From NCBI RefSeq assembly GCF_019797865.1, contig NZ_CP081869.1:4106501-4170500 (forward strand): 64,000 nucleotides of DNA, read 5' to 3'. A program made the position numbers and the translations under genes. Positions 1 to 64,000 of this stretch are shown piece after piece (positions within the stretch are counted from its first letter, which is position 1; every line of letters begins with the position of its first letter). Source of the stretch: Chenggangzhangella methanolivorans. Its GTDB lineage: Bacteria; Pseudomonadota; Alphaproteobacteria; Rhizobiales; Methylopilaceae. The notes under the pieces were generated by a model. The model saw only the letters and a program-made list of their open reading frames with translations. It was not told the origin of the DNA and ran no database searches.

Positions 1-212
1 CCCATGGCGAATGGGCGCCGCTCATCACCGGCGCGCCGACGCTCGCACATGCGCTCGCGGTGTTCGACGGGCGCATCGTCTCCGAGATCGTGGTGGGCAC
101 CCACGCCGCCATGGTGGTGCAGCTCGAGGCGGTCCGCTTCGCCAAGGGGCCGACCGACGGGCTGTCCTATCACCGCCGCCGCTATCGCCCCTATTCGGGC
201 GCGGCCGGCTGA
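1..212 (+). CDS. flavin reductase family protein (C-terminal end, partial)
   Basis: The window opens inside this gene, in the frame whose codons start at position 3, and it stops at 210-212. About 69 residues are visible. They include LITGAPTLAHALAVFDG, then a VGTHAAMVVQLEAVRF segment and a final LSYHRRRYRPYSG. This matches the end of the flavin reductase-like domain, where a GTH motif and a closing Y-x-RRRYR lie near the flavin site. Such proteins reduce FMN or FAD with NAD(P)H, often for a partner monooxygenase. The partner, if any, lies outside the window. It converges on glpK with a 4-base gap. Confidence 0.7.
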   Translation, partial: HGEWAPLITGAPTLAHALAVFDGRIVSEIVVGTHAAMVVQLEAVRFAKGPTDGLSYHRRRYRPYSGAAG

Positions 213-216
213 GGCC

Positions 217-1707
217 TCACCGGCTCTTCACGCGCCCGACTGCGTCCGCCCATCCCGCGAGCTTGCGGCGGCGCGTCTCGGCGTCCATCGCGGGCGAGAA
301 CCGCCGTTCGAGCCGCCAGGCTTTCGCGAACTCCGCAGGCTCCGGACAAACTCCCGCCGCAAGCCCCGCGAGATAGGCGGCGCCGAGCGCCGTGGTCTCG
401 CGGATTTCCGGCCTGTCGACCTCGACGTCGAGGATGTCGGCGAGGAACTGCATGGTCCAGTCGCTCGCGACCATGCCGCCGTCGACGCGCAGCGCGCGGC
501 CGACCTCGCCGCGCGGCCAGTCCGCCCGCATCGCGTCCATGAGATCGGCGGTCTGGTAGCCGACGCTTTCGAGCGTCGCGCGGGCGATTTCGGCCTGTCC
601 GGTCCCGCGCGTCAGTCCGATCAGCGCGGCGCGCGCCTCCGGGTCCCAATGCGGCGCGCCGAGGCCGACGAAGGCCGGCACGAGATAGACGTCCTGTTCG
701 GGATCGGCCGCCTTCGCCAGCGCCTCGGTCTCGCTCGCCTCGCGCACGAGCTTCAGCCCGTCGCGCAGCCACTGCACGGCCGCGCCGGCGACGAAGATCG
801 CGCCTTCGAGCGCGAAGGTCCTCCGCCCGCCGAGCTGCAGCGCGACGGTCGTCAGCAGCTTGTTGTCCGAGAACACCGGAGCGTCGCCGGTGTGGAGCAG
901 CGCGAAGGCGCCGGTGCCGTAGGTGACCTTCGCCATTCCGGGCTCGAAACAGGCCTGGCCGGCGGTGGCGGCCTGCTGGTCGCCGGCGACGCCCAGGATT
1001 CTGATCGGGCCGCCGAAAAGGCCCGGAAGCGTCTCGCCGAACGAGCCGGAGGAGTCGCGGATCTCCGGCAGTAGTGCGGCCGGCACGCCGAACCGTTCGC
1101 ACAGGCGCTCGTCGAAGCGGCCCTCGGTCACTTCGTAGAGCAGGGTGCGGCAGGCGTTGGTGGCGTCGGTCGCGTGGACCGCCCCGCCAGTGAGCCGCCA
1201 GATCAGGAAGGCGTCGACTGTGCCGAAGGCGAGGTCGCCCGCCTGCGCCCGCTCGCGGGCGCCGTCCGTCTCGTCCAGCAGCCAGCCGAGCTTCGTGGCG
1301 GAAAAGTAGGGGTCGAGCACGAGGCCGGTGCGCGCTGTGACCTCGGGTTCGTCGCCCGCCTCGCGCATCGTCGCGCAGATCGCGGCCGTGCGCCGGTCCT
1401 GCCACACGATGGCGTTGGCGGCCGCCTTGCCGGTGCGCCGGTCCCACAGCACGGTCGTCTCGCGCTGGTTGGCGATCCCGATCCCTGCGACGTCGGCAGC
1501 CGTGAGGCCCGCGCGCGCCATGGCCTCGGAGACGGTCGCGACGGTCGTCGCCCAGAGGTCTTCCGGGTCGTGCTCCACCCATCCGGGCTTCGGGAAGATC
1601 TGGCGGAATTCGCGGCTTGCGGTCGCGACAGGGCGCAGTCTGGCGTCGAACACGATCGCCCGCGTCGAGGTCGTGCCCTGGTCGATCGCGACGATATGGT
1701 CCGCCAT
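217..1707 (-). CDS. glpK: glycerol kinase GlpK
   Basis: 496 aa, the usual length for the family. It phosphorylates glycerol to sn-glycerol 3-phosphate with ATP in the cytoplasm. The N-terminal phosphate-binding loop DQGTTSTRA is at residues 9-17. The FGGY-kinase hallmarks follow: VTYGTGAF near residue 265, [13 protein letters not shown] near 350, and the adenosine loop [19 protein letters not shown] near 405. It lies 74 bases downstream of glpD on the same strand, so the two probably form a glpD-glpK operon that turns glycerol into dihydroxyacetone phosphate. No glycerol facilitator or glp repressor is in the window. The frame is intact. Confidence 0.96.
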
Positions 1708-1781
1708 GGCGCCGGAGCTTTCCCGTCGAAGGCCTGGCCCGCAACCGAAACCTTAGGGCAAGGCCGCCGCCCGAGCCGTCG

Positions 1782-3266
1782 TCACACGTCCCCTCCGGGC
1801 ATGAACCGGGCGAGCGTCTCGCGCTCCTCGGCGCTGAAGCGCAGGCCGAGCTTGGTGCGCCGCCACAGCACGTCCTCGGCGGTCTCGGCCCATTCGCGCG
1901 CGACGAGGTAGCGGACCTCGCGCTCGGAGAGATCGGCGCCGAACACATAGCCGAGCGCCCGCGCGCTCGTCGCGCCGTCGAGAATGTCCCAGGCCCGCGA
2001 CCCATAGGTGCGGGCGAGGCGGCTCGCGAGGGCTTCGGAGAGATAAGGGTGATGGGCGGCCAGGCGGTCGGCGAGCGGCTCGGCCGCCGGCACGCCGCCG
2101 CCCGGCAGCGGCGACCGGCCGGTCCATCGGCCGGGCGGGATCGACATCGCCGGCGCGAGCTTGTCGAGCGCGGCCTCGGCGAGGCGGCGATAGGTGGTGA
2201 GCTTGCCGCCATAGATCGTGAGCAGGGGAGGGCGGCCCTCGCCGGCTTCGAGTTCGAGCGCGTAGTCGCGGCTCGCCTTCTGCGCGGCGCCGTCGCCGCC
2301 GGCGTGGAGCGCGCGCACGCCCGAAAACGCCCAGACGACGTCCTCGCGCCGGACCCCTGCGCGAAAGACGTCGCTCGCCGCCTCGCACAGATATTCGATC
2401 TCGGCCTCGCTCGGCTCGACGTGATCGGGCGCGCCGTCGTGATCGACGTCGGTGGTGCCGATCAGGGTGAAATCGTCCTCATAGGGAATCGCGAACACGA
2501 CGCGCCCGTCGCGTTGCTGGAGCAGATAGGCGCGGTCGTGCTCGAACAGGCGCGGCGTGACGATGTGGCTGCCGCGCACGAGCCGGACGTCGGCGGCGGC
2601 GTTGGCGCGGAGCGACCCTTGCGCGACGGCCGGAACCCAGGGGCCGGCCGCGTTGACGAGGCCGCGGGCGCGGATCGTCGAGCGCCCCTGCGGGCCGTCG
2701 AGCGTGACGCGCCAGACGCCGCCTGTCCGCTCCGCCGCGACGCAGGCGGTGCGCGTCGCGATCGTCGCGCCGCGTTCGGCCGCGTCCATCGCGTTCAGCA
2801 CCACGAGCCGCGCGTCGTCGACCCAGCAGTCGGAATATTCGAAGGCGCGGCCGTCGGGCGAGCGCAGCGACGCGCCTGCGTCGTCCCTGGCGAGGTCGAT
2901 CGACCGCGAGCCCGAAAGCGTCCGCCGGCCGCCGAGGCTGTCATAGACGAACAGCCCCAGCCGGATGATCGGCCAGGCCCGCAGTCCGGGCCGATGCGGC
3001 AGCACGAATCGCATCGGCCGCACGATGTGGGGCGCGATCCGCAGCAGCGCCTCGCGCTCGGCGAGCGCCTCGCGCACGAGGCGGAACTCCATGGTCTCGA
3101 GATATCTCAGGCCGCCATGGGCGAGCTTGGTCGAGGCGGACGACGTGCCGGAGCCGAGGTCGCCCTTCTCGCACAGATGCACGGCGAGGCCGCGGCCGGC
3201 GGCGTCGCGCGCGATCCCGCAGCCGTTGACGCCGCCGCCGATGATGGCGAGGTCGTAGAGCTTCAT
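1782..3266 (-). CDS. glpD: aerobic glycerol-3-phosphate dehydrogenase GlpD
   Basis: 494 aa. This membrane-associated FAD enzyme oxidises glycerol 3-phosphate to dihydroxyacetone phosphate and feeds electrons to quinone. The Rossmann FAD motif GGGVNGCGIARDAAGRGL starts at residue 10, followed by the DLGSGTSSASTKLAHGGLRYLE segment typical of GlpD. A second nucleotide-contact region (ATG-type VRGSHIVTPRLF) and the C-terminal DAO_C helical domain from about residue 380 are also present. It is the first gene of the likely glpD-glpK operon. The start at 3266 is the only one that keeps the FAD motif at the N-terminus. The frame is intact. Confidence 0.95.
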   Translation of the reverse strand: MKLYDLAIIGGGVNGCGIARDAAGRGLAVHLCEKGDLGSGTSSASTKLAHGGLRYLETMEFRLVREALAEREALLRIAPHIVRPMRFVLPHRPGLRAWPIIRLGLFVYDSLGGRRTLSGSRSIDLARDDAGASLRSPDGRAFEYSDCWVDDARLVVLNAMDAAERGATIATRTACVAAERTGGVWRVTLDGPQGRSTIRARGLVNAAGPWVPAVAQGSLRANAAADVRLVRGSHIVTPRLFEHDRAYLLQQRDGRVVFAIPYEDDFTLIGTTDVDHDGAPDHVEPSEAEIEYLCEAASDVFRAGVRREDVVWAFSGVRALHAGGDGAAQKASRDYALELEAGEGRPPLLTIYGGKLTTYRRLAEAALDKLAPAMSIPPGRWTGRSPLPGGGVPAAEPLADRLAAHHPYLSEALASRLARTYGSRAWDILDGATSARALGYVFGADLSEREVRYLVAREWAETAEDVLWRRTKLGLRFSAEERETLARFMPGGDV

Positions 3267-3416
3267 AAGCGGAACATTCGCGCGGTTTGGCCGCGCGGCA
3301 TTGCGGAAGACGACGTGCTCACGAGGCCCTTATAGCGCGCGCGATCGAAATGGGGCGGGCCGCGAGGGGAAGTGATGCCGCACCATGGCGCAGGCGGTAT
3401 CGGGGGTGACGAGACC

Positions 3417-3440
3417 AGGCGTGGCACGATGGCCACGCCT
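3417..3440. other. perfect stem-loop between glpD and the MipA-like gene
   Basis: AGGCGTGGC at 3417-3425 pairs perfectly with GCCACGCCT at 3432-3440 across a 6-base loop. There is no T-tract on either side, so it is not a clear Rho-independent terminator. The rest of the 286-base gap holds no gene that I can support. Confidence 0.4.
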
Positions 3441-3552
3441 TGCCGGGATCGCCTGTCACGCCATTGCGTTGCAGTGCGAAAACGGGGCAAATGGCTCTCG
3501 ATTTTCCGGCGGGCTTCAGCCGCGAAAAGTCAGGACAGGGTCGCAGAGTTCC

Positions 3553-4378
3553 ATGGTTTTCCGCGTCGTCGCCACGGTCGTCTCGCTCGCCGCGCTCGGT
3601 TCGGCGTCGGCGTTTGCGGCCGACATGCCGGCCATCGACGCGCCTGTGGCCGCCGCCGCCGTGAACGAAGGCTGGATCGTGACCCTCAAGGGCACCGCCG
3701 TCGTTCAGCCCGAGTTCGAGGGCGCGGCGAAATACGGCCTGTCCGGCTATCCCGGCCTCAGCATCCGCCGTCCCGGCCAGCCCTGGAAGTTTGGCGCGCC
3801 GGACGACGGCTTCGGCTTCGCGGTGATCGACACGCCGTGGTTCCAGATGGGCCCCGTGGCCCGCATCCGCGGCGAGCGCGATTCGAGCGACGTAAAGAAG
3901 TTCTTCGGTATGAAGGACATCGACTGGGCGATCGAGCCCGGCGCGTTCGTCGAGGTCTATCCGGTCGACGTGTTCCGCATCCGCGGCGAGCTTCGCCACG
4001 GCGTGGGGCCATGAGGGCTTCGTCGGCAACGTCTCGGCCGACTACATCCAGAAGTTCGGCGCCTTCACGGTGTCGCTCGGACCGCGCATGGAGATCGGCG
4101 ACAGCGACTTCATGAACGAGTATTTCGGCGTCTCGGCGAGCGAAGCCGCGGCCAACGGCCGGATCACGCCGTATAAGGCCAAGGGCGGCGTGAAGTCCGT
4201 GGGCGCGGCCGGGGCCGTCACCTATGACGTGAGCGACGCGTGGAGCGTGACCGCGTTCGGCGCCTACAACCGCCTCGTCGGCGAAGCCGCAGACAGCCCG
4301 GTGGCCAAGAAGCTCGGCACCAAGGACGCGTTCACGGCGGGCGCGGGCCTGTCCTATTCGTTCGGCGTCGACTGGTAA
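3553..4378 (+). CDS. MipA/OmpV family outer-membrane protein (frameshifted)
   Basis: A predicted outer-membrane beta-barrel of about 274 aa after repair. The start at 3553 gives a Sec signal peptide (MVFRVVATVVSLAALGSASAFA) cleaved before ADMPA. The alternating barrel strands run from GWIVTLKGTAVVQPEFEGA to the closing GAGLSYSFGVDW, which ends in aromatic W as barrel proteins often do. The MipA signature is visible as YPGLSIRRPG and, after the break, HEGFVGNVSADYIQKFG. The reading frame breaks in the G-run 4005-4008; removing one G joins RHGV to GHEGF. MipA proteins are scaffold or interacting proteins of peptidoglycan synthesis; the role here is inferred from family only. Confidence 0.82.
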
Positions 4379-4506
4379 GCGGCCGAGTCGCGCCAGAAAA
4401 CGACAAGTCCCTAAAATTCTATTGAATTTTGAAGCGAGGCCGTGAGGGGTCTCGTGCCAGATCTGCGGCGTTGCGGTCTCCATTCGGAGGCCGTGTGGGG
4501 GACGCC

Positions 4507-5460
4507 ATGTCGATCAGTCCGATTTCCTCGCAGTCCGATCCTTATTCCTCGCGCACCTCTTCCACGCGGTCGTCGAACGCGGACACGGTCCGCACGTCGA
4601 AGACGGAGAGCCGGGACGACGCCTCCGACCGCGCCGCTGCGGCCGCGCAGCGCACCTCCGCCTTGTTCGGCGCGCTCCAGACCCCGACGGTCGGTATCGA
4701 CCGTGTCTCCAAGCTGATCGCTTCGGCGAAGGCGGCGGCGGTGGCGGCGGCCGCCGAACCCGCGGCGGCGGCCGACGGCGGCGGCGAGAAGGTGAAGTCC
4801 GTCGACGAAATGCTGGCGAATGTCGGCTATGTCGAGACCACGCGTACGAGCGCCGCGGCGGCCGTCCAGCCGGAGGCGAGCGCAGCCGCGGCCGTCCCGG
4901 CGGCCTCGAGCCCGGCCCAGCAGACCGCTGCGGTCCAGCCCGTCGCCGTCGTCGCGCAGCCGACGATCCAGCCGACGACGCCCGCGCCCGCCCCGGCGAT
5001 CCTCCAGCCCGTTTCCAGCCAGCCGGCGCCCAGCCAGGCCGAGCCGAGCCCGGCGACGCCTGCGCCTGTGGCGACGGTCCCCGCCGAACCGGTCGTCGAG
5101 CCCGCGGACGAAACGCCGGCTCCCATCGTCGCGGTGACGATCCCGACGCCTCAGCCCGCGCCTGCGCCGAGCGAGCCCGCGGCGGCCCCGGTCGCCGTCG
5201 CCCCGGCGCCTGTGGCTGCGAGCCCGGAACCGGCCCCGGCTCCGACGGAGCCCGTCGCCGCGCAGCCGGCCCCGGCCGCGCCCGCTCCGACGCCTGCGGC
5301 TCCGGCGCAGACCTCGCCTGCGCCGTCGTCCCCGTCCACGACGCCGACGACGCAGACCGGCTCGAGCTCGTCGACGGGCTCCTCGTCTTCGTCCGGCTCC
5401 ACCCCGCCGTCCGGCGGATTGGGCGCCGTGATCGGGTCGCTGTTCAACCGACGCGTCTGA
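4507..5460 (+). CDS. Ala/Pro-rich low-complexity protein of unknown function
   Basis: 317 aa from the ATG at 4507. The first 75 residues are Ser/Thr/Arg-rich (MSISPISSQSDPYSSRTSS). A short conserved-looking stretch with GIDRVSKLIASAK and VDEMLANVGYVETTR follows. About 200 residues of Ala-Pro-Val repeats (PAPAPAI, EPAPAPTEP) come next, then a Ser/Gly linker and the C-terminal GGLGAVIGSLFNRRV. There is no signal peptide or membrane segment and no recognised domain. The layout resembles disordered linker proteins. It is flanked by a strong stem-loop downstream. Codon use is as GC-rich as its neighbours. Confidence 0.6.
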   Translation: MSISPISSQSDPYSSRTSSTRSSNADTVRTSKTESRDDASDRAAAAAQRTSALFGALQTPTVGIDRVSKLIASAKAAAVAAAAEPAAAADGGGEKVKSVDEMLANVGYVETTRTSAAAAVQPEASAAAAVPAASSPAQQTAAVQPVAVVAQPTIQPTTPAPAPAILQPVSSQPAPSQAEPSPATPAPVATVPAEPVVEPADETPAPIVAVTIPTPQPAPAPSEPAAAPVAVAPAPVAASPEPAPAPTEPVAAQPAPAAPAPTPAAPAQTSPAPSSPSTTPTTQTGSSSSTGSSSSSGSTPPSGGLGAVIGSLFNRRV

Positions 5461-5473
5461 GCTCTCCGCTCTT

Positions 5474-5521
5474 GACGGCCGCGTGACGCTTCCGCAACAG
5501 AAGCGGAGCCACGCGGCCGTC
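5474..5521 (+). terminator. long stem-loop after the Ala/Pro-rich gene
   Basis: GACGGCCGCGTG (5474-5485) pairs perfectly with CACGCGGCCGTC (5510-5521), and an inner GCTTCCGC/GAAGCGGAGC stem lies between them. It starts 14 bases after the stop at 5460. The position suits a transcription terminator, but there is no T-tract behind the stem, so the role is inferred. Confidence 0.45.
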
Positions 5522-5607
5522 GACGCCCGCCTCGCGTTGACAACGCGTTAACGCTGATCGTCAATCCTCGGGCGTTGGCGGCCCAGTCGGCCGCCAGGGA
5601 GGATGAA

Positions 5608-5796
5608 ATGGCCAGCAAGAGCCCGGTCGCCTATCGCGGCCGCGAGCAGTCCGCTTTCCCGGCGGACGCGGCTGTCGCGCACAACGACGCCGAACCGTTC
5701 CCGACCCGCGAAGTTCATGTCGAGCTGAGCCTGCGAGCCCGGGTCGCGCCGCGGACTGCGGAGCCGGTGAAGAAGCGGGCCGCCGCGGCGAGCTGA
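5608..5796 (+). CDS. small hypothetical protein, 62 aa
   Basis: The start at 5608 has a good ribosome-binding site, GGGAGGATGAA, directly upstream. The product (MASKSPVAYRGREQSAFPAD...) is charged, contains no membrane segment or known motif, and ends in KKRAAAAS. The coding case rests on the ribosome-binding site and frame only. I do not recognise the family. Confidence 0.4.
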   Translation: MASKSPVAYRGREQSAFPADAAVAHNDAEPFPTREVHVELSLRARVAPRTAEPVKKRAAAAS

Positions 5797-5875
5797 CCGC
5801 CGACACGGTTTCGACGACGCCATTCGCGCGAGATGCGAAGCGCGCCCGCACGGCGGTCGACGTCCTGCGGACGGG

Positions 5876-6654
5876 TCAGTCGGACGTTTTGTCCGCAACC
5901 GTCGGACGGCGCAACAGATAGCTGTCCATGATCCAGCCGTGAGCCGCGCGGGCCTCGGCCCTGACGCGCTCGATCTCGCCGGCGACGTCGTCGAGTTTTC
6001 CCGCGATCAGGATCTCGTCCGGCGTGCCGACATAGGCGCCCCAGTAGATGTCGACGTCGTCTTCGCGGAGCCGCCTGAAGGCGTTTTCGGCGTCGAGCAT
6101 CACCACCACGCTGTCGACCCCGTCCGGAAACCGCTCGGCCAGACGTCGCCCGGGCGTGATCGTGACCGCGCGGCCGATCGCGTTCAGCGTCGTGCGGTGC
6201 CGTGCGGTCAGCGCCTGGACGCTGGTGATCCCGGGGATCACGTCCCAGTCGAGATCATGGCGTCCCGACGCCGCGATCGCTTCGACGAGCCGGATCGTGC
6301 TGTCGTAAAGCGAAGGGTCGCCCCAGACGAGGAAGGCCCGCATTCGCCGTCCCTGAGCTCCGCTGCGATGAGACGCTCGAACACCGCCTGTTTGCGCGCG
6401 TTGAGATCGGCGACGGCCGCGAGATAGTCGCCCTCGCGCTCCCGCTCGGGGTTGGCCGCGTCCACGAAGCGATAGGCGCGCTCGCCCATGTGCCGCGCGC
6501 AGATCTTCTTCCGCAGCGCGTTGAGCTTCTCCTTGGCCGGGCCCTTGTCCATCAGGAAGACGACGTCGACCTGGCTCAGCGCCTTCACGGCCTGGATGGT
6601 GAGATGGTCGGGGTCGCCCGCGCCGATGCCGATGATCTTGATCGTCTTGGGCAT
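5876..6654 (-). CDS. cobF: precorrin-6A synthase (deacetylating) CobF (frameshifted)
   Basis: About 259 aa after repair. CobF uses SAM to methylate C1 of precorrin-5 and removes the acetyl group, giving precorrin-6A in aerobic cobalamin synthesis. The N-terminal half has the tetrapyrrole-methylase start IIGIGAGDPDHLTIQA and DKGPAKEKLNALRKKIC. The second half has FLVWGDPSLYDSTIRL, VIPGITSVQALTARH, VVVMLDAENAF and DIYWGAYVGTPDEIL, all typical of CobF. The frame breaks in the C-run 6337-6339; one more base joins RDGECG to AFLVWGDP. It is divergent from the riboswitch-controlled B12 receptor gene. No other cob genes are in the window. Confidence 0.9.
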
Positions 6655-6835
6655 GCGCCCTCCCGCACCGCCGTCCGGCGTGTCGAAGCGCGACTGGTAG
6701 CGGCTCGGGCCGCAAAGCGCGAGATCCGATGGACGGTTCGATCACGGCTGCGCGAACGCCGTAAGTCCGATTGCGAAGACGATCGCGGACAGCTAGCGTC
6801 GCCTCTGTCTTCGGCTCGCGCCGAAGGCTTCGATC

Positions 6836-7057
6836 ACGTCGGCGCTTCGAAAGAAGCTTAATTGGGAACTCGGTGAGAGCGACGTGTCGCTCAATTCCGA
6901 GGCTGTCCCTGCAACTGTAAGCGGCGAGTTCGATGCGCGTTGGAAGCGGGGCGAGGCCCTGAGCTTCCGGCCACTGGAAGGGATCCGCGAGTCGGAGCCG
7001 ATCCGGGAAGGCCAGCGCGTCGGGCCGTGACCCGCGAGCCAGGAGACCTGCCGGCGT
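6836..7057 (+). promoter_or_regulatory. cobalamin (AdoCbl) riboswitch
   Basis: The conserved core GCTGTCCCTGCAACTGTAAG is at about 6900-6919. A later CCACTGG block (6971-6977), GGGAAGGCC and the B12 box GAGCCAGGAGACCTGCC (7036-7052) follow in the order of the cobalamin riboswitch family. The outer P1 stem can form between 6836-6843 (ACGTCGGC) and 7050-7057 (GCCGGCGT). It precedes the TonB-dependent receptor gene at 7238. Such switches turn expression off when intracellular adenosylcobalamin is plentiful. Confidence 0.93.
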
Positions 7058-7200
7058 CCGATCGCTTGCCGCGGCCCAGGGGATGGCCGGGGCGCGGCTT
7101 CGTCCGTCTGAGCGACAACGGTGCGGCGGGGGCCGCATCGGTTCGTTCTGGCGGGCCCATGCGCCGATCCGCCCGAAACGCGCCGACCGTGATCCACGGA

Positions 7201-7231
7201 GTCCCCCGCTCGAGTCGCAAGGCGCGGGGAC
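7201..7231 (+). promoter_or_regulatory. hairpin covering the ribosome-binding site of the B12 receptor gene
   Basis: GTCCCCCGC (7201-7209) can pair, with one bulged C, with GCGGGGAC (7224-7231). The right arm contains GGGGA, the only purine-rich ribosome-binding sequence before the ATG at 7238. This is where a riboswitch expression platform that blocks translation would sit. The pairing is seen; the switching role is inferred. Confidence 0.5.
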
Positions 7232-7237
7232 GACGCG

Positions 7238-9471
7238 ATGAACTTCGGCATGACCTTGCGTGCGGCGGGCGCCTTGTCGGCCGCCCTCGGACTGGTCGCG
7301 CCGGCGTTCGCCCAGAGCGCGGAGGACGCCGAAGAGGCGACGCAGCTCGAGACCATCACGGTCGTGGGCGACGAGCCGAAGCTGAAGGACGTCCAGTCGC
7401 CGGGCGAGGTCTCGGTCGTCTATCCCGACGACGTGAAGGGCGAGCACAAGTCTCTGCCCGACCTGCTGGACCAGATCCCCGGCGTCTATGCGCGCCGGGT
7501 GGCGGGCACCGGCCAGTACACCACCGCCAGCATCCGCGGCTCCTCGCCCAGCCAGGTGAACATCTACATCGACGGCGTGCCGTACAACACGGCGAGCGAG
7601 GCCGCGACCGACATCTCCACGATCCCGATGTCGAACGTCGAACGGGTCGAGGTCTATCGCGGCACGACGCCGGCCCGGTTTTCCGGAGCTCCGCTCGGCG
7701 GCGCGATCAACATCGTGACGAAGCGGCCGGACCAGGCGCGCTCGAGCGCCTCGGCGGGCGGGCGCTCCTTCGGCGGCGGCAGGCTTCGGCAGCGTCACCG
7801 CCCCGCTTGCCGGCGGCACGCTGCTCATCGGCGTCGACGGCGAGAAGAGCACGGGCGATTTCGACTACACGAAATACGCCGTCAGTCGCTGGACCGGATC
7901 GTCTATTCGGACGGCACCACCTATGCGCAGCGCAATCCGAACTCGCAGCGCCCGACCGACCGCACCCGCCTCAACAACGACTACGAGAAGGCCAACGGCC
8001 TCCTGAAGTGGCAGAACGAGACCGTCTTCGCGAAGTGGTCCTACAACGCCATGGAGCGCTTCATGCCGACGGCGGTCGATCTCGGCGCGCTTCGGTGGGA
8101 GGACGTCAAGGATCCGCCGATCACGGGCGTCGACAGCGAGCGCCGCCGTCAGCGCGTCAGCGAACACAACGGCGCCTTCGGCTGGCGCGACACGTTCGGC
8201 GACCTCACCGTCGGCGCGACCGGCACCTTCATGGACCAGTCGAAACGCTACCGGAACCTCGACATGGTCGGGTTCCAGGGCGTCGGCGCGATCTGGTCGG
8301 ACTACCGCACGCGCCGCTACGGGATCTCGGGCGACGCGGCCTACGAACTCGGCAAGGACTGGGCGCTCGGCCACCGGCTGGAAGTGCGGGCCGAGCAGCT
8401 CTGGGAGACGCTCTACGCCGATGCGAGCGACCGCGAGGGCAGCGATCTGCTGACCCGCTTTCCCCGCCGGCGCAGCACGATCCAGGCGCAGGACACGATC
8501 ACGGTCCGTCCGCTCGGCGACCTCGAGGTCACGCCCGTCGGCCGCCTCGAAAAGCTCGACGGTCCGGTCCTCGGCAGCCGCCTGTCGCCGCTCGGCGGCG
8601 CCTCCGGCGACTACGGCTGGAAGCCGAGCTGGAGCCTCAGCGCCAAGAAGCGCCTGTTCGACGGCTGGGAGGTGTTCGCGAACACGGGCACGTACAACCG
8701 CTACCCGAGCTTCTACGAGATCTACGGAGACGGCGTTTACGTCTCGCCCGACCTCGACAGCACGAAGAAGGCCCGCCAGCTCAAGCGCGAGCACGGGACG
8801 AATTTCGACTCGGGGTTCGGCTGGACCGGCGCGCTCTGCGGCGACTGGAAGGGCGGTTTCCGCCTCACCTATTTCCAGCGCCGGAGAACGCCATCACATT
8901 CTACCAGACGCCCGCCGGCGCGAGATACGTCAACTCTGGCACGACATTGACGCGGGGCCTGGAGTTCGAGGGGAACCTCGCCTTCGGCGACCGGGCCGAC
9001 CTTCATCTCGCCGGCACGCTGCAGGACGGCCGCTACGTCAAGGGCACCTATTATTTCTTCGGCGGGACCGACGCGCGCGTCGTCGACGGCAAGCTCCGCG
9101 TCCTGCGCAATCCGGACTTTAGCGCCAACGCCCGCCTCAACGTCCACTTCCTCGAGGGCGCGCTCACGACCTTCGCCGAGCTTCGTTACGTGGGCCGCGT
9201 CTACCACGCGCAGTTCGCGCGGGAGAAGCAGGCCTATGAGGAGCCGCTCACCACGATCGATCTCGGATCGCACTATCGGTTCGAGAACGGCCTCAAGATC
9301 TCTGGCGGCGTCACCGACATCTTCAATCGCGGTCCGAAGCAGAGGTTTTCGGGACTTCTGCTGCATCAGGACCCGACGACGTCAGAGCCAAAGTACTGGG
9401 ATCTGCGACCGAACGTCTATTACCCGCAGCAAGGCCGCACGGTCTACGCGACCGCGACGATGACGTTCTGA
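7238..9471 (+). CDS. btuB: BtuB-like TonB-dependent outer-membrane receptor for cobalamin (three frameshifts)
   Basis: About 744 aa after repair. The start at 7238 gives a signal peptide (MNFGMTLRAAGALSAALGLVAPAFA), then a TonB-box-like ETITVVGD at about residue 40. The plug domain follows, with LPDLLDQIPGVYARR, SIRGSSPSQVNIYIDGVPYN and VERVEVYRGTTPARFSGAPLGGAINIVTKRP. The rest is a 22-strand-type barrel ending in VYATATMTF with the terminal F of Omp85-folded barrels. The frame is lost at about 7771-7784, regained at 7883 and lost again at about 8880. The cobalamin riboswitch upstream supports B12 or a cobamide as substrate. It is followed 33 bases later by an exported propeller-like protein in the same direction. 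Confidence 0.88.
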
Positions 9472-9504
9472 CGGCGAACGATTTTTCACATGGAGAGCAT
9501 AAAC

Positions 9505-10893
9505 ATGACTGAAGTCTCGCTTCACGCCTCTCGCCGGACGGAGGGCGGACCGCTCAAGGCCCTCGTCGCAAGCGGGCTCGCGGCGCTCTGCCTCGCCGCC
9601 GCGCCGTCCGCAAGCGCCCAGGACGCCACGGCTACGCCGCCTACACGGTCTACACCTACAATGGCGGCCCGCAGGGCATGGCCGGCCGCATCCGCGACGA
9701 CGGAAGCGCCGTCACCGTCATCCGCAATCTGCGCACCGGCCTCGGCGGCGATCCGATCGTCGAGGGCGTGGTTCCGGCCGACGGCAAGTTCCGCATCGCG
9801 GTGACCGACCGCGTCTCGGCGCCGGGCGCGATCCCGCCCACATACATCTACAACGCCGCGCCCGCCACGAACCCGCTGCCGAGCGCGAGCCCGACCTGGT
9901 CGAACGTGCGCAACATGTCCGGGCTCGTCCGCCTCGGCAAATATCTCTACGCGCTCGACTACGACAACGCCCGCGTGGTCGAGATCGCGAAGGGAACCTT
10001 CGCCGAGACGGGCGTCACCTATTCGCTTCCCGCGCGCCTCACCCCGGAGGGCTTCGCCGCCCGCGGCCAGGCGATCGTCGTCGTGAACGACACGCTCTAC
10101 GTGCTGTTCGCCTTCCCCGACGGCTCGTTCTCGAACTACGCCGACAGCCTGCTGGCGCGCTTCACCGTCAAGGGCGGCAAGTCGATCACGCTGAAGGAGG
10201 GCGATTACAACGCCGGCCTCGTGAAGAACGCCTTCGCGATCGCGGCGAACGGCTCGGACCTCTACGTCGCCGGCATCGGCGGCTCGCAGGGCGGCGGCAG
10301 CTACAGCAAGGCCTCGCGCCTCCAGAGGATCGCGGCGACGCCGCGGACCTCTCGACCGCCAAGGTCAAGAACGTGCTGAAGCCCTCCAAGGATCGCCCCT
10401 ACGATATCCGCGACATCAGCTTCAAGGGCTCGACCGCCTATGTCCTGCTCGGCGCCTATGACGCCAACTTCACGATGACGGGCAGCTCGTCAGCACGACG
10501 AACTTCGAGAACTTCAAGGTGATCAACGACTTCAGCGCCGGCGCGCCGGGCTATTTCTGGGCGGCGCAGTATGTGCCGGACAACGACCGGATCTATTTCG
10601 GACGCGGCAGCGAGATCCTCGTCTACGACGCCTCGAAGACGAAGACGCCCGCCGCCACGCTGACGCTCAATCCGGGCAGCCTGATCTCGTCGGGCGACCC
10701 GTACGACAACATCAACGACTTCGCTTATGTGGGAGCGAAAGGCGGCGTCACGACGCTGCGCGGCTACCGCTCGCCGGTCCAGGCCTCTGCGACCCCGATC
10801 GGGCAGGCCTCGCGCGCCGTCTCGAACGGCAAGCCGGAGCTGAGCCCCGCCGAGCGGGCGCAGGTCGAGCGGCTGCTGTCGGGCGGCAAGTGA
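9505..10893 (+). CDS. exported beta-propeller-like protein, possible B12-binding partner of the receptor (three frameshifts)
   Basis: About 463 aa after repair. The start at 9505 has GGAGAG eight bases upstream; 9490 is an alternative. A signal peptide (LKALVASGLAALCLAAAPSASAQD) is clear, with no good lipobox. The mature part has regularly spaced blade-like strands: GLVRLGKYLYALDYDNARVVEI, AIVVVNDTLYVLFAF, AIAANGSDLYVAGIGG, ISFKGSTAYVLLGAYD and NDRIYFGRGSEILVYDAS. These suggest a propeller of about six or seven blades, but I do not recognise a named family. Frames break at about 9626, 10334 and 10481. It follows the riboswitch-controlled receptor by 33 bases, so it is probably in the same B12 regulon. 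Confidence 0.75.
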
Positions 10894-11024
10894 CGCAAAC
10901 GTCGGGCGGCGCAGGCCGCCTCTGACGCCCTGAGCACAGGCGCGGCCGCCGCAGGCCGCGCCTCGAAGGGCCAAGCCGAAGACGCTTCGCCTCGCGACGC
11001 GGCCCCGACTTCGCCCGCCGGGCC

Positions 11025-12521
11025 TTACGCCGGCGACAGCGGGATGCTCTGCTCGAACCGGAACAGATTTTCGGGGTCGTAGTGACGCTTCACCGTGCTC
11101 AGCCTCGCAAGGTTGTCGCCGTAATAGGCCTGCCGCCAGTCCTTCAGCGTCCGGTCGGGGAAGTTCACATAGGACCGCGGAAGCACGAAGCGCTGCATGT
11201 CGGCGAAATAGTCGTCGAGCCAGCGGGCCTGCTTCTCCACCAGATCCGGCGGATCGAGCGGCGACCATGCCCGCTCCATCTCGAAGATGAAGTTGGAGCC
11301 GCGGTGCGCATAGGCGGTCTCGTCAGGCTTTTTGTCGCCGACCGCGCCGCCGATCGCGAACAGAATGCCCATGTTCGATTGCGCGATCGAGCCGCCGGGC
11401 CATTTCGTCATCCAGGACAACGACGCCTCCAGGGCGTCGGCGGCCAGTTGCTCCCGCACCATGCTCGAGCGGACGTCGAAGAACCCTTCCGGGTCGTCGG
11501 TCACCAGATAGTCGCGCGCCTCCCAGTAGCTCATCTGCTTGATGTAGGCGCGCGCCGGCGCGCGCTGGCGAAACAGCGGCTGGATCAGCTCGCGGAAGGC
11601 GCTTTCCTCTCCGTAGAACAGGCCGAGCGTCTGCGCGGCGAGCTGATCGAGCCCGGGGAACGGCCCCGCCCGTCCGGCCGCGACTTTGCTGCGTGGAGAT
11701 GTCGCGCGCGTTCTTGAGCTGCAGATCCTGCAGCGCGAGCATCATCTCGACCTGCTTCTGCGCCGGCCAGACGATGTTGAAGACCGTCACGTTCCCGACC
11801 GGCACCAGGCGATAGGTCAGGCTCGTGTTGATCCCGAAGTTCCCGCCGCCGGAACCGCGCAGCGCCCAGAACAGGTCGGGATTGGTCTCGGCGCTTGCGG
11901 TGAGAGGCTCCAGATTCGCCGGGACGAGGTGGTCGACAGCAGTCTGTCGCAGGTCAGGCCCGCATGGGTGCTGGCGAAGCCCCAGCCGCCGCCGAGCGTC
12001 AGGCCGGTGACGCCGACGGTCGGGCAGCGGCCCGAGGGAATCGCGAACGGATAGGCGCTCGCGACGTCCGCCACGTCCTGATTGGTGGCGCCGCCCTGCA
12101 CGGTGAGGGTCTGGTCGCCGAGATTGACGCTGACCCGGCGCAGCGCGCGCATGTCGATCAGCAAGCCCGGCGTCGTGGAGTAGCCCGCATAGGAGTGGCC
12201 GCCCGAGCGGACCGCGAACACCTCGCGATTGTCGCGCGCCCAGCGCAGGCACCGCACGACGTCGCTATCTGAGGCGCACAGCGCGATGGCGCGCGGCAGC
12301 ACGTGGTCGTAGCGCGCATTGTTGGACCGGGCGCTGTAGCGGTACGCATAATCGTCGGGCAGCAGAAGCCGGCCCTGCATGTCGCGAGCGAGCGCCAAAA
12401 GGCCGCCATCGCCGGAGCCGATCACGAACTGCGCGAGAGCTGCGTTCGGAGCTGCGGAGACCGTCGCGCCCGCTGCGAGTCCGGCGCCGATGAAACCGCG
12501 CCGGGAAAATGACGTCGCCAT
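11025..12521 (-). CDS. Tat-exported FAD-linked oxidoreductase, berberine-bridge (BBE) type (two frameshifts)
   Basis: About 499 aa after repair. The start at 12521 gives a twin-arginine signal, SFSRRGFIGAGLAAGA, ending at ALAQF. The PP-type FAD domain has VRSGGHSYAGYS, whose His is the 8-alpha FAD attachment site of the family. GRCPTVGVTGLTLGGGWG carries the Cys that makes the second, 6-S-cysteinyl bond, so the flavin is probably bicovalent. The C-terminal BBE segment ends in RHYDPENLFRFEQSIPL. Frames break at about 11940 and about 11665-11690. Relatives oxidise carbohydrates or alkaloid-like alcohols with O2; the substrate here is unknown. It converges with the B12 propeller gene. Confidence 0.85.
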
Positions 12522-12881
12522 CGCTGACACCCGAGAGACTGAGGGGAGGGGTTGCTCGCCGGGGTGGTGATGCTCCCCGCTTCTCACCCGGCGGACGCGC
12601 GAATCCTCTCGCGATTTGAGCGGTCGTCGACCGCAAGCGCAAGAGGCCGGAGGCGCACAGGCCGGGTTTCGCGGCGCTTCCGCCGGAGATCGTGGGGATG
12701 GCGCCGGCGTCGGCGCGAGGGCGTCATCCCGGCCGTTCCAACGACCGGCAGGCGCGCGCATGTGTCGGGAGCGGACGCTCCCGGCGCGTCTTCGGCGCTC
12801 GCGCCGACGCGGGAAACCCGGCCGTGAGCCTCGCGGGGGCTCGATGAAATGGAGTTTCTTCGGGGGTTCCCAAAGGAAGAT
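12522..12881. other. 360-base gap with no supported gene
   Basis: It lies between the oxidoreductase start and the 3' end of tRNA-His. It should hold the oxidoreductase promoter. I see no ribosome-binding site plus reading frame, hairpin or repeat worth naming. Open frames here are ordinary for this GC content. Confidence 0.5.
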
Positions 12882-12958
12882 TGGTACCGCCACCCCGGCT
12901 TGAACGGGGGACCTCTAGATCCACAATCTAGCGCTCTAACCAACTGAGCTATGGCGGC
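12882..12958 (-). tRNA. tRNA-His (GTG)
   Basis: A 77-nt cloverleaf with an encoded CCA end. The D stem is GCTC/GAGC. The anticodon stem is CTAGA/TCTAG around the loop TTGTGGA, giving anticodon GTG. The T arm is CCCCG TTCAAGC CGGGG. The acceptor GCCGCCA pairs with TGGCGGT, with a G1-U72 wobble, and the discriminator is A73. The base encoded at -1 is C, so the canonical extra G-1 opposite C73 is not encoded. This fits the alphaproteobacterial tRNA-His variant. Confidence 0.96.
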
Positions 12959-13083
12959 GTGGGAGCGTCTGCGCGGGCGCAAGGCCCACGGGAAGCGCGG
13001 CGGAACCTATGTGAAGGGGCGCCGCGAAGCAAGCGCCTCGGATCGGTTTTTGACCGCCGGAAAAATCCAGCCTGCGAACACGA

Positions 13084-13119
13084 CGACGCCCGGGCCGCGT
13101 TGTGGCGGCTCGGGCGTCG
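13084..13119 (-). terminator. GC-rich stem-loop downstream of the phasin gene
   Basis: CGACGCCCGGGCCGC (13084-13098) pairs with GCGGCTCGGGCGTCG (13105-13119) through 15 positions, with one G-U-type mismatch and a six-base loop. It lies 46 bases past the stop of the phasin gene on the minus strand. There is no T-tract in that direction, so terminator function is inferred. Confidence 0.45.
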
Positions 13120-13164
13120 AAAAGCTTGGCTTGACGGCCGCTTAGCGCGGCCGCTCGGGGCCCG

Positions 13165-13647
13165 TCACTGCGACTGGGCGAAGCGCGCGGTCTTGGAGGC
13201 GAGATCCTGGAAGGGCTTTGTGCCGTCCGTGGCCGCCTTCTGGGCGAGCGACGACAGCTCCTTGGCCTGGCCCGACAGGACCTCGAACTGCTGACGCGCG
13301 AACGACGTCTGCAGCTCGATCGCCTGGCTGACCGACTTCGCGCCGATCAGGGCCTGCAGGAAGTCGAAATGCGCGTTGACGTTCGAGCGGGTCAGCTCGA
13401 CCGACTTGCGCGAAAACTCCTTGTAGCCCTTCGACGAGGTCGCAAGGGCGTCCTCGAAGGCGTCCGAGGTCTCTTCGGCGGCGGCCTTCCAGCGCGCGTA
13501 GCCGTCCTTGGCCTGCTGGACGGACTTTTCGGCGAGCTCGCGGACGGGCGCAGGCACGTCGGCGGCGATCTTGGACGCGGTCGCGAGGGTCTCTTCGACG
13601 GCTTCGTCGGACTTGGCGGCGGCGGTCTTGGGGGCGGTCGTGGCCAT
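13165..13647 (-). CDS. phasin family protein
   Basis: 160 aa. The start at 13647 has AGAGGTGAG upstream. The protein is all-helical and amphipathic with the phasin_2 pattern: an Ala/Lys-rich N-terminus, PVRELAEKSVQQAKDGYARWK, then ARSNVNAHFDFLQALIGAKSVSQAIELQTSFARQQFE-type helices (LTRSNVNAHFDFLQAL, QTSFARQQFEVLSGQAKEL). Phasins coat polyhydroxyalkanoate granules and control their size and number. A second phasin lies 197 bases upstream on the same strand. No PHA synthase is in the window. Confidence 0.88.
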   Translation of the reverse strand: MATTAPKTAAAKSDEAVEETLATASKIAADVPAPVRELAEKSVQQAKDGYARWKAAAEETSDAFEDALATSSKGYKEFSRKSVELTRSNVNAHFDFLQALIGAKSVSQAIELQTSFARQQFEVLSGQAKELSSLAQKAATDGTKPFQDLASKTARFAQSQ

Positions 13648-13844
13648 GGGTCTCACCTCTATGGGTCGGGCGGCGGACTTTTGGACATTAAGGCAGGCGC
13701 CGCGTTCCGCCGGACACGCACGGGCCTGCCTTGCACAGCGGATCCGAACGCCAAACCCATCGGAACGCCGCGTCTCAACCTTGTGTGCAGTGCAACATAA
13801 TGTTGCGCTGCACTTGGATCAACCCCATGGCGAACATCAAAGCA

Positions 13845-14219
13845 TCATTTCGTGTCAGGCCTGCGACCCGCCACGGCCCCCATCTCCTTCATCTGCTTGG
13901 TGAGGGTGTCGATTTGCGCCCGGGCGAATTCCGACTGAATCTTGAGCACTTCGTCGATCGTGGTGGCGCGCACCAGCTTCTGCGCATAGGCGAAGCTCGC
14001 CGCCATGTTCTGCTCGGCGAAACTGACCGCGGCGCCGGCGACGGCGCGGACGTTGGTCTGCGCGGTGTTCGCCTGAGTCTCCATGGTGTTGGAGGCTTTG
14101 TAGGCCGCGTCGAGGAAGCCGTCGAACGCCTTGCGGGCCTGTTCGACGCTCTTGTCCGCGAAATCGCGCATCTCGTTCGGAATTTCGTATCCGCCGTCCG
14201 CAGAACCCCTGCTGGCCAT
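13845..14219 (-). CDS. second phasin family protein
   Basis: 124 aa from the ATG at 14219, which has AGAGGGG eight bases upstream; a GTG at 14228 would add three residues. The helical phasin pattern is clear: EMRDFADKSVEQARKAFDGFLDAAYKASN, MAASFAYAQKLVRATTIDEVLKIQSEFARAQIDTL-type segments, and KQMKEMG near the end. It is shorter than its neighbour and shares the FADKSVEQAR / LAEKSVQQAK block, so the two may come from a duplication. It probably acts on PHA granules. Confidence 0.86.
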   Translation of the reverse strand: MASRGSADGGYEIPNEMRDFADKSVEQARKAFDGFLDAAYKASNTMETQANTAQTNVRAVAGAAVSFAEQNMAASFAYAQKLVRATTIDEVLKIQSEFARAQIDTLTKQMKEMGAVAGRRPDTK

Positions 14220-14511
14220 CGTCGACACCCCTCTAAAATCCCGACCGTTCGAGCCGAAACGCGCGACCGAGGAGCGCGGAGCCGAGGTCGTGAGCCTTGG
14301 TTAACAGCGGGGCCGGGCCTGCGCAAACCTGCTTTCGGCGCATGCAGCCCAGGGTCGCGTCCTGCGGCCCGGTCCCGCGTTAACTCTGCCGCGCGATGGC
14401 GGGGGACGAACGCGCCGCATCCGTGGACGCAAGGCCGCCCGGCCGATAATTAAGCTTTCATTAACCGATCTCGGACGCCCGCGTGGTTTTGCGGGAATTT
14501 CAAGGATCGCG

Positions 14512-17304
14512 ATGTCGACCGGCACGCCTCCAGACGCCATGACGACCGAAGCCGGCACGCTCGCGCAGGAGAGCGCGGGCCGTCCCGCTTTCGTGATCGA
14601 CGCCGACGGCGCCGTGGTGTGGGCCGGCCCGCTCGCCCGCAGGCTCATCGACGCCGGCGGCCTCGAGAGCGCCTCGGCCGCGACGCTCGTTCGGCTTGCC
14701 GCCTCCGGCGCCGCCACCATGGCGCGGCTGCGCTTCGGCGCGCTCGGCCGGGCGGCGCCGCTCGTCGTGCGGACGCGGCCGGCGGTTCTCGACGAGGGGC
14801 GGACGGTGCTCGTCGTCGAGGCGCTGAGCGAGATCGACCCGACGGTCGAATTCGAGCTCGACGATCCGGACGCCGGCGACGAGCCCGCCGTGACGGCGCC
14901 CGACGCGTCGGTTGGGCGGGCGGAAGTCGAAGTCCGGGCTGTCGACGCCCCTCCCGTGGACGACGCGCCAGAGCCCAACGAATCCAACGCCGAGCCCGAG
15001 CCCGAGCCCCTCACTGCGGCTGCTGAAGTCGAAGCTCCGGCGGCCTTCCAAGCGCCGGCGGACGAGGACCTCGCTGGCGTGCGCTTCGTGTTCGAGATCG
15101 ACGCGGACGGACGGCTGGGCTTCCTGTCGCCGGACCTTGCGGATGCGGTCGGCCCGTCGGCCTCCGCGGCCGTCGGGCGGCTGTGGCGCGAGACCGCCCG
15201 CGCGCTGGCGCTCGATCCCGACGGCGCGGTCGAGCGGTCGCGGGAGGCCGGAGAGGGCTGGAGCGACGTTTCGATCGCCTGGCCGCTCGAGGACGGCCGC
15301 CGTCTGCCGCTCAGCCTCTCGGCGCTGCCGATGTATGACCGCGACCGCGCGCTCGTCGGCTTCCGGGGCCTCGGCCGCGCCGCATCGGCGCCGGTCGCGG
15401 AGCCCCAGGAGCCCGTCGTCTCGCCGGACGAGGAGGCCGCAGTGTCTCCCGGATTTTCGGAAGGCGCTTCGGTCGAGGCCATCGAGGCCGGTATGGCGTC
15501 GCAGGACGCCGAACTCGCCGTTCTCGACGATCTGGAGAGCGCCGCCGGTCCGGCCGAGCCTCAGGGTCCGGACGAGTCGGCCGTCGCCGAAGACGTCGCC
15601 GTCGCCGAAGAGCCCCCCATTTCGGATGAGGCGGTGGTCTCCGATCCGCCGCCGGTCGCCCGGCTGCTCGGGCGCAACGTCGTCACGCTGCGCGAGACCG
15701 CGCCGCCGCTGCTGACGACCAGCGAGGAGAGCGCCTTCGACGAGATCGCCCGGCGCCTGCGCGACGTCGGCGTGCGCACCTCCTCGTCTCCCTATGGCGA
15801 CGACGGGGAGCAGGCGCCCTGGACCATCAACGACGTCGAGGCCCGTCTTGCGGTCGGCGCGCGGGCCGACGAGCTGCTGCGCCTGCTCGACCGCCTGCCG
15901 GCCGGCGCGCTCGCCCTGAAGCGCGGCGCGGTGGTCTACGCCAACCGCCACGCGCTCGAACTGCTCGGCCATCCGGACCTGACGAGCCTCGCCGAGCGCG
16001 ACGCCGGCACGCTCTTCGCCGAACCGCTGCCGCGCGAGGACGACGCGGCCCCGGCGGCGCTGCGGCTGGTCGCGAGCGACGGGGCGGAGGTCGAGGCGGA
16101 GGCGCGGCTCTCCGCGATCTTCTGGGAGGGCGAGCCCGCCACGCTCGTCTCGCTCAAGCGCGCCGAGGGCGCGAGCGCGGCGGCCCGCGAGGCGATCGAG
16201 CGCGAGAAGGAGACCGCGGCGATCCTCGACACCGCGACCGACGGCGTGCTGACGCTCGACGGCGCGGGTCGGATCCTGAGCGCGAACCGCAGCGCCGAGG
16301 CGTTGTTCGGCTTCGAGGCGCAGGAGGTGATCGGAAGCCTCTTCACGCTCTCGCTCGCGCCGGAAAGCCGCAAGGCGGCGTTCGACTATCTCGACCGCAT
16401 GCGCGCCAACGGCGTGGCCGCCGTCATGAACGACGGCCGCGAGGTGCTGGGCCTCGTGCGGCAGGGCGGCGCGATCCCGCTCTACATGACGATCGGGCGG
16501 ATCGGCGCGCATGAGAGCGACCGCTTTTGCGCGGTCCTGCGCGACGTCACTCCCTGGAAGAAGGCGGAAGAGGAGCTCCTCGCGGCCAAGCGCCAGGCAG
16601 AGCGGGCGAGCGCGCAGAAGAGCGAGTTCCTCACCAAGGTCAGCCACGAGATCCGCACGCCGCTCAACGCCATCATCGGCTTCGCCGAGGTGATGATGGA
16701 GGAGCGCTTCGGCCCCGTCGGAAGCCCGCGCTACAAGGACTATCTGCGCGACATCCACGTCTCGGGCGGCCATCTCGTCGGCCTCGTCAACGACCTCGTC
16801 GACATCGCCCGCATCGAGTCCGGCGGGATCAAGCTCGAGCCGTCTCCGGTCGACCTCAACGAGGTCGCGGCCCAGGCGGCGACGCTGCTCCAGCCGCAGG
16901 CGAGCCGCGACCACGTCATCATCCGCGTCTCGCAGGCGCGCGGCCTGCCGCCGGTGATGGCGGACCGCCGCTCGGTCCGGCAGATCATGACGACGCTCAC
17001 CGCCAACGCCGTGAAGCTTAGCCGGCCCGGCGGGCAGGTCATCGTCGCGACGGCGATGACCGATCTCGGACAGGCGGCGATCCGCGTGCGGGACGCCGGC
17101 GCCGGCATGTCGAAGCAGGAGGTCGCGGCCGCGCTCGAGCCGTTCCGCCCACTCGGAAGCGGCGGTGAGGCCAAGGGGCTGGCGCTGCCGCTCGCCAAGG
17201 CGCTCGCCGAGGCCAACGACGCGGCCTTCACGCTCACCAGCGAGCCGGGGCAGGGGACGCTCGCCGAGGTCGTGTTCCCGGCCGCGAAGGTGCTGGCGGG
17301 CTGA
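14512..17304 (+). CDS. PdhS-like PAS sensor histidine kinase with a degenerate ATP-binding domain
   Basis: 930 aa, intact. The first 450 residues are Asp/Glu/Ala-rich with PAS-like blocks (RPAFVIDADGAVVWAGPLARR; VYANRHALELLGH). A clear PAS domain follows at about 560-690 (AILDTATDGVLTLDGAGRILSANRSAEALFG). The HisKA box KVSHEIRTPLNAIIGFAEVMMEERFGP puts the phospho-accepting His at residue 712. This region closely follows PdhS, a relative of PleC and DivJ that acts on DivK in the cell cycle. The HATPase part keeps the G1-type VRDAGAGMS but the ATP lid is shortened and the G2 box reads KGLALPL instead of GLGLP. Kinase activity is therefore uncertain. It stands alone as a transcription unit. Confidence 0.85.
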   Translation: MSTGTPPDAMTTEAGTLAQESAGRPAFVIDADGAVVWAGPLARRLIDAGGLESASAATLVRLAASGAATMARLRFGALGRAAPLVVRTRPAVLDEGRTVLVVEALSEIDPTVEFELDDPDAGDEPAVTAPDASVGRAEVEVRAVDAPPVDDAPEPNESNAEPEPEPLTAAAEVEAPAAFQAPADEDLAGVRFVFEIDADGRLGFLSPDLADAVGPSASAAVGRLWRETARALALDPDGAVERSREAGEGWSDVSIAWPLEDGRRLPLSLSALPMYDRDRALVGFRGLGRAASAPVAEPQEPVVSPDEEAAVSPGFSEGASVEAIEAGMASQDAELAVLDDLESAAGPAEPQGPDESAVAEDVAVAEEPPISDEAVVSDPPPVARLLGRNVVTLRETAPPLLTTSEESAFDEIARRLRDVGVRTSSSPYGDDGEQAPWTINDVEARLAVGARADELLRLLDRLPAGALALKRGAVVYANRHALELLGHPDLTSLAERDAGTLFAEPLPREDDAAPAALRLVASDGAEVEAEARLSAIFWEGEPATLVSLKRAEGASAAAREAIEREKETAAILDTATDGVLTLDGAGRILSANRSAEALFGFEAQEVIGSLFTLSLAPESRKAAFDYLDRMRANGVAAVMNDGREVLGLVRQGGAIPLYMTIGRIGAHESDRFCAVLRDVTPWKKAEEELLAAKRQAERASAQKSEFLTKVSHEIRTPLNAIIGFAEVMMEERFGPVGSPRYKDYLRDIHVSGGHLVGLVNDLVDIARIESGGIKLEPSPVDLNEVAAQAATLLQPQASRDHVIIRVSQARGLPPVMADRRSVRQIMTTLTANAVKLSRPGGQVIVATAMTDLGQAAIRVRDAGAGMSKQEVAAALEPFRPLGSGGEAKGLALPLAKALAEANDAAFTLTSEPGQGTLAEVVFPAAKVLAG

Positions 17305-17442
17305 AGGCCGTCGCGCCGCCCGTCGTGGAAGGTTCATCCTAAACGCATCGCTCAGGCCAATGGACTGCGGCCGGCCGAACCGCCGGCCGCAGTCCCTGTC
17401 GTTCGACGCGCGTCGCCGCTTCCTGCGTTCACGCGCGTGTGG

Positions 17443-18307
17443 TCATCGCAGGAAGCAGGTGTAGCCCGACCGGGTGTCCTTCCAGCTGTAGGGACCGCAC
17501 AGGCGCTTGCCCGCCGCCAGCGTGTGCTTGGCGATGTGCGAGATCAGCCGCTCGTACGGCCTGTCTCCCTCGATGTAGCCGGAGAAGTTGCCGATGTCGC
17601 CCGAGGCCGCATAGACGGCGTGAACCCCCGGCACCCTCGCGATCGCGGCCGCGTTCTTCACGCCCTCGATGGTCTCGATCATCACGATCAGCACGATGTT
17701 GTTGTTGAACGTGTTTCGGTAGCTGACGCCGGCGGGGAGCCACGGAGCGAGCCGCCGCGGTCTGGCTGCCGCCGTTGCTGCGCTTCCCCATCGGCGGAAA
17801 ATACGTCCACTGCACGACTTCCCGGGCTTCTTCGACCGTGTCGACCGTCGGCACGACCAGAACCATGGCGCCGCCGTCGAGCGCATGCTGGATCTCCCGC
17901 TCGTCGGTATAGGCGACGCGGGCTCCGGGCACGGCCTTCCGGCCCGGGCATTGATCCGAGCCCGCATAGGCCCACATCCGCCACGCGTCGCCCCAGTCGA
18001 CGCCGGAATGCTGCATCTCGGTCCAAGTGAAGTCGGCGTCGCTCTGGCTCGCTATGGAGCAGTAGGTCTCGTTCATCGTCTCCTGGTTCGTCGTGCTGAC
18101 GGTCGGGCCGATGACGGGCTTGCCTTTGAGCAGTTGCTTCTTGGCTGGGTTCCAGATCAGGCCGCCGGTCGTGTCGTCGAACCGCGGACCGTAGACCCAG
18201 GTTTCCGGATCGATGGGGCCTTGGGCCTGAACCGCCTGCCCGCCCGATAAGAGGGTCAACGCGGCGGCTGCGATCGCGGCGGCGATCAACTTGGTGCTGT
18301 GACGCAT
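17443..18307 (-). CDS. exported HpcH/HpaI aldolase/citrate lyase family protein (frameshifted)
   Basis: About 288 aa after repair. The start at 18307 has GGAGGAAG seven bases upstream. It begins with a Sec signal peptide (MRHSTKLIAAAIAAAALTLLSGGQAVQAQ), unusual for this normally cytosolic TIM-barrel family. Family features are VIGPTVSTTNQETMNETYC, HALDGGAMVLVVPTVDTVEEAREVV and, after the break, VLIVMIETIEGVKNAAAIARVPGVHAVYAASGDI, where the metal-binding E-x-x-G context and closing D are visible. The frame breaks around 17740-17760. Substrate unknown; secreted relatives may cleave or form 2-keto-3-hydroxy acids. Confidence 0.82.
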
Positions 18308-18701
18308 ATCCACTTCCTCCCTGTTGTTTTTTATTGAAGGCGCGGCGTTCTGATCGAACCGTCGCCCATGCGGAGTCAGAAAGCGTTCAGGTTTTCCGGC
18401 TGATCTCTGGTGTAGGTTCCTTTCATACGCGCCAGAGGCGGTAAATGCTCGGTCTTATTCAAGTCTGGCGTGTAAAATTATGTATCGACGCAGAGGAAAG
18501 CCGCATTTCATGTTCGCAGACGCAATATCACGCCTCTGTGAACTGCGTGCGCCACAGGATCACCTTGGCGACATCAGTAAAGGGTCGGTTGCGGGATCTG
18601 ACAAGAAGAAGTTTTCGCCCTTGGCGGCGAAAAAGCAGAACGGCCGCCGAGCCAATATCTTGCGCGGCTTTCTTTGCGCCGTTCCAGGGACTGCGCCGCC
18701 G
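18308..18701. other. 394-base gap with lower GC and no supported gene
   Basis: It lies between the tail of the TIGR03364 gene and the start of the aldolase gene, both on the minus strand. Base composition is clearly less GC-rich than the surroundings, for example around 18450-18560. Short frames are open but none has a ribosome-binding site or family signature. It should contain the aldolase promoter. Confidence 0.5.
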
Positions 18702-19829
18702 TCAGCCTTTGCCGAACAGCCCGGCGATCGTCTCCTCCGCGACCGCGAAGGCCGAGCTCGCGCCCGCCGCCGAGGCCGCCACCACGACCCGCACGCGCTC
18801 GGACGGCGCGTCCACGATCACCGGCCGCTCGCTCGAGAACGCGTAGGTGCCGATCCAGCGCGAGGTCACCTGCTTCGGGCGCTTGCCCAGAACCGCCTCG
18901 AACTCGCCGAGGATCAGGTCGTCGATCGCCTGGGACTGGAATGGGTCCGGCGTCGGGTCGGCCTGCCGGCTGCCTGACACCACGAGCGACCCGTCGGCCG
19001 ACTGGGAGACGAGGCACACGACGCCGTTCGCCAGGCATTCGGGCTGCTCCGCCTCGAGCCGCGCCCGCAGCGCCGCGACGCCGTCGAGCTCCTCGAAACC
19101 GGGAAGGCGCAGGATCGCGAGGTCGCTCGCGACCGCCCCCGGCAGCTCGTAGCCGTCCTCGAGCCGGACGCGCAGCATCTGCGACTTCACCCGCGTCAGT
19201 CCCGCGGCGGAGAGGCGCTCGGCGAAGAGCGAACGGAAGTCGTCGCCCGCGCACACCACGGCGGCCTCCGCCGAGATCGGCCCACGCGACGTCGAGACTT
19301 CGCCGTCCTCGACGCCGATGACGGCGGTCTCCCACCGGAACGCGACGCCATGCGCCTCCTCGAGCCAGGACGCGATCTTCGCCATGGCGCTGCGGGGTTC
19401 GACGCGCAGCTCGTCCGGGCTCCAGAACACGCCGGCGATGTCGCCCTTGAACTGCGGGAACAGCGCGTGGGCGTCGTCGGGCAGGTAGAAGGACGAGCCG
19501 GCGCCGCCCTCGGTCGCCGCGAAGGCCTCGAGCGTGGTCGCGGCCTCCGGCCGGCGCGCCACGATCGCGAGGCCCTCATGCTCGATCCGCACGCTCGCCT
19601 GCGCGCAGACCTCGGCCCAGACCTCGCGCGAGCGCTTGGCTCGCCGCCACATCTGCCCCGGCGCATGGCCCGCGACGGTGACGAGGCCGGACATGCGCGC
19701 CGAAGCGCCGTTTGCGCGCGCGTCGCGATCGATCACGACGACGCGGCGGCCGGCGCGGGCGGCGGCGAGCGCATGGGCGAGGCCCATGACGCCTGCGCCC
19801 ACCACCGCGAGATCGAAAGTGTCGGCCAT
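18702..19829 (-). CDS. FAD-dependent oxidoreductase, TIGR03364 type
   Basis: 375 aa from the ATG at 19829, intact. The DAO-fold N-terminus FDLAVVGAGVMGLAHALAAARAGRRVVVIDRD gives the Rossmann GxGxxG at residues about 10-15. It is followed by ARANGASARMSGLVTVAGHAPGQMWRRAKRSREVWAE, the signature region of TIGR03364. Members of this group are often found beside phosphonatase-like hydrolases in 2-aminoethylphosphonate loci and are proposed to oxidise the amine. No phosphonate gene lies nearby, so the substrate cannot be assigned. The last 30 residues are Ala/Val-rich (VVVAASAAGASSAFAVAEETIAGL). Confidence 0.82.
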   Translation of the reverse strand: MADTFDLAVVGAGVMGLAHALAAARAGRRVVVIDRDARANGASARMSGLVTVAGHAPGQMWRRAKRSREVWAEVCAQASVRIEHEGLAIVARRPEAATTLEAFAATEGGAGSSFYLPDDAHALFPQFKGDIAGVFWSPDELRVEPRSAMAKIASWLEEAHGVAFRWETAVIGVEDGEVSTSRGPISAEAAVVCAGDDFRSLFAERLSAAGLTRVKSQMLRVRLEDGYELPGAVASDLAILRLPGFEELDGVAALRARLEAEQPECLANGVVCLVSQSADGSLVVSGSRQADPTPDPFQSQAIDDLILGEFEAVLGKRPKQVTSRWIGTYAFSSERPVIVDAPSERVRVVVAASAAGASSAFAVAEETIAGLFGKG

Positions 19830-19908
19830 TTTCCGTCCGTCCTGCCTCGGCAAGGACGGGACGCTTCCGTCATCGGCGCCGCGACGTCAAGGCGGGGCCT
19901 GGGGCCGC

Positions 19909-20409
19909 CTATCGCAGTTCGACGCGGAACGGCGGCTTGAAGCCGAAGCTCGCGACGGACTTCGACTGGAGCAGACCGAAGTCTCCGAACTCCGTCTCCG
20001 TCTTGCAGGCGGCGTTCGGGCCCTTGCGGCGCGACTGGGACATGTTGTGGGTGTAGGCGGCGTCCGGGAACAGGAAGCGGTTCGACTTCAGGGCCGCGAC
20101 GGCCGGAACCGGGCCAGCTTTCAGATATTCGTCGCCGCTGCAGTCGTTCGAGAAGTAGTAGATCGTCGTGTCCTGGCTGAGGCCAGAGAAGTTCTTGTCT
20201 TCGTCGATCTTGAAGCCGAAGCGGGTGAAGGGCGCGAGGAACGTGACCGACTGATAGGACAGCAGCACGGAGTTCACGCCGACGAGCGGCCCGAGCGCCT
20301 TGCCATTGTCGTCCACGACCACGGGCTGCTTGACCGTCTGGGCCGACGCCGCCTGCGGCCCGAGGATCGAGGCCGCCAACAACGCGGCCGCCAAAGTAAA
20401 TCTTATCAT
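19909..20409 (-). CDS. exported hypothetical protein, 166 aa
   Basis: A clear signal peptide, MIRFTLAAALLAASILGPQAASAQT, is followed by a soluble domain with two Cys (NDCSGDEYL and NAACKTETEF) that could form a disulphide. Strand-like segments are GVNSVLLSYQSVTFLAPF and SKSVASFGFKPPFRVEL. I do not recognise the family. It stands between the TIGR03364 gene and the sigma-54 regulator, all on the minus strand, with about 80-90 base gaps, so co-transcription is possible but not shown. Confidence 0.65.
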   Translation of the reverse strand: MIRFTLAAALLAASILGPQAASAQTVKQPVVVDDNGKALGPLVGVNSVLLSYQSVTFLAPFTRFGFKIDEDKNFSGLSQDTTIYYFSNDCSGDEYLKAGPVPAVAALKSNRFLFPDAAYTHNMSQSRRKGPNAACKTETEFGDFGLLQSKSVASFGFKPPFRVELR

Positions 20410-20499
20410 TTGATTATTTCCCCCACTGTTCTTTGAAGCAGGGGCGATTGCTAATGCTTGTGAACGAAAGAATCCACTCGCGTCGGCGTGATCGAACCT

Positions 20500-21925
20500 T
20501 CAGGCTGCTCCATCGAGCTCCGCCCAGCGCTCGCGCTTGCGATAGATGGTCGAGGGACTGAGCTCGAGCGCGGCTGCGGCGCGCGCCGTGTTGCCGCCGA
20601 AGGTGACGAGCGCCTGTTCGATGATGCGCCGTTCGGAGATCCAGAACGGCTCGATGTCCGCCTCGCCGACGGCAGGCTGCGCGAACGAGCGGACCGCGTT
20701 GAGGGCGCCGACCTCGACGGGCAGCATGTCGGGCGTCACCTCCTCGCCCTCGCCGAGCACCACGGCGCGGCGCACGACGTTCTGGAGTTCGCGCACGTTG
20801 CCCGGCCAGTCATGGGCGCGCATCCGGCGCATGGCCTCGTCGGAGAAACGGCGGAACGCGCGGCCCTCCTCGGCGGCGAAGCGCGTGAGGAAGGCCTGCG
20901 CCAGCGCCTCGACGTCCGATCCGCGCTCGCGCAGCGCCGGCAGGCGGATCGGCAGGACGTGCAGACGGTAATAAAGGTCTTGCCGGAAGCGGCCGGCCAG
21001 CACCTCGGCCTGGGGATCGCGATGGGTCGCGCAGACGATGCGCAGGTCCGCGACGCGGGCGCGCGCCTCGCCGACCCGGCGGAACTCGCCGGTCTGCAGC
21101 ACGCGCAGGAGCTTGGCTTGGAGCGACAGCTCCATCTCGCCGATCTCGTCGAGGAAGAGGGTGCCGCCCTGGGCCGCCTCCACCGCGCCGGCCCGGTCCT
21201 CGCTTGCGCCCGTGAAGGCGCCGCGGACATGGCCGAAGACTTCCGACTCCATGAGTTCGCGCGGGATCGCGCCACAGTTCAGCGCCACGAACGGTTTTTG
21301 CGCGCGGCCCGAGCGGGCGTGGATCGCCTCGGCGCAGAGCTCCTTGCCCGAGCCGCTCTCGCCCATGACGAAGACGGGCGCGCGCGAGGGCGCGATGCGC
21401 TCGATCTCGGCGTAGAGCGCGCGCATGGCGGGCGACGAGCCCACGAACGAGTCGAAGTCGAAGCCGCCGCCGGGTTTCTCGGGCGTCGCCTCATCGTCTG
21501 CCGCGCGCTCGGCGATCTCCGCGAAACGCGGCGCGAGCCGCCGGGCGAGGGCGTCGGGCGTATAGGGCTTCAGGACAAAGTCGACCGCGCCGCGCCGCAT
21601 CGCCTCGACGGCGAGCGCGACCGAGCCGGCGAGATGGTCGATGGTTTCGAGCGAGCACGAGGGCGCAGAGGAGAGGCCGGAGATGGTCGATGGTTTCGAG
21701 CGAGCCGCGCTCGGGCAGGTCCACCACCGCGAGCGCCGCGCCGCGCAGAGCGCCCGGAGACGCAGCGTCGGCGTGGGCGAGCGCCGCCACCACTTCGCCG
21801 CCGCCGGCGGTGGCCACGCCCGAAGTCGCGACGCGGGTCGAGGCGAGGTCGCCGTCCACCACCGCGACGCGCGTGCGGGCGAGCGGCGCAAGGCCTGCGG
21901 CGTCCCTCGTCAGCGGTCGGGCCAT
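20500..21925 (-). CDS. sigma-54-dependent response regulator, NtrC type (frameshift at a short direct repeat)
   Basis: About 475 aa. The N-terminal receiver starts RVAVVDGDLASTRVA, has VVDLPERG at the expected phospho-Asp position and LKPYTPDAL with the conserved Lys. The AAA+ domain is complete: Walker A GESGSGKELCAEAI, sigma-54 contact loop RGAFTGASEDRAG, Walker B GGTLFLDEIGEME, sensor DWPGNVRELQNVVRRAVVL. The C-terminal Fis-type helix-turn-helix is NTARAAAALELSPSTIYRKRERW. The receiver is broken near 21650-21705 at two identical 26-bp copies 49 bases apart. It activates RpoN promoters, but no partner kinase is adjacent. Confidence 0.88.
21631..21705. repeat. 26-bp direct repeat with a 49-base period inside the sigma-54 regulator gene
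   Basis: AGATGGTCGATGGTTTCGAG and the following CGAGC occur at 21632-21656 and again at 21681-21705. The period of 49 is not a multiple of three, so the two copies are read in different frames. Both encode SLETIDHL when read in the frame of their own flank. The receiver-domain length fits best if both copies are kept and one base is added or lost nearby. Confidence 0.8.
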
Positions 21926-22209
21926 GGATCCTCGGTCGGGCGGCGGGGCCTGAAATGGCCGGGTTAGATCCTACGCCGGTTCGCCACGAAGGTCGTCGAA
22001 CAGGGTAAACGAAAGATGATCGAGCGGCCGGTTCGCGCGGCCAGGGCGGGGGCCGAAACGCGGCCGGTCGCCGTCGCGGCGGCTCTGCGCCTCTCTCTTG
22101 CGACGACATCGTTATGGAAAAGCTCAGCTTCCGGGCTTGCGCATTAGGTCGGCGTCTGCGAATCGGCGATGATCTTTCAACGAATTCTTTTCCGCCGGAC
22201 CTGCGACGC

Positions 22210-23607
22210 ATGTCGAAACCCGCCGTCATCTTCGTCGCCGCCGCCATGGCGGTGACGGCGGGATGCGTCTCGGTCATCGCGAGCTTTGGGCTCGGGCTCG
22301 GCTTCGGCGAGTCCTTCGCCGCGGGGCTTGCGGCGCTCGCCGGCATGGCGGTGATCCATCTCGCCTTCCTGCGCGTCCAGCCGCGCGAGGACAGCCGCCT
22401 CGACGAGCTCGACCGCTTCACCAGCGACCTGCACGACCGGCTGGAGTCGATCGAGACCCGGTTCGAGCGGCTGGAGAGCGCGATGGGCGATCGGGCCCGC
22501 GCGGCCACGAAGCCGCTCGTCGAGGAGATCGCCGCGCTCGGCTCGCTCGTCACCACCGTGGCCAAGGAGGTCGCGGCCCACGACCTCACGATCAAGCGGC
22601 TGTCGGCGCCGAAGGTCGAGGCGCCCGAGCCGCCTCCCGCCCGCGCGCCCGAGCCGCCGGCTCCTCCGCCGCCGGCCTACCGGGCCGAAACGCCTGCGCC
22701 GCAGCCGCGTCGCGCGTCGGCGCGGCCGCAGATCCCCGCCCAGCCCGCGAAGATGCAGGCGCCGGAACCGTTCGATCCGGGCGCCGACGACGGCGCCGAG
22801 GCGCCCCTTCAGGCCCCGCTCGAAAGCCGCCTCGAACGCGCCTTGGCCGAGGACCGGATCGAGCCCTACCTCCAGCCGATCGTGACGCTGCCGAGCCGGC
22901 GCACCGCCCATTACGAGGCGTTTTCGCGCCTCGTGGAGGACGACGGCGTGCTGGCGGCCGCGCAGTTCGTCGACACGGCCAGCGCGGAAGGAAAGTTGCC
23001 GCAGCTCGACCGGCGCATTCTCGAACGCTGCGCTTCGGTCGCGCTGCGCGTCTCGGCGCGGGGCGGCGGGCTACTGTTCCTCAACGTCGCGCGCGACACG
23101 CTGGCCGATCCGGCCGCCTTCGGGGCGATCTCGGCGCTGCTGGAAGCGCAGCAGGAGTTGCGCCGTCTTCTGGTGTTCGAGACGCCCCAGGCGGTGTTCG
23201 AGGCGCTGTCGGAGCGCGAGCGCGGCTCCGTCGAGGCGTTGATTTCACAGGGCGTGAGGCTCTCGATCGACAAGGTCGAGGATCTGCGTCTCGATCCGCG
23301 CTCGCTCGCCCGCCGCGGCGTGCGCTTCGTCAAGATCCGGGCCGAGCGGCTGCTGGACCCCGGGGCGGCCTCCGGGCTCGCGATCCATCCGGCGGATCTC
23401 GCCAATCTTCTGGTGCGCAACGGCGTCGAGCTGATCGCGACCCATGTCGAGGAAGAGCGCACAGTGCCGGAGCTGCTCGACATGGAGGTTCGGCTCGCGC
23501 AGGGCGAATTGTTCGGAACGCCGCGCCCGGTACGGCCCGCCGCCTCCGATCAGGGGCGCCCGCAGCCCTCGAGCCCGCGTCTCGTTCCGCGCGCGGCGAC
23601 GCGCTGA
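22210..23607 (+). CDS. TipF-like membrane protein with a degenerate EAL domain
   Basis: 465 aa from the ATG at 22210; an upstream ATG at 22114 is possible but lacks support. Two N-terminal membrane helices (AVIFVAAAMAVTAGCVSVIASF and GESFAAGLAALAGMAVIHLAFL) are followed by a coiled coil (DELDRFTSDLHDRLESIETRFERLE). A Pro-rich linker comes next, then an EAL domain from about residue 215. The EAL motif reads YEAFSRL. FLNVARD, LVFETPQ, VKIR and QGELFG are kept, but the metal-binding DDFG is SIDKVED, so the second Asp is Lys. This is the layout of TipF, which binds c-di-GMP and positions the flagellum in Caulobacter. Catalysis is unlikely. Confidence 0.78.
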   Translation: MSKPAVIFVAAAMAVTAGCVSVIASFGLGLGFGESFAAGLAALAGMAVIHLAFLRVQPREDSRLDELDRFTSDLHDRLESIETRFERLESAMGDRARAATKPLVEEIAALGSLVTTVAKEVAAHDLTIKRLSAPKVEAPEPPPARAPEPPAPPPPAYRAETPAPQPRRASARPQIPAQPAKMQAPEPFDPGADDGAEAPLQAPLESRLERALAEDRIEPYLQPIVTLPSRRTAHYEAFSRLVEDDGVLAAAQFVDTASAEGKLPQLDRRILERCASVALRVSARGGGLLFLNVARDTLADPAAFGAISALLEAQQELRRLLVFETPQAVFEALSERERGSVEALISQGVRLSIDKVEDLRLDPRSLARRGVRFVKIRAERLLDPGAASGLAIHPADLANLLVRNGVELIATHVEEERTVPELLDMEVRLAQGELFGTPRPVRPAASDQGRPQPSSPRLVPRAATR

Positions 23608-23616
23608 GCGGACAGG

Positions 23617-26303
23617 TCAGCCGGCCGGCAACACGAGCCTCACGCGCCTGAGGCTGAGATCGTCCGGATCCGGACGAATGTCGAAGCCCAGGTCGCGGCA
23701 GATCGCCAGCATCGCGCTGTTTTCTGTCAGCACCTCGCCGGTCACGGACTTCAGGCCTTCGCTCGCCGCCGCCCGGATCATCGCCTGCATCAGCAGCCGC
23801 CCGAGGCCGCGGCCCTTCTGGTCGGAGCGCAGCAGGATGGCGTATTCGCCGGTCTCGACGTCAGGGTCGGCATGGAGCTGCACGACGCCGACGGCGTCGC
23901 CCCAGTGGTCGATCGCGAGCAGGACCTGGTTTCGGGCGTAGTCGATCTGGGTGAGGCGGGCGATGAAGGCGCGCGGGACCTCCTTCACCGGCGTGAAGAA
24001 GCGCTGTCGCAGGTCCTCCGCCGCCACGCCGCGGAAGAAGGCCGCGACGACGGGCTCGTCGTCCGGCCGGATCGGGCGCAGCGTCACGGTCGAGCCGTCG
24101 CGCAGGCTGAGCTCGCTTTCGAGCGCCTTCGGATAGGGGCGGATCGCAAGCCGCGGATGCGGTCCGCCGGCGCGGGCGCGCGGCTCCGGAGCGACGCGGA
24201 TGCGGGCGTCGAACGCGATCACGCCGCGGGCGTCGCGACCAGCGGATTGATCGAAATCTCGCGGATTTCGGGCAGGTCGACCGCGAGCTGGGCGATCTTG
24301 AGCAGCGTCAGCGCCACGGCCTCGCGGTCGGCCGCCGGTCGGCCGTCATAGCCGCCGAGCAGGCGCCCGGCCACGGTGCGGTCGATCAGATCGTTGGCGA
24401 GGCCGAGATGGAGCGGCGGCAGCTCGACCGAAACGTCGTGGCGCAGCACCGCGTCGCCGCCGCCGGCGCCGAACGCCACCACCGGCCCGAAGACCGGGTC
24501 GTCGGCGACGCCGAGATAGAGCTCCTGGCCGTCGTCGGGCTTGACGTTCGGCTGGACCACGAAGCCGTCGATCCGCGCCTGCGGCATGCGCTCGGCAACG
24601 CGCGCGAGCATGGCGCGGGCCGTCTCCTCGACCGCCGTCGGGCTTTCGAGCCCGATGCGGACGCCGCCCACAAGCGCGCGTCGCGGAATGTCGGGCGAGA
24701 CGATCTTGAGCACAGCCCCGCGCGGCCCCATAAGCGCCTGCGCCACCGCGGCGGCGTCGGCCGGCGTCGCGACGAAGGCCTGCGGCAGCGACGGCGCGTC
24801 ATAGGCGCCGAGCGCTTCGGCGACGTCGGTGGGCGAAAGCCAGTCGCGGCCCTTCGAAAGCGCGGCCTCGACCGCAACGCGGGCGCGCGCGACGTCCGGC
24901 GCGAAGCTCGTCGGCGTCGAGGGCGGGGCGGCCAGCAGCGCGGCCTGCGCCTCCACATGGGCGACGAGGTGCATCAGGCCCTGGGCCGCGGCCTCGGGCG
25001 TGCGGAAGAACGGGACGTGCGCGGCCTCCAGAATGCGGCGCGGCGCGGGATCGGCTCCAAGGAACGCGGCGAAGACGGGCTTGGGCGGATAGCGGCGCTT
25101 TCGCGCGCGCGCCGCGGCCTGCGTCACGGCCTCGGCGCACGGGGCGGCGGGCGAGATCGCGCTCGGCGCATGAACGACGAGGGCGGCGTCGACGCTCTCG
25201 TCGGCGAGCGCCGCGTCGAGCGCCGCGCCATAGCGGTCGGGCCCGGCGTCGCCGCAGAGGTCGATCGGGTTTTCGGCCGAGCCGTCGCGCGGCAGCGTCT
25301 CCCCGAGCGTTCTGGCCGTGGCCTCGCCGAACTTCGCCGCCGTCCCGCCGCGCGCCAGCAGCCGCGACAGCGCGAGCCGCCCGAGCCCGTCGCTGTTGGA
25401 GACGATCGCGACCCGCTTTCCGGTGAGCGGCGCGACATGGGCGAGCGTCGCAGCCGCCTCGAAGAGTTCGGAGAGGTCTGCGACCCGCAGCAGCCCCGAG
25501 CGTCGGAAGGCGGCGTCGGCGACGGCGTCCGCGTCCACGAGGCTCGCCTGCACGCCCAAGCCTCGCGCCACGGTCTCGCGCGGGGCAGCCTTCACCAGCA
25601 CCACGGGCTTGATGCGGGCCGCGGCGCGCGCGGCCGACATGAAGCGGGGCGCGTCCGAGATCTCGTCGAGATAGAGCAGGATCGCGCGCGTGCGCCGGTC
25701 GGTGGCGAAGTGGTCCAGAAGGTCGTCGACGTCGACGTCGGCCATGTCGCCGAACGACACCACGCCCGAAAACCCGATCGTGCGGGCGTTGGCCCACTCG
25801 ATGATCGAGGTCATGACGCCGTTCGACTGGGAGAGCAGCGCGAGTTCGCCTGCGCGCGCGGCGGGCGCGGAGCTGGCGTTGAGGCGGGCGTGCGGGCTCT
25901 GGACGCCGAGGCAGCCCGGCCCGACGAGCCGCATGCCGCGTTTGCGCGCAGCCCCCGCCGCGGCCTCCCGGAACGAGGCTGCGCCGGCCCCGGGGGCGAG
26001 CGTGACGACGACCGCTGCGCGCGCGCCGGCCGCGCCCGCCGCCTCGACGATCTCGGGCACCGCGGGAGCCGGGGCCGTGACGACCACGAGATCCGGCGGC
26101 GTTTCGAGATCTGCGAAGGCGCGCGCGGCCTCGACCCCGTCGATCGAAGCGTGATCGGGGTTCACCAGCCCGATCGGGCCCTTGAAGCCGGAGGCGCGGA
26201 GATTGCCGAGAAACACACGGCCGACGCTGCCCTCGCGCGGGCTGCCGCCCGCAAGCGCCACGGAGCGCGGCGAGAAGACGGCGTCGAGATTGCGGACGGT
26301 CAT
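23617..26303 (-). CDS. Pat-type protein lysine acetyltransferase: acyl-CoA synthetase-like (ADP-forming) region plus GNAT (frameshifted)
   Basis: About 895 aa if one base is restored near 24222. The N-terminal CoA-binding domain (MTVRNLDAVFSPRSVALAGGS) is followed by succinyl-CoA-ligase-like domains (IGFSGVVSFGDMADVDVDDLLDHF), an ATP-grasp region (ISPDIPRRALVGGVRIGL) and a C-terminal GNAT (VTLRPIRPDDEP, LLRSDQKGRGLGRLLMQAMI). As it stands there are two frames, 24219-26303 and 23617-24222, overlapping by GTGA. Adding a G makes NPLVATPAG-VIAFDARIRVAP, exactly the joint seen in fused Pat proteins. Pat acetylates lysines of acyl-CoA synthetases. A true two-gene arrangement is the alternative. Confidence 0.85.
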
Positions 26304-26393
26304 GGCGGGTTCCGGTTCGGCGCGCTCAACTTAGAGCAATCGCCGGCCGGACCTAGGGCCTGCGCCGCGAGCGCAGGCCTTCGGGCCGCGCCC

Positions 26394-26627
26394 TCAGGGC
26401 TGGGTGCTGGCGGGCGGATCGCTCGCCGGGAAGCTTTCGTCGAGCTCCTCGTCGAGGGCCTCGTCTTTATCGCCGGTCTTGTCGGCCTCGCCGGATTTCT
26501 CGTCGTTTTTCGGCTTTTCGTCCGGCGCTTTCTCGCCGCCGAACAGGACGCCTGCGATGGCCGTGACGGCGAGGGCGCCTTCGGCCTCGGTCCGATGGAT
26601 GAAGTCAGTCGTCACGATGGAGATCAT
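26394..26627 (-). CDS. small acidic protein with a C-terminal DESFPASDPP motif
   Basis: 77 aa from the ATG at 26627. It starts MISIVTTDFIHRTEAEGALAV, has a short hydrophobic patch (AVTAIAGVLFGG), then a Lys/Asp/Glu-rich linker and the C-terminal LDEELDESFPASDPPAS. That last motif recurs at the end of many small uncharacterised alphaproteobacterial proteins. GGAGG abuts the ATG directly, which is too close, so a GTG twelve bases further in is a possible alternative start. Function unknown. Confidence 0.6.
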   Translation of the reverse strand: MISIVTTDFIHRTEAEGALAVTAIAGVLFGGEKAPDEKPKNDEKSGEADKTGDKDEALDEELDESFPASDPPASTQP

Positions 26628-27020
26628 CCTCCGTTCCGCGCGCCGATAAGCCGGGTCGGCTCTCGATCGGCGGCGCGACGGGACTGTCACGGATGTCTTT
26701 GCGCGGCGACGTCCGCCGCGTCAGTGGACACAACGTGAGCGTGGGGCAAGAGTTCAGCGCGCCGGTTTCGGGAGCCCTGTTGTGCGTTCCTGCGCTGCGG
26801 CCACTTGAAACCGCTCCAGACACGCGGGCAAATGTCAGTCTGACGAGGCAGATGGCTTCGTCGTCGTCCGGCCCGGGGCCGCGCGTCAGGCGCAGGCGCC
26901 CATGCGTCGAGCGCGACTATCGCCTGCCGTGCAACTGATATATCAGAAGCGGCGAAGATGACCGGACCTGCGGCTGGCGAGACGGCTGCAAGAGAAGCCG
27001 GGGAACTGAGGGAGACGTCC
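26628..27020. other. 393-base divergent gap before glcD
   Basis: It separates the small acidic gene (minus) from glcD (plus). Apart from the palindrome at 26935-26946 listed separately, I see no gene. GC is a little lower between 26730 and 26850. Confidence 0.5.
26935..26946. promoter_or_regulatory. palindromic operator candidate upstream of glcD
   Basis: CTGATATATCAG is a perfect 12-bp palindrome, AT-rich in a very GC-rich region, 74 bases before the glcD start. Glycolate operons are commonly controlled by GntR-type repressors or activators that bind short palindromes. No glcC-like regulator is in the window, so the binder is unknown. Confidence 0.45.
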
Positions 27021-28470
27021 ATGACCGGCATCGCCATGCCCGATCCCGACCCGCGGATCCTCGCGCGGCGCGACGAGATCGTCGCGGGCCTGCGCGCGAT
27101 CGTGCCGGGCGAGGGGGTGATCGAATCGGAGGACGAGCGGCGCGCCTTCGAGACGGACGCGCTCACCGCCTATCGCCGCATGCCGCTCGCCGTCGTGCTG
27201 CCCTCGACCACGCAACAGGTCGCCGAGGTGCTGAAGTTTCTCGACCAACAGGGCGTGCCCGTGATCCCGCGAGGCGCCGGCACCTCGCTCGCCGGCGGCG
27301 CGCTGCCGCAGGAGGACGCGGTGGTGGTCGGCGTCTCCAAGATGAAGCGCGTGATCGACGTCAATCTCGGCGACCGCACCATGCGGGTCGAGACCGGCAT
27401 CACCAATCTCGGCGTCTCGGGCGCGATCGCCCATGAGGGCTTCTTCTACGCCCCGACCCCTCGTCGCAGCTCGCCTGCACCATCGCGGGCAACGTCGCGA
27501 TGAATTCCGGCGGCGCGCATTGCCTGAAATACGGCGTCACCACCAACAACCTCATGGGCGCGACCTTCGTGACCATGAAGGGCGAGATCGTCGAGATCGG
27601 AGGCGACGCGATGGATGCGCCGGGCCTTGATCTGCTCGGGCTCATCTGCGGCTCGGAGGGCCAGTTCGGCATGGTGACCGAAGCCGTCGTGCGCATCCTG
27701 CCGATGGCGGAGGGCGCGCGCCCGATCCTGTTCGGCTTCCCCTCGAGCGAGGCCGCAGGCGCTGCGACCGCGGCGGTTCTGGCCGCCGGCATCGTGCCGG
27801 TCGCGATCGAATTCATGGACAAGATCGCGATCGACATCTGCGAGGACTTCGCCCACGCCGGCTATCCGATGGACGCCGGGGCGCTGCTGATCGTCGAGGT
27901 CGAGGGATCGCCGGACGAGATCGACGAGCAGCTCGCCCGCATCGGCGAGATCGCGAAGGCCAACGGCGCGACTTCGGCCAAGCAGGCGACGACCGCGGCC
28001 GAGGCCGCCGCGATCTGGAAGGGCCGCAAGTCCGCCTTCGGCGCGATGGGCCGCATCTCGGACTACATCTGCATGGACGGCACCATCCCGACCGGGCGCC
28101 TGCCGGAGGTTCTGGCCCGCATCACCGAGATCTGCGACGGCGCAGGGCTGAAAGTGGCCAACATCTTCCACGCCGGCGACGGCAACCTGCACCCGCTGGT
28201 GCTCTACGACATGAACGACCCGGCCTCGCGCTCGCGAAGGCCGAGAAGGCCGGCGAGGACATTCTCGTCGCCTGCGTCGAGGTGGGCGGGTGCCTCACCG
28301 GCGAGCACGGCGTCGGCATCGAGAAGCGCGAGCTGATGTCGACCCAGTTCAACGAGACCGAGCTCTATCAGCAGATGCGCGTGAAATCGGCCTTCGACCC
28401 CAACTGGCTGCTGAACCCCGCAAAGGTATTCCCGCTGTCGTTCAGCGCCGCGACGAGGAAGGCGGCGTGA
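27021..28470 (+). CDS. glcD: glycolate oxidase FAD-linked subunit GlcD (two frameshifts)
   Basis: About 483 aa after repair. The start at 27021 has GAGGGAGA upstream. FAD_binding_4 features are LPSTTQQVAEVLKFLDQQGVPVIPRGAGTSLAGGALP and, after the first break, SSQLACTIAGNVAMNSGGAHCLKYGVTTNN. The FAD-oxidase C-domain shows VANIFHAGDGNLHPLVLYD and, after the second break, GGCLTGEHGVGIEKRELM. Breaks lie at 27455 (one G missing in CCGGACCC context) and at about 28230 (two extra bases). With GlcE and GlcF it oxidises glycolate to glyoxylate at the membrane. Its TGA overlaps the glcE start (GTGA). Confidence 0.93.
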
Positions 28471-29650
28471 GCGATCTCGTCGCGCCAGCCGACGAAGCCG
28501 GGATCGCGTCCGCGATCCATGAGGCGATGTCGTCCAAGACCCCGATCGCGATCCGCGGCGCCGGCACCCGCTCGGGGCTCGGGCGGCCCGTTCAGGCGGC
28601 GCGAACTGTGACGACCGAGAAGCTGACGGGCGTCACCCTGCTCGAACCCGCCGAGCTCGTGGTCTCGGCGCTCGCCGGAACGCCCGTTGCGGAAGTCGAG
28701 GCCGCGCTTGGCCAGGCCGGGCAGCGGCTGGCCTTTGAGCCCTTTGACCATCGCCCGCTCTATGGCGGAAACGGCGCCGAGCCGACGATCGGCGGGCTCG
28801 TGGCCACCAACGCTTCCGGCCCGCGCCGCGTCATCGCCGGCGCGGCGCGCGACGCGCTGATCGGGGTGCGGCTCGCGACCGGCCGCGGCGAGGTGATCCG
28901 CTCGGGCGGGCGCGTGATGAAGAACGTCACGGGCTACGACCTCGTGAAGCTCGCCTGCGGATCCCACGGGACGCTCGGCGTCGTCACCGAGGCGACGTTC
29001 AAGACCTCGCCGATCCCCGAGACCGAGGGCTCGCTCGTGATCGAGGGCCTCGACGACGCCCGCGCAGTCGCGGCGCTCTCGGCCGCCATGGGCTCGCCCT
29101 TCGAGCCGAGCGGAACGGCGCATCTGCCGTCCGTCGACGGCGGTCCGGCGCGCACGGTCGTCCGGCTCGAAAACTTCGAGAGCCAGCTCCGCTATCGGCT
29201 CGGCGAACTCGAAAAGCTGCTGAAGCCTTATGGCTCCGCCGCGCATCTCGATCGGGAGCCGTCTCGGGCGCTCTGGGGCGAGATCCGCGCCGCCGCGCCG
29301 CTGCTCGGCGATCCGTCGCGCGCGGTGTGGCGCGTCTCGGTCGCGCCGTCGCGCGCCGCCGCTTTCGTGGCGTCGCTCGGCCCGCTGGTCGCGGCGCATT
29401 TCTATGACTGGAGCGGAGGACTGGTCTGGATCGCGGTCGAGCCCTCCGACGACGCCGGCGCGGCGATCCTGCGTCCCGCGGTCAAGGCTGCGCGCGGCCA
29501 CGCGACGCTGTTAAGGGCCGAAGATGTGCGCGCGTCGGTCGACGTGTTCGAGCCCGAGCTCCCGCCTTCGCGCGGCTCGCGCGCGAGGTGACGGCGGCGT
29601 TCGATCCCGCCGGCGTGCTCAATCCGGGGCGCATGCATGCTCGCAGCTGA
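28467..29650 (+). CDS. glcE: glycolate oxidase subunit GlcE (frameshifted near its end)
   Basis: About 394 aa after repair. It starts with GTG at 28467, overlapping the glcD stop, so the two are translationally coupled. FAD-binding features are TPIAIRGAGTRSGLGRP, GGNGAEPTIGGLVATNASGPRR and SGGRVMKNVTGYDLVKLACGSHGTLGVVTEATFK. The frame breaks near 29565; one extra C restores PPFARLAREVTAAFDPAGVLNPGRMHARS and moves the stop to 29648-29650. That tail is the standard end of GlcE. It works with GlcD and GlcF in glycolate oxidation. Confidence 0.92.
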
Positions 29651-30251
29651 AGCCGGGATCGCGGGTCGCAAGCCGGCTGCGGCGACGTCGGCGCTCTGGA
29701 CGCTCGCCTGCCTCGTCGCCATGGGCGCCTTCGCCGCGCTCCTCGCCATGGGACGCAGCGCGATCTGCCCGTGCGGGACGGTCGAGCTCTGGCACGGCGC
29801 GGCGAACGACGACGGCACGTCCCAGCATGTCTCGGACTGGTACTCGCTCTCGCACGTGATCCACGGCTTCCTGTTCTACGGAGCCGCCCATCTCGTGGGG
29901 CGGCTGCGGGGCAGGGCGCTCGGCTTCGGGGCGGCGCTGTTCGCCGCCATCTTGGTGGAGGGCGGCTGGGAGCTCCTCGAGAACAGCGCCTTCATCATCG
30001 ACCGCTACCGCGAGACCACCGCGTCCGACGCCTATGCCGGCGACAGCGTGCTGAACTCGATGGCCGACATCGCCTTCATGGCGCTCGGCTTCTTCGTCGC
30101 GCGGCTCGCTCCGGTCTGGACCGTCGTTCTGGCCGCGATCTTCATGGAGCTGTTGGCGCTTTACGTCATCCGGGACAACCTGACCCTCAACGTGCTGATG
30201 ATCCTGTGGCCGCTCGACGCCGTCCGCGACTGGCAGGCGGCGGTCCGATGA
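29637..30251 (+). CDS. DUF2585 family membrane protein
   Basis: 204 aa, intact, starting at 29637 and overlapping the repaired glcE end by 14 bases. It has about five membrane segments (LWTLACLVAMGAFAALLAMG; SHVIHGFLFYGAAHLV; ALFAAILVEGGWELLENSAF; IAFMALGFFVARL; VWTVVLAAIFMELLALYVI). Conserved family features include WHG, SLSHVIHGFLFY, EGGWELLENS and DRYRE. The family (also UPF0314) has no established function. Its tight overlap with glcE suggests it is co-transcribed with the glycolate genes. Confidence 0.85.
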   Translation: MLAAEAGIAGRKPAAATSALWTLACLVAMGAFAALLAMGRSAICPCGTVELWHGAANDDGTSQHVSDWYSLSHVIHGFLFYGAAHLVGRLRGRALGFGAALFAAILVEGGWELLENSAFIIDRYRETTASDAYAGDSVLNSMADIAFMALGFFVARLAPVWTVVLAAIFMELLALYVIRDNLTLNVLMILWPLDAVRDWQAAVR

Positions 30252-30278
30252 GGCGGCGGGTCGAACGGGACGATCGGA

Positions 30279-30673
30279 ATGAGGGTCTGGAGGCGGCTTC
30301 TGGCGGGCGGCGCGCTCCTCGCGCTGTCGGCGCCGGCCGCGGCGCAGGACTGTCCGCCGATCGAGGCGACGCTTGCGGCGGTGATCTCGGAGACGCTCGC
30401 CCAACGCGCGGACGTGACCGCGCGGCTATCCTGCCATTTCCCGATCGGCTCTCGTTCAACTCGACCGCCGTGACGCTCGAGAACGAGGGCTTCGACCTGC
30501 TCAACAAGACCGAGCGCAGTTTTCACACCTTCCGCACGCTCGGCGGCGAGGAGTTCGTCTCGCGCCGCTTGATTTCGACGGGCCGCGGCCAAGCCGAGTT
30601 CCGCGTCACCGTCGCGATGCAGAACCGCAGGCTCGTGCGGTTTTCCGCGCAGTATCTCGCCGCTCCCCGGTGA
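30279..30673 (+). CDS. small exported hypothetical protein (frameshifted)
   Basis: About 131 aa after repair. It begins with a signal peptide, MRVWRRLLAGGALLALSAPAAAQD. The mature part has two Cys (DCPPI and LSCHF) and a strand-rich C-terminus (STAVTLENEGFDLLNKTERSFHTF, VTVAMQNRRLVRFSAQYL). The frame is lost near 30438-30442 within CATTTCCCG. It lies between the DUF2585 gene and glcF in the same direction. I do not recognise the family. Confidence 0.55.
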
Positions 30674-30690
30674 TCTCAGAGTAGCCGCCC

Positions 30691-32026
30691 ATGCAGACCG
30701 CCTTCGCTCCCGAACGTCTCGCGGCCGATCCGCAGCTTGCGTCGTCTGAAAAGATCCTGCGCACCTGCGTGCATTGCGGCTTCTGCACCGCGACCTGCCC
30801 GACCTATGTCCTGCTCGGCGACGAGCTCGACAGCCCGCGGGGCCGCATCTACCAGATCAAGGACATGCTGGAGGGCGGCAAGGACGCCACGCCCGAGATC
30901 GTCAAGCATGTCGACCGCTGCCTGTCGTGCCTCTCCTGCATGACGACCTGTCCCTCCGACGTGCACTACATGCACCTCGTCGACCATGCGCGCGCCCATA
31001 TCGAGCAGACCTACCGGCGCCCGCTCGCCGACCGGCTGATGCGCGCGACGCTCGCCTTCGTGCTGCCCCATCCGGGGCGCTTCCGGCTGGCGCTTGCGGC
31101 CGCCTGGTTCGCCAAGCCGCTCGCGCCGCTTTTCTCTTCCGTGCCGGCTGGCGCGGCTTGGCGCGATGCTGCGGCTTGCGCCCGCAAAGCCCGCGGCGCG
31201 CTCCGCGACCGCGAACCAGCGCGTGTTCCCGGCGGCGGGCGAGCGCAAGATGCGCGTCGCCATTCTCCAGGGCTGCGCCCAGGGGGTGCTGGAGCCCGCG
31301 ATCAATGACGCCGCGATCCGCTTCCTGACGCGACATGGCGTCGAGGTGGTGCAGGCGGAAGGCGAAGGCTGCTGCGGCGCGCTCGTCCATCACATGGGCC
31401 GCGAGCACGACTCGCTCGCGAGCGCCCGCCGCAACGTCGACGTCTGGACGCGCGAGATCGAGGCCGGCGGGCTCGACGCGGTGGTGATCACGACGTCGGG
31501 CTGCGGCACGACCATCAAGGACTACGGCTTCATGCTGCGCGAGGATCCGGCCTACGCCGAGAAGGCCGCGCGGATCTCCGCGCTCGCCAAGGATTTTTCC
31601 GAGGTCGCCATCCGTCTCGGGGTGACGCCCGCCCGCGAGACCGGACAGGCGGTCACCTATCACTCGGCCTGTTCGATGCAGCACGGACAGGCGATCCGCG
31701 ACGAGCCGAAGGCGCTGCTGAAGGCGGCGGGCTTCCGCGTGAAGGAGCCGGCCGAGGGGCACCTCTGCTGCGGCTCGGCCGGCACCTACAACATCCTCCA
31801 GCCCGAGATCGCCACGCGCCTGCGCGACCGCAAGGCCGCCAACATCGCCAGGACCGAGCCCGAGATCGTGGCGGCGGGCAACATCGGCTGCCTCACCCAG
31901 CTTCGGCCCGCGCTCGGCGCGCCCTGCGTCCACACCGCGGAGCTGCTCGACTGGGCGACCGGCGGGCCGCTGCCCGAGGCGCTGCAGGGCCGCGTGACGG
32001 AGCGGAGGCTCGCGGCGGCGGAGTAA
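30691..32026 (+). CDS. glcF: glycolate oxidase iron-sulfur subunit GlcF (frameshifted)
   Basis: About 445 aa after repair. Two 4Fe-4S motifs are intact near the N-terminus: CVHCGFCTATCPTYVLLGDELDSPRGRI and CLSCLSCMTTCPSDVHYMHLVDHAR. After a break near 31125-31150 the two CCG (DUF3483-type) domains follow, with GEGCCGALVHHMGRE, TSGCGTTIKDYG, YHSACSMQHGQ and HLCCGSAGTYNILQP. GlcF passes electrons from GlcDE to the quinone pool. It is separated from glcE by two unrelated genes but on the same strand. Confidence 0.92.
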
Positions 32027-32142
32027 GGCCGGAAACCTTACTGCGAGTTCATGCGGGCGGCCGGCGTTCGGCCAAGATGCGGACACAACTCGGCGCGAGC
32101 CTGTCCCGCGTCGATCTTGCGAGGCCCCGGAGGCCCGATCCC

Positions 32143-33007
32143 ATGAACCAAGCCGAACGCGATCTCATCGCGAGCCTGTTCGCCCGCATCAAGCGCACCG
32201 AAGGCGCGAGCCGCGACCCGGAGGCCGAGGCCTATATCTCCGACGAGGTCTCGCGTCAGCCGCACGCGCCCCTACGCCATGGCCCAGACCGTGGTGGTGC
32301 AGGACGAGGCGCTTAAGGCGGCGCAGGCGCGCATCGAGACGCTGGAGCGCGAGCTCGCGCAAGCTCGGACGGAGGCCGCGGATCGCGCGGAGTACGACCG
32401 GCGCGGATCGTCCGCGCCGTCGCCCTGGGGCCCGCGCGCCCGGGAGGCGATGGGACGGCCCGACGAGGACGACGAGCGCGACGGCTACGGCCACCGGGAC
32501 TATGAGCGCCAAGATTATGAGCGGCGGGACGGCTACGACCGTCGCGACGACGACGCCCCGCGCGCGACGCCGGGCGCGCGTCCGAGCTATGGCGGTTCGG
32601 GGCTCGCCTACGGGGCGCCGCCCCAGAGTTCAGGGCCGCAGGGCTACCCGCAGCCGAGCGCGCCGCAGCCTCCGCAGGCGGAGGTTTCGCGCGGTGGAGG
32701 CGGATTCCTGTCGGGCGCGCTGCAGACGGCCGCGGGCGTGGCCGCCGGCGCGTTGATTTTCCAGGGCGTGCGTTCGCTCTTCGGCGGCGAGGAGGCGCAG
32801 GCCGGCGCGGCGGATCAGGCGGCGCGCGCCGCGGGCGGCGGCGCGGCGGACGACGGCGCGGCTGGCGGATCCACTATGGATCAGATCAGCGACCAGTTTT
32901 CCGGCTGGTTCGGCGGAACCGACAAGGCGAACGACGACCATCCGCAGCCTGACGGCGACGACGACGATTTCGACGGGGACAGCGGCGGCGACGATCGCTG
33001 GATCTGA
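32143..33007 (+). CDS. DUF2076 family protein (frameshifted)
   Basis: About 288 aa after repair. The N-terminus MNQAERDLIASLFARIKRTEG is the DUF2076 hallmark, followed after the break by YAMAQTVVVQDEALKAAQARIETLERELAQA, a coiled coil. An Arg/Asp/Tyr-rich disordered region (ERQDYERRDGYDRRDDD) comes next. A Gly-rich helix (GGGGFLSGALQTAAGVAAGALIFQGVRSLFGG) and an acidic Asp-rich tail ending GGDDRWI follow. The break is in the C-run 32269-32272; one C fewer gives PHAPYAMAQ. Related proteins carry ligand-binding or periplasmic annotations; no function is established. Confidence 0.82.
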
Positions 33008-33100
33008 CGTCGTCCATGCAACCGATCGGCCGTTGGGCCGTTTGTCCGACTTCTGGGGGCAGGGCGCTCTGGCTGCGCCGGTCATCGAAGGAGCTCGACG

Positions 33101-33295
33101 ATGACATTTGATCGCGACGGACATCCGCTCGACGCGCGGGACCGCGTCCTTGCTCCCGACGACAGGTTCGAGGAAGCCCTGCGGGCTTTCGCGGCCGCAG
33201 ATGACGAGACCTCGTCGGACGACGTGGAGGCGTCGAATTTTCTCGACCGGTTTCCGGTCGCCGCGCGAGAGCGCCGGCGGCCGGACGAGGGGTGA
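33101..33295 (+). CDS. small acidic hypothetical protein, 64 aa
   Basis: The ATG at 33101 has GAAGGAG eight bases upstream. The product (MTFDRDGHPLDARDRVLAPDDRFEEALRAF...) is highly charged with no hydrophobic segment, and ends ARERRRPDEG. There are no known motifs. It lies 93 bases after the DUF2076 gene. Confidence 0.45.
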   Translation: MTFDRDGHPLDARDRVLAPDDRFEEALRAFAAADDETSSDDVEASNFLDRFPVAARERRRPDEG

Positions 33296-33310
33296 GCGAA
33301 GCCCGCGGCC

Positions 33311-33673
33311 TTACGGGTGGCGGCGGCCGCCCGAGGCCGACGAGATCAGCTTCTCGATCGCCCGCTGGCTGTAGGGCTTGGAGATGAAGGCGACGTCGCG
33401 CAGATGCTCGGGCGTCTCGTCGGTCGCCGCGCCCGACACGAAGGCGAAAGGCAAGTTCCGCTCCTTCAGCGACGTCGCGATCTCGTAGGACTTGCCGTCC
33501 TCGAGATCGATGTCGAGCAGCGCGAGGTCGAAGGCGCCGCCGAGCGCGCGCTTGGCCTGCTCGATCGACCGGCAGGAGGTGACGTTGGCGTCGGTCCAGC
33601 AGCACACGATGGTGGCGAGATCGAGCGCCAGAATGGCGTCGTCTTCAAGAATGAGAACGTTGAACGGCGCCAT
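33311..33673 (-). CDS. single-domain response regulator (receiver only)
   Basis: 120 aa, intact. The receiver fold is complete: acidic pair EDD at residues 10-12, phospho-accepting Asp at residue 54 in LLDIDLEDG, the Thr/Ser switch in FAFVSGA, and the conserved Lys in FISKPYS. There is no output domain. Such proteins act as phosphate sinks, relay steps or by protein contact. No kinase gene is adjacent. The PdhS-like kinase is 16 kb away; any link is speculation. Confidence 0.88.
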   Translation of the reverse strand: MAPFNVLILEDDAILALDLATIVCCWTDANVTSCRSIEQAKRALGGAFDLALLDIDLEDGKSYEIATSLKERNLPFAFVSGAATDETPEHLRDVAFISKPYSQRAIEKLISSASGGRRHP

Positions 33674-33853
33674 CAGAACACTCCGGCGATACGCGACCCA
33701 GCGCGTAAACGCGGGCGGAGCCTACTGGTTTCATGGTGACGGCTTCGTGACCCGAAAAACTGAAAAGTCTTAATGATCGTTAGGGCTTAGGGCAATTTGT
33801 TTCATGCAGCCGGCGAATCGTGGGGCGGCCTGCATGAAGACCGTAGCGTTCGC

Positions 33854-33996
33854 CTCCTCCACCATCGCTGGCGCGATGGTCCCCCTCCTCTGCTGCGCGG
33901 AGGAGGATCAAGGAAGCGTCGAACCGCGCGCGCGGATCCTCCCCTGCGCTTCGGCGCGGGGGAGGGGGACCATGGGCGAAGCCCATGGTGGAGGGG
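33854..33996. repeat. palindromic intergenic element with two hairpin arms
   Basis: The left arm reads CTCCACCATCGC-TGG-CGCGATGGTCCCCCTC and the right arm GAGGGGGACCATGGGC-GAA-GCCCATGGTGGAG. Each arm is itself a hairpin (ACCATCGC/GCGATGGT and ACCATGGGC/GCCCATGGT), and the two arms are inverted copies of one another, so the whole 143 bases can fold as a long cruciform. It fills the gap between the response regulator and the L,D-transpeptidase. Similar 'CCCTCCACCATGG' elements recur in many Hyphomicrobiales genomes, from memory. Confidence 0.75.
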
Positions 33997-34036
33997 GCCG
34001 GCAGGCGTCGCGATCCGCGATCGCCAGCCGGTCGCG

Positions 34037-34977
34037 TCACATCACCTTGACGGTCGTGCCGACGCCGACGCGGCCGTAAAGGTCGGTGACGTCGTCATTG
34101 GTCATGCGGATGCAGCCCGACGAAACCGCGCGCCCGATGGTCCAGGGCTCGTTGGAGCCGTGGATGCGATAGAGCGTCTTGCCGAGATAGAGCGCGCGGG
34201 CGCCCAGCGGATTTTCGGGGCCGCCCCCCATCATCACCGGCAGTTCTGGGCGGCGCTGGCGCATCTCGGCCGGCGGGTACCAGTCGGGCCATTCGCGCTT
34301 GGCCGAGATGGTCTCGACGCCCTTCCAGGTGAAGCCTTCCTTGCCGACGCCGACGCCGTAGCGGATCGCGGTGCCGTCGCCCTGCACGAGGTAGAGGTAC
34401 CGCGTCTTGGTGTTGATCACGATCGAGTTCGCCGGCTCCGGCCCGTCATAGCGCACGGTCGTGCGCGCAAACGCCGGGTCCATGGCGCGCCGGCCTTCGG
34501 CCGCGCCCATCGAAGACGGCGGGCCGGCGAGGCGGCGCGGAGAGCGCTCGTAGCTCGGCTCGACCGACTCGTAGGAGTAGTCGCCGTCCTCGTAGTAGCG
34601 GCGCACGCGCGTGTCGCGGCCCGAATAGCGGCGCGGCGCGACGTAGTCGTCGCCATAGGCCTGCTCGGCGGCGCGCTCGCGCGCGCTCGGGATGCGGCGG
34701 ACGCGGCGCTCGTAATAGCGGCCCTCGTCCTCCTCGAAGATGTCTTCGGCGTAGCGGCGGCCGTAATAGACGCGCCGTTCGGAGCGCGCGACGGGCGATC
34801 GTAGGCGTAGCTGTCGCCATAGGACTGGACGCGGCGCGGCTGGGTCTCGCGCGGGACGTAGTCGGGCGCGGGGATCACCACCGGGTCGGCGGAGACCGGC
34901 GCCGGCGAGGCCGCCAATACGGCGAGAGCGAGGGCTCCGCAGGCGCAGGCGGCTGCGAAAGCGCGGACGATGTTCAA
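34037..34977 (-). CDS. L,D-transpeptidase (YkuD domain), frameshifted
   Basis: About 313 aa after repair. A TTG at 34977 has GAGGAG nine bases upstream and starts a signal peptide (NIVRAFAAACACGALALAVLAASPAPVSADP). A Tyr/Arg-rich low-complexity stretch follows (RRYYEDGDYSYESVEPSYER). The YkuD domain covers the last 130 residues, with IVINTKTRYLYLVQGDG, YRIHGSNEPWTIG and the catalytic SSGCIRM motif. It would make 3-3 peptidoglycan cross-links or attach proteins to the wall. The frame breaks near 34791-34794; one more G restores YDRPVARSERRVYYG. The start codon choice is tentative. Confidence 0.85.
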
Positions 34978-35280
34978 GACTTTCGGCTCCTCGACAAAAG
35001 GCGCGGCCAAAGCGCGCGCCGACACTCCCATGCCCGCCCGCATGATGCGCCGCGGCGGGCCTCGCGCAAGTGCTTGCGCGTATGATCTGTCCGGACTTGG
35101 GCGTGCGAGAGCGCAAATCGAGCGCCGTTACGCTTTCGCAGGCTCCTGTCGCCAAATTGCATCGGGGTTTTGAGGGGATCGCGCGGCCTATCACACCGTC
35201 GCGATCCGTCCGTCCGGCTTCCTTTGGAACGCGGCCGACACATATGCGTCCCGGGGCCGAGCGATGGCCGGAGGCCGACC

Positions 35281-35811
35281 GTGACGCCCGAATTCCTGAT
35301 CCGCGAAGCGACCGACGACGACGGCGAGGCCCTCGCGGCGCTGCTCGCGCGCGAATGGGCCGCCTATGGCGCGACCCTTTCGCAAGCCGAAAACAAGATG
35401 CTGGCGCAGCCGGCCTCGGCCTTCGCCGACGCGGGCGGCCGGCTCTGGCTGGTGACGCGCGACGGCGACGTCGCGGGCTCGCTCGGCGTCGCGCCCGCCG
35501 CCCGGCCGGGAGAGTTCGAGCTTCGGCTCCTGTGCCTCGAGACCTCGGCCAGAGGGCAGGGGCTCGCCGCGGCGCTTGTGGTCGGCGCCGACGCCTTCGC
35601 GGCGGCTTCCGGCGCGGCGCGGCTCGACGCCTGGGTCGACGAGCGTCTCGCCGACGGCGTCGCCTGCCTTGAACGTCAGGGGTTCGTGCGCGATCCGGGC
35701 GTGAGGCGGCGCGGCGACGACGAGCGCGCGCTCGACGCGCACTACTCTCGCGAGGTCGCGTCCGAGATCAGCTCACAGCCTTCCGAAGATCGCCCAGCCG
35801 CCGGCGGGTGA
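35281..35811 (+). CDS. GNAT family N-acetyltransferase
   Basis: 176 aa from a GTG at 35281 with GGAGG seven bases upstream. GNAT fold: FLIREATDDDGEALAALLAREW, then VAGSLGVAP, LRLLCLETSARGQGLAAALVVGADAFA with the acetyl-CoA loop ARGQGLA, and a final LERQGFVRDPG. The substrate is unknown. Its 3' end overlaps the convergent MarR gene by 44 bases. The last 25 residues (EVASEISSQPSEDRPAAGG) look unlike a GNAT end, so an undetected frameshift near the end is possible. Confidence 0.8.
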   Translation: MTPEFLIREATDDDGEALAALLAREWAAYGATLSQAENKMLAQPASAFADAGGRLWLVTRDGDVAGSLGVAPAARPGEFELRLLCLETSARGQGLAAALVVGADAFAAASGAARLDAWVDERLADGVACLERQGFVRDPGVRRRGDDERALDAHYSREVASEISSQPSEDRPAAGG

Positions 35812-36205
35812 CCTGCCACGAGCCGAAGCCGAGCCGTCCCTCGATCTCGCCCTGGGCCGAGCGCCACAGCGGCAGCGCGGCGTCGAGCGCCTCCTGGCCC
35901 TTCGGGGTGAGCGCCGGCTTGCGGCGCCCGTTCATGCCCTTGAGCGGCGAGACCAGCCCCTCCTTGCGAAGGAGCTGGAGGTTGCGCACCAGCGTGGTCC
36001 GCTCGATGTCGATGAGGTCGGCGAGATCCGTGATCGAGATGGCCTCGCCGGCCTCGATCGCGGCCAGCAGCACGAACTGCGTGCCTTTCAGCCCGGACGG
36101 GCGCAGCGCCTCGTCGTAGAAGCGCGTCACCGCGCGGGCGGCCATCCGCGTGTGCGAGCAGGCGCACATGTTGTGAATGTCGAGAATTTCATCGCGGGTC
36201 GGCAT
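35768..36205 (-). CDS. MarR family transcriptional regulator
   Basis: 145 aa from the ATG at 36205. The winged helix-turn-helix reads LKGTQFVLLAAIEAGEAISITDLADLIDIERTTLVRNLQLLRKEGLVS, with the wing GMNGRRKPALTPKGQEAL. A CxC pair (CACSHTRMAARAVTRFYDEAL) lies near the N-terminus and could sense oxidants, but that is inference. It is divergent from the exported aldo/keto reductase at 36399, a common layout for a local repressor and its target. Confidence 0.88.
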   Translation of the reverse strand: MPTRDEILDIHNMCACSHTRMAARAVTRFYDEALRPSGLKGTQFVLLAAIEAGEAISITDLADLIDIERTTLVRNLQLLRKEGLVSPLKGMNGRRKPALTPKGQEALDAALPLWRSAQGEIEGRLGFGSWQVTRRRLGDLRKAVS

Positions 36206-36398
36206 TTTGTGAAGATCGCCGGTGGTCGTTCGTAAATCAAGTGTTCCGGGCGTCGCAGAGGAGCGCGCAGGCTTCACGTCCGCAAATGCGCGAATTCGTG
36301 AACCGACTACGACTTTGGTCGAGAGATCAGCGCTCTAGCCTTACCGGTCGACCGCCGCCGACCCCCACGGCGGCTCCCATCGCCACGGAGGCTCTCCC

Positions 36399-37513
36399 AT
36401 GACCACCCGCCGAACCTTTATCGCCGGCGCCGCAGCAGGCGTCGCCGCGGGCGCAGCGCTAGCGGCCGTGGCGGCCGCTCCGGCGGCGGCGCAGAACCTG
36501 CGGCCGCTCCCCATGAACAAGCCGGGCGGCCGCTATCGCCCGCCGATGCGGGTCGGCATGGGCGGCACGCAGGTCTGCGGCAACTTCTTCCCCACCGGCC
36601 CCGAAAAGGCCGCCGCGCTCGAGAGCGCCTGGGCGAACGGCGTCCGCTACTACGACACCTCGCCCTGGTACGGCCTGGGACTGAGCGAGCGTCGCTTCGG
36701 CGCCTTCCTGCAGGACAAGCCGCGCGAGGACTACGTGATCTCGACCAAGGTCGGCCGGCTGCTGAAGCCTGACCAGTCGGTCGCGGGCTCCAAGGTCGGC
36801 AATTGGGCCGAGGTGCCGCCCTTCAAGCACGTCTACGACTACACGGCGGAAGGAACCCGCCGCTCGATCGAGGACAGCCTGCAGCGCCTCGGGATCGCCT
36901 CGCTCGACATCGTGTTCATCCACGACCTCTCGCCCGACAACAAGGATCTCGGCGACTACGCGGCCAAGCTCGAGGAAGCCAAGAAGGGCGCGATGCCCGA
37001 ACTCACCCGCATGCGCGAGCAGGGGTTGATCAAGGCCTGGGGCTGGGGGTGAACACGCTGGAGCCGGCGCTCGCGGCGTTCGAGGCCGCAGATCCCGACA
37101 TCATCCTGTCGGCGACGCAGTATTCGCTGATCAAGCACGAGGACGCGCTGAAGCGCCTGATGCCGCTCGCCGAAAAGCGCGGCGCCTCGGTGGTGGTGGG
37201 CGCGCCCTTGAACGCCGGCTTCCTCGCCGGCAAGGCGCGCTACGACTACGCCGGCAAGATCCCGGCTGGGGCGCTCGAGAAGCGCGCCAGGATCATGGAG
37301 ATCGCGGCCCGCCACGCAACCGACATGCGCACCGTGGCGCTGCATTTCGCGGCCGCCCATCCGGTGGTCTCGGCCATCATCCCGGGCGCGCGCGACGCCG
37401 CGCAGGCGGCCGAGAACGCCGGCTCGATGCGTATGACGCTCGCGCCCGAAATCTGGCGCGAGCTGCGCGAGGCCAAGATCATCTCGACCGACGCCCCGGT
37501 GCCGGAGGCGTAA
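36399..37513 (+). CDS. exported aldo/keto reductase (frameshifted)
   Basis: About 371 aa after repair. It starts with a Tat-like signal, MTTRRTFIAGAAAGVAAGAALAAVAAAPAAAQ. The AKR barrel shows GVRYYDTSPWYGLGLSERRFG with the catalytic Asp and Tyr, VISTKVGRLL with the catalytic Lys, and DIVFIHDL with His. After the break come ILSATQYSLIKHED and VSAIIPGARDAAQAAEN. This is closest to the D-threo-aldose 1-dehydrogenase/fucose dehydrogenase group. The break is in the G-run 37045-37049; one more G gives AWGWGVNTLEP. An AKR with an export signal is unusual because NADP is cytosolic. MarR is divergent. Confidence 0.85.
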
Positions 37514-37624
37514 GGGTCTGTCGCGCCGCCGTCATCGGGGCGGCCGATAGTGGACGGGGGAGCGCGCCGCATTAACCGCGCGGCGCGCTCCGCAAAAATC
37601 CTCGGCCCGCGCGCCTCTCGCGGC

Positions 37625-37653
37625 CTTGACTCTGACCGCCTCCGTTCGTATCT
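37625..37653 (+). promoter_or_regulatory. heat-shock (sigma-32 type) promoter candidate for groESL
   Basis: CTTGAC at 37625-37630 and CGTATCT at 37647-37653 are separated by 16 bases. This is close to the alphaproteobacterial RpoH consensus (CTTGA, 16-17 bases, CYTATNT). It lies just upstream of CIRCE and about 110 bases before groES. Confidence 0.6.
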
Positions 37654-37663
37654 CGCCGACGCG

Positions 37664-37690
37664 CTGGCACTCTCTCTTCGGGAGTGCTAA
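37664..37690 (+). promoter_or_regulatory. CIRCE operator (HrcA binding site) for groESL
   Basis: CTGGCACTC, nine bases, GAGTGCTAA. The right half is a perfect match to the CIRCE consensus TTAGCACTC-N9-GAGTGCTAA; the left half differs at two outer bases. It lies between the heat-shock promoter and groES, where HrcA would repress transcription. hrcA itself is not in the window. Confidence 0.9.
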
Positions 37691-37762
37691 CAGCGCCGGC
37701 GGCCCGGCCGTCACGAGCCTTGAGTTTTCAGAAGCAGACGCCGCTTCAAGAGGATAATCCCC

Positions 37763-38047
37763 ATGAACTTCCGTCCGCTGCACGACCGCGTGGTCGTCCG
37801 CCGCCTCACCGCCGAAGAGAAGTCGAAGGGCGGCATCATCATCCCCGACACCGCCAAGGAAAAGCCGCAGGAAGGCGAAGTCGTCGCCGTGGGCCCGGGT
37901 GCCCGTGACGCCGGCAAGCTCGTCGAGCTCGACGTCAAGGCCGGCGACAAGATCCTGTTCGGCAAGTGGTCCGGCACCGAAGTCAAGATCGACGGCGAAG
38001 AGCTGCTGATCATGAAGGAGTCGGACATCATGGGCGTGATCGCCTGA
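37763..38047 (+). CDS. groES: co-chaperonin GroES
   Basis: 94 aa, intact. It starts [49 protein letters not shown], with the mobile loop [16 protein letters not shown] that docks on GroEL. The second signature is [36 protein letters not shown]. It forms the seven-membered lid of the GroEL folding chamber. The ATG at 37763 follows AGAGGAT. It is the first gene of a bicistronic groES-groEL unit. Confidence 0.97.
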
Positions 38048-38136
38048 TTTCCGGATCGTGAATTCCAGCCGGCGAGGCGCGGAACGATCCGCAGCCAGCC
38101 GGTTTCTTCTGAACCCCGTTTCAAGGAACTGAGAAC

Positions 38137-39754
<1,618 letters not shown>

Positions 39755-39772
<18 letters not shown>

Positions 39773-39851
39773 GGACGTCCATAAAAGCCGCCCATCACCA
39801 AGAGTGGTGAAGTCGGGCAAGCCCGACTTCACAGGCGGCATGGACTTCTGA
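39755..39851. repeat. duplicated groEL 3' end flanking a small two-hairpin insert
   Basis: GGCGGCATGGACTTCTGA occurs at 39755-39772 (true groEL end) and again at 39834-39851. The 61 bases between them contain CACCA-AGAG-TGGTG and a perfect 11-bp stem GTGAAGTCGGG (39807-39817) / CCCGACTTCAC (39822-39832). The arrangement looks like a small palindromic element bounded by an 18-bp direct repeat, or a local duplication with insertion. Confidence 0.75.
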
Positions 39852-39876
39852 TGAATTCTTTCCCGAGCGAATGACG

Positions 39877-39908
39877 AAGGCCACGGAGCGATCCGGGGCC
39901 TTTTTCTT
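39877..39908 (+). terminator. Rho-independent terminator of groESL
   Basis: AAGGCC-ACGG, a six-base loop, CCGG-GGCCTTTTTCTTT. The stem is eight to nine pairs with one mismatch and is followed by a T-rich run. It sits about 105 bases past the groEL stop, where the convergent AraC gene ends. Confidence 0.8.
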
Positions 39909-40680
39909 TACCGCCTCACGCCCGTCAGGCTGAAGGACGCGGGCGCGCCGAAGGTGCGGCGGAAGTCGTGCGCGAAATGGGGCTGGTCGGAAAAGCCGGC
40001 CGCATGGGCCGCCTCGGTGAGGTTCGCGCCGCCGATCACCGCGCCGATCGCGCGGCGCATGCGCGTCCAGGCGCGGTAGCGGCGGAACGGCACGCCGGCC
40101 TCTTCGGCGAAGAGATGCTGAAGGCGCGACGGAGACAGCGAGACCGCAAGGGCGGCGTCGGCCAATGACAGGCGATCGTTGGCCTCGAGCAGCCCGATCG
40201 CCGCCGCGACCCGCGGATCGATGCTCCGCCGCGCGCGTCGCCCGCCGAAGTCCAGAACGTCGTCGAGCGCCTCGCCGGCCCAGGCCGCGCTGTCGCGGTC
40301 CTCGTGCAGGCGCCGGACCAGCGAGATCACGTTCGAGCGCCGACGAGCGCGGCGCCCGTCTCCTCGACGTCGCGCATCAGCGGACGGAAGGCGTCCGCCC
40401 CCGCGACGCTCGGCTCGACATAGAGCACGGCGATCGGATCCATCCCGACCCGCAATTCGTGGACGACCCCGGCCGGGACCATCGCGGCCTCGCAGGCGCG
40501 CCACGGTCCGTCCGCGATCCGGACGCCGAACGGGCCGCCGAGGCTCGACAGGAACACCGGCGCGCCGTGCTGGTGCGGGGCGTTGTAGTCGAGCGGGCCG
40601 ACGAACAGGGTTCGGGCGGCGTCGACCCGCCACAGCGGGCCGGGGCCGGCAGCCGGTTCGTACAAGCGCGCAGCGCCCAT
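39908..40680 (-). CDS. AraC family transcriptional regulator (frameshifted)
   Basis: About 257 aa after repair. The N-terminal cupin sensor has TLFVGPLDYNAPHQHGAPVFLSSLGG and MVPAGVVHELRVGMDPIAVLYVEP. After a break near 40336-40345, the C-terminal double helix-turn-helix shows LSLADAALAVSLSPSRLQHLFAEEAGVPFRRYRAWTRMRRA and NLTEAAHAAGFSDQPHFAHDFRRTFGAPAS. It is divergent from the exported metallo-beta-lactamase-fold gene, 58 bases away, and probably regulates it. The effector is unknown. Confidence 0.86.
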
Positions 40681-40738
40681 GGAGGCTAGCGTCTCCTAAT
40701 CGGGCGCCCGACCAAGAGGCGCCGCGGGGACGCTAGCC

Positions 40739-41739
40739 ATGGCCCGGACCCAAGTCATCCTGTCCAGACGGAGGGTTCTGACGGCGGCCGGCGCCGCGCT
40801 CGCCGCACCCGCGATCCTGCGCCAAGCCTCGGGGCCGGCCGAGGCCGCGCCGGCGCGGCCCGAGACGCCGCTGTTCCGCCGCCTGCGGCTCGGGACGCTC
40901 GACCTCGTCGTCCTGTCCGACGCGAGCGTGATGATCGACGGGCCCTGGCCGATCGTGGGCGAGGACCGGCCAAAGGAAGAGGTCGAGCGGCTGATGCGCG
41001 ACAGCCTTCTGCCGCCCGCGCGTTTCCGGCCGGGCTTCAGTCCCGTGCTGATCGACGACGGGCGGACCCGCACGCTGATCGACGCCGGCAACGGCGCGGA
41101 CGGCTTCGTCCCGCGGCCGGCCGGCGGCCGCCTGGTCGAGGCGCTGGCGGGCGCCGGCTATTCTCCCGGCGACATCGATCTCGTGGCGCTGACCCACGCC
41201 CATGTCGACCACATCGGCGGCCTTCTCGACGGCGGCGCGCCGGCCTTCCCGAACGCACGCGTCGCGATCGGCGAGATCGAGCGCGCCTTCTGGAAGAACC
41301 CGCGCGGCTCTCCGCGCCGGAAGGCTCGAACGAGCTGAAGTCCGCAAAGCTCTTCGCCAGGACGATCGAGGCGCTCGGCGACCGGCTGGATGTGGTGAAG
41401 CCGGGCCAGGAGGTCGTCGCCGGCGTCTCGGCGCTCGGCGCCTACGGCCACACGCCCGGGCATCTCGCCTTCCATGTCGAGAGCGGGGGGCGGCGGCTGC
41501 TGGTTTGGGGCGACTGCGCGCATCACGAGGTCGCCTCGCTCGCCCATCCCGAATGGAGCGCGTTCTTCGACATGGACAAGGAGCAGGGCCGGGCGACGCG
41601 CGCGAAGATCTACGACATGGCCGCGGCCGAGCGGCTGCCCGTGCTCGGCTATCACACGTCGTTTCCCTCGCTCGGCTTCGTCACGCGCGAGGGGACGGGC
41701 TACCGCTGGGTTCCGGAGAGCTATCAGTTCGCGGAATGA
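40739..41739 (+). CDS. exported metallo-beta-lactamase-fold hydrolase (frameshifted)
   Basis: About 333 aa after repair. The N-terminus MARTQVILSRRRVLTAAGAALAAPAIL is a Tat-like signal. The metal-binding motif THAHVDHIGGLLDGG is intact (HxHxDH), as are the later YGHTPGHLAFHVESG, WGDCAHHEVAS with metal ligand Asp, and LGYHTSFPSLGFV with the last His. The break is near 41305-41312. It belongs to the broad MBL-fold group that includes lactonases such as quorum-quenching AHL hydrolases; the substrate cannot be told. AraC is divergent. Confidence 0.85.
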
Positions 41740-41757
41740 CGTCAGACCGTTCGCCCC

Positions 41758-42366
41758 TCACGCCGTCGGCGCGAAGCTGAACCGGCCGACGATCGGATAG
41801 GCGAACAGCGTGTCCTCGATCTTCGCTCCGCCGCCGATGTTGTGCACGACGAGCGGGCGCCCGCCTTCGCTTCGGCGCGCGGTGACGATCGCGATGTGGG
41901 GCAGGTTTCCGGGCAGCCGCTGGGTGACGAGATCGCCCGGGCGATAGTCCGTCCCGGCCTGCGTCGCGGGCTTTTCGGCGCCGCGGCGGCGGAAGAACGT
42001 CTCGAGGTTCGGCACCCGCCGGTGGTCGATGTTGCGGTCGGGCCGGCTCATGCCCCAGAGCCTGGGATAGGACGCGAAGGCGGCGCGCATGTCGCCGTTG
42101 ACGAGCGCCTGCAGGTCCGTGCCGAAGGCGGAGCGATAGGCCCGGATCACGACGTCGGTGCAGACGCCCCGCTCCGGGGGCACGTCGCCGCCCGGGAAGG
42201 CGAGGCGGACATAGGCCGGATCGTAGATGGTGGTGACGCCGACCTGCGCTTCGGCCGCGGCGAGGAGACGGGCCCGCCAGTCGTCCCGGCCGGGATCTGC
42301 GAGCGCGCGCGAGGCGGCGGCGAGGCACGGCAGCGCGGCCAGAAAGGCGCGTCGGTCCAAGGTCAT
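41758..42366 (-). CDS. DUF1287 domain exported protein
   Basis: 202 aa, intact. It starts MTLDRRAFLAALPCLAAASRALADP, a signal with an RR pair. The family core shows QVGVTTIYDPAYVRLAFPGGDVPPERGVCTDVVIRAYR, with a conserved Cys in the GVCTDV motif. PGDLVTQRLPGNLPHIAIVTAR and VVHNIGGGAKIEDTLFAYPIVGRF follow, giving the His and Asn/Asp positions of an NlpC/P60-like papain fold. A role in peptidoglycan or amide hydrolysis is plausible but not shown. Confidence 0.82.
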   Translation of the reverse strand: MTLDRRAFLAALPCLAAASRALADPGRDDWRARLLAAAEAQVGVTTIYDPAYVRLAFPGGDVPPERGVCTDVVIRAYRSAFGTDLQALVNGDMRAAFASYPRLWGMSRPDRNIDHRRVPNLETFFRRRGAEKPATQAGTDYRPGDLVTQRLPGNLPHIAIVTARRSEGGRPLVVHNIGGGAKIEDTLFAYPIVGRFSFAPTA

Positions 42367-42436
42367 CCCGAAAACCCCCGAGGCTTCGGCGTCGATTGAC
42401 GCCGCCGATCCGGGCGGTTGTTCGGCCGAAATGGGG

Positions 42437-42471
42437 AAGGCCCCGGACGCAGGCTTTCGCGCCGGGGCCTT
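42437..42471 (-). terminator. GC-rich terminator-like stem-loop after pstS
   Basis: AAGGCCCCGG (42437-42446) pairs perfectly with CCGGGGCCTT (42462-42471). It lies 25 bases past the pstS stop. A nearly identical stem occurs after the AEC transporter gene at 47647-47680. The T-tract is weak on both strands. Confidence 0.65.
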
Positions 42472-42495
42472 CGATCGTCGTCCGGTTCGCGGCCT

Positions 42496-43575
42496 TCAGC
42501 CGGCCTGGGGCTCGAGCGTCGGCTCGGCGCCGAGCTTGTCGCGCCAGTAGCCGCGGATCTTCTCCACCGTTTCGGGCGGCAGCGGCACGTAGCCGAGCTC
42601 GGCAGCGACGGAGTCGCCGCGTTCGAAGCCCCAGTTGAAGAAGGCGAGCGCCGCGGCGGTCCCGGTCGCGACGGGCCTGGCGTCCGGCACGAGCGCGAAG
42701 GTCGTCACCACGATCGGGTAGGCGGCCGCGCCCGGCGCGTCGACCAGCGAGACGCCGAAGTCGTTCGCGGCGTTCCACGGGGCGTTCGCGGCGGCGGCCT
42801 GGAAGCCCTCGGCGCTCGGCGCCACGAAGGCGCCGGCGGCGTTCTTCAACGACGCGACCGTGAGGCCGGCCTTCCGGGCGGTGGCGAGGTCGAGATAGCC
42901 GATCGAGTTCGGCGTGCGGGAGATCATCTCCGCGACGCCGCCGTTGCCGCGGGCCGGACGGCCCACCGGCCACTCGACCGTCTGGCCGGCGCCGACCGTC
43001 TTCCAGCCTTCGCTGATCTTCGCGAGATAGCTCGTGAAGGCGAAGGTCGTGCCCGAACCGTCGGAGCGGCGCACCGGACGGATTTCGTCGGCGGGCAGCG
43101 CGAGGTCGGGGTTGAGCGCCTTGATGGCGGGATCCGACCAGGTCTTGACCTTGCCGAGATAGATGTCGGCGATGAGTTCGCCCGAAAGCTTCAGCGCGCC
43201 TTGGCTGACGCCCGGAAGATTGACGGCCGCGGCGACGCCGCCGACCACGATCGGGAACTGCGCGACGCCGTACTGTTTCGCCTCTTCGGGCGAGAGCGGA
43301 ACTTCGCTCGCGCCGAAGTCGACCGCGCGGTCCTTGATGCGCATGACGCCGGCCATCGAGCCGGAGGCCTCGTAGTCGAGCCCGCCGGAGGGCTGGGACT
43401 CGGCGGTCCACTGAGAGCGCAGATTGTCCTGGTTCCAGCGGTTGAGGAGCGGCTGGACCAGCGTGGAGCCCGAGCCGGTGACGGTCTGGGCGTGGGTCGG
43501 CGTGGCGACGAAGAGGGCTGCGGCCATCGCGGCGAGCGCCGCGCGGCTGGCGAGCCGAAGAGTTCGGAGGCTCAT
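42496..43575 (-). CDS. pstS: phosphate ABC transporter substrate-binding protein PstS
   Basis: 359 aa, intact. A signal peptide (RLASRAALAAMAAALFVATPTHA) precedes QTVTGSGSTLVQPLLNRWNQD. Phosphate-binding motifs include GSGSTL, the later YEASGSMAGVMRIKDRAVDFGASEVPL and VRRSDGSGTTFAFTSYL. It captures phosphate in the periplasm. No pstC, pstA or pstB follows in the window. It lies 62 bases behind the Na/phosphate transporter gene on the same strand, so it probably shares the Pho-box promoter upstream of that gene. Confidence 0.93.
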   Translation of the reverse strand: MSLRTLRLASRAALAAMAAALFVATPTHAQTVTGSGSTLVQPLLNRWNQDNLRSQWTAESQPSGGLDYEASGSMAGVMRIKDRAVDFGASEVPLSPEEAKQYGVAQFPIVVGGVAAAVNLPGVSQGALKLSGELIADIYLGKVKTWSDPAIKALNPDLALPADEIRPVRRSDGSGTTFAFTSYLAKISEGWKTVGAGQTVEWPVGRPARGNGGVAEMISRTPNSIGYLDLATARKAGLTVASLKNAAGAFVAPSAEGFQAAAANAPWNAANDFGVSLVDAPGAAAYPIVVTTFALVPDARPVATGTAAALAFFNWGFERGDSVAAELGYVPLPPETVEKIRGYWRDKLGAEPTLEPQAG

Positions 43576-43637
43576 GGGTTTTCTCCAGATCGAACGGGAG
43601 GCGCGCCGGCCCTTGCGGACCGGCGCGCCTGGCGTCG

Positions 43638-45352
43638 TCAGGCCGGGACCGGCGCGGCGCCGAAGCCGCCGACTTCACGGGCCGCCGCGGCTTCCGCCGG
43701 GACGGCGCGCGAGACCGAGCGGCGCTCGGCGTCGATGCGTTCGATCAGGAAGTAGGCGCGCTCGCGCTGCCGAGCAGCGCGAGGATCGCGCCGCGCTCGA
43801 CCCACGGCAGCGAGCCGTTGAGGCGAAGCGCTTCGGCGCGGAGCTCGCCGAGCTGGGCGACGCGGGGCGCCGCTTCCGCCGAGAGGTTGTCGCGGCGGGC
43901 GCTCGCGGGGTCGGCGACAATGCGCATGGCGTCGCTCACCTGGTCCAGCAGGCGGTCGACGAGCGGGCGGCCCTTCTCGCCGAAGGGCTGGCGCTCGACG
44001 CGGCGGGCGATCTGGTAGAGCGCCTCGCCGAGGCTTGCGGTGTAGTCCTCTTCCTCGATCAGGCTCGCGACGAGATCGGCCCGCTCATAGGGCATCTCCG
44101 CCTTGAACTGACCCGAGGTGTAGGCGCGGATGTCGCGGTTGAGCAGGTCGAGCTGGTTGTAATGGACCTCGACCTTCTCCGGGGCGCCTTCCTTGCCGCG
44201 GGCGATGTCGATGAACTTGAGCGCGCCTTCGAGGTAGCGGGCGTTCTCGGCCAGGATCGCGGCGACGGCGGTCGAGGGAGCGTTGGCCGCCTCGGCGGTC
44301 AGGTGCTTCGGCGTCGAGTAGTCCTCGACGTCGTCGAGCGAGGAGGCGCCGACCTTCATCAGCACGCGTTCGAACACGCCCACGAAGGGGTAGAGCAGGA
44401 CGACGTTGAAGATGTTGAAGAAGGTCGAGTAGAGGCCGATCGCGACGGGGACGAGCGGGTAGGTCTCCTTGCCCTTGACCATGACGGGCGCGCCCGGATC
44501 GCCGCCGAACCACTGCATGACGTAGGTCAGCACGTCCATCGAGACGAAGAACAGCGGGATGGTCACCATCACGCCGATCAGGTTGAAGGATATGTGGGCG
44601 TAGGCTGCTCGCTTGGCGTTCTTCGACAGGTTGAGCGAGGCCATCCACGAGGTGATGGTGGTGCCGAGGTCGGCACCGAGCGAGAAGGCGACGGCGGTCT
44701 TCCAGTCGATGATGCCGGCGGCGCCGAGGCCCATCACGATGCCGATCGTGGCCGAGGACGAGTGGATCATCGCGGTGACGCCGGCGGCGATCAGCACGCA
44801 ATAGAGCAGGTTGACGTAGGAGTCGGCCTTCAGCGACGAGATGATCGACATCACCTCGGGCATGGAGCGCAGCGGCTTGAGGCCGCCGGTCATCAGGTTG
44901 AGGCCGTAGAAGATCAGCGAGAAGCCGATGCAGGCGAGCGCGATGTTCTTCACCTTGTCGGTCTTGGCGAAGATGTAGAGCAGCGCGAAGAGGCCCGCGA
45001 ACAGCAGTCCGAGCGGCCCGAGCGGCAGCGCGATTAGGCCGTTGCCGAGCGTCGTGCCGATGTTGGCGCCCATGATCACCGAGATCGCGGGGCGGAGGCC
45101 GACGACGCCGGCGTTGACGAGGCCGACGACCATGACGGTCATGGCGGTCGAGGACTGGATGACGCCGGTGATGAGCGTGCCGGCCACGACGCCCTTGGCG
45201 GGGGTGCCGGCGAACTTGGCGAGCATCGCCCGCATCTTGTTGACGGCGAGCGACTGGATGCCGTTCGACATGAATTCCAGGCCGAGCATAAAGATGCCCA
45301 GGCCGCCGATGACCGGCACGATGATTTGCGTAAATATGTCGACTTGTTGCAT
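43638..45352 (-). CDS. Na+/phosphate cotransporter, NptA/PNaS family (frameshifted near its end)
   Basis: About 571 aa after repair. Two Na/Pi repeat units are visible: GGLGIFMLGLEFMSNGIQ with TLITGVIQSSTAMTVMVVGLVNAG, and GVTAMIHSSSATIGIVMGLGAAGII. The QSST and HSSSA motifs form the transport site. About eight membrane segments precede a cytoplasmic PhoU-like helical domain from about residue 350 (AILAENARYLEGALKFIDIARG). The frame breaks near 43763; one extra G gives LLGSAERAYFLIERIDAERRS and a stop at 43638. It imports phosphate and is first in a nptA-pstS unit behind two Pho boxes. Confidence 0.92.
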
Positions 45353-45503
45353 TCGACGCTCTCCAGGCTGTTTGAAGCCGTGCAGCCGCGCGCAACCGCC
45401 GCGCTGGTCGAACGACCGGCGCGGAGGCGGTGAGGCGTCTGTCTACGGCAGGTGTTCGCGCGATTAATTGGCGCTTTACCTAAAATTAGGCTATTTAGCG
45501 CCC

Positions 45504-45521
45504 ATGACGGTCCGATGACGG
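45504..45521 (-). promoter_or_regulatory. Pho box 1 (PhoB site) upstream of nptA
   Basis: On the minus strand the sequence is CCGTCAT-CGGA-CCGTCAT, two 7-base repeats with 11-base spacing, the form of a PhoB binding site (consensus CTGTCAT, four bases, CTGTCAT). An AT-rich -10-like TAAATAG follows at a suitable distance. It lies about 150 bases before the nptA start. Confidence 0.75.
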
Positions 45522-45601
45522 CGGTCATTGGCGAGTAAATCGCTGATTTCTTCTTGTTTTCGTTGAAAATACAGGGCCGCGGACCGCCCTCTCCAGCTCG
45601 G

Positions 45602-45620
45602 ATTGACGGCTGGATGACAG
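45602..45620 (-). promoter_or_regulatory. Pho box 2 (PhoB site) upstream of nptA
   Basis: On the minus strand CTGTCATCCAGCCGTCAAT contains CTGTCAT and CCGTCAA with 11-base spacing. The first half is a perfect PhoB half site. It lies about 250 bases before the nptA start and 98 bases from the first box. Confidence 0.75.
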
Positions 45621-45728
45621 CCGCTCCCGCCTGTCGATCGGCTGTCGAGGAATGCGGTCCCAAGAACTTCTTATGAAGCCGTCGCCGATAACATTTTCGT
45701 GAGCTTCTACTGACGAAGACGCGCCGCG

Positions 45729-46604
45729 CTAGCCGGCGCCGGCCTCGGCGAGGAACAGCCTCAGCGCCGGATTGAGGTTCGCCGGGCGCCAGGCGACCAC
45801 ATGCTCGATCTGCGGCGCGTCGACGAGGTCGCGATAGACGACGTTGGCGACGCCGAGCTTCCGCATCGACGACGGCGTCACGGCGACGCCGAGGCCTTCC
45901 GACACGAGGCTCACGATCGTCTGCTGAAGCTGAGCCTCGAGGCGCGCCGTCGGCTCGAAGCCGCCGCGCCGGCAGAAGCCGGTGATGGCCTCGCGCAGCG
46001 ACGGCGTCGTCTCCGCCGGGGCGATGATGAGCGGGACGCCGCCGAGATCCTCCGGCGCGATCTCGACCTTCAGCGCGAGCGGATGGTCGGACGGCGCGGC
46101 CAGGCAGAGCGCCTCGCGATGGATGACGCGCGCCTCCAGCCCGCCGACGCCGCCCACGTCGAACATGATGCCGGCGTCGAAGCGCCCGCTCTTCACGGCC
46201 TCCTCGAGATCAGGCGGCAGGAGCTCGCGGAGTCTTAGCGCGACCCTCGGATGCTTGGCGGTGAAGCGCCGCGCGAGCGCGGGCAGGACCGTGTAGGCCG
46301 AGGACATCATGAAGCCGATCGAGAGCTCGCCAAGCTCGCCTCGATCCGCCATCCGCGCGTTCTCGCAGGCCTGGTCGAAGGCCGCGATCGTGGTCCGGCA
46401 GTCCTCGAGAAAGCGCTGTCCGGCGAAGGTGAGCGAGGCCTGCCGGGAATGGCGCTCCAGCAGCCGCACGCCAAGCTCGGCTTCGAGCGAGGCGATCTGC
46501 CGGCTGAGCGGCGGCTGGCTCATGCGCAACCGCTCCGCGGCGCGCCCGAAATGCAGCGTCTCGGCCAGGGCCACGAAATAGCGCATCTGCCGGATGTCGA
46601 TCAT
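45729..46604 (-). CDS. LysR family transcriptional regulator
   Basis: 291 aa, intact. The N-terminal helix-turn-helix is MRYFVALAETLHFGRAAERLRMSQPPLSRQIASLEAELGVRLLERHSRQ. The effector domain begins GELSIGFMMSSAYTVLPALARRFTAKHPRV and includes PSDHPLALKVEIAPEDLGGVPLI. The FGRAAERL / SQPPLSRQI version is that of the aromatic-degradation (CatR/BenM-like) branch. It is divergent from the AEC transporter gene with 100 bases between, where an interrupted repeat (GGTATGG ... GGAATGGTATT) could be the binding site. Confidence 0.9.
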   Translation of the reverse strand: MIDIRQMRYFVALAETLHFGRAAERLRMSQPPLSRQIASLEAELGVRLLERHSRQASLTFAGQRFLEDCRTTIAAFDQACENARMADRGELGELSIGFMMSSAYTVLPALARRFTAKHPRVALRLRELLPPDLEEAVKSGRFDAGIMFDVGGVGGLEARVIHREALCLAAPSDHPLALKVEIAPEDLGGVPLIIAPAETTPSLREAITGFCRRGGFEPTARLEAQLQQTIVSLVSEGLGVAVTPSSMRKLGVANVVYRDLVDAPQIEHVVAWRPANLNPALRLFLAEAGAG

Positions 46605-46704
46605 GATGCCGATAAGGTATGGATGCGCCTTGGAATGGTATTAGATCATACCCAAAGGGCTTGGTAGAGGTCGCAGACGCCTCCTCACGCTTCCGGCAGC
46701 CGCC

Positions 46705-47640
46705 TTGCTCTCGACCCTTTCGATCGTCGTCCCGATTTTCGTGCTGATCTTCGCCGGCTGGCTCGCGCGGCGGCTGGACGTGCTCGGTCCCGGGGCGACG
46801 CGCGAACTCAACCGCTTCGTGGTCTATCTCGCGCTGCCGGCGCTGCTGTTCGACATCGTGGCCCACGCCCGTCCGGAAGACATCTGGCGGCCGGGTTTCG
46901 CGGCGGCCTTCGGGCTCGGCGTCGCGGTCATCTTCTGCCTCACGGTCGCGCTTCGCCTGCGCCGCCCGCGGCATCTGGCGGATGCGGCCATCGACGGGCT
47001 GAACGCGGCCTACGCCAATGTCGGCTACATCGGCTTTCCGCTCGTTCTCGTCGCGATCGGGCGGGAGGCGCTCGCGCCGACGCTGGTCGCGAGCCTCATC
47101 ACCGTCTGCGGGGTGTTCGCGGTCGCGATCGTGATGATCGAGGTCGGCCTGCAGACGGAGCGCAACCGCGGACGGCTGATCGTGAAGGTCAGCGGGTCGC
47201 TGGCCAAGAACCCGCTCCTCGTCGCGCCGGCGCTCGCCGCGGTCTTCCCCGTTTTCGGCCTCATTCTTCCGGGGCCCGCCGACACGTTCCTGAAGCTGCT
47301 CGGCGGGGCGGCGTCGCCCTGCGCGCTGGTGGCGCTCGGGCTGTTCCTCGCCGCCAAGCGCGAGCCGACGCAGCGCGACGACCGGGCGGTCGCGGCGATC
47401 GTCGCCCTCAAGCTGCTGGGCCAGCCCGCGGTCACCTGGGTCCTGGCCACGATGGTGTTCGGCCTGCCGGCGCCGCTCACCCACACGGCCGTGCTGCTCG
47501 CGGCGCTGCCCACCGGCACCGGGCCGTTCATGCTCGCCGAGTTCTACGGGCGGGAGGCGAACCTGACGTCGAGCGTCGTGCTGGTCTCGACGGTTCTGTC
47601 GGTGGTCACGATCAGCGCCTATCTCGCGCTCGTGGCGTGA
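46705..47640 (+). CDS. AEC family transporter
   Basis: 311 aa from a TTG at 46705 that lacks a good ribosome-binding site, so the start is tentative. Ten hydrophobic segments in two five-helix halves are visible, beginning TLSIVVPIFVLIFAGWLARRL. Conserved features of the auxin-efflux-carrier family include NRFVVYLALPALLFDIVA, NAAYANVGYIGFPLVL and SPCALVALGLFLA. The family exports or imports small organic anions such as malate or malonate; the substrate here is unknown. The divergent LysR gene probably regulates it. Confidence 0.88.
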   Translation: MLSTLSIVVPIFVLIFAGWLARRLDVLGPGATRELNRFVVYLALPALLFDIVAHARPEDIWRPGFAAAFGLGVAVIFCLTVALRLRRPRHLADAAIDGLNAAYANVGYIGFPLVLVAIGREALAPTLVASLITVCGVFAVAIVMIEVGLQTERNRGRLIVKVSGSLAKNPLLVAPALAAVFPVFGLILPGPADTFLKLLGGAASPCALVALGLFLAAKREPTQRDDRAVAAIVALKLLGQPAVTWVLATMVFGLPAPLTHTAVLLAALPTGTGPFMLAEFYGREANLTSSVVLVSTVLSVVTISAYLALVA

Positions 47641-47646
47641 ACGAAG

Positions 47647-47680
47647 AAAGGCCCCGGACGCATTTTGCGCCGGGGCCTTT
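47647..47680 (+). terminator. terminator after the AEC transporter gene
   Basis: AAAGGCCCCGG (47647-47657) pairs perfectly with CCGGGGCCTTT (47670-47680) around a 12-base loop, seven bases after the stop. The short T-run sits at the base of the stem. It almost repeats the stem after pstS. Confidence 0.75.
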
Positions 47681-47710
47681 CGCGCGCTCAGGAGGCGGAT
47701 TTCGCGAAGA

Positions 47711-47923
47711 TCAGTTCGCCGCGGCGGTCTTGCCCGTCGCGACGTCGGTGACCGAGCCGTCCTCGAGGCTGATCCGGTAGAGCTCCTTCACGACGTTGCC
47801 GGAAAACTGCAGCTCGACGATCGAGACCGTCTTCAGAGTCACGGGGAAGCCCTCGGGGAGGATCGCGTTGTAGGCCGCCGCGGTCTCGTCCATCGGGGCC
47901 TGGAACTTCGAGAACGGCTCCAT
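47711..47923 (-). CDS. small hypothetical protein, about 70 aa
   Basis: From the ATG at 47923 the product reads MEPFSKFQAPMDETAAAYNAILPEGFPVTLKTVSIVELQFSGNVVKELYRISLEDGSVTDVATG, a soluble mixed alpha/beta profile. The frame stays open upstream to 48106 and an earlier start is possible, but that part overlaps a tRNA-like fragment. I do not recognise a family. Confidence 0.45.
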   Translation of the reverse strand: MEPFSKFQAPMDETAAAYNAILPEGFPVTLKTVSIVELQFSGNVVKELYRISLEDGSVTDVATGKTAAAN

Positions 47924-48175
47924 GGAGTAGACGAGGGTGTTGTGCGGATTGTGCGAGGCGGTCGCCTTGCCGTCCTTCCGACGCTCTCCCTCTGAGCTAC
48001 AAAGCCGACTTCGTCTGGCGGAACACGGGGCCGCAAGGCGGTCCGCGCCAGCCGGGCCATAAAACCCGGACACAAGGCCTCGCGAAGGCCGCGGCTTATG
48101 GCGCAACCGCCGGGCGAGCGCAACCCCTGTTTTGAAAAATTCTAAAACACGAGGCGATGAACGCGCCCGCCGTCG

Positions 48176-48925
48176 TCAGGCCGCCTGTTCGGCCATGAGG
48201 TAGAGGCCGAGCGCCAGCATCCCGACGAAGAAGACGGTGCGGAACGTCGTGGGCGAGATGACCGCCCGAAGCCTCTGCCCGAGCCACATTCCGAGCCCGG
48301 CCGGTGCGAGCGCCGCGACGGAGCCGAGCGCCATATGGGCGTCGAGCGCGCCGTGCGCCATGAGCCCGACCGCAAGCGCGGTGGTCGACACCGTGAACGA
48401 CAGGCCGAGCGCCTGGACGAGGTCGTCCTTGTCGAGCCCGAGCGCCTGCAGGAACGGCGCGGAGGGCATCACCGAAACCCCGGTCGCGCCCGTGACCACG
48501 CCGGTGACGAAGCCGACCGGAGGTCCGGCCCAGCGTTCGGCCGAGGCTCCGAGCGACAGGCGCTTTCCCGAGAGGCCGAAGGCGGCGTAGAGCGTCAGGA
48601 TCGCGCCGAGGCCGACGACCGCGTAGCGGGCGTTGTCGCCCGAGAGCGTTCCGGCGGTGATAACCGTCGCGATCGCCACCGCCGCCATCATCGGCCAGAA
48701 GCGCTGCATCGCGCCGGCCGGATCGGGGCCGGCCGACAGCTGCCAGACATTCGTCACGAGCGAAGGGACGAGCATCAGCGCCGCGGCTTCGCCGGGGGCG
48801 GCGACGGTCGCGAGCAGCCCCATGGCGACGGTGGGCAGGCCCATGCCGGTCACGCCCTTCACCACGCCCGCGAGCACGAAGGTCAGGAACATGAAGAGGG
48901 CGAGGGACATTGTGAGCTCTGGCAT
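48176..48925 (-). CDS. TSUP (TauE/SafE) family sulfite/anion transporter
   Basis: 249 aa from the ATG at 48925; a second ATG at 48910 is possible. It has about eight membrane segments, with the two repeats shown by FVLAGVVKGVTGMGLPTVAMGLL and VGFVTGVVTGATGVSVMPSAPFLQALGLDKDDLVQALGLSF, the typical G-x-G-x-G TSUP loops. Members export sulfite, sulfoacetate or related anions. A LysR gene is divergent 92 bases away, suggesting local control by its substrate. Confidence 0.88.
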   Translation of the reverse strand: MPELTMSLALFMFLTFVLAGVVKGVTGMGLPTVAMGLLATVAAPGEAAALMLVPSLVTNVWQLSAGPDPAGAMQRFWPMMAAVAIATVITAGTLSGDNARYAVVGLGAILTLYAAFGLSGKRLSLGASAERWAGPPVGFVTGVVTGATGVSVMPSAPFLQALGLDKDDLVQALGLSFTVSTTALAVGLMAHGALDAHMALGSVAALAPAGLGMWLGQRLRAVISPTTFRTVFFVGMLALGLYLMAEQAA

Positions 48926-49017
48926 GGGGCGAGCTTGATCCCGCCGCGGCGCCGGGCGCAATCTGGACCTCGCGGCGTCAGCCTTCGGAAACTCCGAAGC
49001 CAATCGAGGAGCCGCCC

Positions 49018-49950
49018 ATGCGCTTCGACCTGCCGGACCTTCGCCTCTTCGTCCATGTCGCCGAGACCGGCAGCATCACCGCGGGGGCGTTGCGCGCCAA
49101 TCTCGCGCTCGCCTCGGCGAGCGAACGGGTGAGGGCGATGGAGACCTACGCCGGCGCCGCGCTCGTCGAGCGGCTGCACCGCGGCGTCGCGCTCACGCCC
49201 GCCGGCCGCGCGCTGCTGCACCACGCCCGCGAGATTCTCGAGCGCCACGAGCGGCTTGGGGCCGAGCTCGCGCGTTTCGGATCGGGGCTGAGGGGCCATG
49301 TGCGCATGGTCGCCAACACCACGGCGATCGCCGAGCATCTGCCCGAGCCGCTCGCCGCGTTCCTCGCCGCCCACCCGCATGTCGACGTCGATCTCGAGGA
49401 GCGTCTGAGCCGCGAGGTGTTCGAGGCGGTGGCGGCGGGGCGCGCCGAGGTCGGGGTCGCGTCCGACCAGGTCGATTGGGGCGAGCTCGACACCCGCACG
49501 TTCCGCCGCGATCAGCTCGCCATGGTGGCGGCGCGCGACCATCCGCTTGGCGGCCTGAGACGCGTCGCCTTCTCCGAGACGCTCGCCTACGAGCATGTCG
49601 GGCTCGGCGCGGGCGCCGCGCTTCAGGACTATCTCGCCGGGCAGGCGCGGCGGCTCGGCGCGACCATGTCGCTGCGCATCCGGGTGCGCGGCTTCGTGGC
49701 GGTGTGCCGGATGGCCGAACAGGGCGTCGGCGTCGGCATCGTGCCGGCGATCACGGCGCGGCGCGCGCGGCGGTCCATGGCGATCCGCGTCGTGCCGTTG
49801 TCCGACCCCTGGGCCGCCCGCGCGCTCGTGGTGGCGACGCGGCGCGGCGCGCTGACGCCCTACGCCGCGGCGCTCGTCGCCTGGCTCGCGGACGGGCCGG
49901 GGGCGGGCGAGGCTACTCGAACGTCACGGTCGTCTTGTTCGGCGCGATGA
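49018..49950 (+). CDS. LysR family transcriptional regulator
   Basis: 310 aa. The N-terminal helix-turn-helix is LRLFVHVAETGSITAGALRANLALASASERVRAMETYAGAALVERLHRG. The effector domain has AEHLPEPLAAFLAAHPHVDVDLEERLSREV and VRGFVAVCRMAEQGVGVGIVPAI. It is divergent from the TSUP transporter gene. Its last 38 bases overlap the convergent L,D-transpeptidase gene, and the final residues (RTSRSSCSAR) read like out-of-frame sequence, so the natural end may be earlier or shifted. Confidence 0.88.
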   Translation: MRFDLPDLRLFVHVAETGSITAGALRANLALASASERVRAMETYAGAALVERLHRGVALTPAGRALLHHAREILERHERLGAELARFGSGLRGHVRMVANTTAIAEHLPEPLAAFLAAHPHVDVDLEERLSREVFEAVAAGRAEVGVASDQVDWGELDTRTFRRDQLAMVAARDHPLGGLRRVAFSETLAYEHVGLGAGAALQDYLAGQARRLGATMSLRIRVRGFVAVCRMAEQGVGVGIVPAITARRARRSMAIRVVPLSDPWAARALVVATRRGALTPYAAALVAWLADGPGAGEATRTSRSSCSAR

Positions 49951-51034
49951 TCGCGCCGAGCTCGGCCGCGTCCCAATTGGTGAGGCGCACGCAGCCGTGG
50001 CTCGAGGTCTTGCTGATCTCGGAGGGCTCCGGCGTGCCGTGGATGCCGTAGGTCGGCTTGGTGAGGTCGATCCACATCGAGCCCACCGGCCCATTCGGCC
50101 CCGGCGGCAGCACGAGGCGGCGGCGGTTCTTGCCCTGCTGGAAGTTCTTCTTCGGGTCGTAGATGTAGTGCGGATTCGGGAACGCCTTCGTCACCTTCAT
50201 CGCGCCCGACGGCGAGGGCGTGTCGGGCGAGCCGATGGTGGCGGGAGCGGCGATCAGGATCTTGCCCGTATCGTCATAGGCGCGGAGCTCCCCCTCCTTC
50301 TTGTCCACCACGATCCGCGCCGCGCGGCCCGTCGGCGCGCCGGTCTCGGCGACCAGCAGACGCGCGCCGGCCGCGCCGAAGTCGGCGCCCGGGTTCATCG
50401 CCTTCAGGAAGCGCTCGTCCATGTGGAAGCGCTCGGCCAGCATCTCGGCCGCGTCGCGGAAGCCGATCTCCTTCATCTTCGCGAGCTTGGCGTAGTCCTT
50501 CGGCAGCGGCTTTCCGACATAGCGGCCCCCGACGTCCTCCCGGGTGAGCTCGTAGACCCTGGTGGCCTTGCCCTGGTCCACGGAGAGCGCGCGCCAGAAC
50601 GGCTCGTCGATCCCGCCCTCGATCGGCATCGCGCGCATGATGCGGAAGGCGCGCACGGCCTTCTTCAGATTGTCGCCGTCGCGCCCGTCGATGACGCCGG
50701 GCGAGGCGTGGGCGCGGTCGAGCAGGATCTGGACGCGGATGAGAAACGCGTCGGGCGGCGCGTTGCGGCGGGCCTTCTCGGTCTCGGCCTTTTGCTTCAG
50801 CGCTTCCGCCCGCGCCTTGCGCGCGGCGCGGGAGCGGCCTTCGGCGGTCTCGAGCGCCTTGGCCAGCCGATCGTCCTCGGCGGCTTGAGCGTCCATGCGG
50901 GCGCGCCAGTCCTCGAAGCGCGCCGCGTCGATGTCGGCCTCGGAAGGCGGCGGAGGAGGCGGCGGCGGCGCGCCATACGCCGCCACGGGGGCGAGGAGCG
51001 CCGCGACGAGAACGAAGCGTGCCAGAAACGTCAT
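49913..51034 (-). CDS. L,D-transpeptidase with N-terminal coiled coil
   Basis: 373 aa from the ATG at 51034, intact. A signal peptide (MTFLARFVLVAALLAPVAAYGAP) and a nine-Pro run lead to a Lys/Ala-rich coiled coil (RLAKALETAEGRSRAARKARAEALKQ). A peptidoglycan-binding-like segment follows (RVQILLDRAHASPGVIDGRDGDNLKKAVRAFR). The C-terminal YkuD domain has IVVDKKEGELRAYDDTGK, TYGIHGTPEPSEI and the catalytic SHGCVRLTNWDA. It would cross-link peptidoglycan. It is of the ErfK type and unlike the transpeptidase at 34 kb outside the YkuD domain. Confidence 0.92.
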   Translation of the reverse strand: MTFLARFVLVAALLAPVAAYGAPPPPPPPPSEADIDAARFEDWRARMDAQAAEDDRLAKALETAEGRSRAARKARAEALKQKAETEKARRNAPPDAFLIRVQILLDRAHASPGVIDGRDGDNLKKAVRAFRIMRAMPIEGGIDEPFWRALSVDQGKATRVYELTREDVGGRYVGKPLPKDYAKLAKMKEIGFRDAAEMLAERFHMDERFLKAMNPGADFGAAGARLLVAETGAPTGRAARIVVDKKEGELRAYDDTGKILIAAPATIGSPDTPSPSGAMKVTKAFPNPHYIYDPKKNFQQGKNRRRLVLPPGPNGPVGSMWIDLTKPTYGIHGTPEPSEISKTSSHGCVRLTNWDAAELGAIIAPNKTTVTFE

Positions 51035-51302
51035 GCGACCGCCGTCCGATGCGTCCGGCCGCGGGGGCCGCGCCGGAACGACCCTCCGGCGAAAGCCGCA
51101 AGGTCTTACCGTCTTCACACGCGCCGAGGGGACGGCGCCCTGCGGCGCCGCGACCGCAAAGCCGCCGTCGTTTAGCTTAAATGATGCATTTCCTCCGGTT
51201 TCGATCCCGCTCAGGCTATCGTGACCGGACGACGCGCGCCGCGGACCGTCGATGGTCTAGAAGAAGCGCCGGATCGGGGATGCGTATCGGAGTCTTCGGA
51301 CT

Positions 51303-51878
51303 ATGAGTTCCAGAATGGGCCGCAGGCGGCTCTCCTTCGCGGCGCTGGCGGGACTGGCGATCGCAGCCGCAGCGCCCGCCGCAGCCGAGCCGGCGCGGGA
51401 CGAGGCGACGGGCCTCTCGGTCGAGCCGCCGGCCGGATATGCGGTCCGCAAGGCCGAGGGCGATCCGCGCTACGCCGTGGTCTACGCCGTGCAGAAGCAG
51501 GGCGAGGAGGACACCGGCTGCAAGATCGCGTTCCAGCCGACGCCGCCGACCGCCGGCTCCCCCGCGCTCAGCCAGGACGACATCAACGCCTTCACCCGCA
51601 AGAAGGAATGGACCGACCTCGTCCGCGCCACGCTCGCGCTGCGCTACGAGGTCGCGGCCGTGGAGCCGTTCGAGCATCAGGGCCTGATGGGCGCCGAGGT
51701 GGTGGCCGACTTCAAGCCCGTCGAGGGCGAGGAGAAGCCGCCGGAGGTGCGCTCCTATCTCGTCGTGATGGACACGCCGAAGGGCCGCACCACGATCGTC
51801 TGCGTCGGTGACAAGGCCGGCTTCGCCGCGCGGCGCGGCGAGTTCGAGGCGATCGCCCGCTCGGTCACTCCGCGCTGA
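51303..51878 (+). CDS. exported hypothetical protein, 191 aa
   Basis: A signal peptide, MSSRMGRRRLSFAALAGLAIAAAAPAAAEP, precedes a soluble domain. It begins ATGLSVEPPAGYAVRKAEGD, has two Cys (DTGCKIAF and TIVCVGDK), and ends FEAIARSVTPR, the last strand and helix of the fold. The pattern is like periplasmic proteins built around a 'SVEPPAGY... F..I..S' fold, but I cannot name the family. Confidence 0.65.
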   Translation: MSSRMGRRRLSFAALAGLAIAAAAPAAAEPARDEATGLSVEPPAGYAVRKAEGDPRYAVVYAVQKQGEEDTGCKIAFQPTPPTAGSPALSQDDINAFTRKKEWTDLVRATLALRYEVAAVEPFEHQGLMGAEVVADFKPVEGEEKPPEVRSYLVVMDTPKGRTTIVCVGDKAGFAARRGEFEAIARSVTPR

Positions 51879-51998
51879 GCCTTCGGGTTACGATGACGTG
51901 ATCCCCTGACCGCAAGCCTTAGCCGCGGGCCGCGGGGCTGTATAGGGTGGCGGGAGCGGGATCCTCCGCGGGCTGCGACAGCGGGGCATCAAGCCGAC

Positions 51999-52904
51999 AT
52001 GACCGATCGTCCCGAGGCTTCGCGGCCCGACCGGTGCGCGATCGCGCTCTATGACCGCTTCACCCATGGCGAGATGAGCCGCCGCGAGTTTCTCGACCGG
52101 CTCGCTCTGCTCGCAGGCACCGCCGCAGGCGCCTCGGCGCTGCTCTCGAGCCTCTCCAACGACTACGCCCGCGCCGCGATCGTCGCGCCGGACGACCGGC
52201 GGCTCGCGATCGACCGCGTCTCCTACGACGCCGCCGACGGCAAGATCTCGGGCCTGCTCGCCCGGCCCAAAAGCGGCGACAAGCGCCCGGCGGTCTTGGT
52301 GATCCACGAGAACCGCGGCCTCAACCCGCACATCGAGGACGTGACGCGCCGGCTCGGCGTCTCGGGCTTCCTCGCTTTCGGCGTCGACCTGCTGTCGCCC
52401 GCCGGCGGCACGCCGGCCGACGAGGACAAGGCGCGCGAGATGATCGGCGCGCTCGATCTCGAGAAGGCGACCGCGGAGCTCGTCGCCGCCGTGACCTTCC
52501 TGAAGGACCACCCGGAGTCGAACGGCTCGGTCGGCGCGGTCGGCTTCTGCTGGGGCGGCGGCATGGCGAACCGGCTCGCGGTCGCCTCGCCCGACCTCAA
52601 GGCGTCGGTCGCCTATTACGGCAAGGCGCTTCCTCCCGACCAGGCAGCCAAGGTGCGCGCGCCGCTGCTGCTGCACTACGCCGGGCTCGACGAGCGCATC
52701 AATGTCGACGTCCCGGCCTTCGAGGACGCGCTGAAAGCGAACGAGAAGGAGTTCGAGGTCGAGTTCTACGAAGGCGTCGACCACGCCTTCAACAACGACG
52801 CCAATCCCGCGCGCTACGAACGACGCGCGGCGGCGCTCGCCTGGGACCGCACGATCGCCTTTCTGGAAGGGCGCCTGGGGGCGGCCGTTCCGCCCACCCG
52901 ATAA
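51999..52904 (+). CDS. dienelactone hydrolase family protein with N-terminal signal
   Basis: 301 aa, intact. A Tat-like segment MSRREFLDRLALLAGTAAGASALLSSL lies at residues 26-52. The alpha/beta hydrolase core shows AVLVIHENRGLNPHIEDVTRRL, nucleophile Cys in GFCWGGGMANRL, Asp in HYAGLDERI and His in VDHAFNNDANPARY, the Cys-Asp-His triad of the DLH family. It hydrolyses dienelactone-like esters or lactones, probably outside the cytoplasm. No catechol genes are near, so the substrate is unknown. Confidence 0.88.
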   Translation: MTDRPEASRPDRCAIALYDRFTHGEMSRREFLDRLALLAGTAAGASALLSSLSNDYARAAIVAPDDRRLAIDRVSYDAADGKISGLLARPKSGDKRPAVLVIHENRGLNPHIEDVTRRLGVSGFLAFGVDLLSPAGGTPADEDKAREMIGALDLEKATAELVAAVTFLKDHPESNGSVGAVGFCWGGGMANRLAVASPDLKASVAYYGKALPPDQAAKVRAPLLLHYAGLDERINVDVPAFEDALKANEKEFEVEFYEGVDHAFNNDANPARYERRAAALAWDRTIAFLEGRLGAAVPPTR

Positions 52905-52932
52905 CGGTTCGAATTTTTTTTCAGAAGTCCGG

Positions 52933-53072
52933 AACCGGGTTCGGGGCTCTGCGTTCTGTGCTCGAAAGCTCGCCAAGACGAGCTTTTGGACAGGCGACCG
53001 GATCCCCCGACTGGTCAGCCTCACGAAGGCGGAACCGCTACCCCCCGAGGCGGTTCCGCCTTTTTCTTTTTC
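52933..53072 (+). ncRNA. structured RNA candidate with 6S-like shape
   Basis: The 128 bases after the hydrolase gene fold into one long hairpin. The closing helix uses GGGG (52943-52946) against CCCC (53004-53008). An internal bubble has about nine bases on one side (52947-52955) and ten on the other (52994-53003). The end hairpin is CGAAAGCTCG-CCAAGA-CGAGCTTTTG (52963-52988) capped by CTGT/ACAG. A large symmetric bubble in a long hairpin is the shape of 6S RNA. A strong terminator ends the unit. Identity is inferred from shape only; a gene leader or attenuator is also possible. Confidence 0.35.
53027..53071 (+). terminator. strong Rho-independent terminator
   Basis: AGGCGGAACCGC (53027-53038) pairs perfectly with GCGGTTCCGCCT (53050-53061), followed by TTTTCTTTTTC. 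It ends either the hydrolase transcript or the separate RNA unit upstream. Confidence 0.93.
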
Positions 53073-53160
53073 TGCGCCCCATCACGGACAGGCGGCAGGC
53101 GGCGGTTCGCCCATTTCGGCGAAAACGCACCCCGCTCTAGCGACGGCCGGCGGCGACGCC

Positions 53161-54164
53161 TCAAGCCTTTCCGATCGCCGCCTCGAATGTCGCGACCAGC
53201 GGCGGCTCCGGCTCGAACACGTCCTCGAGCGTCGCGACCGTCACGGTCCCGGCGCCGGCCGAGCGCAGCGCCTCGATCACCGCGAACACCGCCTTCTTGG
53301 GCGCATGAAGCACCAGCGGCGCGCCCTCGACCGGCGGGCCGAACGGGGCGCGGGCGTCGAAGCGGGCGGCGAGGTCCACGATCTGGCGCTCCATCCGGGT
53401 CGACATCTGGGCGCGGATCTCGCGCACGGCGCGGGCGCGGGTCTCCGCTGCGATCCGGGTCATGATCGTGCGGCCGGCCGCGCGCGCGGACGCGCTCCAC
53501 GGCGCGGCGAGGCTCGCGACGAGCTGCGCCTGGCTCTTCAGCATCACGCCGTCGTCGAGAACCTTCAGGGCGTTGGCCTTCAGCGTCGCGCCCGTGGTGG
53601 TGATGTCCACCACGACGTCGGCCGCGCCGGCGGCGGGCGCGCCCTCGGTCGCGCCGGCGCTCTCCACGATCCGGTAGTTGGAGACGCCGCGTCCGGGCCG
53701 CCCGTCGGCCGGCGCCTTCCAGGCGAAGAAGCCGCGGGTGAGGTTCACGTATTTCGTCGCGCGCAGGCGCTTGCCGTGGCGCCGCCGCATGTCGTCGGCG
53801 ACGTCGTCGAGGTCGGCCATGGTGGCGACGTCGATCCAGGCCTGCGGAACCGCCACGACGACGTCGGCGTAACCGAAGCCAAGCGGCTGCAGCAGTTTTA
53901 CGCGCGTGTCCGCGTCGGAAATGTTCTCGCGGATCAGGTCTTCGCCCGTGACGCCGAGATGGATCGCGCCGCTCGCGAGCTGGCCGGCGATCTCCGACGC
54001 CGAGAGATAGGCGACCTCGACGTCGGCGAGGTCCGCGATCGCGCCGCGATAGTCGCGCGCGCCGCCGGGCTGCACGAAGGTGAGGCCCGCGCGCCCGAAG
54101 AAGGACGCGACGTTCTCCTGAAGGCGCCCTTCGAGGGCACGCCGAGAATGAGCTTCCCGCTCAT
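53161..54164 (-). CDS. hisG: ATP phosphoribosyltransferase HisG (frameshifted)
   Basis: About 334 aa after repair. The ATG at 54164 overlaps the hisZ stop (ATGA). MSGKLILGVPSKG continues, with one C added near 54126, into RLQENVASFFGRAGLTFVQPGGARDYRG. Key features are IHLGVTGEDLIRE, LLQPLGFGYADVVVAVP, RLRATKYVNLTRGFFAWK and the PRPP loop VVDITTTGATLKANALKVL. HisG makes phosphoribosyl-ATP from ATP and PRPP, the first step of histidine synthesis. It depends on HisZ when of this type. The remaining his genes are elsewhere. Confidence 0.94.
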
Positions 54165-55252
54165 GGCCGGGCCTCCCCGAACCGGTCGAGCCAGAGCGCG
54201 AAGCCGACGCCGGGCGAAGGCTCGCGCGCGCCGAGCGCCGAAAGCAGCCCGTCGTACCGCCCGCCGCCCGCGAGCGCCGCGCCGGTGGCGGGGTCGGCCA
54301 GCTCGAACACGAGGCCGGTGTAATAGTCGAGCCCGCGGCCAAAGCGCGCCGAGAACCGCATGTCGTCGACCGGCAGCCCGGCGGCGCGGAAGGCGTCGAG
54401 CCGCGCGCGCAGCGCGTCGACGGCGCTGCGCACCTTCGGCGCGCCGCCCTCGGCGACGAAGTCGAGTGTGGCGAGCGCGGCAGGCGCCGCCGCGTCGACC
54501 GCGAGGAGGCTCGTGAGCCGCGTCCGGTCCGCGCCGCCGAGCGTCACGGCCTGGGCTTCCGCGCGCTCGAGGAACCGCTCCGCGATCTCGCCCGGCGTGC
54601 GCCCGCCCACCGCCGCGATGCCGGCGAGCGAGAGGAGATCCTCGATCACCGCCTTGCCGGCCTCGGGCCCGGCGGCCGCGAGCGCGGCGTAGAGGCCGGC
54701 ATGCCCGGCCTGGCCGGGCGTCGGCGCGCGGTCGTCGATCGTTCCGCCATGGGCGAGCGCGCGCTTGAGACGGCGGCGATAGCCGACCGGAGCGTCGAGC
54801 GAATCGACCGCGGAGTCGAGGATGGCGCGGTCTCCGAGCCGGATGGTCGGGGAGGGGGCGCCGAGCGCCGCGCAGGCCTCGAGCGCGAGCTTCAGCACCT
54901 CGGTCTCGGCCTCGACGGCGTCGGCGCGTCCGAAGCTTTCGACGCCCGCCTGCCGGGCCTCGCCGCCGTTCGAGCCCTGCCGGAACACCTCGCCTTCGTA
55001 GAAATAGGCGCCCGCGCCCGACGCCTCGCCCTGCGCGATGTGCGCCAGAGCGGTCGGGATGGTGAAGTCGGGCCGCAGGCAGAGTTCCTGGCCCTCGGCG
55101 CCGCTCGTGAGGAAGACGCGCTGGCGAAGCTCCTCGCCCATCACGTCGAGGAACGGCTCCGCCGGCTGCAGCACCGCGGGTTCGACGCGCGCGAAGCCTG
55201 CGGCCTCGAGGCGGTCGACGAAGTCTTTCGGAAGGGTCGCGGCGCGCGGCAT
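54161..55252 (-). CDS. hisZ: ATP phosphoribosyltransferase regulatory subunit HisZ
   Basis: 363 aa, intact. It is a histidyl-tRNA-synthetase-like protein without aminoacylation activity that activates HisG. Class II synthetase-like motifs remain: LRPDFTIPTALAHIA (motif 2 region), GAYFYEGEVFRQGSNGGEARQAGVESFGR and GGGRYDGLLSALG near the C-terminus. The C-terminal anticodon-binding domain of true HisRS is missing, as expected. It overlaps hisG by four bases (ATGA), so the two subunits are coupled. Confidence 0.94.
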   Translation of the reverse strand: MPRAATLPKDFVDRLEAAGFARVEPAVLQPAEPFLDVMGEELRQRVFLTSGAEGQELCLRPDFTIPTALAHIAQGEASGAGAYFYEGEVFRQGSNGGEARQAGVESFGRADAVEAETEVLKLALEACAALGAPSPTIRLGDRAILDSAVDSLDAPVGYRRRLKRALAHGGTIDDRAPTPGQAGHAGLYAALAAAGPEAGKAVIEDLLSLAGIAAVGGRTPGEIAERFLERAEAQAVTLGGADRTRLTSLLAVDAAAPAALATLDFVAEGGAPKVRSAVDALRARLDAFRAAGLPVDDMRFSARFGRGLDYYTGLVFELADPATGAALAGGGRYDGLLSALGAREPSPGVGFALWLDRFGEARP

Positions 55253-55385
55253 CGGGAGGAGTTCGGCTGTTGCGGCGAAGAGGATGAACGCCGCGCGTCT
55301 AGCAGGCGCGGCGCCGCCGCGCGACTGTTTTCGCCGAACGCGGTTTCCGCCGCTTGCGCCGCGACCGATCCAGAGGCTAAAAATG

Positions 55386-55402
55386 TGATGTTATAACATT
55401 AA
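55386..55402 (+). promoter_or_regulatory. Zur-like box upstream of the COG0523 GTPase
   Basis: ATGTTATAACAT (55388-55399) is a perfect 12-bp palindrome inside GTGATGTTATAACATTAAC, in an AT-rich patch 17 bases before the ATG at 55417. It matches the alphaproteobacterial Zur motif (around AATGTTATAACATT). Zur represses zinc-acquisition and zinc-chaperone genes when zinc is sufficient. Confidence 0.78.
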
Positions 55403-55416
55403 CATTCGAGGCTTCG

Positions 55417-56625
55417 ATGTCCGACCGCCGCCTTCCCGTCACCGTGCTGTCCGGCTTCCTCGGCGCTGGCAAGACCACGCTGCTGAACCACGTCCTGTCG
55501 AACCGGCAGGGCCTCAAGGTCGCGGTGATCGTCAACGACATGTCGGAGGTGAACGTCGACGCCGATCTCGTGCGCGACGGCGGCGTGCTGCGCGCCGACG
55601 AAACGCTGGTTGAGATGACCAACGGCTGCATATGCTGCACGCTGCGCGACGATCTTTTACGCGAGGTGCGGCGGCTGGCGATGAGCGGGCGCTTCGACCA
55701 TCTCGTCATCGAGTCGACTGGGGTGTCGGAGCCTCTGCCGGTCGCCGCCACCTTCGACTTCCGCGACGAGGACGGCTTTTCGCTCTCCGACGTCGCCCGG
55801 CTCGACACCATGACGACTGTGGTGGACGCCTCGAACCTGCTGCGGGATTTCTCGAGCCGCGACTTTCTGGCGGCCCGCGGCGAGACCGCGGGGGAGGGCG
55901 ACGCGCGCACGCTCGTCGACCTGCTCGTCGACCAGATCGAGTTCGCAGACGTGATCGTGCTGAACAAGGCCTCGGCGGTCGACGCCGAGACGCTGCGGAA
56001 CGTGCGCGGCGTGATCCGCTCGCTCAACGATGAGGCGGCGCTGGTCGAGACCGATTTTGGCCGCGTGAAGCTCGCCGACGTGATCGGCACCGGACGGTTC
56101 GACTTCGACGCCGCGCGGCGGCGACCGACCTGGCTGAAGGAGCTGTTCGGTTTCGCCGACCACACGCCCGAAACCGAGGAGTACGGCGTGAGGAGCTTCA
56201 CGTTCGCCGCCCGGCGGCCGTTCCATCCGGAGCGGTTCGCGGCCTTTCTCGCAGAAGCCTGGCCGGGGCTCGTGCGCGCGAAGGGCCACTTCTGGCTCGC
56301 CACCCGGCCGGATTTCGCGGGCGAGATGTCGCTCGCCGGCGCCGTCTGCCGCACCGAGGGAGCCGGGACCTGGTGGGCCGCGACGCCCCGCCACGCATGG
56401 CCTGAAAGCTCCGAATGGCGCGGCTGGCTGAATGCGCGCTGGGAGGAGGGCTGGGGCGACCGCCGTCAGGAACTGGTCTTTATCGGGATCGGTCTCGAGG
56501 AAGCAGCGATGCGGACCGCGCTCGAGGCGGCGCTGGTCGGGCCGGAGCGGGCGCAGGACGTGGACTGGGCCGCGCTTGCGCGACTGCCCGACCCGTTCCC
56601 GCATTGGCGGCGCGAGGCGGCTTGA
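55417..56625 (+). CDS. COG0523 GTP-binding zinc metallochaperone (ZigA/YeiR type)
   Basis: 402 aa, intact. Walker [10 protein letters not shown] is at residues 13-21, the metal-binding C-x-C-C motif NGCICCTLR with Cys 71, 73 and 74, ESTGVSEP as the switch/Walker B region and VLNKAS as the NKxD-like motif. The C-terminal CobW_C domain contains [15 protein letters not shown] and GHFWLATRP. With the Zur-like box directly upstream it is best read as a zinc-starvation chaperone and not a cobalt CobW. The full 400-residue length fits the ZigA subgroup. Confidence 0.92.
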
Positions 56626-56651
56626 GCGCACGAGCGGCCCGGGCGTAAGAC

Positions 56652-56930
56652 ATGGGCGCCATGGCGTTCCTGTTCCGACGCAATCCGGAAGACCCCGCGC
56701 GCGCCGACGCCTCCCGGCGCGTGGCGGCGCTCGTGCGCGAGATCGTCGGCCTCGACGAGGACGACGCCGTCACCGTGAGCGAGATCGCCTGCGGGGATCC
56801 CGCCTGCGGCGGCGCGGAGACGGTCGTGCTGCTGATGCGCGCCGGGCGAAAGACCGAGGCCGTGAAGCTGATGATGCCGATGGCGCAGGTCGCCGAAGAG
56901 CACGTGCGCCGGGAGTTCTCCGGGCGCTGA
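56652..56930 (+). CDS. small conserved protein downstream of the zinc GTPase
   Basis: 92 aa from 56652; an ATG at 56661 is an alternative. It starts MGAMAFLFRRNPEDP and its centre reads DDAVTVSEIACGDPACGGAETVVLLMRAGRKTEAVKLMMPM, with two Cys spaced C-GDPA-C that could bind a metal. It starts 26 bases after the GTPase stop, so it is probably in the same Zur-controlled unit. I do not know a name for the family. A zinc-related role is inferred from position and Cys spacing. Confidence 0.7.
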   Translation: MGAMAFLFRRNPEDPARADASRRVAALVREIVGLDEDDAVTVSEIACGDPACGGAETVVLLMRAGRKTEAVKLMMPMAQVAEEHVRREFSGR

Positions 56931-56975
56931 AGCGCGCGGGGCCCGCGGCGGCCGCGGAACCCCGGCGCCGTCCGC

Positions 56976-57476
56976 TCACTTTACGTATTTGCCGTTCGCC
57001 TTGAACCCGCAGCCGCCGAAGCTCGCGTCGGCCTTGAGGTCGAACTCGACGAGCAGCCGGCCCTTCTTCTCGGTCGTGCGGAAGTTGGCGACCGTGAAGG
57101 TGACGTTCGGGACCACCTGGACGCCCTTCGAATAGCCGATGCCTTCGCCGGCGAATTCGAGCGATCCGTTCTTGGCCGATTTCAGCTTGATCGCGGTGCC
57201 GCCTGCGATCCGCAGCAGCGCGCCGTCGCCCGAGACGCCGATCTCCGGAAGCACGATCGCCCCCGTCTTCGCGCCGTCGCCGCGGATGCGCGAATAGCCG
57301 ATGTCGATATCCGAGGGTTCGGCGTCGAACTTCGGGAAGAAGCATCTGGCGCCGGCCGCCTGGGACCGGTCGAGCGAGAGATGGAGCTGGCCGTACTCCC
57401 ATTCGCCGGTCGGCGTCTGGGCGTGGGCGGAGGTGGCGGCGAAAACCAGGCAGGCGGCGGCGATCGACTTGCGCAT
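56976..57476 (-). CDS. exported hypothetical protein, 166 aa
   Basis: From the ATG at 57476 there is a clear signal peptide, MRKSIAAACLVFAATSAHAQ. The mature domain starts TPTGEWEYGQLHLSLDRSQAAG and has Cys residues at ARCFFPKF and FGGCGFKANG. Strand-like segments include SRIRGDGAKTGAIVLPEIGVS and VTFTVANFRTTEKKGRLLVEFDL, suggesting a beta-rich fold. The family is not recognised. It converges with the small zinc-linked gene. Confidence 0.65.
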   Translation of the reverse strand: MRKSIAAACLVFAATSAHAQTPTGEWEYGQLHLSLDRSQAAGARCFFPKFDAEPSDIDIGYSRIRGDGAKTGAIVLPEIGVSGDGALLRIAGGTAIKLKSAKNGSLEFAGEGIGYSKGVQVVPNVTFTVANFRTTEKKGRLLVEFDLKADASFGGCGFKANGKYVK

Positions 57477-57750
57477 GTAGGACCCTGTGGAGAAGCGTTC
57501 CGCGGGAGCTCGCGGCGGCGACATGCTTCCATGGGTGGTATTAAGAGGGTGTGTGCGGACCGATTAAAGTGCATTCGGAATGCGGGATCCGTCTTCGACG
57601 AAACCGGCGATCGAGACCGACGCGCAGAGGTCTCATTCACTGTGAGGTGGATTATTTGATCCCCGAGAAACCCGTCATGCGTCGCCGTGGCGCGCGGGGC
57701 GCATGAGACTGCGCCTTGACGGCGACCGGCGCCGCGCTTAGCCGAGGCGC

Positions 57751-58618
57751 GATGTCCAACGTCTCAGCCTCGCCGTTCCCCGGCTTCTCAGCGCTCGCGC
57801 CCGGCTACGAGCTGGCGCTGTGCGACGTCTGGGCGTGCTGCATGACGGGCTCAACGCCCATCTCTCCGCCGCCGACGCGCTCACGCGCTTCCGCGAGGCA
57901 GGCGGGGCCGTGGTGCTGGTCTCCAACGCGCCGCGCCCGTCCGAATGGGTGGTGACGAGCCTCGACGAGAAGGGCGTGCCGCGCTCCGCCTGGGACGCGA
58001 TCGTGACCTCGGGCGACGTCGCCAAGCGCATGATCGCCGACCGCGGATTTTCGCGCGTCCACCACATCGGGCCGGAACGCGACCTGCCGCTGCTGGGCGA
58101 CGAGCGCATCGCGCGGGTTCCGCTCGAGGACGCGCCGATCGCGGTCGTCACCGGCCTCGTGGACGATCAGACCGAAGTTCCCGAAGACTATGACGAGCGC
58201 CTCGCCGTCATGAAGGCGCGCGGCCTCGCGCTGATCTGCGCCAACCCCGACCTCGTCGTGATGGTGGGCGAGCAGCGCCTCTGGTGCGCGGGCGCGATCG
58301 CCGACCGCTACGAGGCCATGGGCGGCGAGACGCTGTGGGCCGGAAAGCCCTACGCGCCGATCTACGAGGCGGCGATGCGGCTCGGCTCCGACGTGCTCGG
58401 CCGACCCGTGCCGCGCGAGCGCGTCATCGCCATCGGCGACGCGGTGCGCACCGACCTCACGGGCGCGACCGACGCCGGGATCGACTGCGTGTTCGTCGCC
58501 GACGGCATCCATGGCGAGGAGCTTGGCCGCGGCGCGCCCGACCCCCGAAAAGCTCGACGCCCTCTTCGCCGAGCACGGCTACCGCCCGGTGGCCGTCATG
58601 CCGCAGCTCGCCTGGTGA
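57751..58618 (+). CDS. TIGR01459 family HAD-superfamily class IIA hydrolase (two frameshifts)
   Basis: About 289 aa after repair. HAD motif I is LALCDVWGVLHDG once one G is added in 57831-57833. Motif II is in VVLVSNAPRPSEWV, and motif III/IV is GKPYAPIYEAAMR with AIGDAVRTDLTGATDAGIDCVFVADGIHGEEL. A second break in the C-run 58537-58539 hides the true end APTPEKLDALFAEHGYRPVAVMPQLAW. Class IIA HADs include NagD-like sugar and nucleotide phosphatases; the substrate of TIGR01459 proteins is not known. It starts a three-gene run ending in the Fae homologue. Confidence 0.87.
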
Positions 58619-58632
58619 CCGGAGGCGCGACC

Positions 58633-58926
58633 ATGGCCGACGATGCGTCGCGGTCGGCGCCGATCGCTCCGCCGGCGATCGTGATCAGAAAGCAGGCGAT
58701 CGCGGACAAGTCGGTCCATCTTCAGCCTGTTCTCGCGGACCTCGGCTTTCGCGACGCCCCCACCGAGACCGCCGACCTCGTCTTGCTCGGCCCGCTCTTC
58801 GGCGCGGAGGCCGTCATGGCCGTCATCAGGGCGCTGGAAGGTCAGGGGCTCGTCTATGTCGATGACTTCTACGCGGTTGAAGTCGATCTGCCCGATTGGC
58901 TTCGACTGAGCGCGTCTTGCGCCTGA
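58633..58926 (+). CDS. small conserved hypothetical protein, 97 aa
   Basis: The ATG at 58633 has GGAGG seven bases upstream and is 14 bases after the hydrolase stop. The product has no membrane segment. Its centre ADLVLLGPLFGAEAVMAVIRALEGQGLVYVDDFYAVEVDLPDWLRL looks like a small alpha/beta fold. It is flanked closely by the HAD gene and the Fae homologue (30 bases), so it is probably co-transcribed. Function unknown. Confidence 0.6.
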   Translation: MADDASRSAPIAPPAIVIRKQAIADKSVHLQPVLADLGFRDAPTETADLVLLGPLFGAEAVMAVIRALEGQGLVYVDDFYAVEVDLPDWLRLSASCA

Positions 58927-58956
58927 TCTCCATTCGATAAGCGAAGGAAAGCACCC

Positions 58957-59505
58957 ATGAGCAACCGCATCGTCCTGCGCGCCGGCGAGGCGCTCGTCGC
59001 CGGCGGCCCTCCCGGAACCGCGGCCGAGCCCGAGGTCGTGATCGGCGAGCTCGACGGGCCGGTCGGGACCGCGATCGCCACGCTGACCGGCGACCAGGTC
59101 CAGGGCCACACCCGCGTGTTCGCGCTTCTGAACACCGACATCATGGTGCGCCCGGTGACGCTGTGCGTCTCCAAGGTCACGGTCGACAATTCGCGCTACA
59201 CCAACATCCTTATGGGCACGGTGCAGTTCGCGATCGCCAACGGCGTGCTGGACGCGGTCCGCGCCGGCTACATCCCGAAGGAAAAGGCCAACGACCTCGG
59301 CGTGATCTGCTCGGTCTGGCTCGCGCCCACGATCGTCGACGTGAAGGACCTCGACCACAAGGTGCTGTTCGACATCCACCGCAAGAGCATGTGCGAGGCG
59401 ATCCGCAAGGCCATGGCGTCGGAGCCGACCATCGACTGGCTGCTCGAGAACCAGGACAAGATCACGCACAAGTACTACCAGATGGGTCTCGACGGTAAGG
59501 TCTGA
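58957..59505 (+). CDS. formaldehyde-activating enzyme (Fae) family protein, non-canonical active site
   Basis: 182 aa, intact. Family features are RAGEALVAGG, VVIGELDGPVGTAIATLTGDQVQGHTRVFALLNTDIMVRP, VTLCVSKVTVDNSRYTNILMG and IPKEKANDLGVICSVWL. Fae joins formaldehyde to tetrahydromethanopterin in methylotrophs. The catalytic His 17 of the Methylorubrum enzyme lies in 'AHIDLIIG'; here that stretch reads AEPEVVIG, with Glu 24 in place of His. The tail (EPTIDWLLENQDKITHKYYQMGLDGKV) is also unlike canonical Fae. It may be one of the Fae paralogues of unsettled function. Confidence 0.85.
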   Translation: MSNRIVLRAGEALVAGGPPGTAAEPEVVIGELDGPVGTAIATLTGDQVQGHTRVFALLNTDIMVRPVTLCVSKVTVDNSRYTNILMGTVQFAIANGVLDAVRAGYIPKEKANDLGVICSVWLAPTIVDVKDLDHKVLFDIHRKSMCEAIRKAMASEPTIDWLLENQDKITHKYYQMGLDGKV

Positions 59506-59552
59506 GATTGGGCCGAGGCGGCTGCGCCGAGTTGGCGCGACCGTCACCCCGC

Positions 59553-59646
59553 TCGTCATCCCCCGGCTTGTCCGGGGGATCCACGCCATGTCGTAGGGCG
59601 TCGTGGCGTGGAGACGTGGATGCCCCGGACAAGCCGGGGCATGACG
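59553..59646. repeat. palindromic intergenic repeat (GTCATCCCCCGGCTTGTCC type)
   Basis: The left arm TCGTCATCCCCCGGCTTGTCCGG and the right arm CCGGACAAGCCGGGGCATGACGA are near-perfect inverted copies around ATCCACGCC/GGCGTGGA inner stems. It can form a long hairpin after the Fae gene. Elements of this kind are common between genes in Hyphomicrobiales. Confidence 0.8.
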
Positions 59647-59670
59647 AACTGAACTTGGCGCGCCGCCCCT

Positions 59671-60237
59671 TCAGGCCGCCACGCTCGCCCGCAGCGCCGC
59701 GAGCGTGTCGCGGAACCCGCCGGCCCGGCCGAACACCCGCTCCATCAGCAGCGCGCCTTCGAGCGTCGCGATGATCTGGCGGGCGAGCGCTTGGCTGCCG
59801 ACGCCCGGACGCAAGTCTCCCGCCGCCTGTCCCTCGGCGATGACCGCCGCCAGCCACTCGACATGCTTGGCGAAGAACGCCGAAAGCGCCGTCCGGAAGG
59901 CCGCAGGCAGCGCCGCGACCTCGACCGCGAGCGCGGCGCAGAGGCAGCCAAGGTCGTCCTCCAGCCCCTTCAGATAGAGCGCCGCATAGGCGTCGATGCG
60001 CGCGGGCGCGTCGGCGTGAGCCTCAAGGATCTTGGCCATCGCGGCGTCGTAGCGCTCGTCATAGGCCGCCACGAGCGCCAGCCCCATCGCCTCCTTGGAC
60101 GGAAAGTGGTGATGGATGCTCGCCTTGGTGATCCCGACCTCGGCCGCGAGATCGGCGTAGCTGAAGCCGGCGTAGCCGAGGCGGCGCACCAGCCTCTCGG
60201 CCTCGATCAGCAATCGGTCTCGGGTCTTCAGGGACAT
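59671..60237 (-). CDS. TetR family transcriptional regulator
   Basis: 188 aa, intact. The N-terminal helix-turn-helix is TRDRLLIEAERLVRRLGYAGFSYADLAAEVGITKASIHHHFPSKEAMGLALV. The C-terminal ligand domain has a TetR_C pattern like the YcdC/AcrR-related group (GCLCAALAVEVAALPAAFRTALSAFFAKHVEWL). It faces away from the AhpD-like gene at 60709, whose upstream region holds the palindrome CCTACTAGTAGG, a plausible operator. The 470-base gap between them is mostly a palindromic repeat. Confidence 0.9.
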   Translation of the reverse strand: MSLKTRDRLLIEAERLVRRLGYAGFSYADLAAEVGITKASIHHHFPSKEAMGLALVAAYDERYDAAMAKILEAHADAPARIDAYAALYLKGLEDDLGCLCAALAVEVAALPAAFRTALSAFFAKHVEWLAAVIAEGQAAGDLRPGVGSQALARQIIATLEGALLMERVFGRAGGFRDTLAALRASVAA

Positions 60238-60423
60238 CGGCGAAGTATCCGGCGCAGCAGGGCCCCGTCAACGCGCGTCCAGGCGAGGGGGCGGCGATGA
60301 GTGAGTTCGGCCGGCAAGCCGGGGGACGCCGGCGGCGGCGCGCGGGCGGCGTCCGAAGGGTTCGGAAGGGGCATGTCGTTCACGCCGGCCTCCTTCCTTC
60401 GAGAGCGCTTTGCTTTGCCGAAC

Positions 60424-60545
60424 TGCGTGCTTCGAGACGCCGACCTCCGGTCGACTCCTCAGCATGAGGGGGCGTGGGAGATTGGCGTCTTCTAAACCTC
60501 CCTCATGCTGAGGAGCCTGCGTCAGCAGGCGTCTCGAAGCACGCA
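60424..60545. repeat. palindromic intergenic repeat (GCGTGCTTCGAGACGCC type)
   Basis: GCGTGCTTCGAGACGCC (about 60425-60441) returns as GGCGTCTCGAAGCACGC near 60528-60544, and the inner CTCCTCAGCATGAGGG pairs with CCCTCATGCTGAGGAG. The element is 122 bases, imperfectly palindromic, and lies in the gap between the TetR and AhpD-like genes. Confidence 0.82.
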
Positions 60546-60673
60546 CTCGGCGTCATCCCAAGCTGACGCCTGATCCCACGCCCGCACGCCGGCGAGGTCC
60601 CGGAGCATCTCCTTCACGCCCGCCTCGATCCGCTCGCTCCGGCCGCCGCGTCCTTGATCCGCCCATCGTGCAC

Positions 60674-60685
60674 CCTACTAGTAGG
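60674..60685. promoter_or_regulatory. TetR-type operator candidate upstream of the AhpD-like gene
   Basis: CCTACTAGTAGG is a perfect 12-bp palindrome 23 bases before the ATG at 60709. Its position overlaps where a promoter would lie. The TetR regulator encoded at 59671-60237 is the obvious candidate binder; this is inference. Confidence 0.6.
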
Positions 60686-60708
60686 TTGGTGAATTTGGGA
60701 GGATACGT

Positions 60709-61042
60709 ATGTTTGACTGGAACGGTTATCGCGACGCCCTCGGCGGCCGGCTCGGCGAGCTGGCGAAGCTCAGTCCCGACGTGATGAAGGGGCACGACAC
60801 GCTGGCGGCGGCGGCGACCGCCGGAAAGGTTCTGGACGCCAAGACCCGGGAGCTGATCGCGCTCGCGGTGGCGGTGACCCACGCGCTGCGACGGCTGCAT
60901 CGCGGTCCATTCCGAGGCCGCCCGCAAGGCCGGGGCGAGCAAGGAGGAGCTCGTCGAGGCGCTCGGCGTCGCGATCGCGCTCAACGCGGGCGCGGCGCTG
61001 GTCTATTCGGCCCGCACGCTCGACGCGTTCGACAAGTCCTGA
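60709..61042 (+). CDS. carboxymuconolactone decarboxylase/AhpD-like protein (frameshifted)
   Basis: About 111 aa after repair. It starts MFDWNGYRDALGGRLGELAKLSPDVMKGHDTLAAAATAGKVLDAKTRELIALAVAVT. Removing one C from 60878-60880 gives TRCDGCIAVHSEAARKAGASKEELVEALGVAIALNAGAALVYSARTLDAF. The C-x-x-C-x-x-x-H motif (CDGCIAVH) is the redox or proton-relay site of AhpD-like members. This suggests a small peroxidase- or disulphide-linked function more than true decarboxylation. Control by TetR through the palindrome upstream is likely. Confidence 0.87.
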
Positions 61043-61085
61043 AAGCGCGCCCGCCGGCCGCGACGCGCGGCCGGCGGGCCAGAAC

Positions 61086-61514
61086 TCACTTCACGCCGAG
61101 CAGCTCGACGTCGAAGATCAGCGTGGCGTTCGGCGGGATGACGCCGCCGGCGCCGCGCGCGCCGTAGCCCATCTCCGGCGGGATGATCAGCGTGCGCTTG
61201 CCGCCGACCTTCATGCCCTCAAAACCCTTGTCCCAGCCCTGGATCACCATGCCGGCGCCGAGGCGGAACGAGAACGGGTCGCCGCGGTCGACGGAGCTGT
61301 CGAACTTCGTCCCCTTTTTGCCGCCGTCGTCGAGATAGCCGGTGTAGTGCACCTCGACCTGCTGGCCGGCCTTGGCCTCGGCGCCCGAGCCGACGACCGT
61401 GTCCTGATATTTGAGGCCGCCCGGGCCGGCCTTCGTCTCGACCGCCGCGGCGGGCGTCACCGCCATGGCGAGCGCGAGGCCCCCGAGCGTGGTGAGCGCG
61501 ACCATAAGACTCAT
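61086..61514 (-). CDS. FKBP-type peptidyl-prolyl cis-trans isomerase
   Basis: 142 aa, intact. A signal peptide (MSLMVALTTLGGLALAMAVTPAAAV) is followed by one FKBP domain: GLKYQDTVVGSGAEAKAGQQVEVHYTGYL, FDSSVDRGDPFSFRLGAGMVIQGWDKGFEGMKVGGKRTLIIPPEMGYG and IPPNATLIFDVELLGVK. The active-site residues Tyr, Phe, Asp, Trp and the final Phe are all in place. It catalyses prolyl isomerisation of proteins in the periplasm. Confidence 0.95.
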   Translation of the reverse strand: MSLMVALTTLGGLALAMAVTPAAAVETKAGPGGLKYQDTVVGSGAEAKAGQQVEVHYTGYLDDGGKKGTKFDSSVDRGDPFSFRLGAGMVIQGWDKGFEGMKVGGKRTLIIPPEMGYGARGAGGVIPPNATLIFDVELLGVK

Positions 61515-61697
61515 GCGTCTGATCCTTCCTTAGCGTGCCTTGGAGCCGATCGGCGGCCCCGCGTTCCGGCCGCCTTATAGCGGCCTTCCCGCCGTCTTGG
61601 CGCCCTTCGCGGGTCACATCCGATCAATAGCTCGGCTTCAGCGGCCGGCGCGCTCGATTCGTCCGCCGCGCGTAAACGCTCAAGCGGAGTTCGATCC

Positions 61698-61880
61698 ATG
61701 ATGGACGGCGGAGGCGAAATTTTCTGGATTCTCAGCGCAGTGGCCGGCGTGATCATGCTCGGCGGCGGGCTCGCGCTGTCCATGGTGCGCGAGCGCGAGC
61801 TCACCGACGAGGAGCGCGCCGCTTCCGACGAGGCGACGCGCCGGCTCTACGCCGAAGAGGCCCGCGACGGGGCGCGGTGA
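61698..61880 (+). CDS. small single-span membrane protein, 60 aa
   Basis: MMDGGGEIFWILSAVAGVIMLGGGLALSMVRERELTDEERAASDEATRRLYAEEARDGAR: one N-terminal membrane helix (IFWILSAVAGVIMLGGGLAL) and a charged helical tail. This shape is common in small inner-membrane proteins. An ATG pair at 61698 starts it; the ribosome-binding site is weak. The function is not known. Confidence 0.55.
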   Translation: MMDGGGEIFWILSAVAGVIMLGGGLALSMVRERELTDEERAASDEATRRLYAEEARDGAR

Positions 61881-61950
61881 GCAGGGCGTCCCCCTCGCCC
61901 TTGCGGGGAGGGGCCGACGGCGCGGCGCGTTGACGACTGCGCTCTGGTTC

Positions 61951-62456
61951 CTAGCGCCGCGAAGGGTTGACGTGCACCGTCTTGCCGTTCGGCAGGATGA
62001 GGTCGCCGGGGATCTGGCCGGGCTCGCAATCGCCGAGGCGGCGGTCTCGATCGCGGTCGAAAACGTGCGGTTGAGGCCCGCGTCGCCGCCGTCGCTGCGC
62101 ATGGTGGTGAGGGCCTGGGCGCGCGCGTAAGTCTCGAAGTCGCCGGTGACGGTCACCTTGTTGTCGACCGAGAGACCGCCCGACGAGCACACCGCGCCGG
62201 CCGCATAGCCGTCGGCGGTGCGCTTGAAGTCGTTGTTCTTGCACGTCAGCACCGAGGTCAGCTGCAGCACCAGCCGGTCGGTCGCGGCGTCGATGCACTC
62301 TTTCGCGCCGGTGCGCCCGGCGTCCGTGATGGTCATCGTCTCCCAGAGGCCGGGCGCGCGCTTCGGCACGGACGAGATGTCGGCGGACGCGAGGCCCGGC
62401 GCGGCCATCAGGAGCGCTGCTGCGAGCGCGGTCCGGAGTCCGGCGGTCGGCGTCAT
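61951..62456 (-). CDS. DUF3617 family exported protein (frameshifted)
   Basis: About 168 aa after repair. A signal peptide (GLRTALAAALLMAAPGLASAD) precedes the DUF3617 pattern: KRAPGLWETMTITDAG, ECIDAATDRLVLQL, LTCKNNDFKRTADGYAAGAVCSSGGLSVDNKVTVTGDFETYARAQ. After one added G near 62031-62034 the end is GDCEPGQIPGDLILPNGKTVHVN. Conserved Cys residues in this family probably form disulphides. The role is unknown. Confidence 0.83.
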
Positions 62457-62638
62457 GGCGAGTAAGCCCTCGGGTGCGAATCTTCTGCGGCCGCGCCGCA
62501 TCGCCTGAAGCTGGAGCGCCGCGCGTCGCACGGCAATGGGATTTTGGACGCCCGCCGCGCGCTGCGCGTTTCCGAACCCTCACGGGCGCGCTATCTGCTC
62601 GTGACAAGGGGCCGAACCGCCTTGTCAGGGGATGCGCG

Positions 62639-63541
62639 ATGCGCTGGGACGATTTTCGCCGGAGCGACAATGTCGACGACGTGCGCGGCGAGGGCGGCGG
62701 CGGCGGCTTCCGCTTCCCCGGCGGCGGAGGCGGCCTCGGCATCGGCGGCCTCATCGTCGTCGGCCTCGTCTCCTGGGCGCTCGGCGTCGATCCGCGACTG
62801 ATCCTCGCCGGCATCGACGCGGTCCAGGGCGGCGGGGGCGGCGGCTACGAGCAGCAGGACCGGCCGCAGGGGCAGCGGCGCGAGCTCAGCCAGGCCGAGC
62901 AGCGCCAGGGCGAGTTCGTGCGCGCGGTGCTCGCCCAGACCGAGGACGTCTGGACCGAGATCTTCCGCGAGCAGGGCAAGCGCTACGAGGCGCCGCGGCT
63001 CACGCTCTTCAGCGGCCAGACGCGCTCGGCCTGCGGGCGGGCGGTCTCGGCCATGGGACCGTTTTACTGTCCGGGCGACCGCCGAGTCTATCTCGACACC
63101 GAGTTCTTCGACGAGCTCACCCAGAAGTTCCGCGCGCCCGGCGACTTCGCGCGCGCCTATGTCATCGCGCATGAGATCGGCCACCACGTGCAGAACCTCA
63201 TCGGCGTGATGGACAGCGCGCAAGGGGCGCGCGAGCGGGCGCGTTCGGAGGAGGAGTCGAACGCGATCTCGGTCCGGATCGAGCTTCAGGCCGATTGCCT
63301 CGCGGGCGTCTGGGCCGCGCGCGCCGACGCCAAGTTCAACATTCTCGAACAGGGCGACGTCGAGGGCGCGCTGAAGGCCGCGAGCGAGATCGGCGACGAC
63401 AAGCTGCAGCGGCGCTCGGGCGGCGAGGTGGTGCCGGACAGCTTCACCCACGGCTCGTCGGCGCAGCGCACCCAGTGGTTCAAGACCGGCCTGCAGAGCG
63501 GCGACATGCGCCGCTGCGACACCTTCAAGGCGCGCCTCTGA
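62639..63541 (+). CDS. YpfJ-type neutral zinc metallopeptidase
   Basis: 300 aa from the ATG at 62639, intact. The family start MRWDDFRRSDNVDDVRGEGGGGG leads to one membrane helix (GIGGLIVVGLVSWALGV). The large domain has RSACGRAVSAMGPFYCPGDRRVYLDTEFFDEL, the zinc-binding helix YVIAHEIGHHVQNLIGV (HExxH) and the downstream IELQADCLAGVWA with the third ligand. It ends SGDMRRCDTFKARL. It is a membrane-anchored protease of unknown substrate; the Cys pairs suggest the domain is outside the cytoplasm. Confidence 0.93.
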   Translation: MRWDDFRRSDNVDDVRGEGGGGGFRFPGGGGGLGIGGLIVVGLVSWALGVDPRLILAGIDAVQGGGGGGYEQQDRPQGQRRELSQAEQRQGEFVRAVLAQTEDVWTEIFREQGKRYEAPRLTLFSGQTRSACGRAVSAMGPFYCPGDRRVYLDTEFFDELTQKFRAPGDFARAYVIAHEIGHHVQNLIGVMDSAQGARERARSEEESNAISVRIELQADCLAGVWAARADAKFNILEQGDVEGALKAASEIGDDKLQRRSGGEVVPDSFTHGSSAQRTQWFKTGLQSGDMRRCDTFKARL

Positions 63542-63547
63542 CGCTCT

Positions 63548-63661
63548 TGTCCCGGGCTTGACCCGGGACCCAGAACCGACGGCGTGTCCCAGTTTTCGGG
63601 ATGTTCGCCGCTCTTAGCTGCAGCCGCCTCGGTTCTGGGTCCCGGCTCAAGCCCGGGACAA
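63548..63661. repeat. palindromic intergenic repeat (GTCCCGGGCTTGACCCGGGA type)
   Basis: TGTCCCGGGCTTGACCCGGG followed by ACCCAGAACCG is mirrored by CGGTTCTGGGTCCCGGCTCAAGCCCGGGACA. The 114 bases form an imperfect long hairpin between the metalloprotease gene and the last gene. A related class to the repeat at 59.6 kb, with a different inner part. Confidence 0.8.
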
Positions 63662-63666
63662 CGGCG

Positions 63667-64000
63667 CTACCTCTCGTCCAGCGCCCTGGCGCAGAGAATG
63701 TCGATGATCGTCACCGCGCCGACGATCGCGACGGCGGCGATCGCGGCGTTGCGCTTCGGGTTCGCTCGCGTAAGCGCGGGCGCGAGCGTCCAGAGGTCCA
63801 TGGCGTCGCCCGCGACCCGCGCCCAGATCCACATCGACCGGCCGCGCCCGCGCCGCCAGCCGAACAGCCCGGCGCCGGTCGCCATCTCGCGCGCGCCGAA
63901 ACCCTTCAGGAAGGTGTGGTTCTCCCGCAGGCCCACCGACTTCGCGAGCGCCCCGGGTCGCGCGAGCTCGAAGGCCGCGAGCGCGAGCTGGGCGAAGCCG
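63667..64000 (-). CDS. small membrane protein, C-terminal part (runs off the window)
   Basis: The frame is open from the window edge (GFAQLALAAFELARPGALAKSVG) to a TAG at 63667-63669. An ATG inside (GLRENHTF) is not the true start, since the upstream part reads on as coding. The pattern KGFGAREMATGAGLFGW, WIWARVAGDAMDLWTLAPAL and the final helix AAIAAVAIVGAVTIIDILCARALDER matches the 'G-x-GAREI-x-x-G' membrane domain found in small proteins and at the end of some cyclase/dehydrase-like proteins. Function unknown. Confidence 0.6.
   Translation of the reverse strand, partial: GFAQLALAAFELARPGALAKSVGLRENHTFLKGFGAREMATGAGLFGWRRGRGRSMWIWARVAGDAMDLWTLAPALTRANPKRNAAIAAVAIVGAVTIIDILCARALDER

Follow-up and report, generated by a model that had tools for sequence, protein, structure and literature searches.

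A propeller-like protein adjoining a riboswitch-controlled TonB-dependent receptor in Proteobacteria, a candidate partner in corrinoid capture

Can a propeller protein capture B12 for a TonB-dependent receptor in hosts other than Bacteroidetes, the group in which BtuG is exclusively reported according to the excerpted text of PMC6143338? The question is raised by a locus in the window, the whole 64,000-nucleotide stretch of Chenggangzhangella methanolivorans DNA that was analysed, where a first-pass annotation had described a cobalamin riboswitch, a BtuB-like receptor and an exported protein of about 463 residues, and had suggested a BtuG-like partner. This arrangement was confirmed (Table 1). 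The riboswitch belongs to RF00174, matching at full length (positions 1-189) with 87.6 bits against a gathering score of 31.5; the receptor has Plug and barrel hits, and the exported protein begins with a Sec-like signal peptide. The 33-base gap between the two genes (receptor stop at 9471, ATG at 9505) and the strand blocks quoted from the exported protein are also present. The 5.54 Mb window genome has two cobalamin riboswitches, this one and another upstream of a biosynthesis operon (CbtA by Pfam; CobU-like and CobN-like by reading).

Table 1. Features of the riboswitch, receptor and propeller locus, in window coordinates.
Feature	Position	Strand	Evidence
Cobalamin riboswitch aptamer, RF00174	6823..7069	+	cmscan 87.6 bits, E 2.8e-20, match over the full 189-position model
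TonB-dependent receptor, divergent B12/haem type	7238..9471	+	Plug and barrel Pfam hits; 65-71% identity to the congener's intact 759-aa receptor
Receptor frame changes (this assembly)	about 7780 to 7890, and near 8884	+	
Propeller protein, unnamed family, ~463 residues	9505..10893	+	tblastn with two intact congener copies; AlphaFold2 and fold searches on two relatives
Sec-like signal peptide (MTEVSL...LVASGLAALCLAAAPSASAQ), no lipobox	9505..9621	+	sequence, hydropathy peak 2.37; cleavage site by eye
Propeller gene frame changes (this assembly)	near 9630, 10337, 10483	+	
Conserved C-terminal tail (RGYRSPxQ...GxPELxxxE)	10750..10890, start approximate	+	alignment, AlphaFold2 secondary structure

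Both the receptor and propeller genes are frameshifted in the window, and the copies of a congener are intact. In tblastn searches, the congener's intact receptor matched in two frames (residues 20-550 and 552-759), and three-frame translation revealed a further compensating pair of shifts at about 7780 to 7890. Compared with the intact congener copy A, the propeller gene runs through three frames (9630-10334, 10340-10483 and 10480-10881), with the signal peptide in the frame piece that precedes them; the tblastn identity to the window pieces is 63-69% for congener copies A and B. Two more window genes, cobF (5876-6654) and a BBE oxidoreductase gene (11025-12893), are split in the same way, and the shifts were therefore taken for assembly errors. 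Pseudogene decay was rejected on this ground and because both genes are intact in the congener.

The description of the receptor as BtuB-like needs qualification. The window pieces match the Plug domain PF07715 (E 9.6e-21) and the C-terminal barrel PF00593 (E 2.2e-8), both of which are also present in two intact relatives, and this places them among the TonB-dependent receptors. The receptor start is signal-peptide-like, and we take the ETITVVG motif to be TonB-box-like. Against the BtuB model TIGR01779, however, the two intact receptors scored 94.0 and 101.8 bits, far under the cut-off of 599.7, so canonical BtuB identity was rejected and the receptor is only BtuB-like; that equivalog cut-off is strict, as matches were seen in 3 of 14 control genomes and only 1 lay above it. 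The congener's intact receptor scored slightly higher with a haem-receptor model (109.8 bits) than with the BtuB model. This receptor is nevertheless the top match to the BtuB model in both the window genome and the congener (89.2 and 93.7 bits), and among PDB sequences the congener's copy is closest to E. coli BtuB (E 1.7e-15), in the plug region only. It differs from E. coli BtuB in length, with 759-784 residues in the receptors here versus a 614-position model.

The propeller protein was found in six genomes: those of the window, one congener (G012) and four beta-type bacteria (Pseudothauera rhizosphaerae, Candidatus Accumulibacter sp. 66-26, G775 and G1404). All six carry the cobalamin riboswitch, the receptor and the propeller gene in that order, the G1404 locus having been found after the pattern was formed. 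The linkage by which the BtuG-like proposal was to be checked is thus seen in all six genomes where the protein was found, and the system extends beyond the window's group. Matches at E<=0.001 in overlapping genome samples (2/61, 2/347, 1/398, 3/300, 1/369 and 2/62) suggest that the family is rare; before the 300-genome sample was counted, one row (G781; 68 positions, E 9.5e-4, four internal stops) was left out. In a 300-genome sample from a single order, 2 genomes have the receptor (E<=1e-60), and full-length propellers are confined to these same 2; among 150 genomes of the window's order it occurs (E<=1e-100) in 1, the window genome itself. The propeller protein had no match in plasmids, and viral contigs yielded no relative that could be confirmed. 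Scanning the genome collection by pattern returned two loci and was non-exhaustive, because it missed G775 and G1404.

The neighbourhoods add further genes to the pair. In the congener, a BtuF-like gene (Peripla_BP_2; under the BtuF cut-off) lies downstream. The G775 locus is flanked by BluB, CobU and CobO over their cut-offs and by BtuF-like and CobN-like genes under theirs, and the G1404 neighbourhood, read from its ORFs, resembles it. Two small G775 genes, presumably BtuM-like and ExbB-like by name, had no family hit.

Structure prediction on two relatives gave the propeller that the first-pass annotation had anticipated. AlphaFold2 models of the Accumulibacter protein (model 1) and a congener protein (model 2) are propeller-like (pTM 0.67 and 0.71) and of moderate confidence, with mean pLDDT of 56.6 and 63.1 and values below 50 over much of both terminal regions. 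BtuG structures were matched at Z of about 20-21 by model 1 and 24-25 by model 2. The first match of model 1 was E. coli YncE (Z 24.3, 283 residues), with BtuG1 (21.0) level with WD40 proteins. For model 2, BtuG structures made up 11 of the best 12 VIA-align rows (Z 24.0-25.3, 300-313 residues), with the non-BtuG propeller 2ece (Z 24.5) tied and PpgL near (23.5); Foldseek placed first 8bmy, a B12-bound surface lipoprotein of B. theta (4.5e-8) that is BtuG2 by inference from sister entries. XusB and the propeller enzymes PpgL and virginiamycin B lyase also appear among the structural matches. A BtuG-type seven-bladed fold is therefore predicted on two relatives, the blade number being taken from strand order and not from coordinates. 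With a crude blade assignment, no excess of conserved loop residues was found on one face. YncE is a strong fold match to model 1; the search of PDB sequences gave no hit to it at E<=5, and it is not known to have a B12 link.

How far does the likeness to BtuG go? As described in excerpts of PMC6143338 and PMC10404256, the BtuG/BtuBG system of Bacteroides also has a cobalamin riboswitch controlling neighbouring genes for a propeller and a TonB-dependent receptor, and BtuG is seven-bladed; the protein here is propeller-like by prediction. It differs in having neither a sequence match to BtuG nor a lipobox, in its host outside Bacteroidetes and in its length, which exceeds that of the solved BtuG2 and BtuG3 chains by about 80-110 residues. 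A profile of four full-length members had one match at E<=5 among PDB chain sequences, which was not BtuG, in a library that included 8bmx (BtuB with its lipoprotein), and no Pfam or NCBIfam family gave a good match. A plain BtuG homologue was rejected for lack of a sequence match and of a lipid anchor. The proposed BtuG-like partner outside Bacteroidetes accordingly stands as to predicted fold and linkage to riboswitch and receptor in 6/6 genomes, and falls short as to BtuG sequence, lipid anchor and the signal peptide of the beta copies. Within the open-licence literature searched, no BtuG-like partner in Proteobacteria was found.

By analogy with BtuG, we moderately favor the reading that the propeller is dedicated to the divergent receptor as its partner in corrinoid capture and handover. 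The locus would be a cobalamin-repressed uptake operon, whose riboswitch permits expression when intracellular cobalamin is low; the receptor would carry a corrinoid (cobamide or cobinamide) through the outer membrane, and the propeller expressed with it would bind the corrinoid and hand it to the receptor or take it from the receptor, acting as BtuG does on BtuB without sequence-detectable BtuG homology. Corrinoid binding, a physical complex with the receptor and action on the outer face are inferred, the chief rival to the last being action on the periplasmic side. If Proteobacteria link a B12-controlled receptor to a propeller unrelated to BtuG in sequence, capture by propellers would be a solution reached repeatedly, and a new test system would be available.

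The export signals bear directly on which face is involved. Signal peptides and lipoboxes were judged by eye, with hydropathy also used for the former. All three copies of the window genome and congener have a signal peptide without a lipobox, whose absence had already been stated for the window protein: the single Cys of that protein's signal peptide follows ...AAL, and both congener copies are free of Cys in signal peptide and mature part alike. No route to the cell surface is evident for these copies. The signal peptide is absent from 4/4 beta copies. No upstream in-frame extension adds one in Pseudothauera, Accumulibacter or the G775 stretch, the G1404 frame opens at its ATG and so has no such extension, and a Shine-Dalgarno-like sequence precedes the ATG in 3/4 (Pseudothauera, Accumulibacter and G1404, those whose upstream bases were inspected). 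The composition of the three beta copies checked (12-15% charged, 43-46% NSTGYQ, 0-1 Cys) is near that of congener copy A (13%, 47%), and the values for seven proteins from the beta loci that are presumed to be intracellular are 15-28% charged and 20-31% NSTGYQ residues; the charge of CobB overlaps that of the beta copies, and congener copy B looks less exported (20%, 38%). The lack of a signal peptide in the four beta copies does not fit a surface lid unless another export route exists, and poses the question of how such a partner would reach its receptor.

One conceivable answer, which we consider doubtful, is a proteobacterial "cobalophore" that would leave beta-type cells without a Sec signal and the window's group by Sec export, delivering corrinoids to its dedicated receptor. 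HasA, which has no signal peptide, would be a possible model for the beta copies as a soluble protein feeding a TonB-dependent receptor; its fold and ligand are unrelated to those of the propeller protein. HasA/HasR is described as a hemophore system in the excerpt of PMC13142918. No secretion genes were noticed among the ORFs listed next to the beta loci, the Pseudothauera contig ending about 200 bases after the gene. If the cobalophore reading were true, propeller folds would have given rise to BtuG-like capture on more than one occasion.

That the propeller of the window genome and congener is a periplasmic carrier, a reading that overlaps with capture and handover, appears rather unlikely. 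The propeller would take the corrinoid leaving the receptor plug and pass it on in BtuF's place, consistent with the signal peptides without lipobox in those three copies and with the top match of model 1, as YncE is periplasmic. In neither the congener operon nor G775 does the BtuF-like protein start with a signal peptide, and a periplasmic binder may therefore be missing. The signal-less beta copies are left unexplained by such a carrier.

Import of another B12-controlled substrate, such as a cobalt chelate or B12 precursor bound by the propeller, appears rather unlikely. It would suit a receptor far under the BtuB cut-off that scores at least as high with the haem-receptor model, and a window genome whose second riboswitch heads a biosynthesis operon. 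In the three beta genomes searched, other cobalamin riboswitches precede receptors that are more like BtuB (444-506 bits, still under the cut-off), and therefore the substrate of the riboswitch, receptor and propeller locus may differ. The excerpt of PMC13142918 further describes XusB of Bacteroides as a lid protein that binds siderophores; XusB/XusA resembles the pair here as a propeller partner of a TonB-dependent receptor, and differs in that XusB is a lipoprotein with a siderophore ligand and DUF4374, whereas the protein here has no Pfam match. Against another substrate are the best PDB match of the congener receptor to BtuB, although in the plug region only, and the corrinoid-salvage roles of the G775 flanking genes.

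A lactonase- or YncE-like enzyme that modifies the corrinoid after import, or, for the beta genomes, a corrinoid chaperone in the cytoplasm, is improbable: the signal-less beta copies and the structural matches to PpgL and virginiamycin B lyase would agree with it, but the window and congener copies have signal peptides, three beta copies are of exported-type composition and an outer-membrane receptor adjoins the propeller in 6/6 genomes.

Other systems offer partial parallels to the capture-and-handover reading. The DUF4465 family of B12 binders spans eight clades including Pseudomonadota in the excerpt of PMC13398666, and B12-binding scavenger proteins outside Bacteroidetes are therefore already known. 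According to the same excerpt, DUF4465 proteins such as BtuJ are exported B12 binders, a likeness to the protein proposed here, but they are beta-jelly-rolls and not propellers, and the protein here has no Pfam match. A figure legend in PMC10875860 shows a YncE-type propeller together with a TonB-dependent receptor in lanthanide-related gene clusters. The conserved C-terminal tail of the propeller protein is predicted by AlphaFold2, at low confidence, to be partly helical in the relatives.

The first-pass annotation had placed a cobalamin riboswitch, a receptor gene and a second gene in that order, which is correct, and the gene order is common to the window and a congener (G012; see table), in which the receptor and both propeller copies, A and B, are intact. 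The window propeller pieces share 63-69% identity with copies A and B. In the present assembly, frame changes occur in both the window receptor and propeller genes. Because cobF and a BBE-type oxidoreductase gene are also broken into several frames, these shifts seem to be single-base errors in the window assembly. The receptor in the Candidatus Accumulibacter metagenome-assembled genome is likewise broken, in two frames.

The propeller protein was found in five further genomes: the congener, which with the window genome is called alpha here after the label of the first-pass annotation, and four termed beta, namely Pseudothauera rhizosphaerae, Candidatus Accumulibacter sp. 66-26, G775 (same order as Accumulibacter) and G1404 (same family as G775). 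The congener copies were 50-62% identical to the three beta copies compared. As the first-pass annotation would lead one to expect, homologues are tied to a cobalamin riboswitch followed by a TonB-dependent receptor in all six genomes carrying the propeller, and G1404, the last found, agrees with the pattern. The receptor type occurred in 2 of 300 genomes of one order, the same two that have full-length propellers, and in 1 of 150 genomes of the window's order; in the samples searched, it is as rare as the propeller. The G775 operon is surrounded by BtuF-like, BluB, CobU, CobN-like and CobO genes. Four relatives of the propeller protein were scanned against Pfam, where the sole hit was a weak one to AtpZ (E 0.089) from a single relative, and three against NCBIfam, without a hit. 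No description of the protein turned up in the open-licence papers searched.

The receptor consists of a plug and a barrel. The congener receptor found its best PDB sequence match in E. coli BtuB (E 1.7e-15), confined to the plug. It scored 109.8 bits against a haem-receptor model and 94.0 bits against the BtuB model, whose cut-off of 599.7 is strict (of 14 control genomes, three had matches and one passed). In both the congener and the window genome, no protein matches the BtuB model better than the receptor of the propeller operon. Three beta genomes (Pseudothauera, Accumulibacter and G775) have further receptors that reach 444-506 bits, also below the cut-off, each lying downstream of a different cobalamin riboswitch. 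The receptor-propeller pair is thus an addition in these three, perhaps for a different corrinoid.

AlphaFold2 was run on two relatives (4 and 8 rows), and both were predicted to be propellers, as the first-pass annotation had supposed. The Accumulibacter model (mean pLDDT 56.6, pTM 0.67) ranked E. coli YncE first (1.3e-9) and BtuG2 fifth (1.9e-8) in Foldseek; in VIA-align, YncE scored Z 24.3 and BtuG1 Z 21.0, level with WD40 proteins. For the mature part of congener copy A (pLDDT 63.1, pTM 0.71), the top Foldseek entry was a B12-bound B. theta surface lipoprotein (4.5e-8), which from its sister entries we infer to be BtuG2. BtuG entries made up 11 of its 12 best VIA-align rows (Z 24.0-25.3; 300-313 residues aligned at 9-16% identity); one other propeller tied at Z 24.5, with PpgL at 23.5 and YncE at 22.4. 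A propeller fold for the family is thus well supported as a prediction, and only the better model suggests a particular resemblance to BtuG.

BtuG is described as a B12-binding lid with a propeller fold and a lipid anchor (PMC6143338, PMC10404256), reported in Bacteroidetes only (PMC6143338); such propeller partners also serve siderophores, as XusB does (PMC13142918), and DUF4465 jelly-roll B12 binders are spread over eight clades, Pseudomonadota among them (PMC13398666). Unlike lipid-anchored BtuG, the window copy and both congener copies begin with differing Sec-like signal peptides that contain no lipobox, and all four beta copies lack a signal peptide, starting with MA(T/D/N) in alignment with the beginning of the mature alpha proteins. 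A Shine-Dalgarno-like sequence precedes the ATG in three of the four. The three beta copies analysed for composition are poor in charged residues and rich in small polar ones, with 0-1 Cys; congener copy A resembles them, and copy B shows the trend less strongly. Reading of the genes beside the beta loci brought no secretion genes to light, and the signal-less copies would suit a surface lid only if they had another way out of the cell.

The observation of the first-pass annotation holds, and its idea of a BtuG-like partner is a sound one. Membership in BtuG itself is rejected on sequence and on anchor. The protein's constant association with a B12 sensor and with a single type of receptor, its predicted fold and the corrinoid salvage genes nearby favour, as the best reading, a putative corrinoid-binding partner of the receptor. 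The leading possibility is that it works like BtuG; its site of action may be the cell exterior, as for BtuG and XusB, or the periplasm.

Other corrinoid-related genes were also seen. CobN/BchH-like proteins with a signal-peptide-like N-terminus adjoin a small ExbB-like gene (by reading), and both genes adjoin the propeller operon at loci L024 and L057. BtuF-like proteins there and in the congener locus (L006) have no evident signal peptide; those of L024 and L006 were scanned. Two further Accumulibacter riboswitches precede putative ribonucleotide reductase genes (by reading). The window genome and the congener each yielded a single additional cobalamin riboswitch, which leads into a biosynthesis operon with CobU-, CobW- and CobN-like genes (by reading) and, in the window genome, CbtA by Pfam.

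Positions of the propeller loci and of other corrinoid-related features
Feature	Location	Strand	Remark
cobF	window 5876-6654	minus	
Cobalamin riboswitch	window 6823-7069		
TonB-dependent receptor gene	window 7238-9471		downstream of riboswitch
Propeller gene	window 9505-10893		downstream of receptor gene
BBE-type oxidoreductase	window 11025-12893	minus	
Congener riboswitch	L006:6726-6977		
Congener receptor	L006:7149-9428		
Congener propeller A	L006:9504-10922		
Congener propeller B	L006:11051-12487		
Congener BtuF-like gene	L006:12679-13467	plus	behind propeller genes; Peripla_BP_2
BtuF-like protein	L024:4597-5412	minus	Peripla_BP_2; beside BluB and CobU
BtuF-like protein	L057:2105-2935	minus	beside BluB and CobU
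CobN/BchH-like large protein	L024:11726-16048	minus	scanned
CobN/BchH-like large protein	L057:9245-13564	minus	by similarity
Accumulibacter sp. 66-26 riboswitches	L025:7794-8018 and 18047-18275	minus	
Other riboswitch, window genome	G000:C1:5375776-5375974 (L037)		
Other riboswitch, congener	G012:C1:1409749-1409944 (L038)
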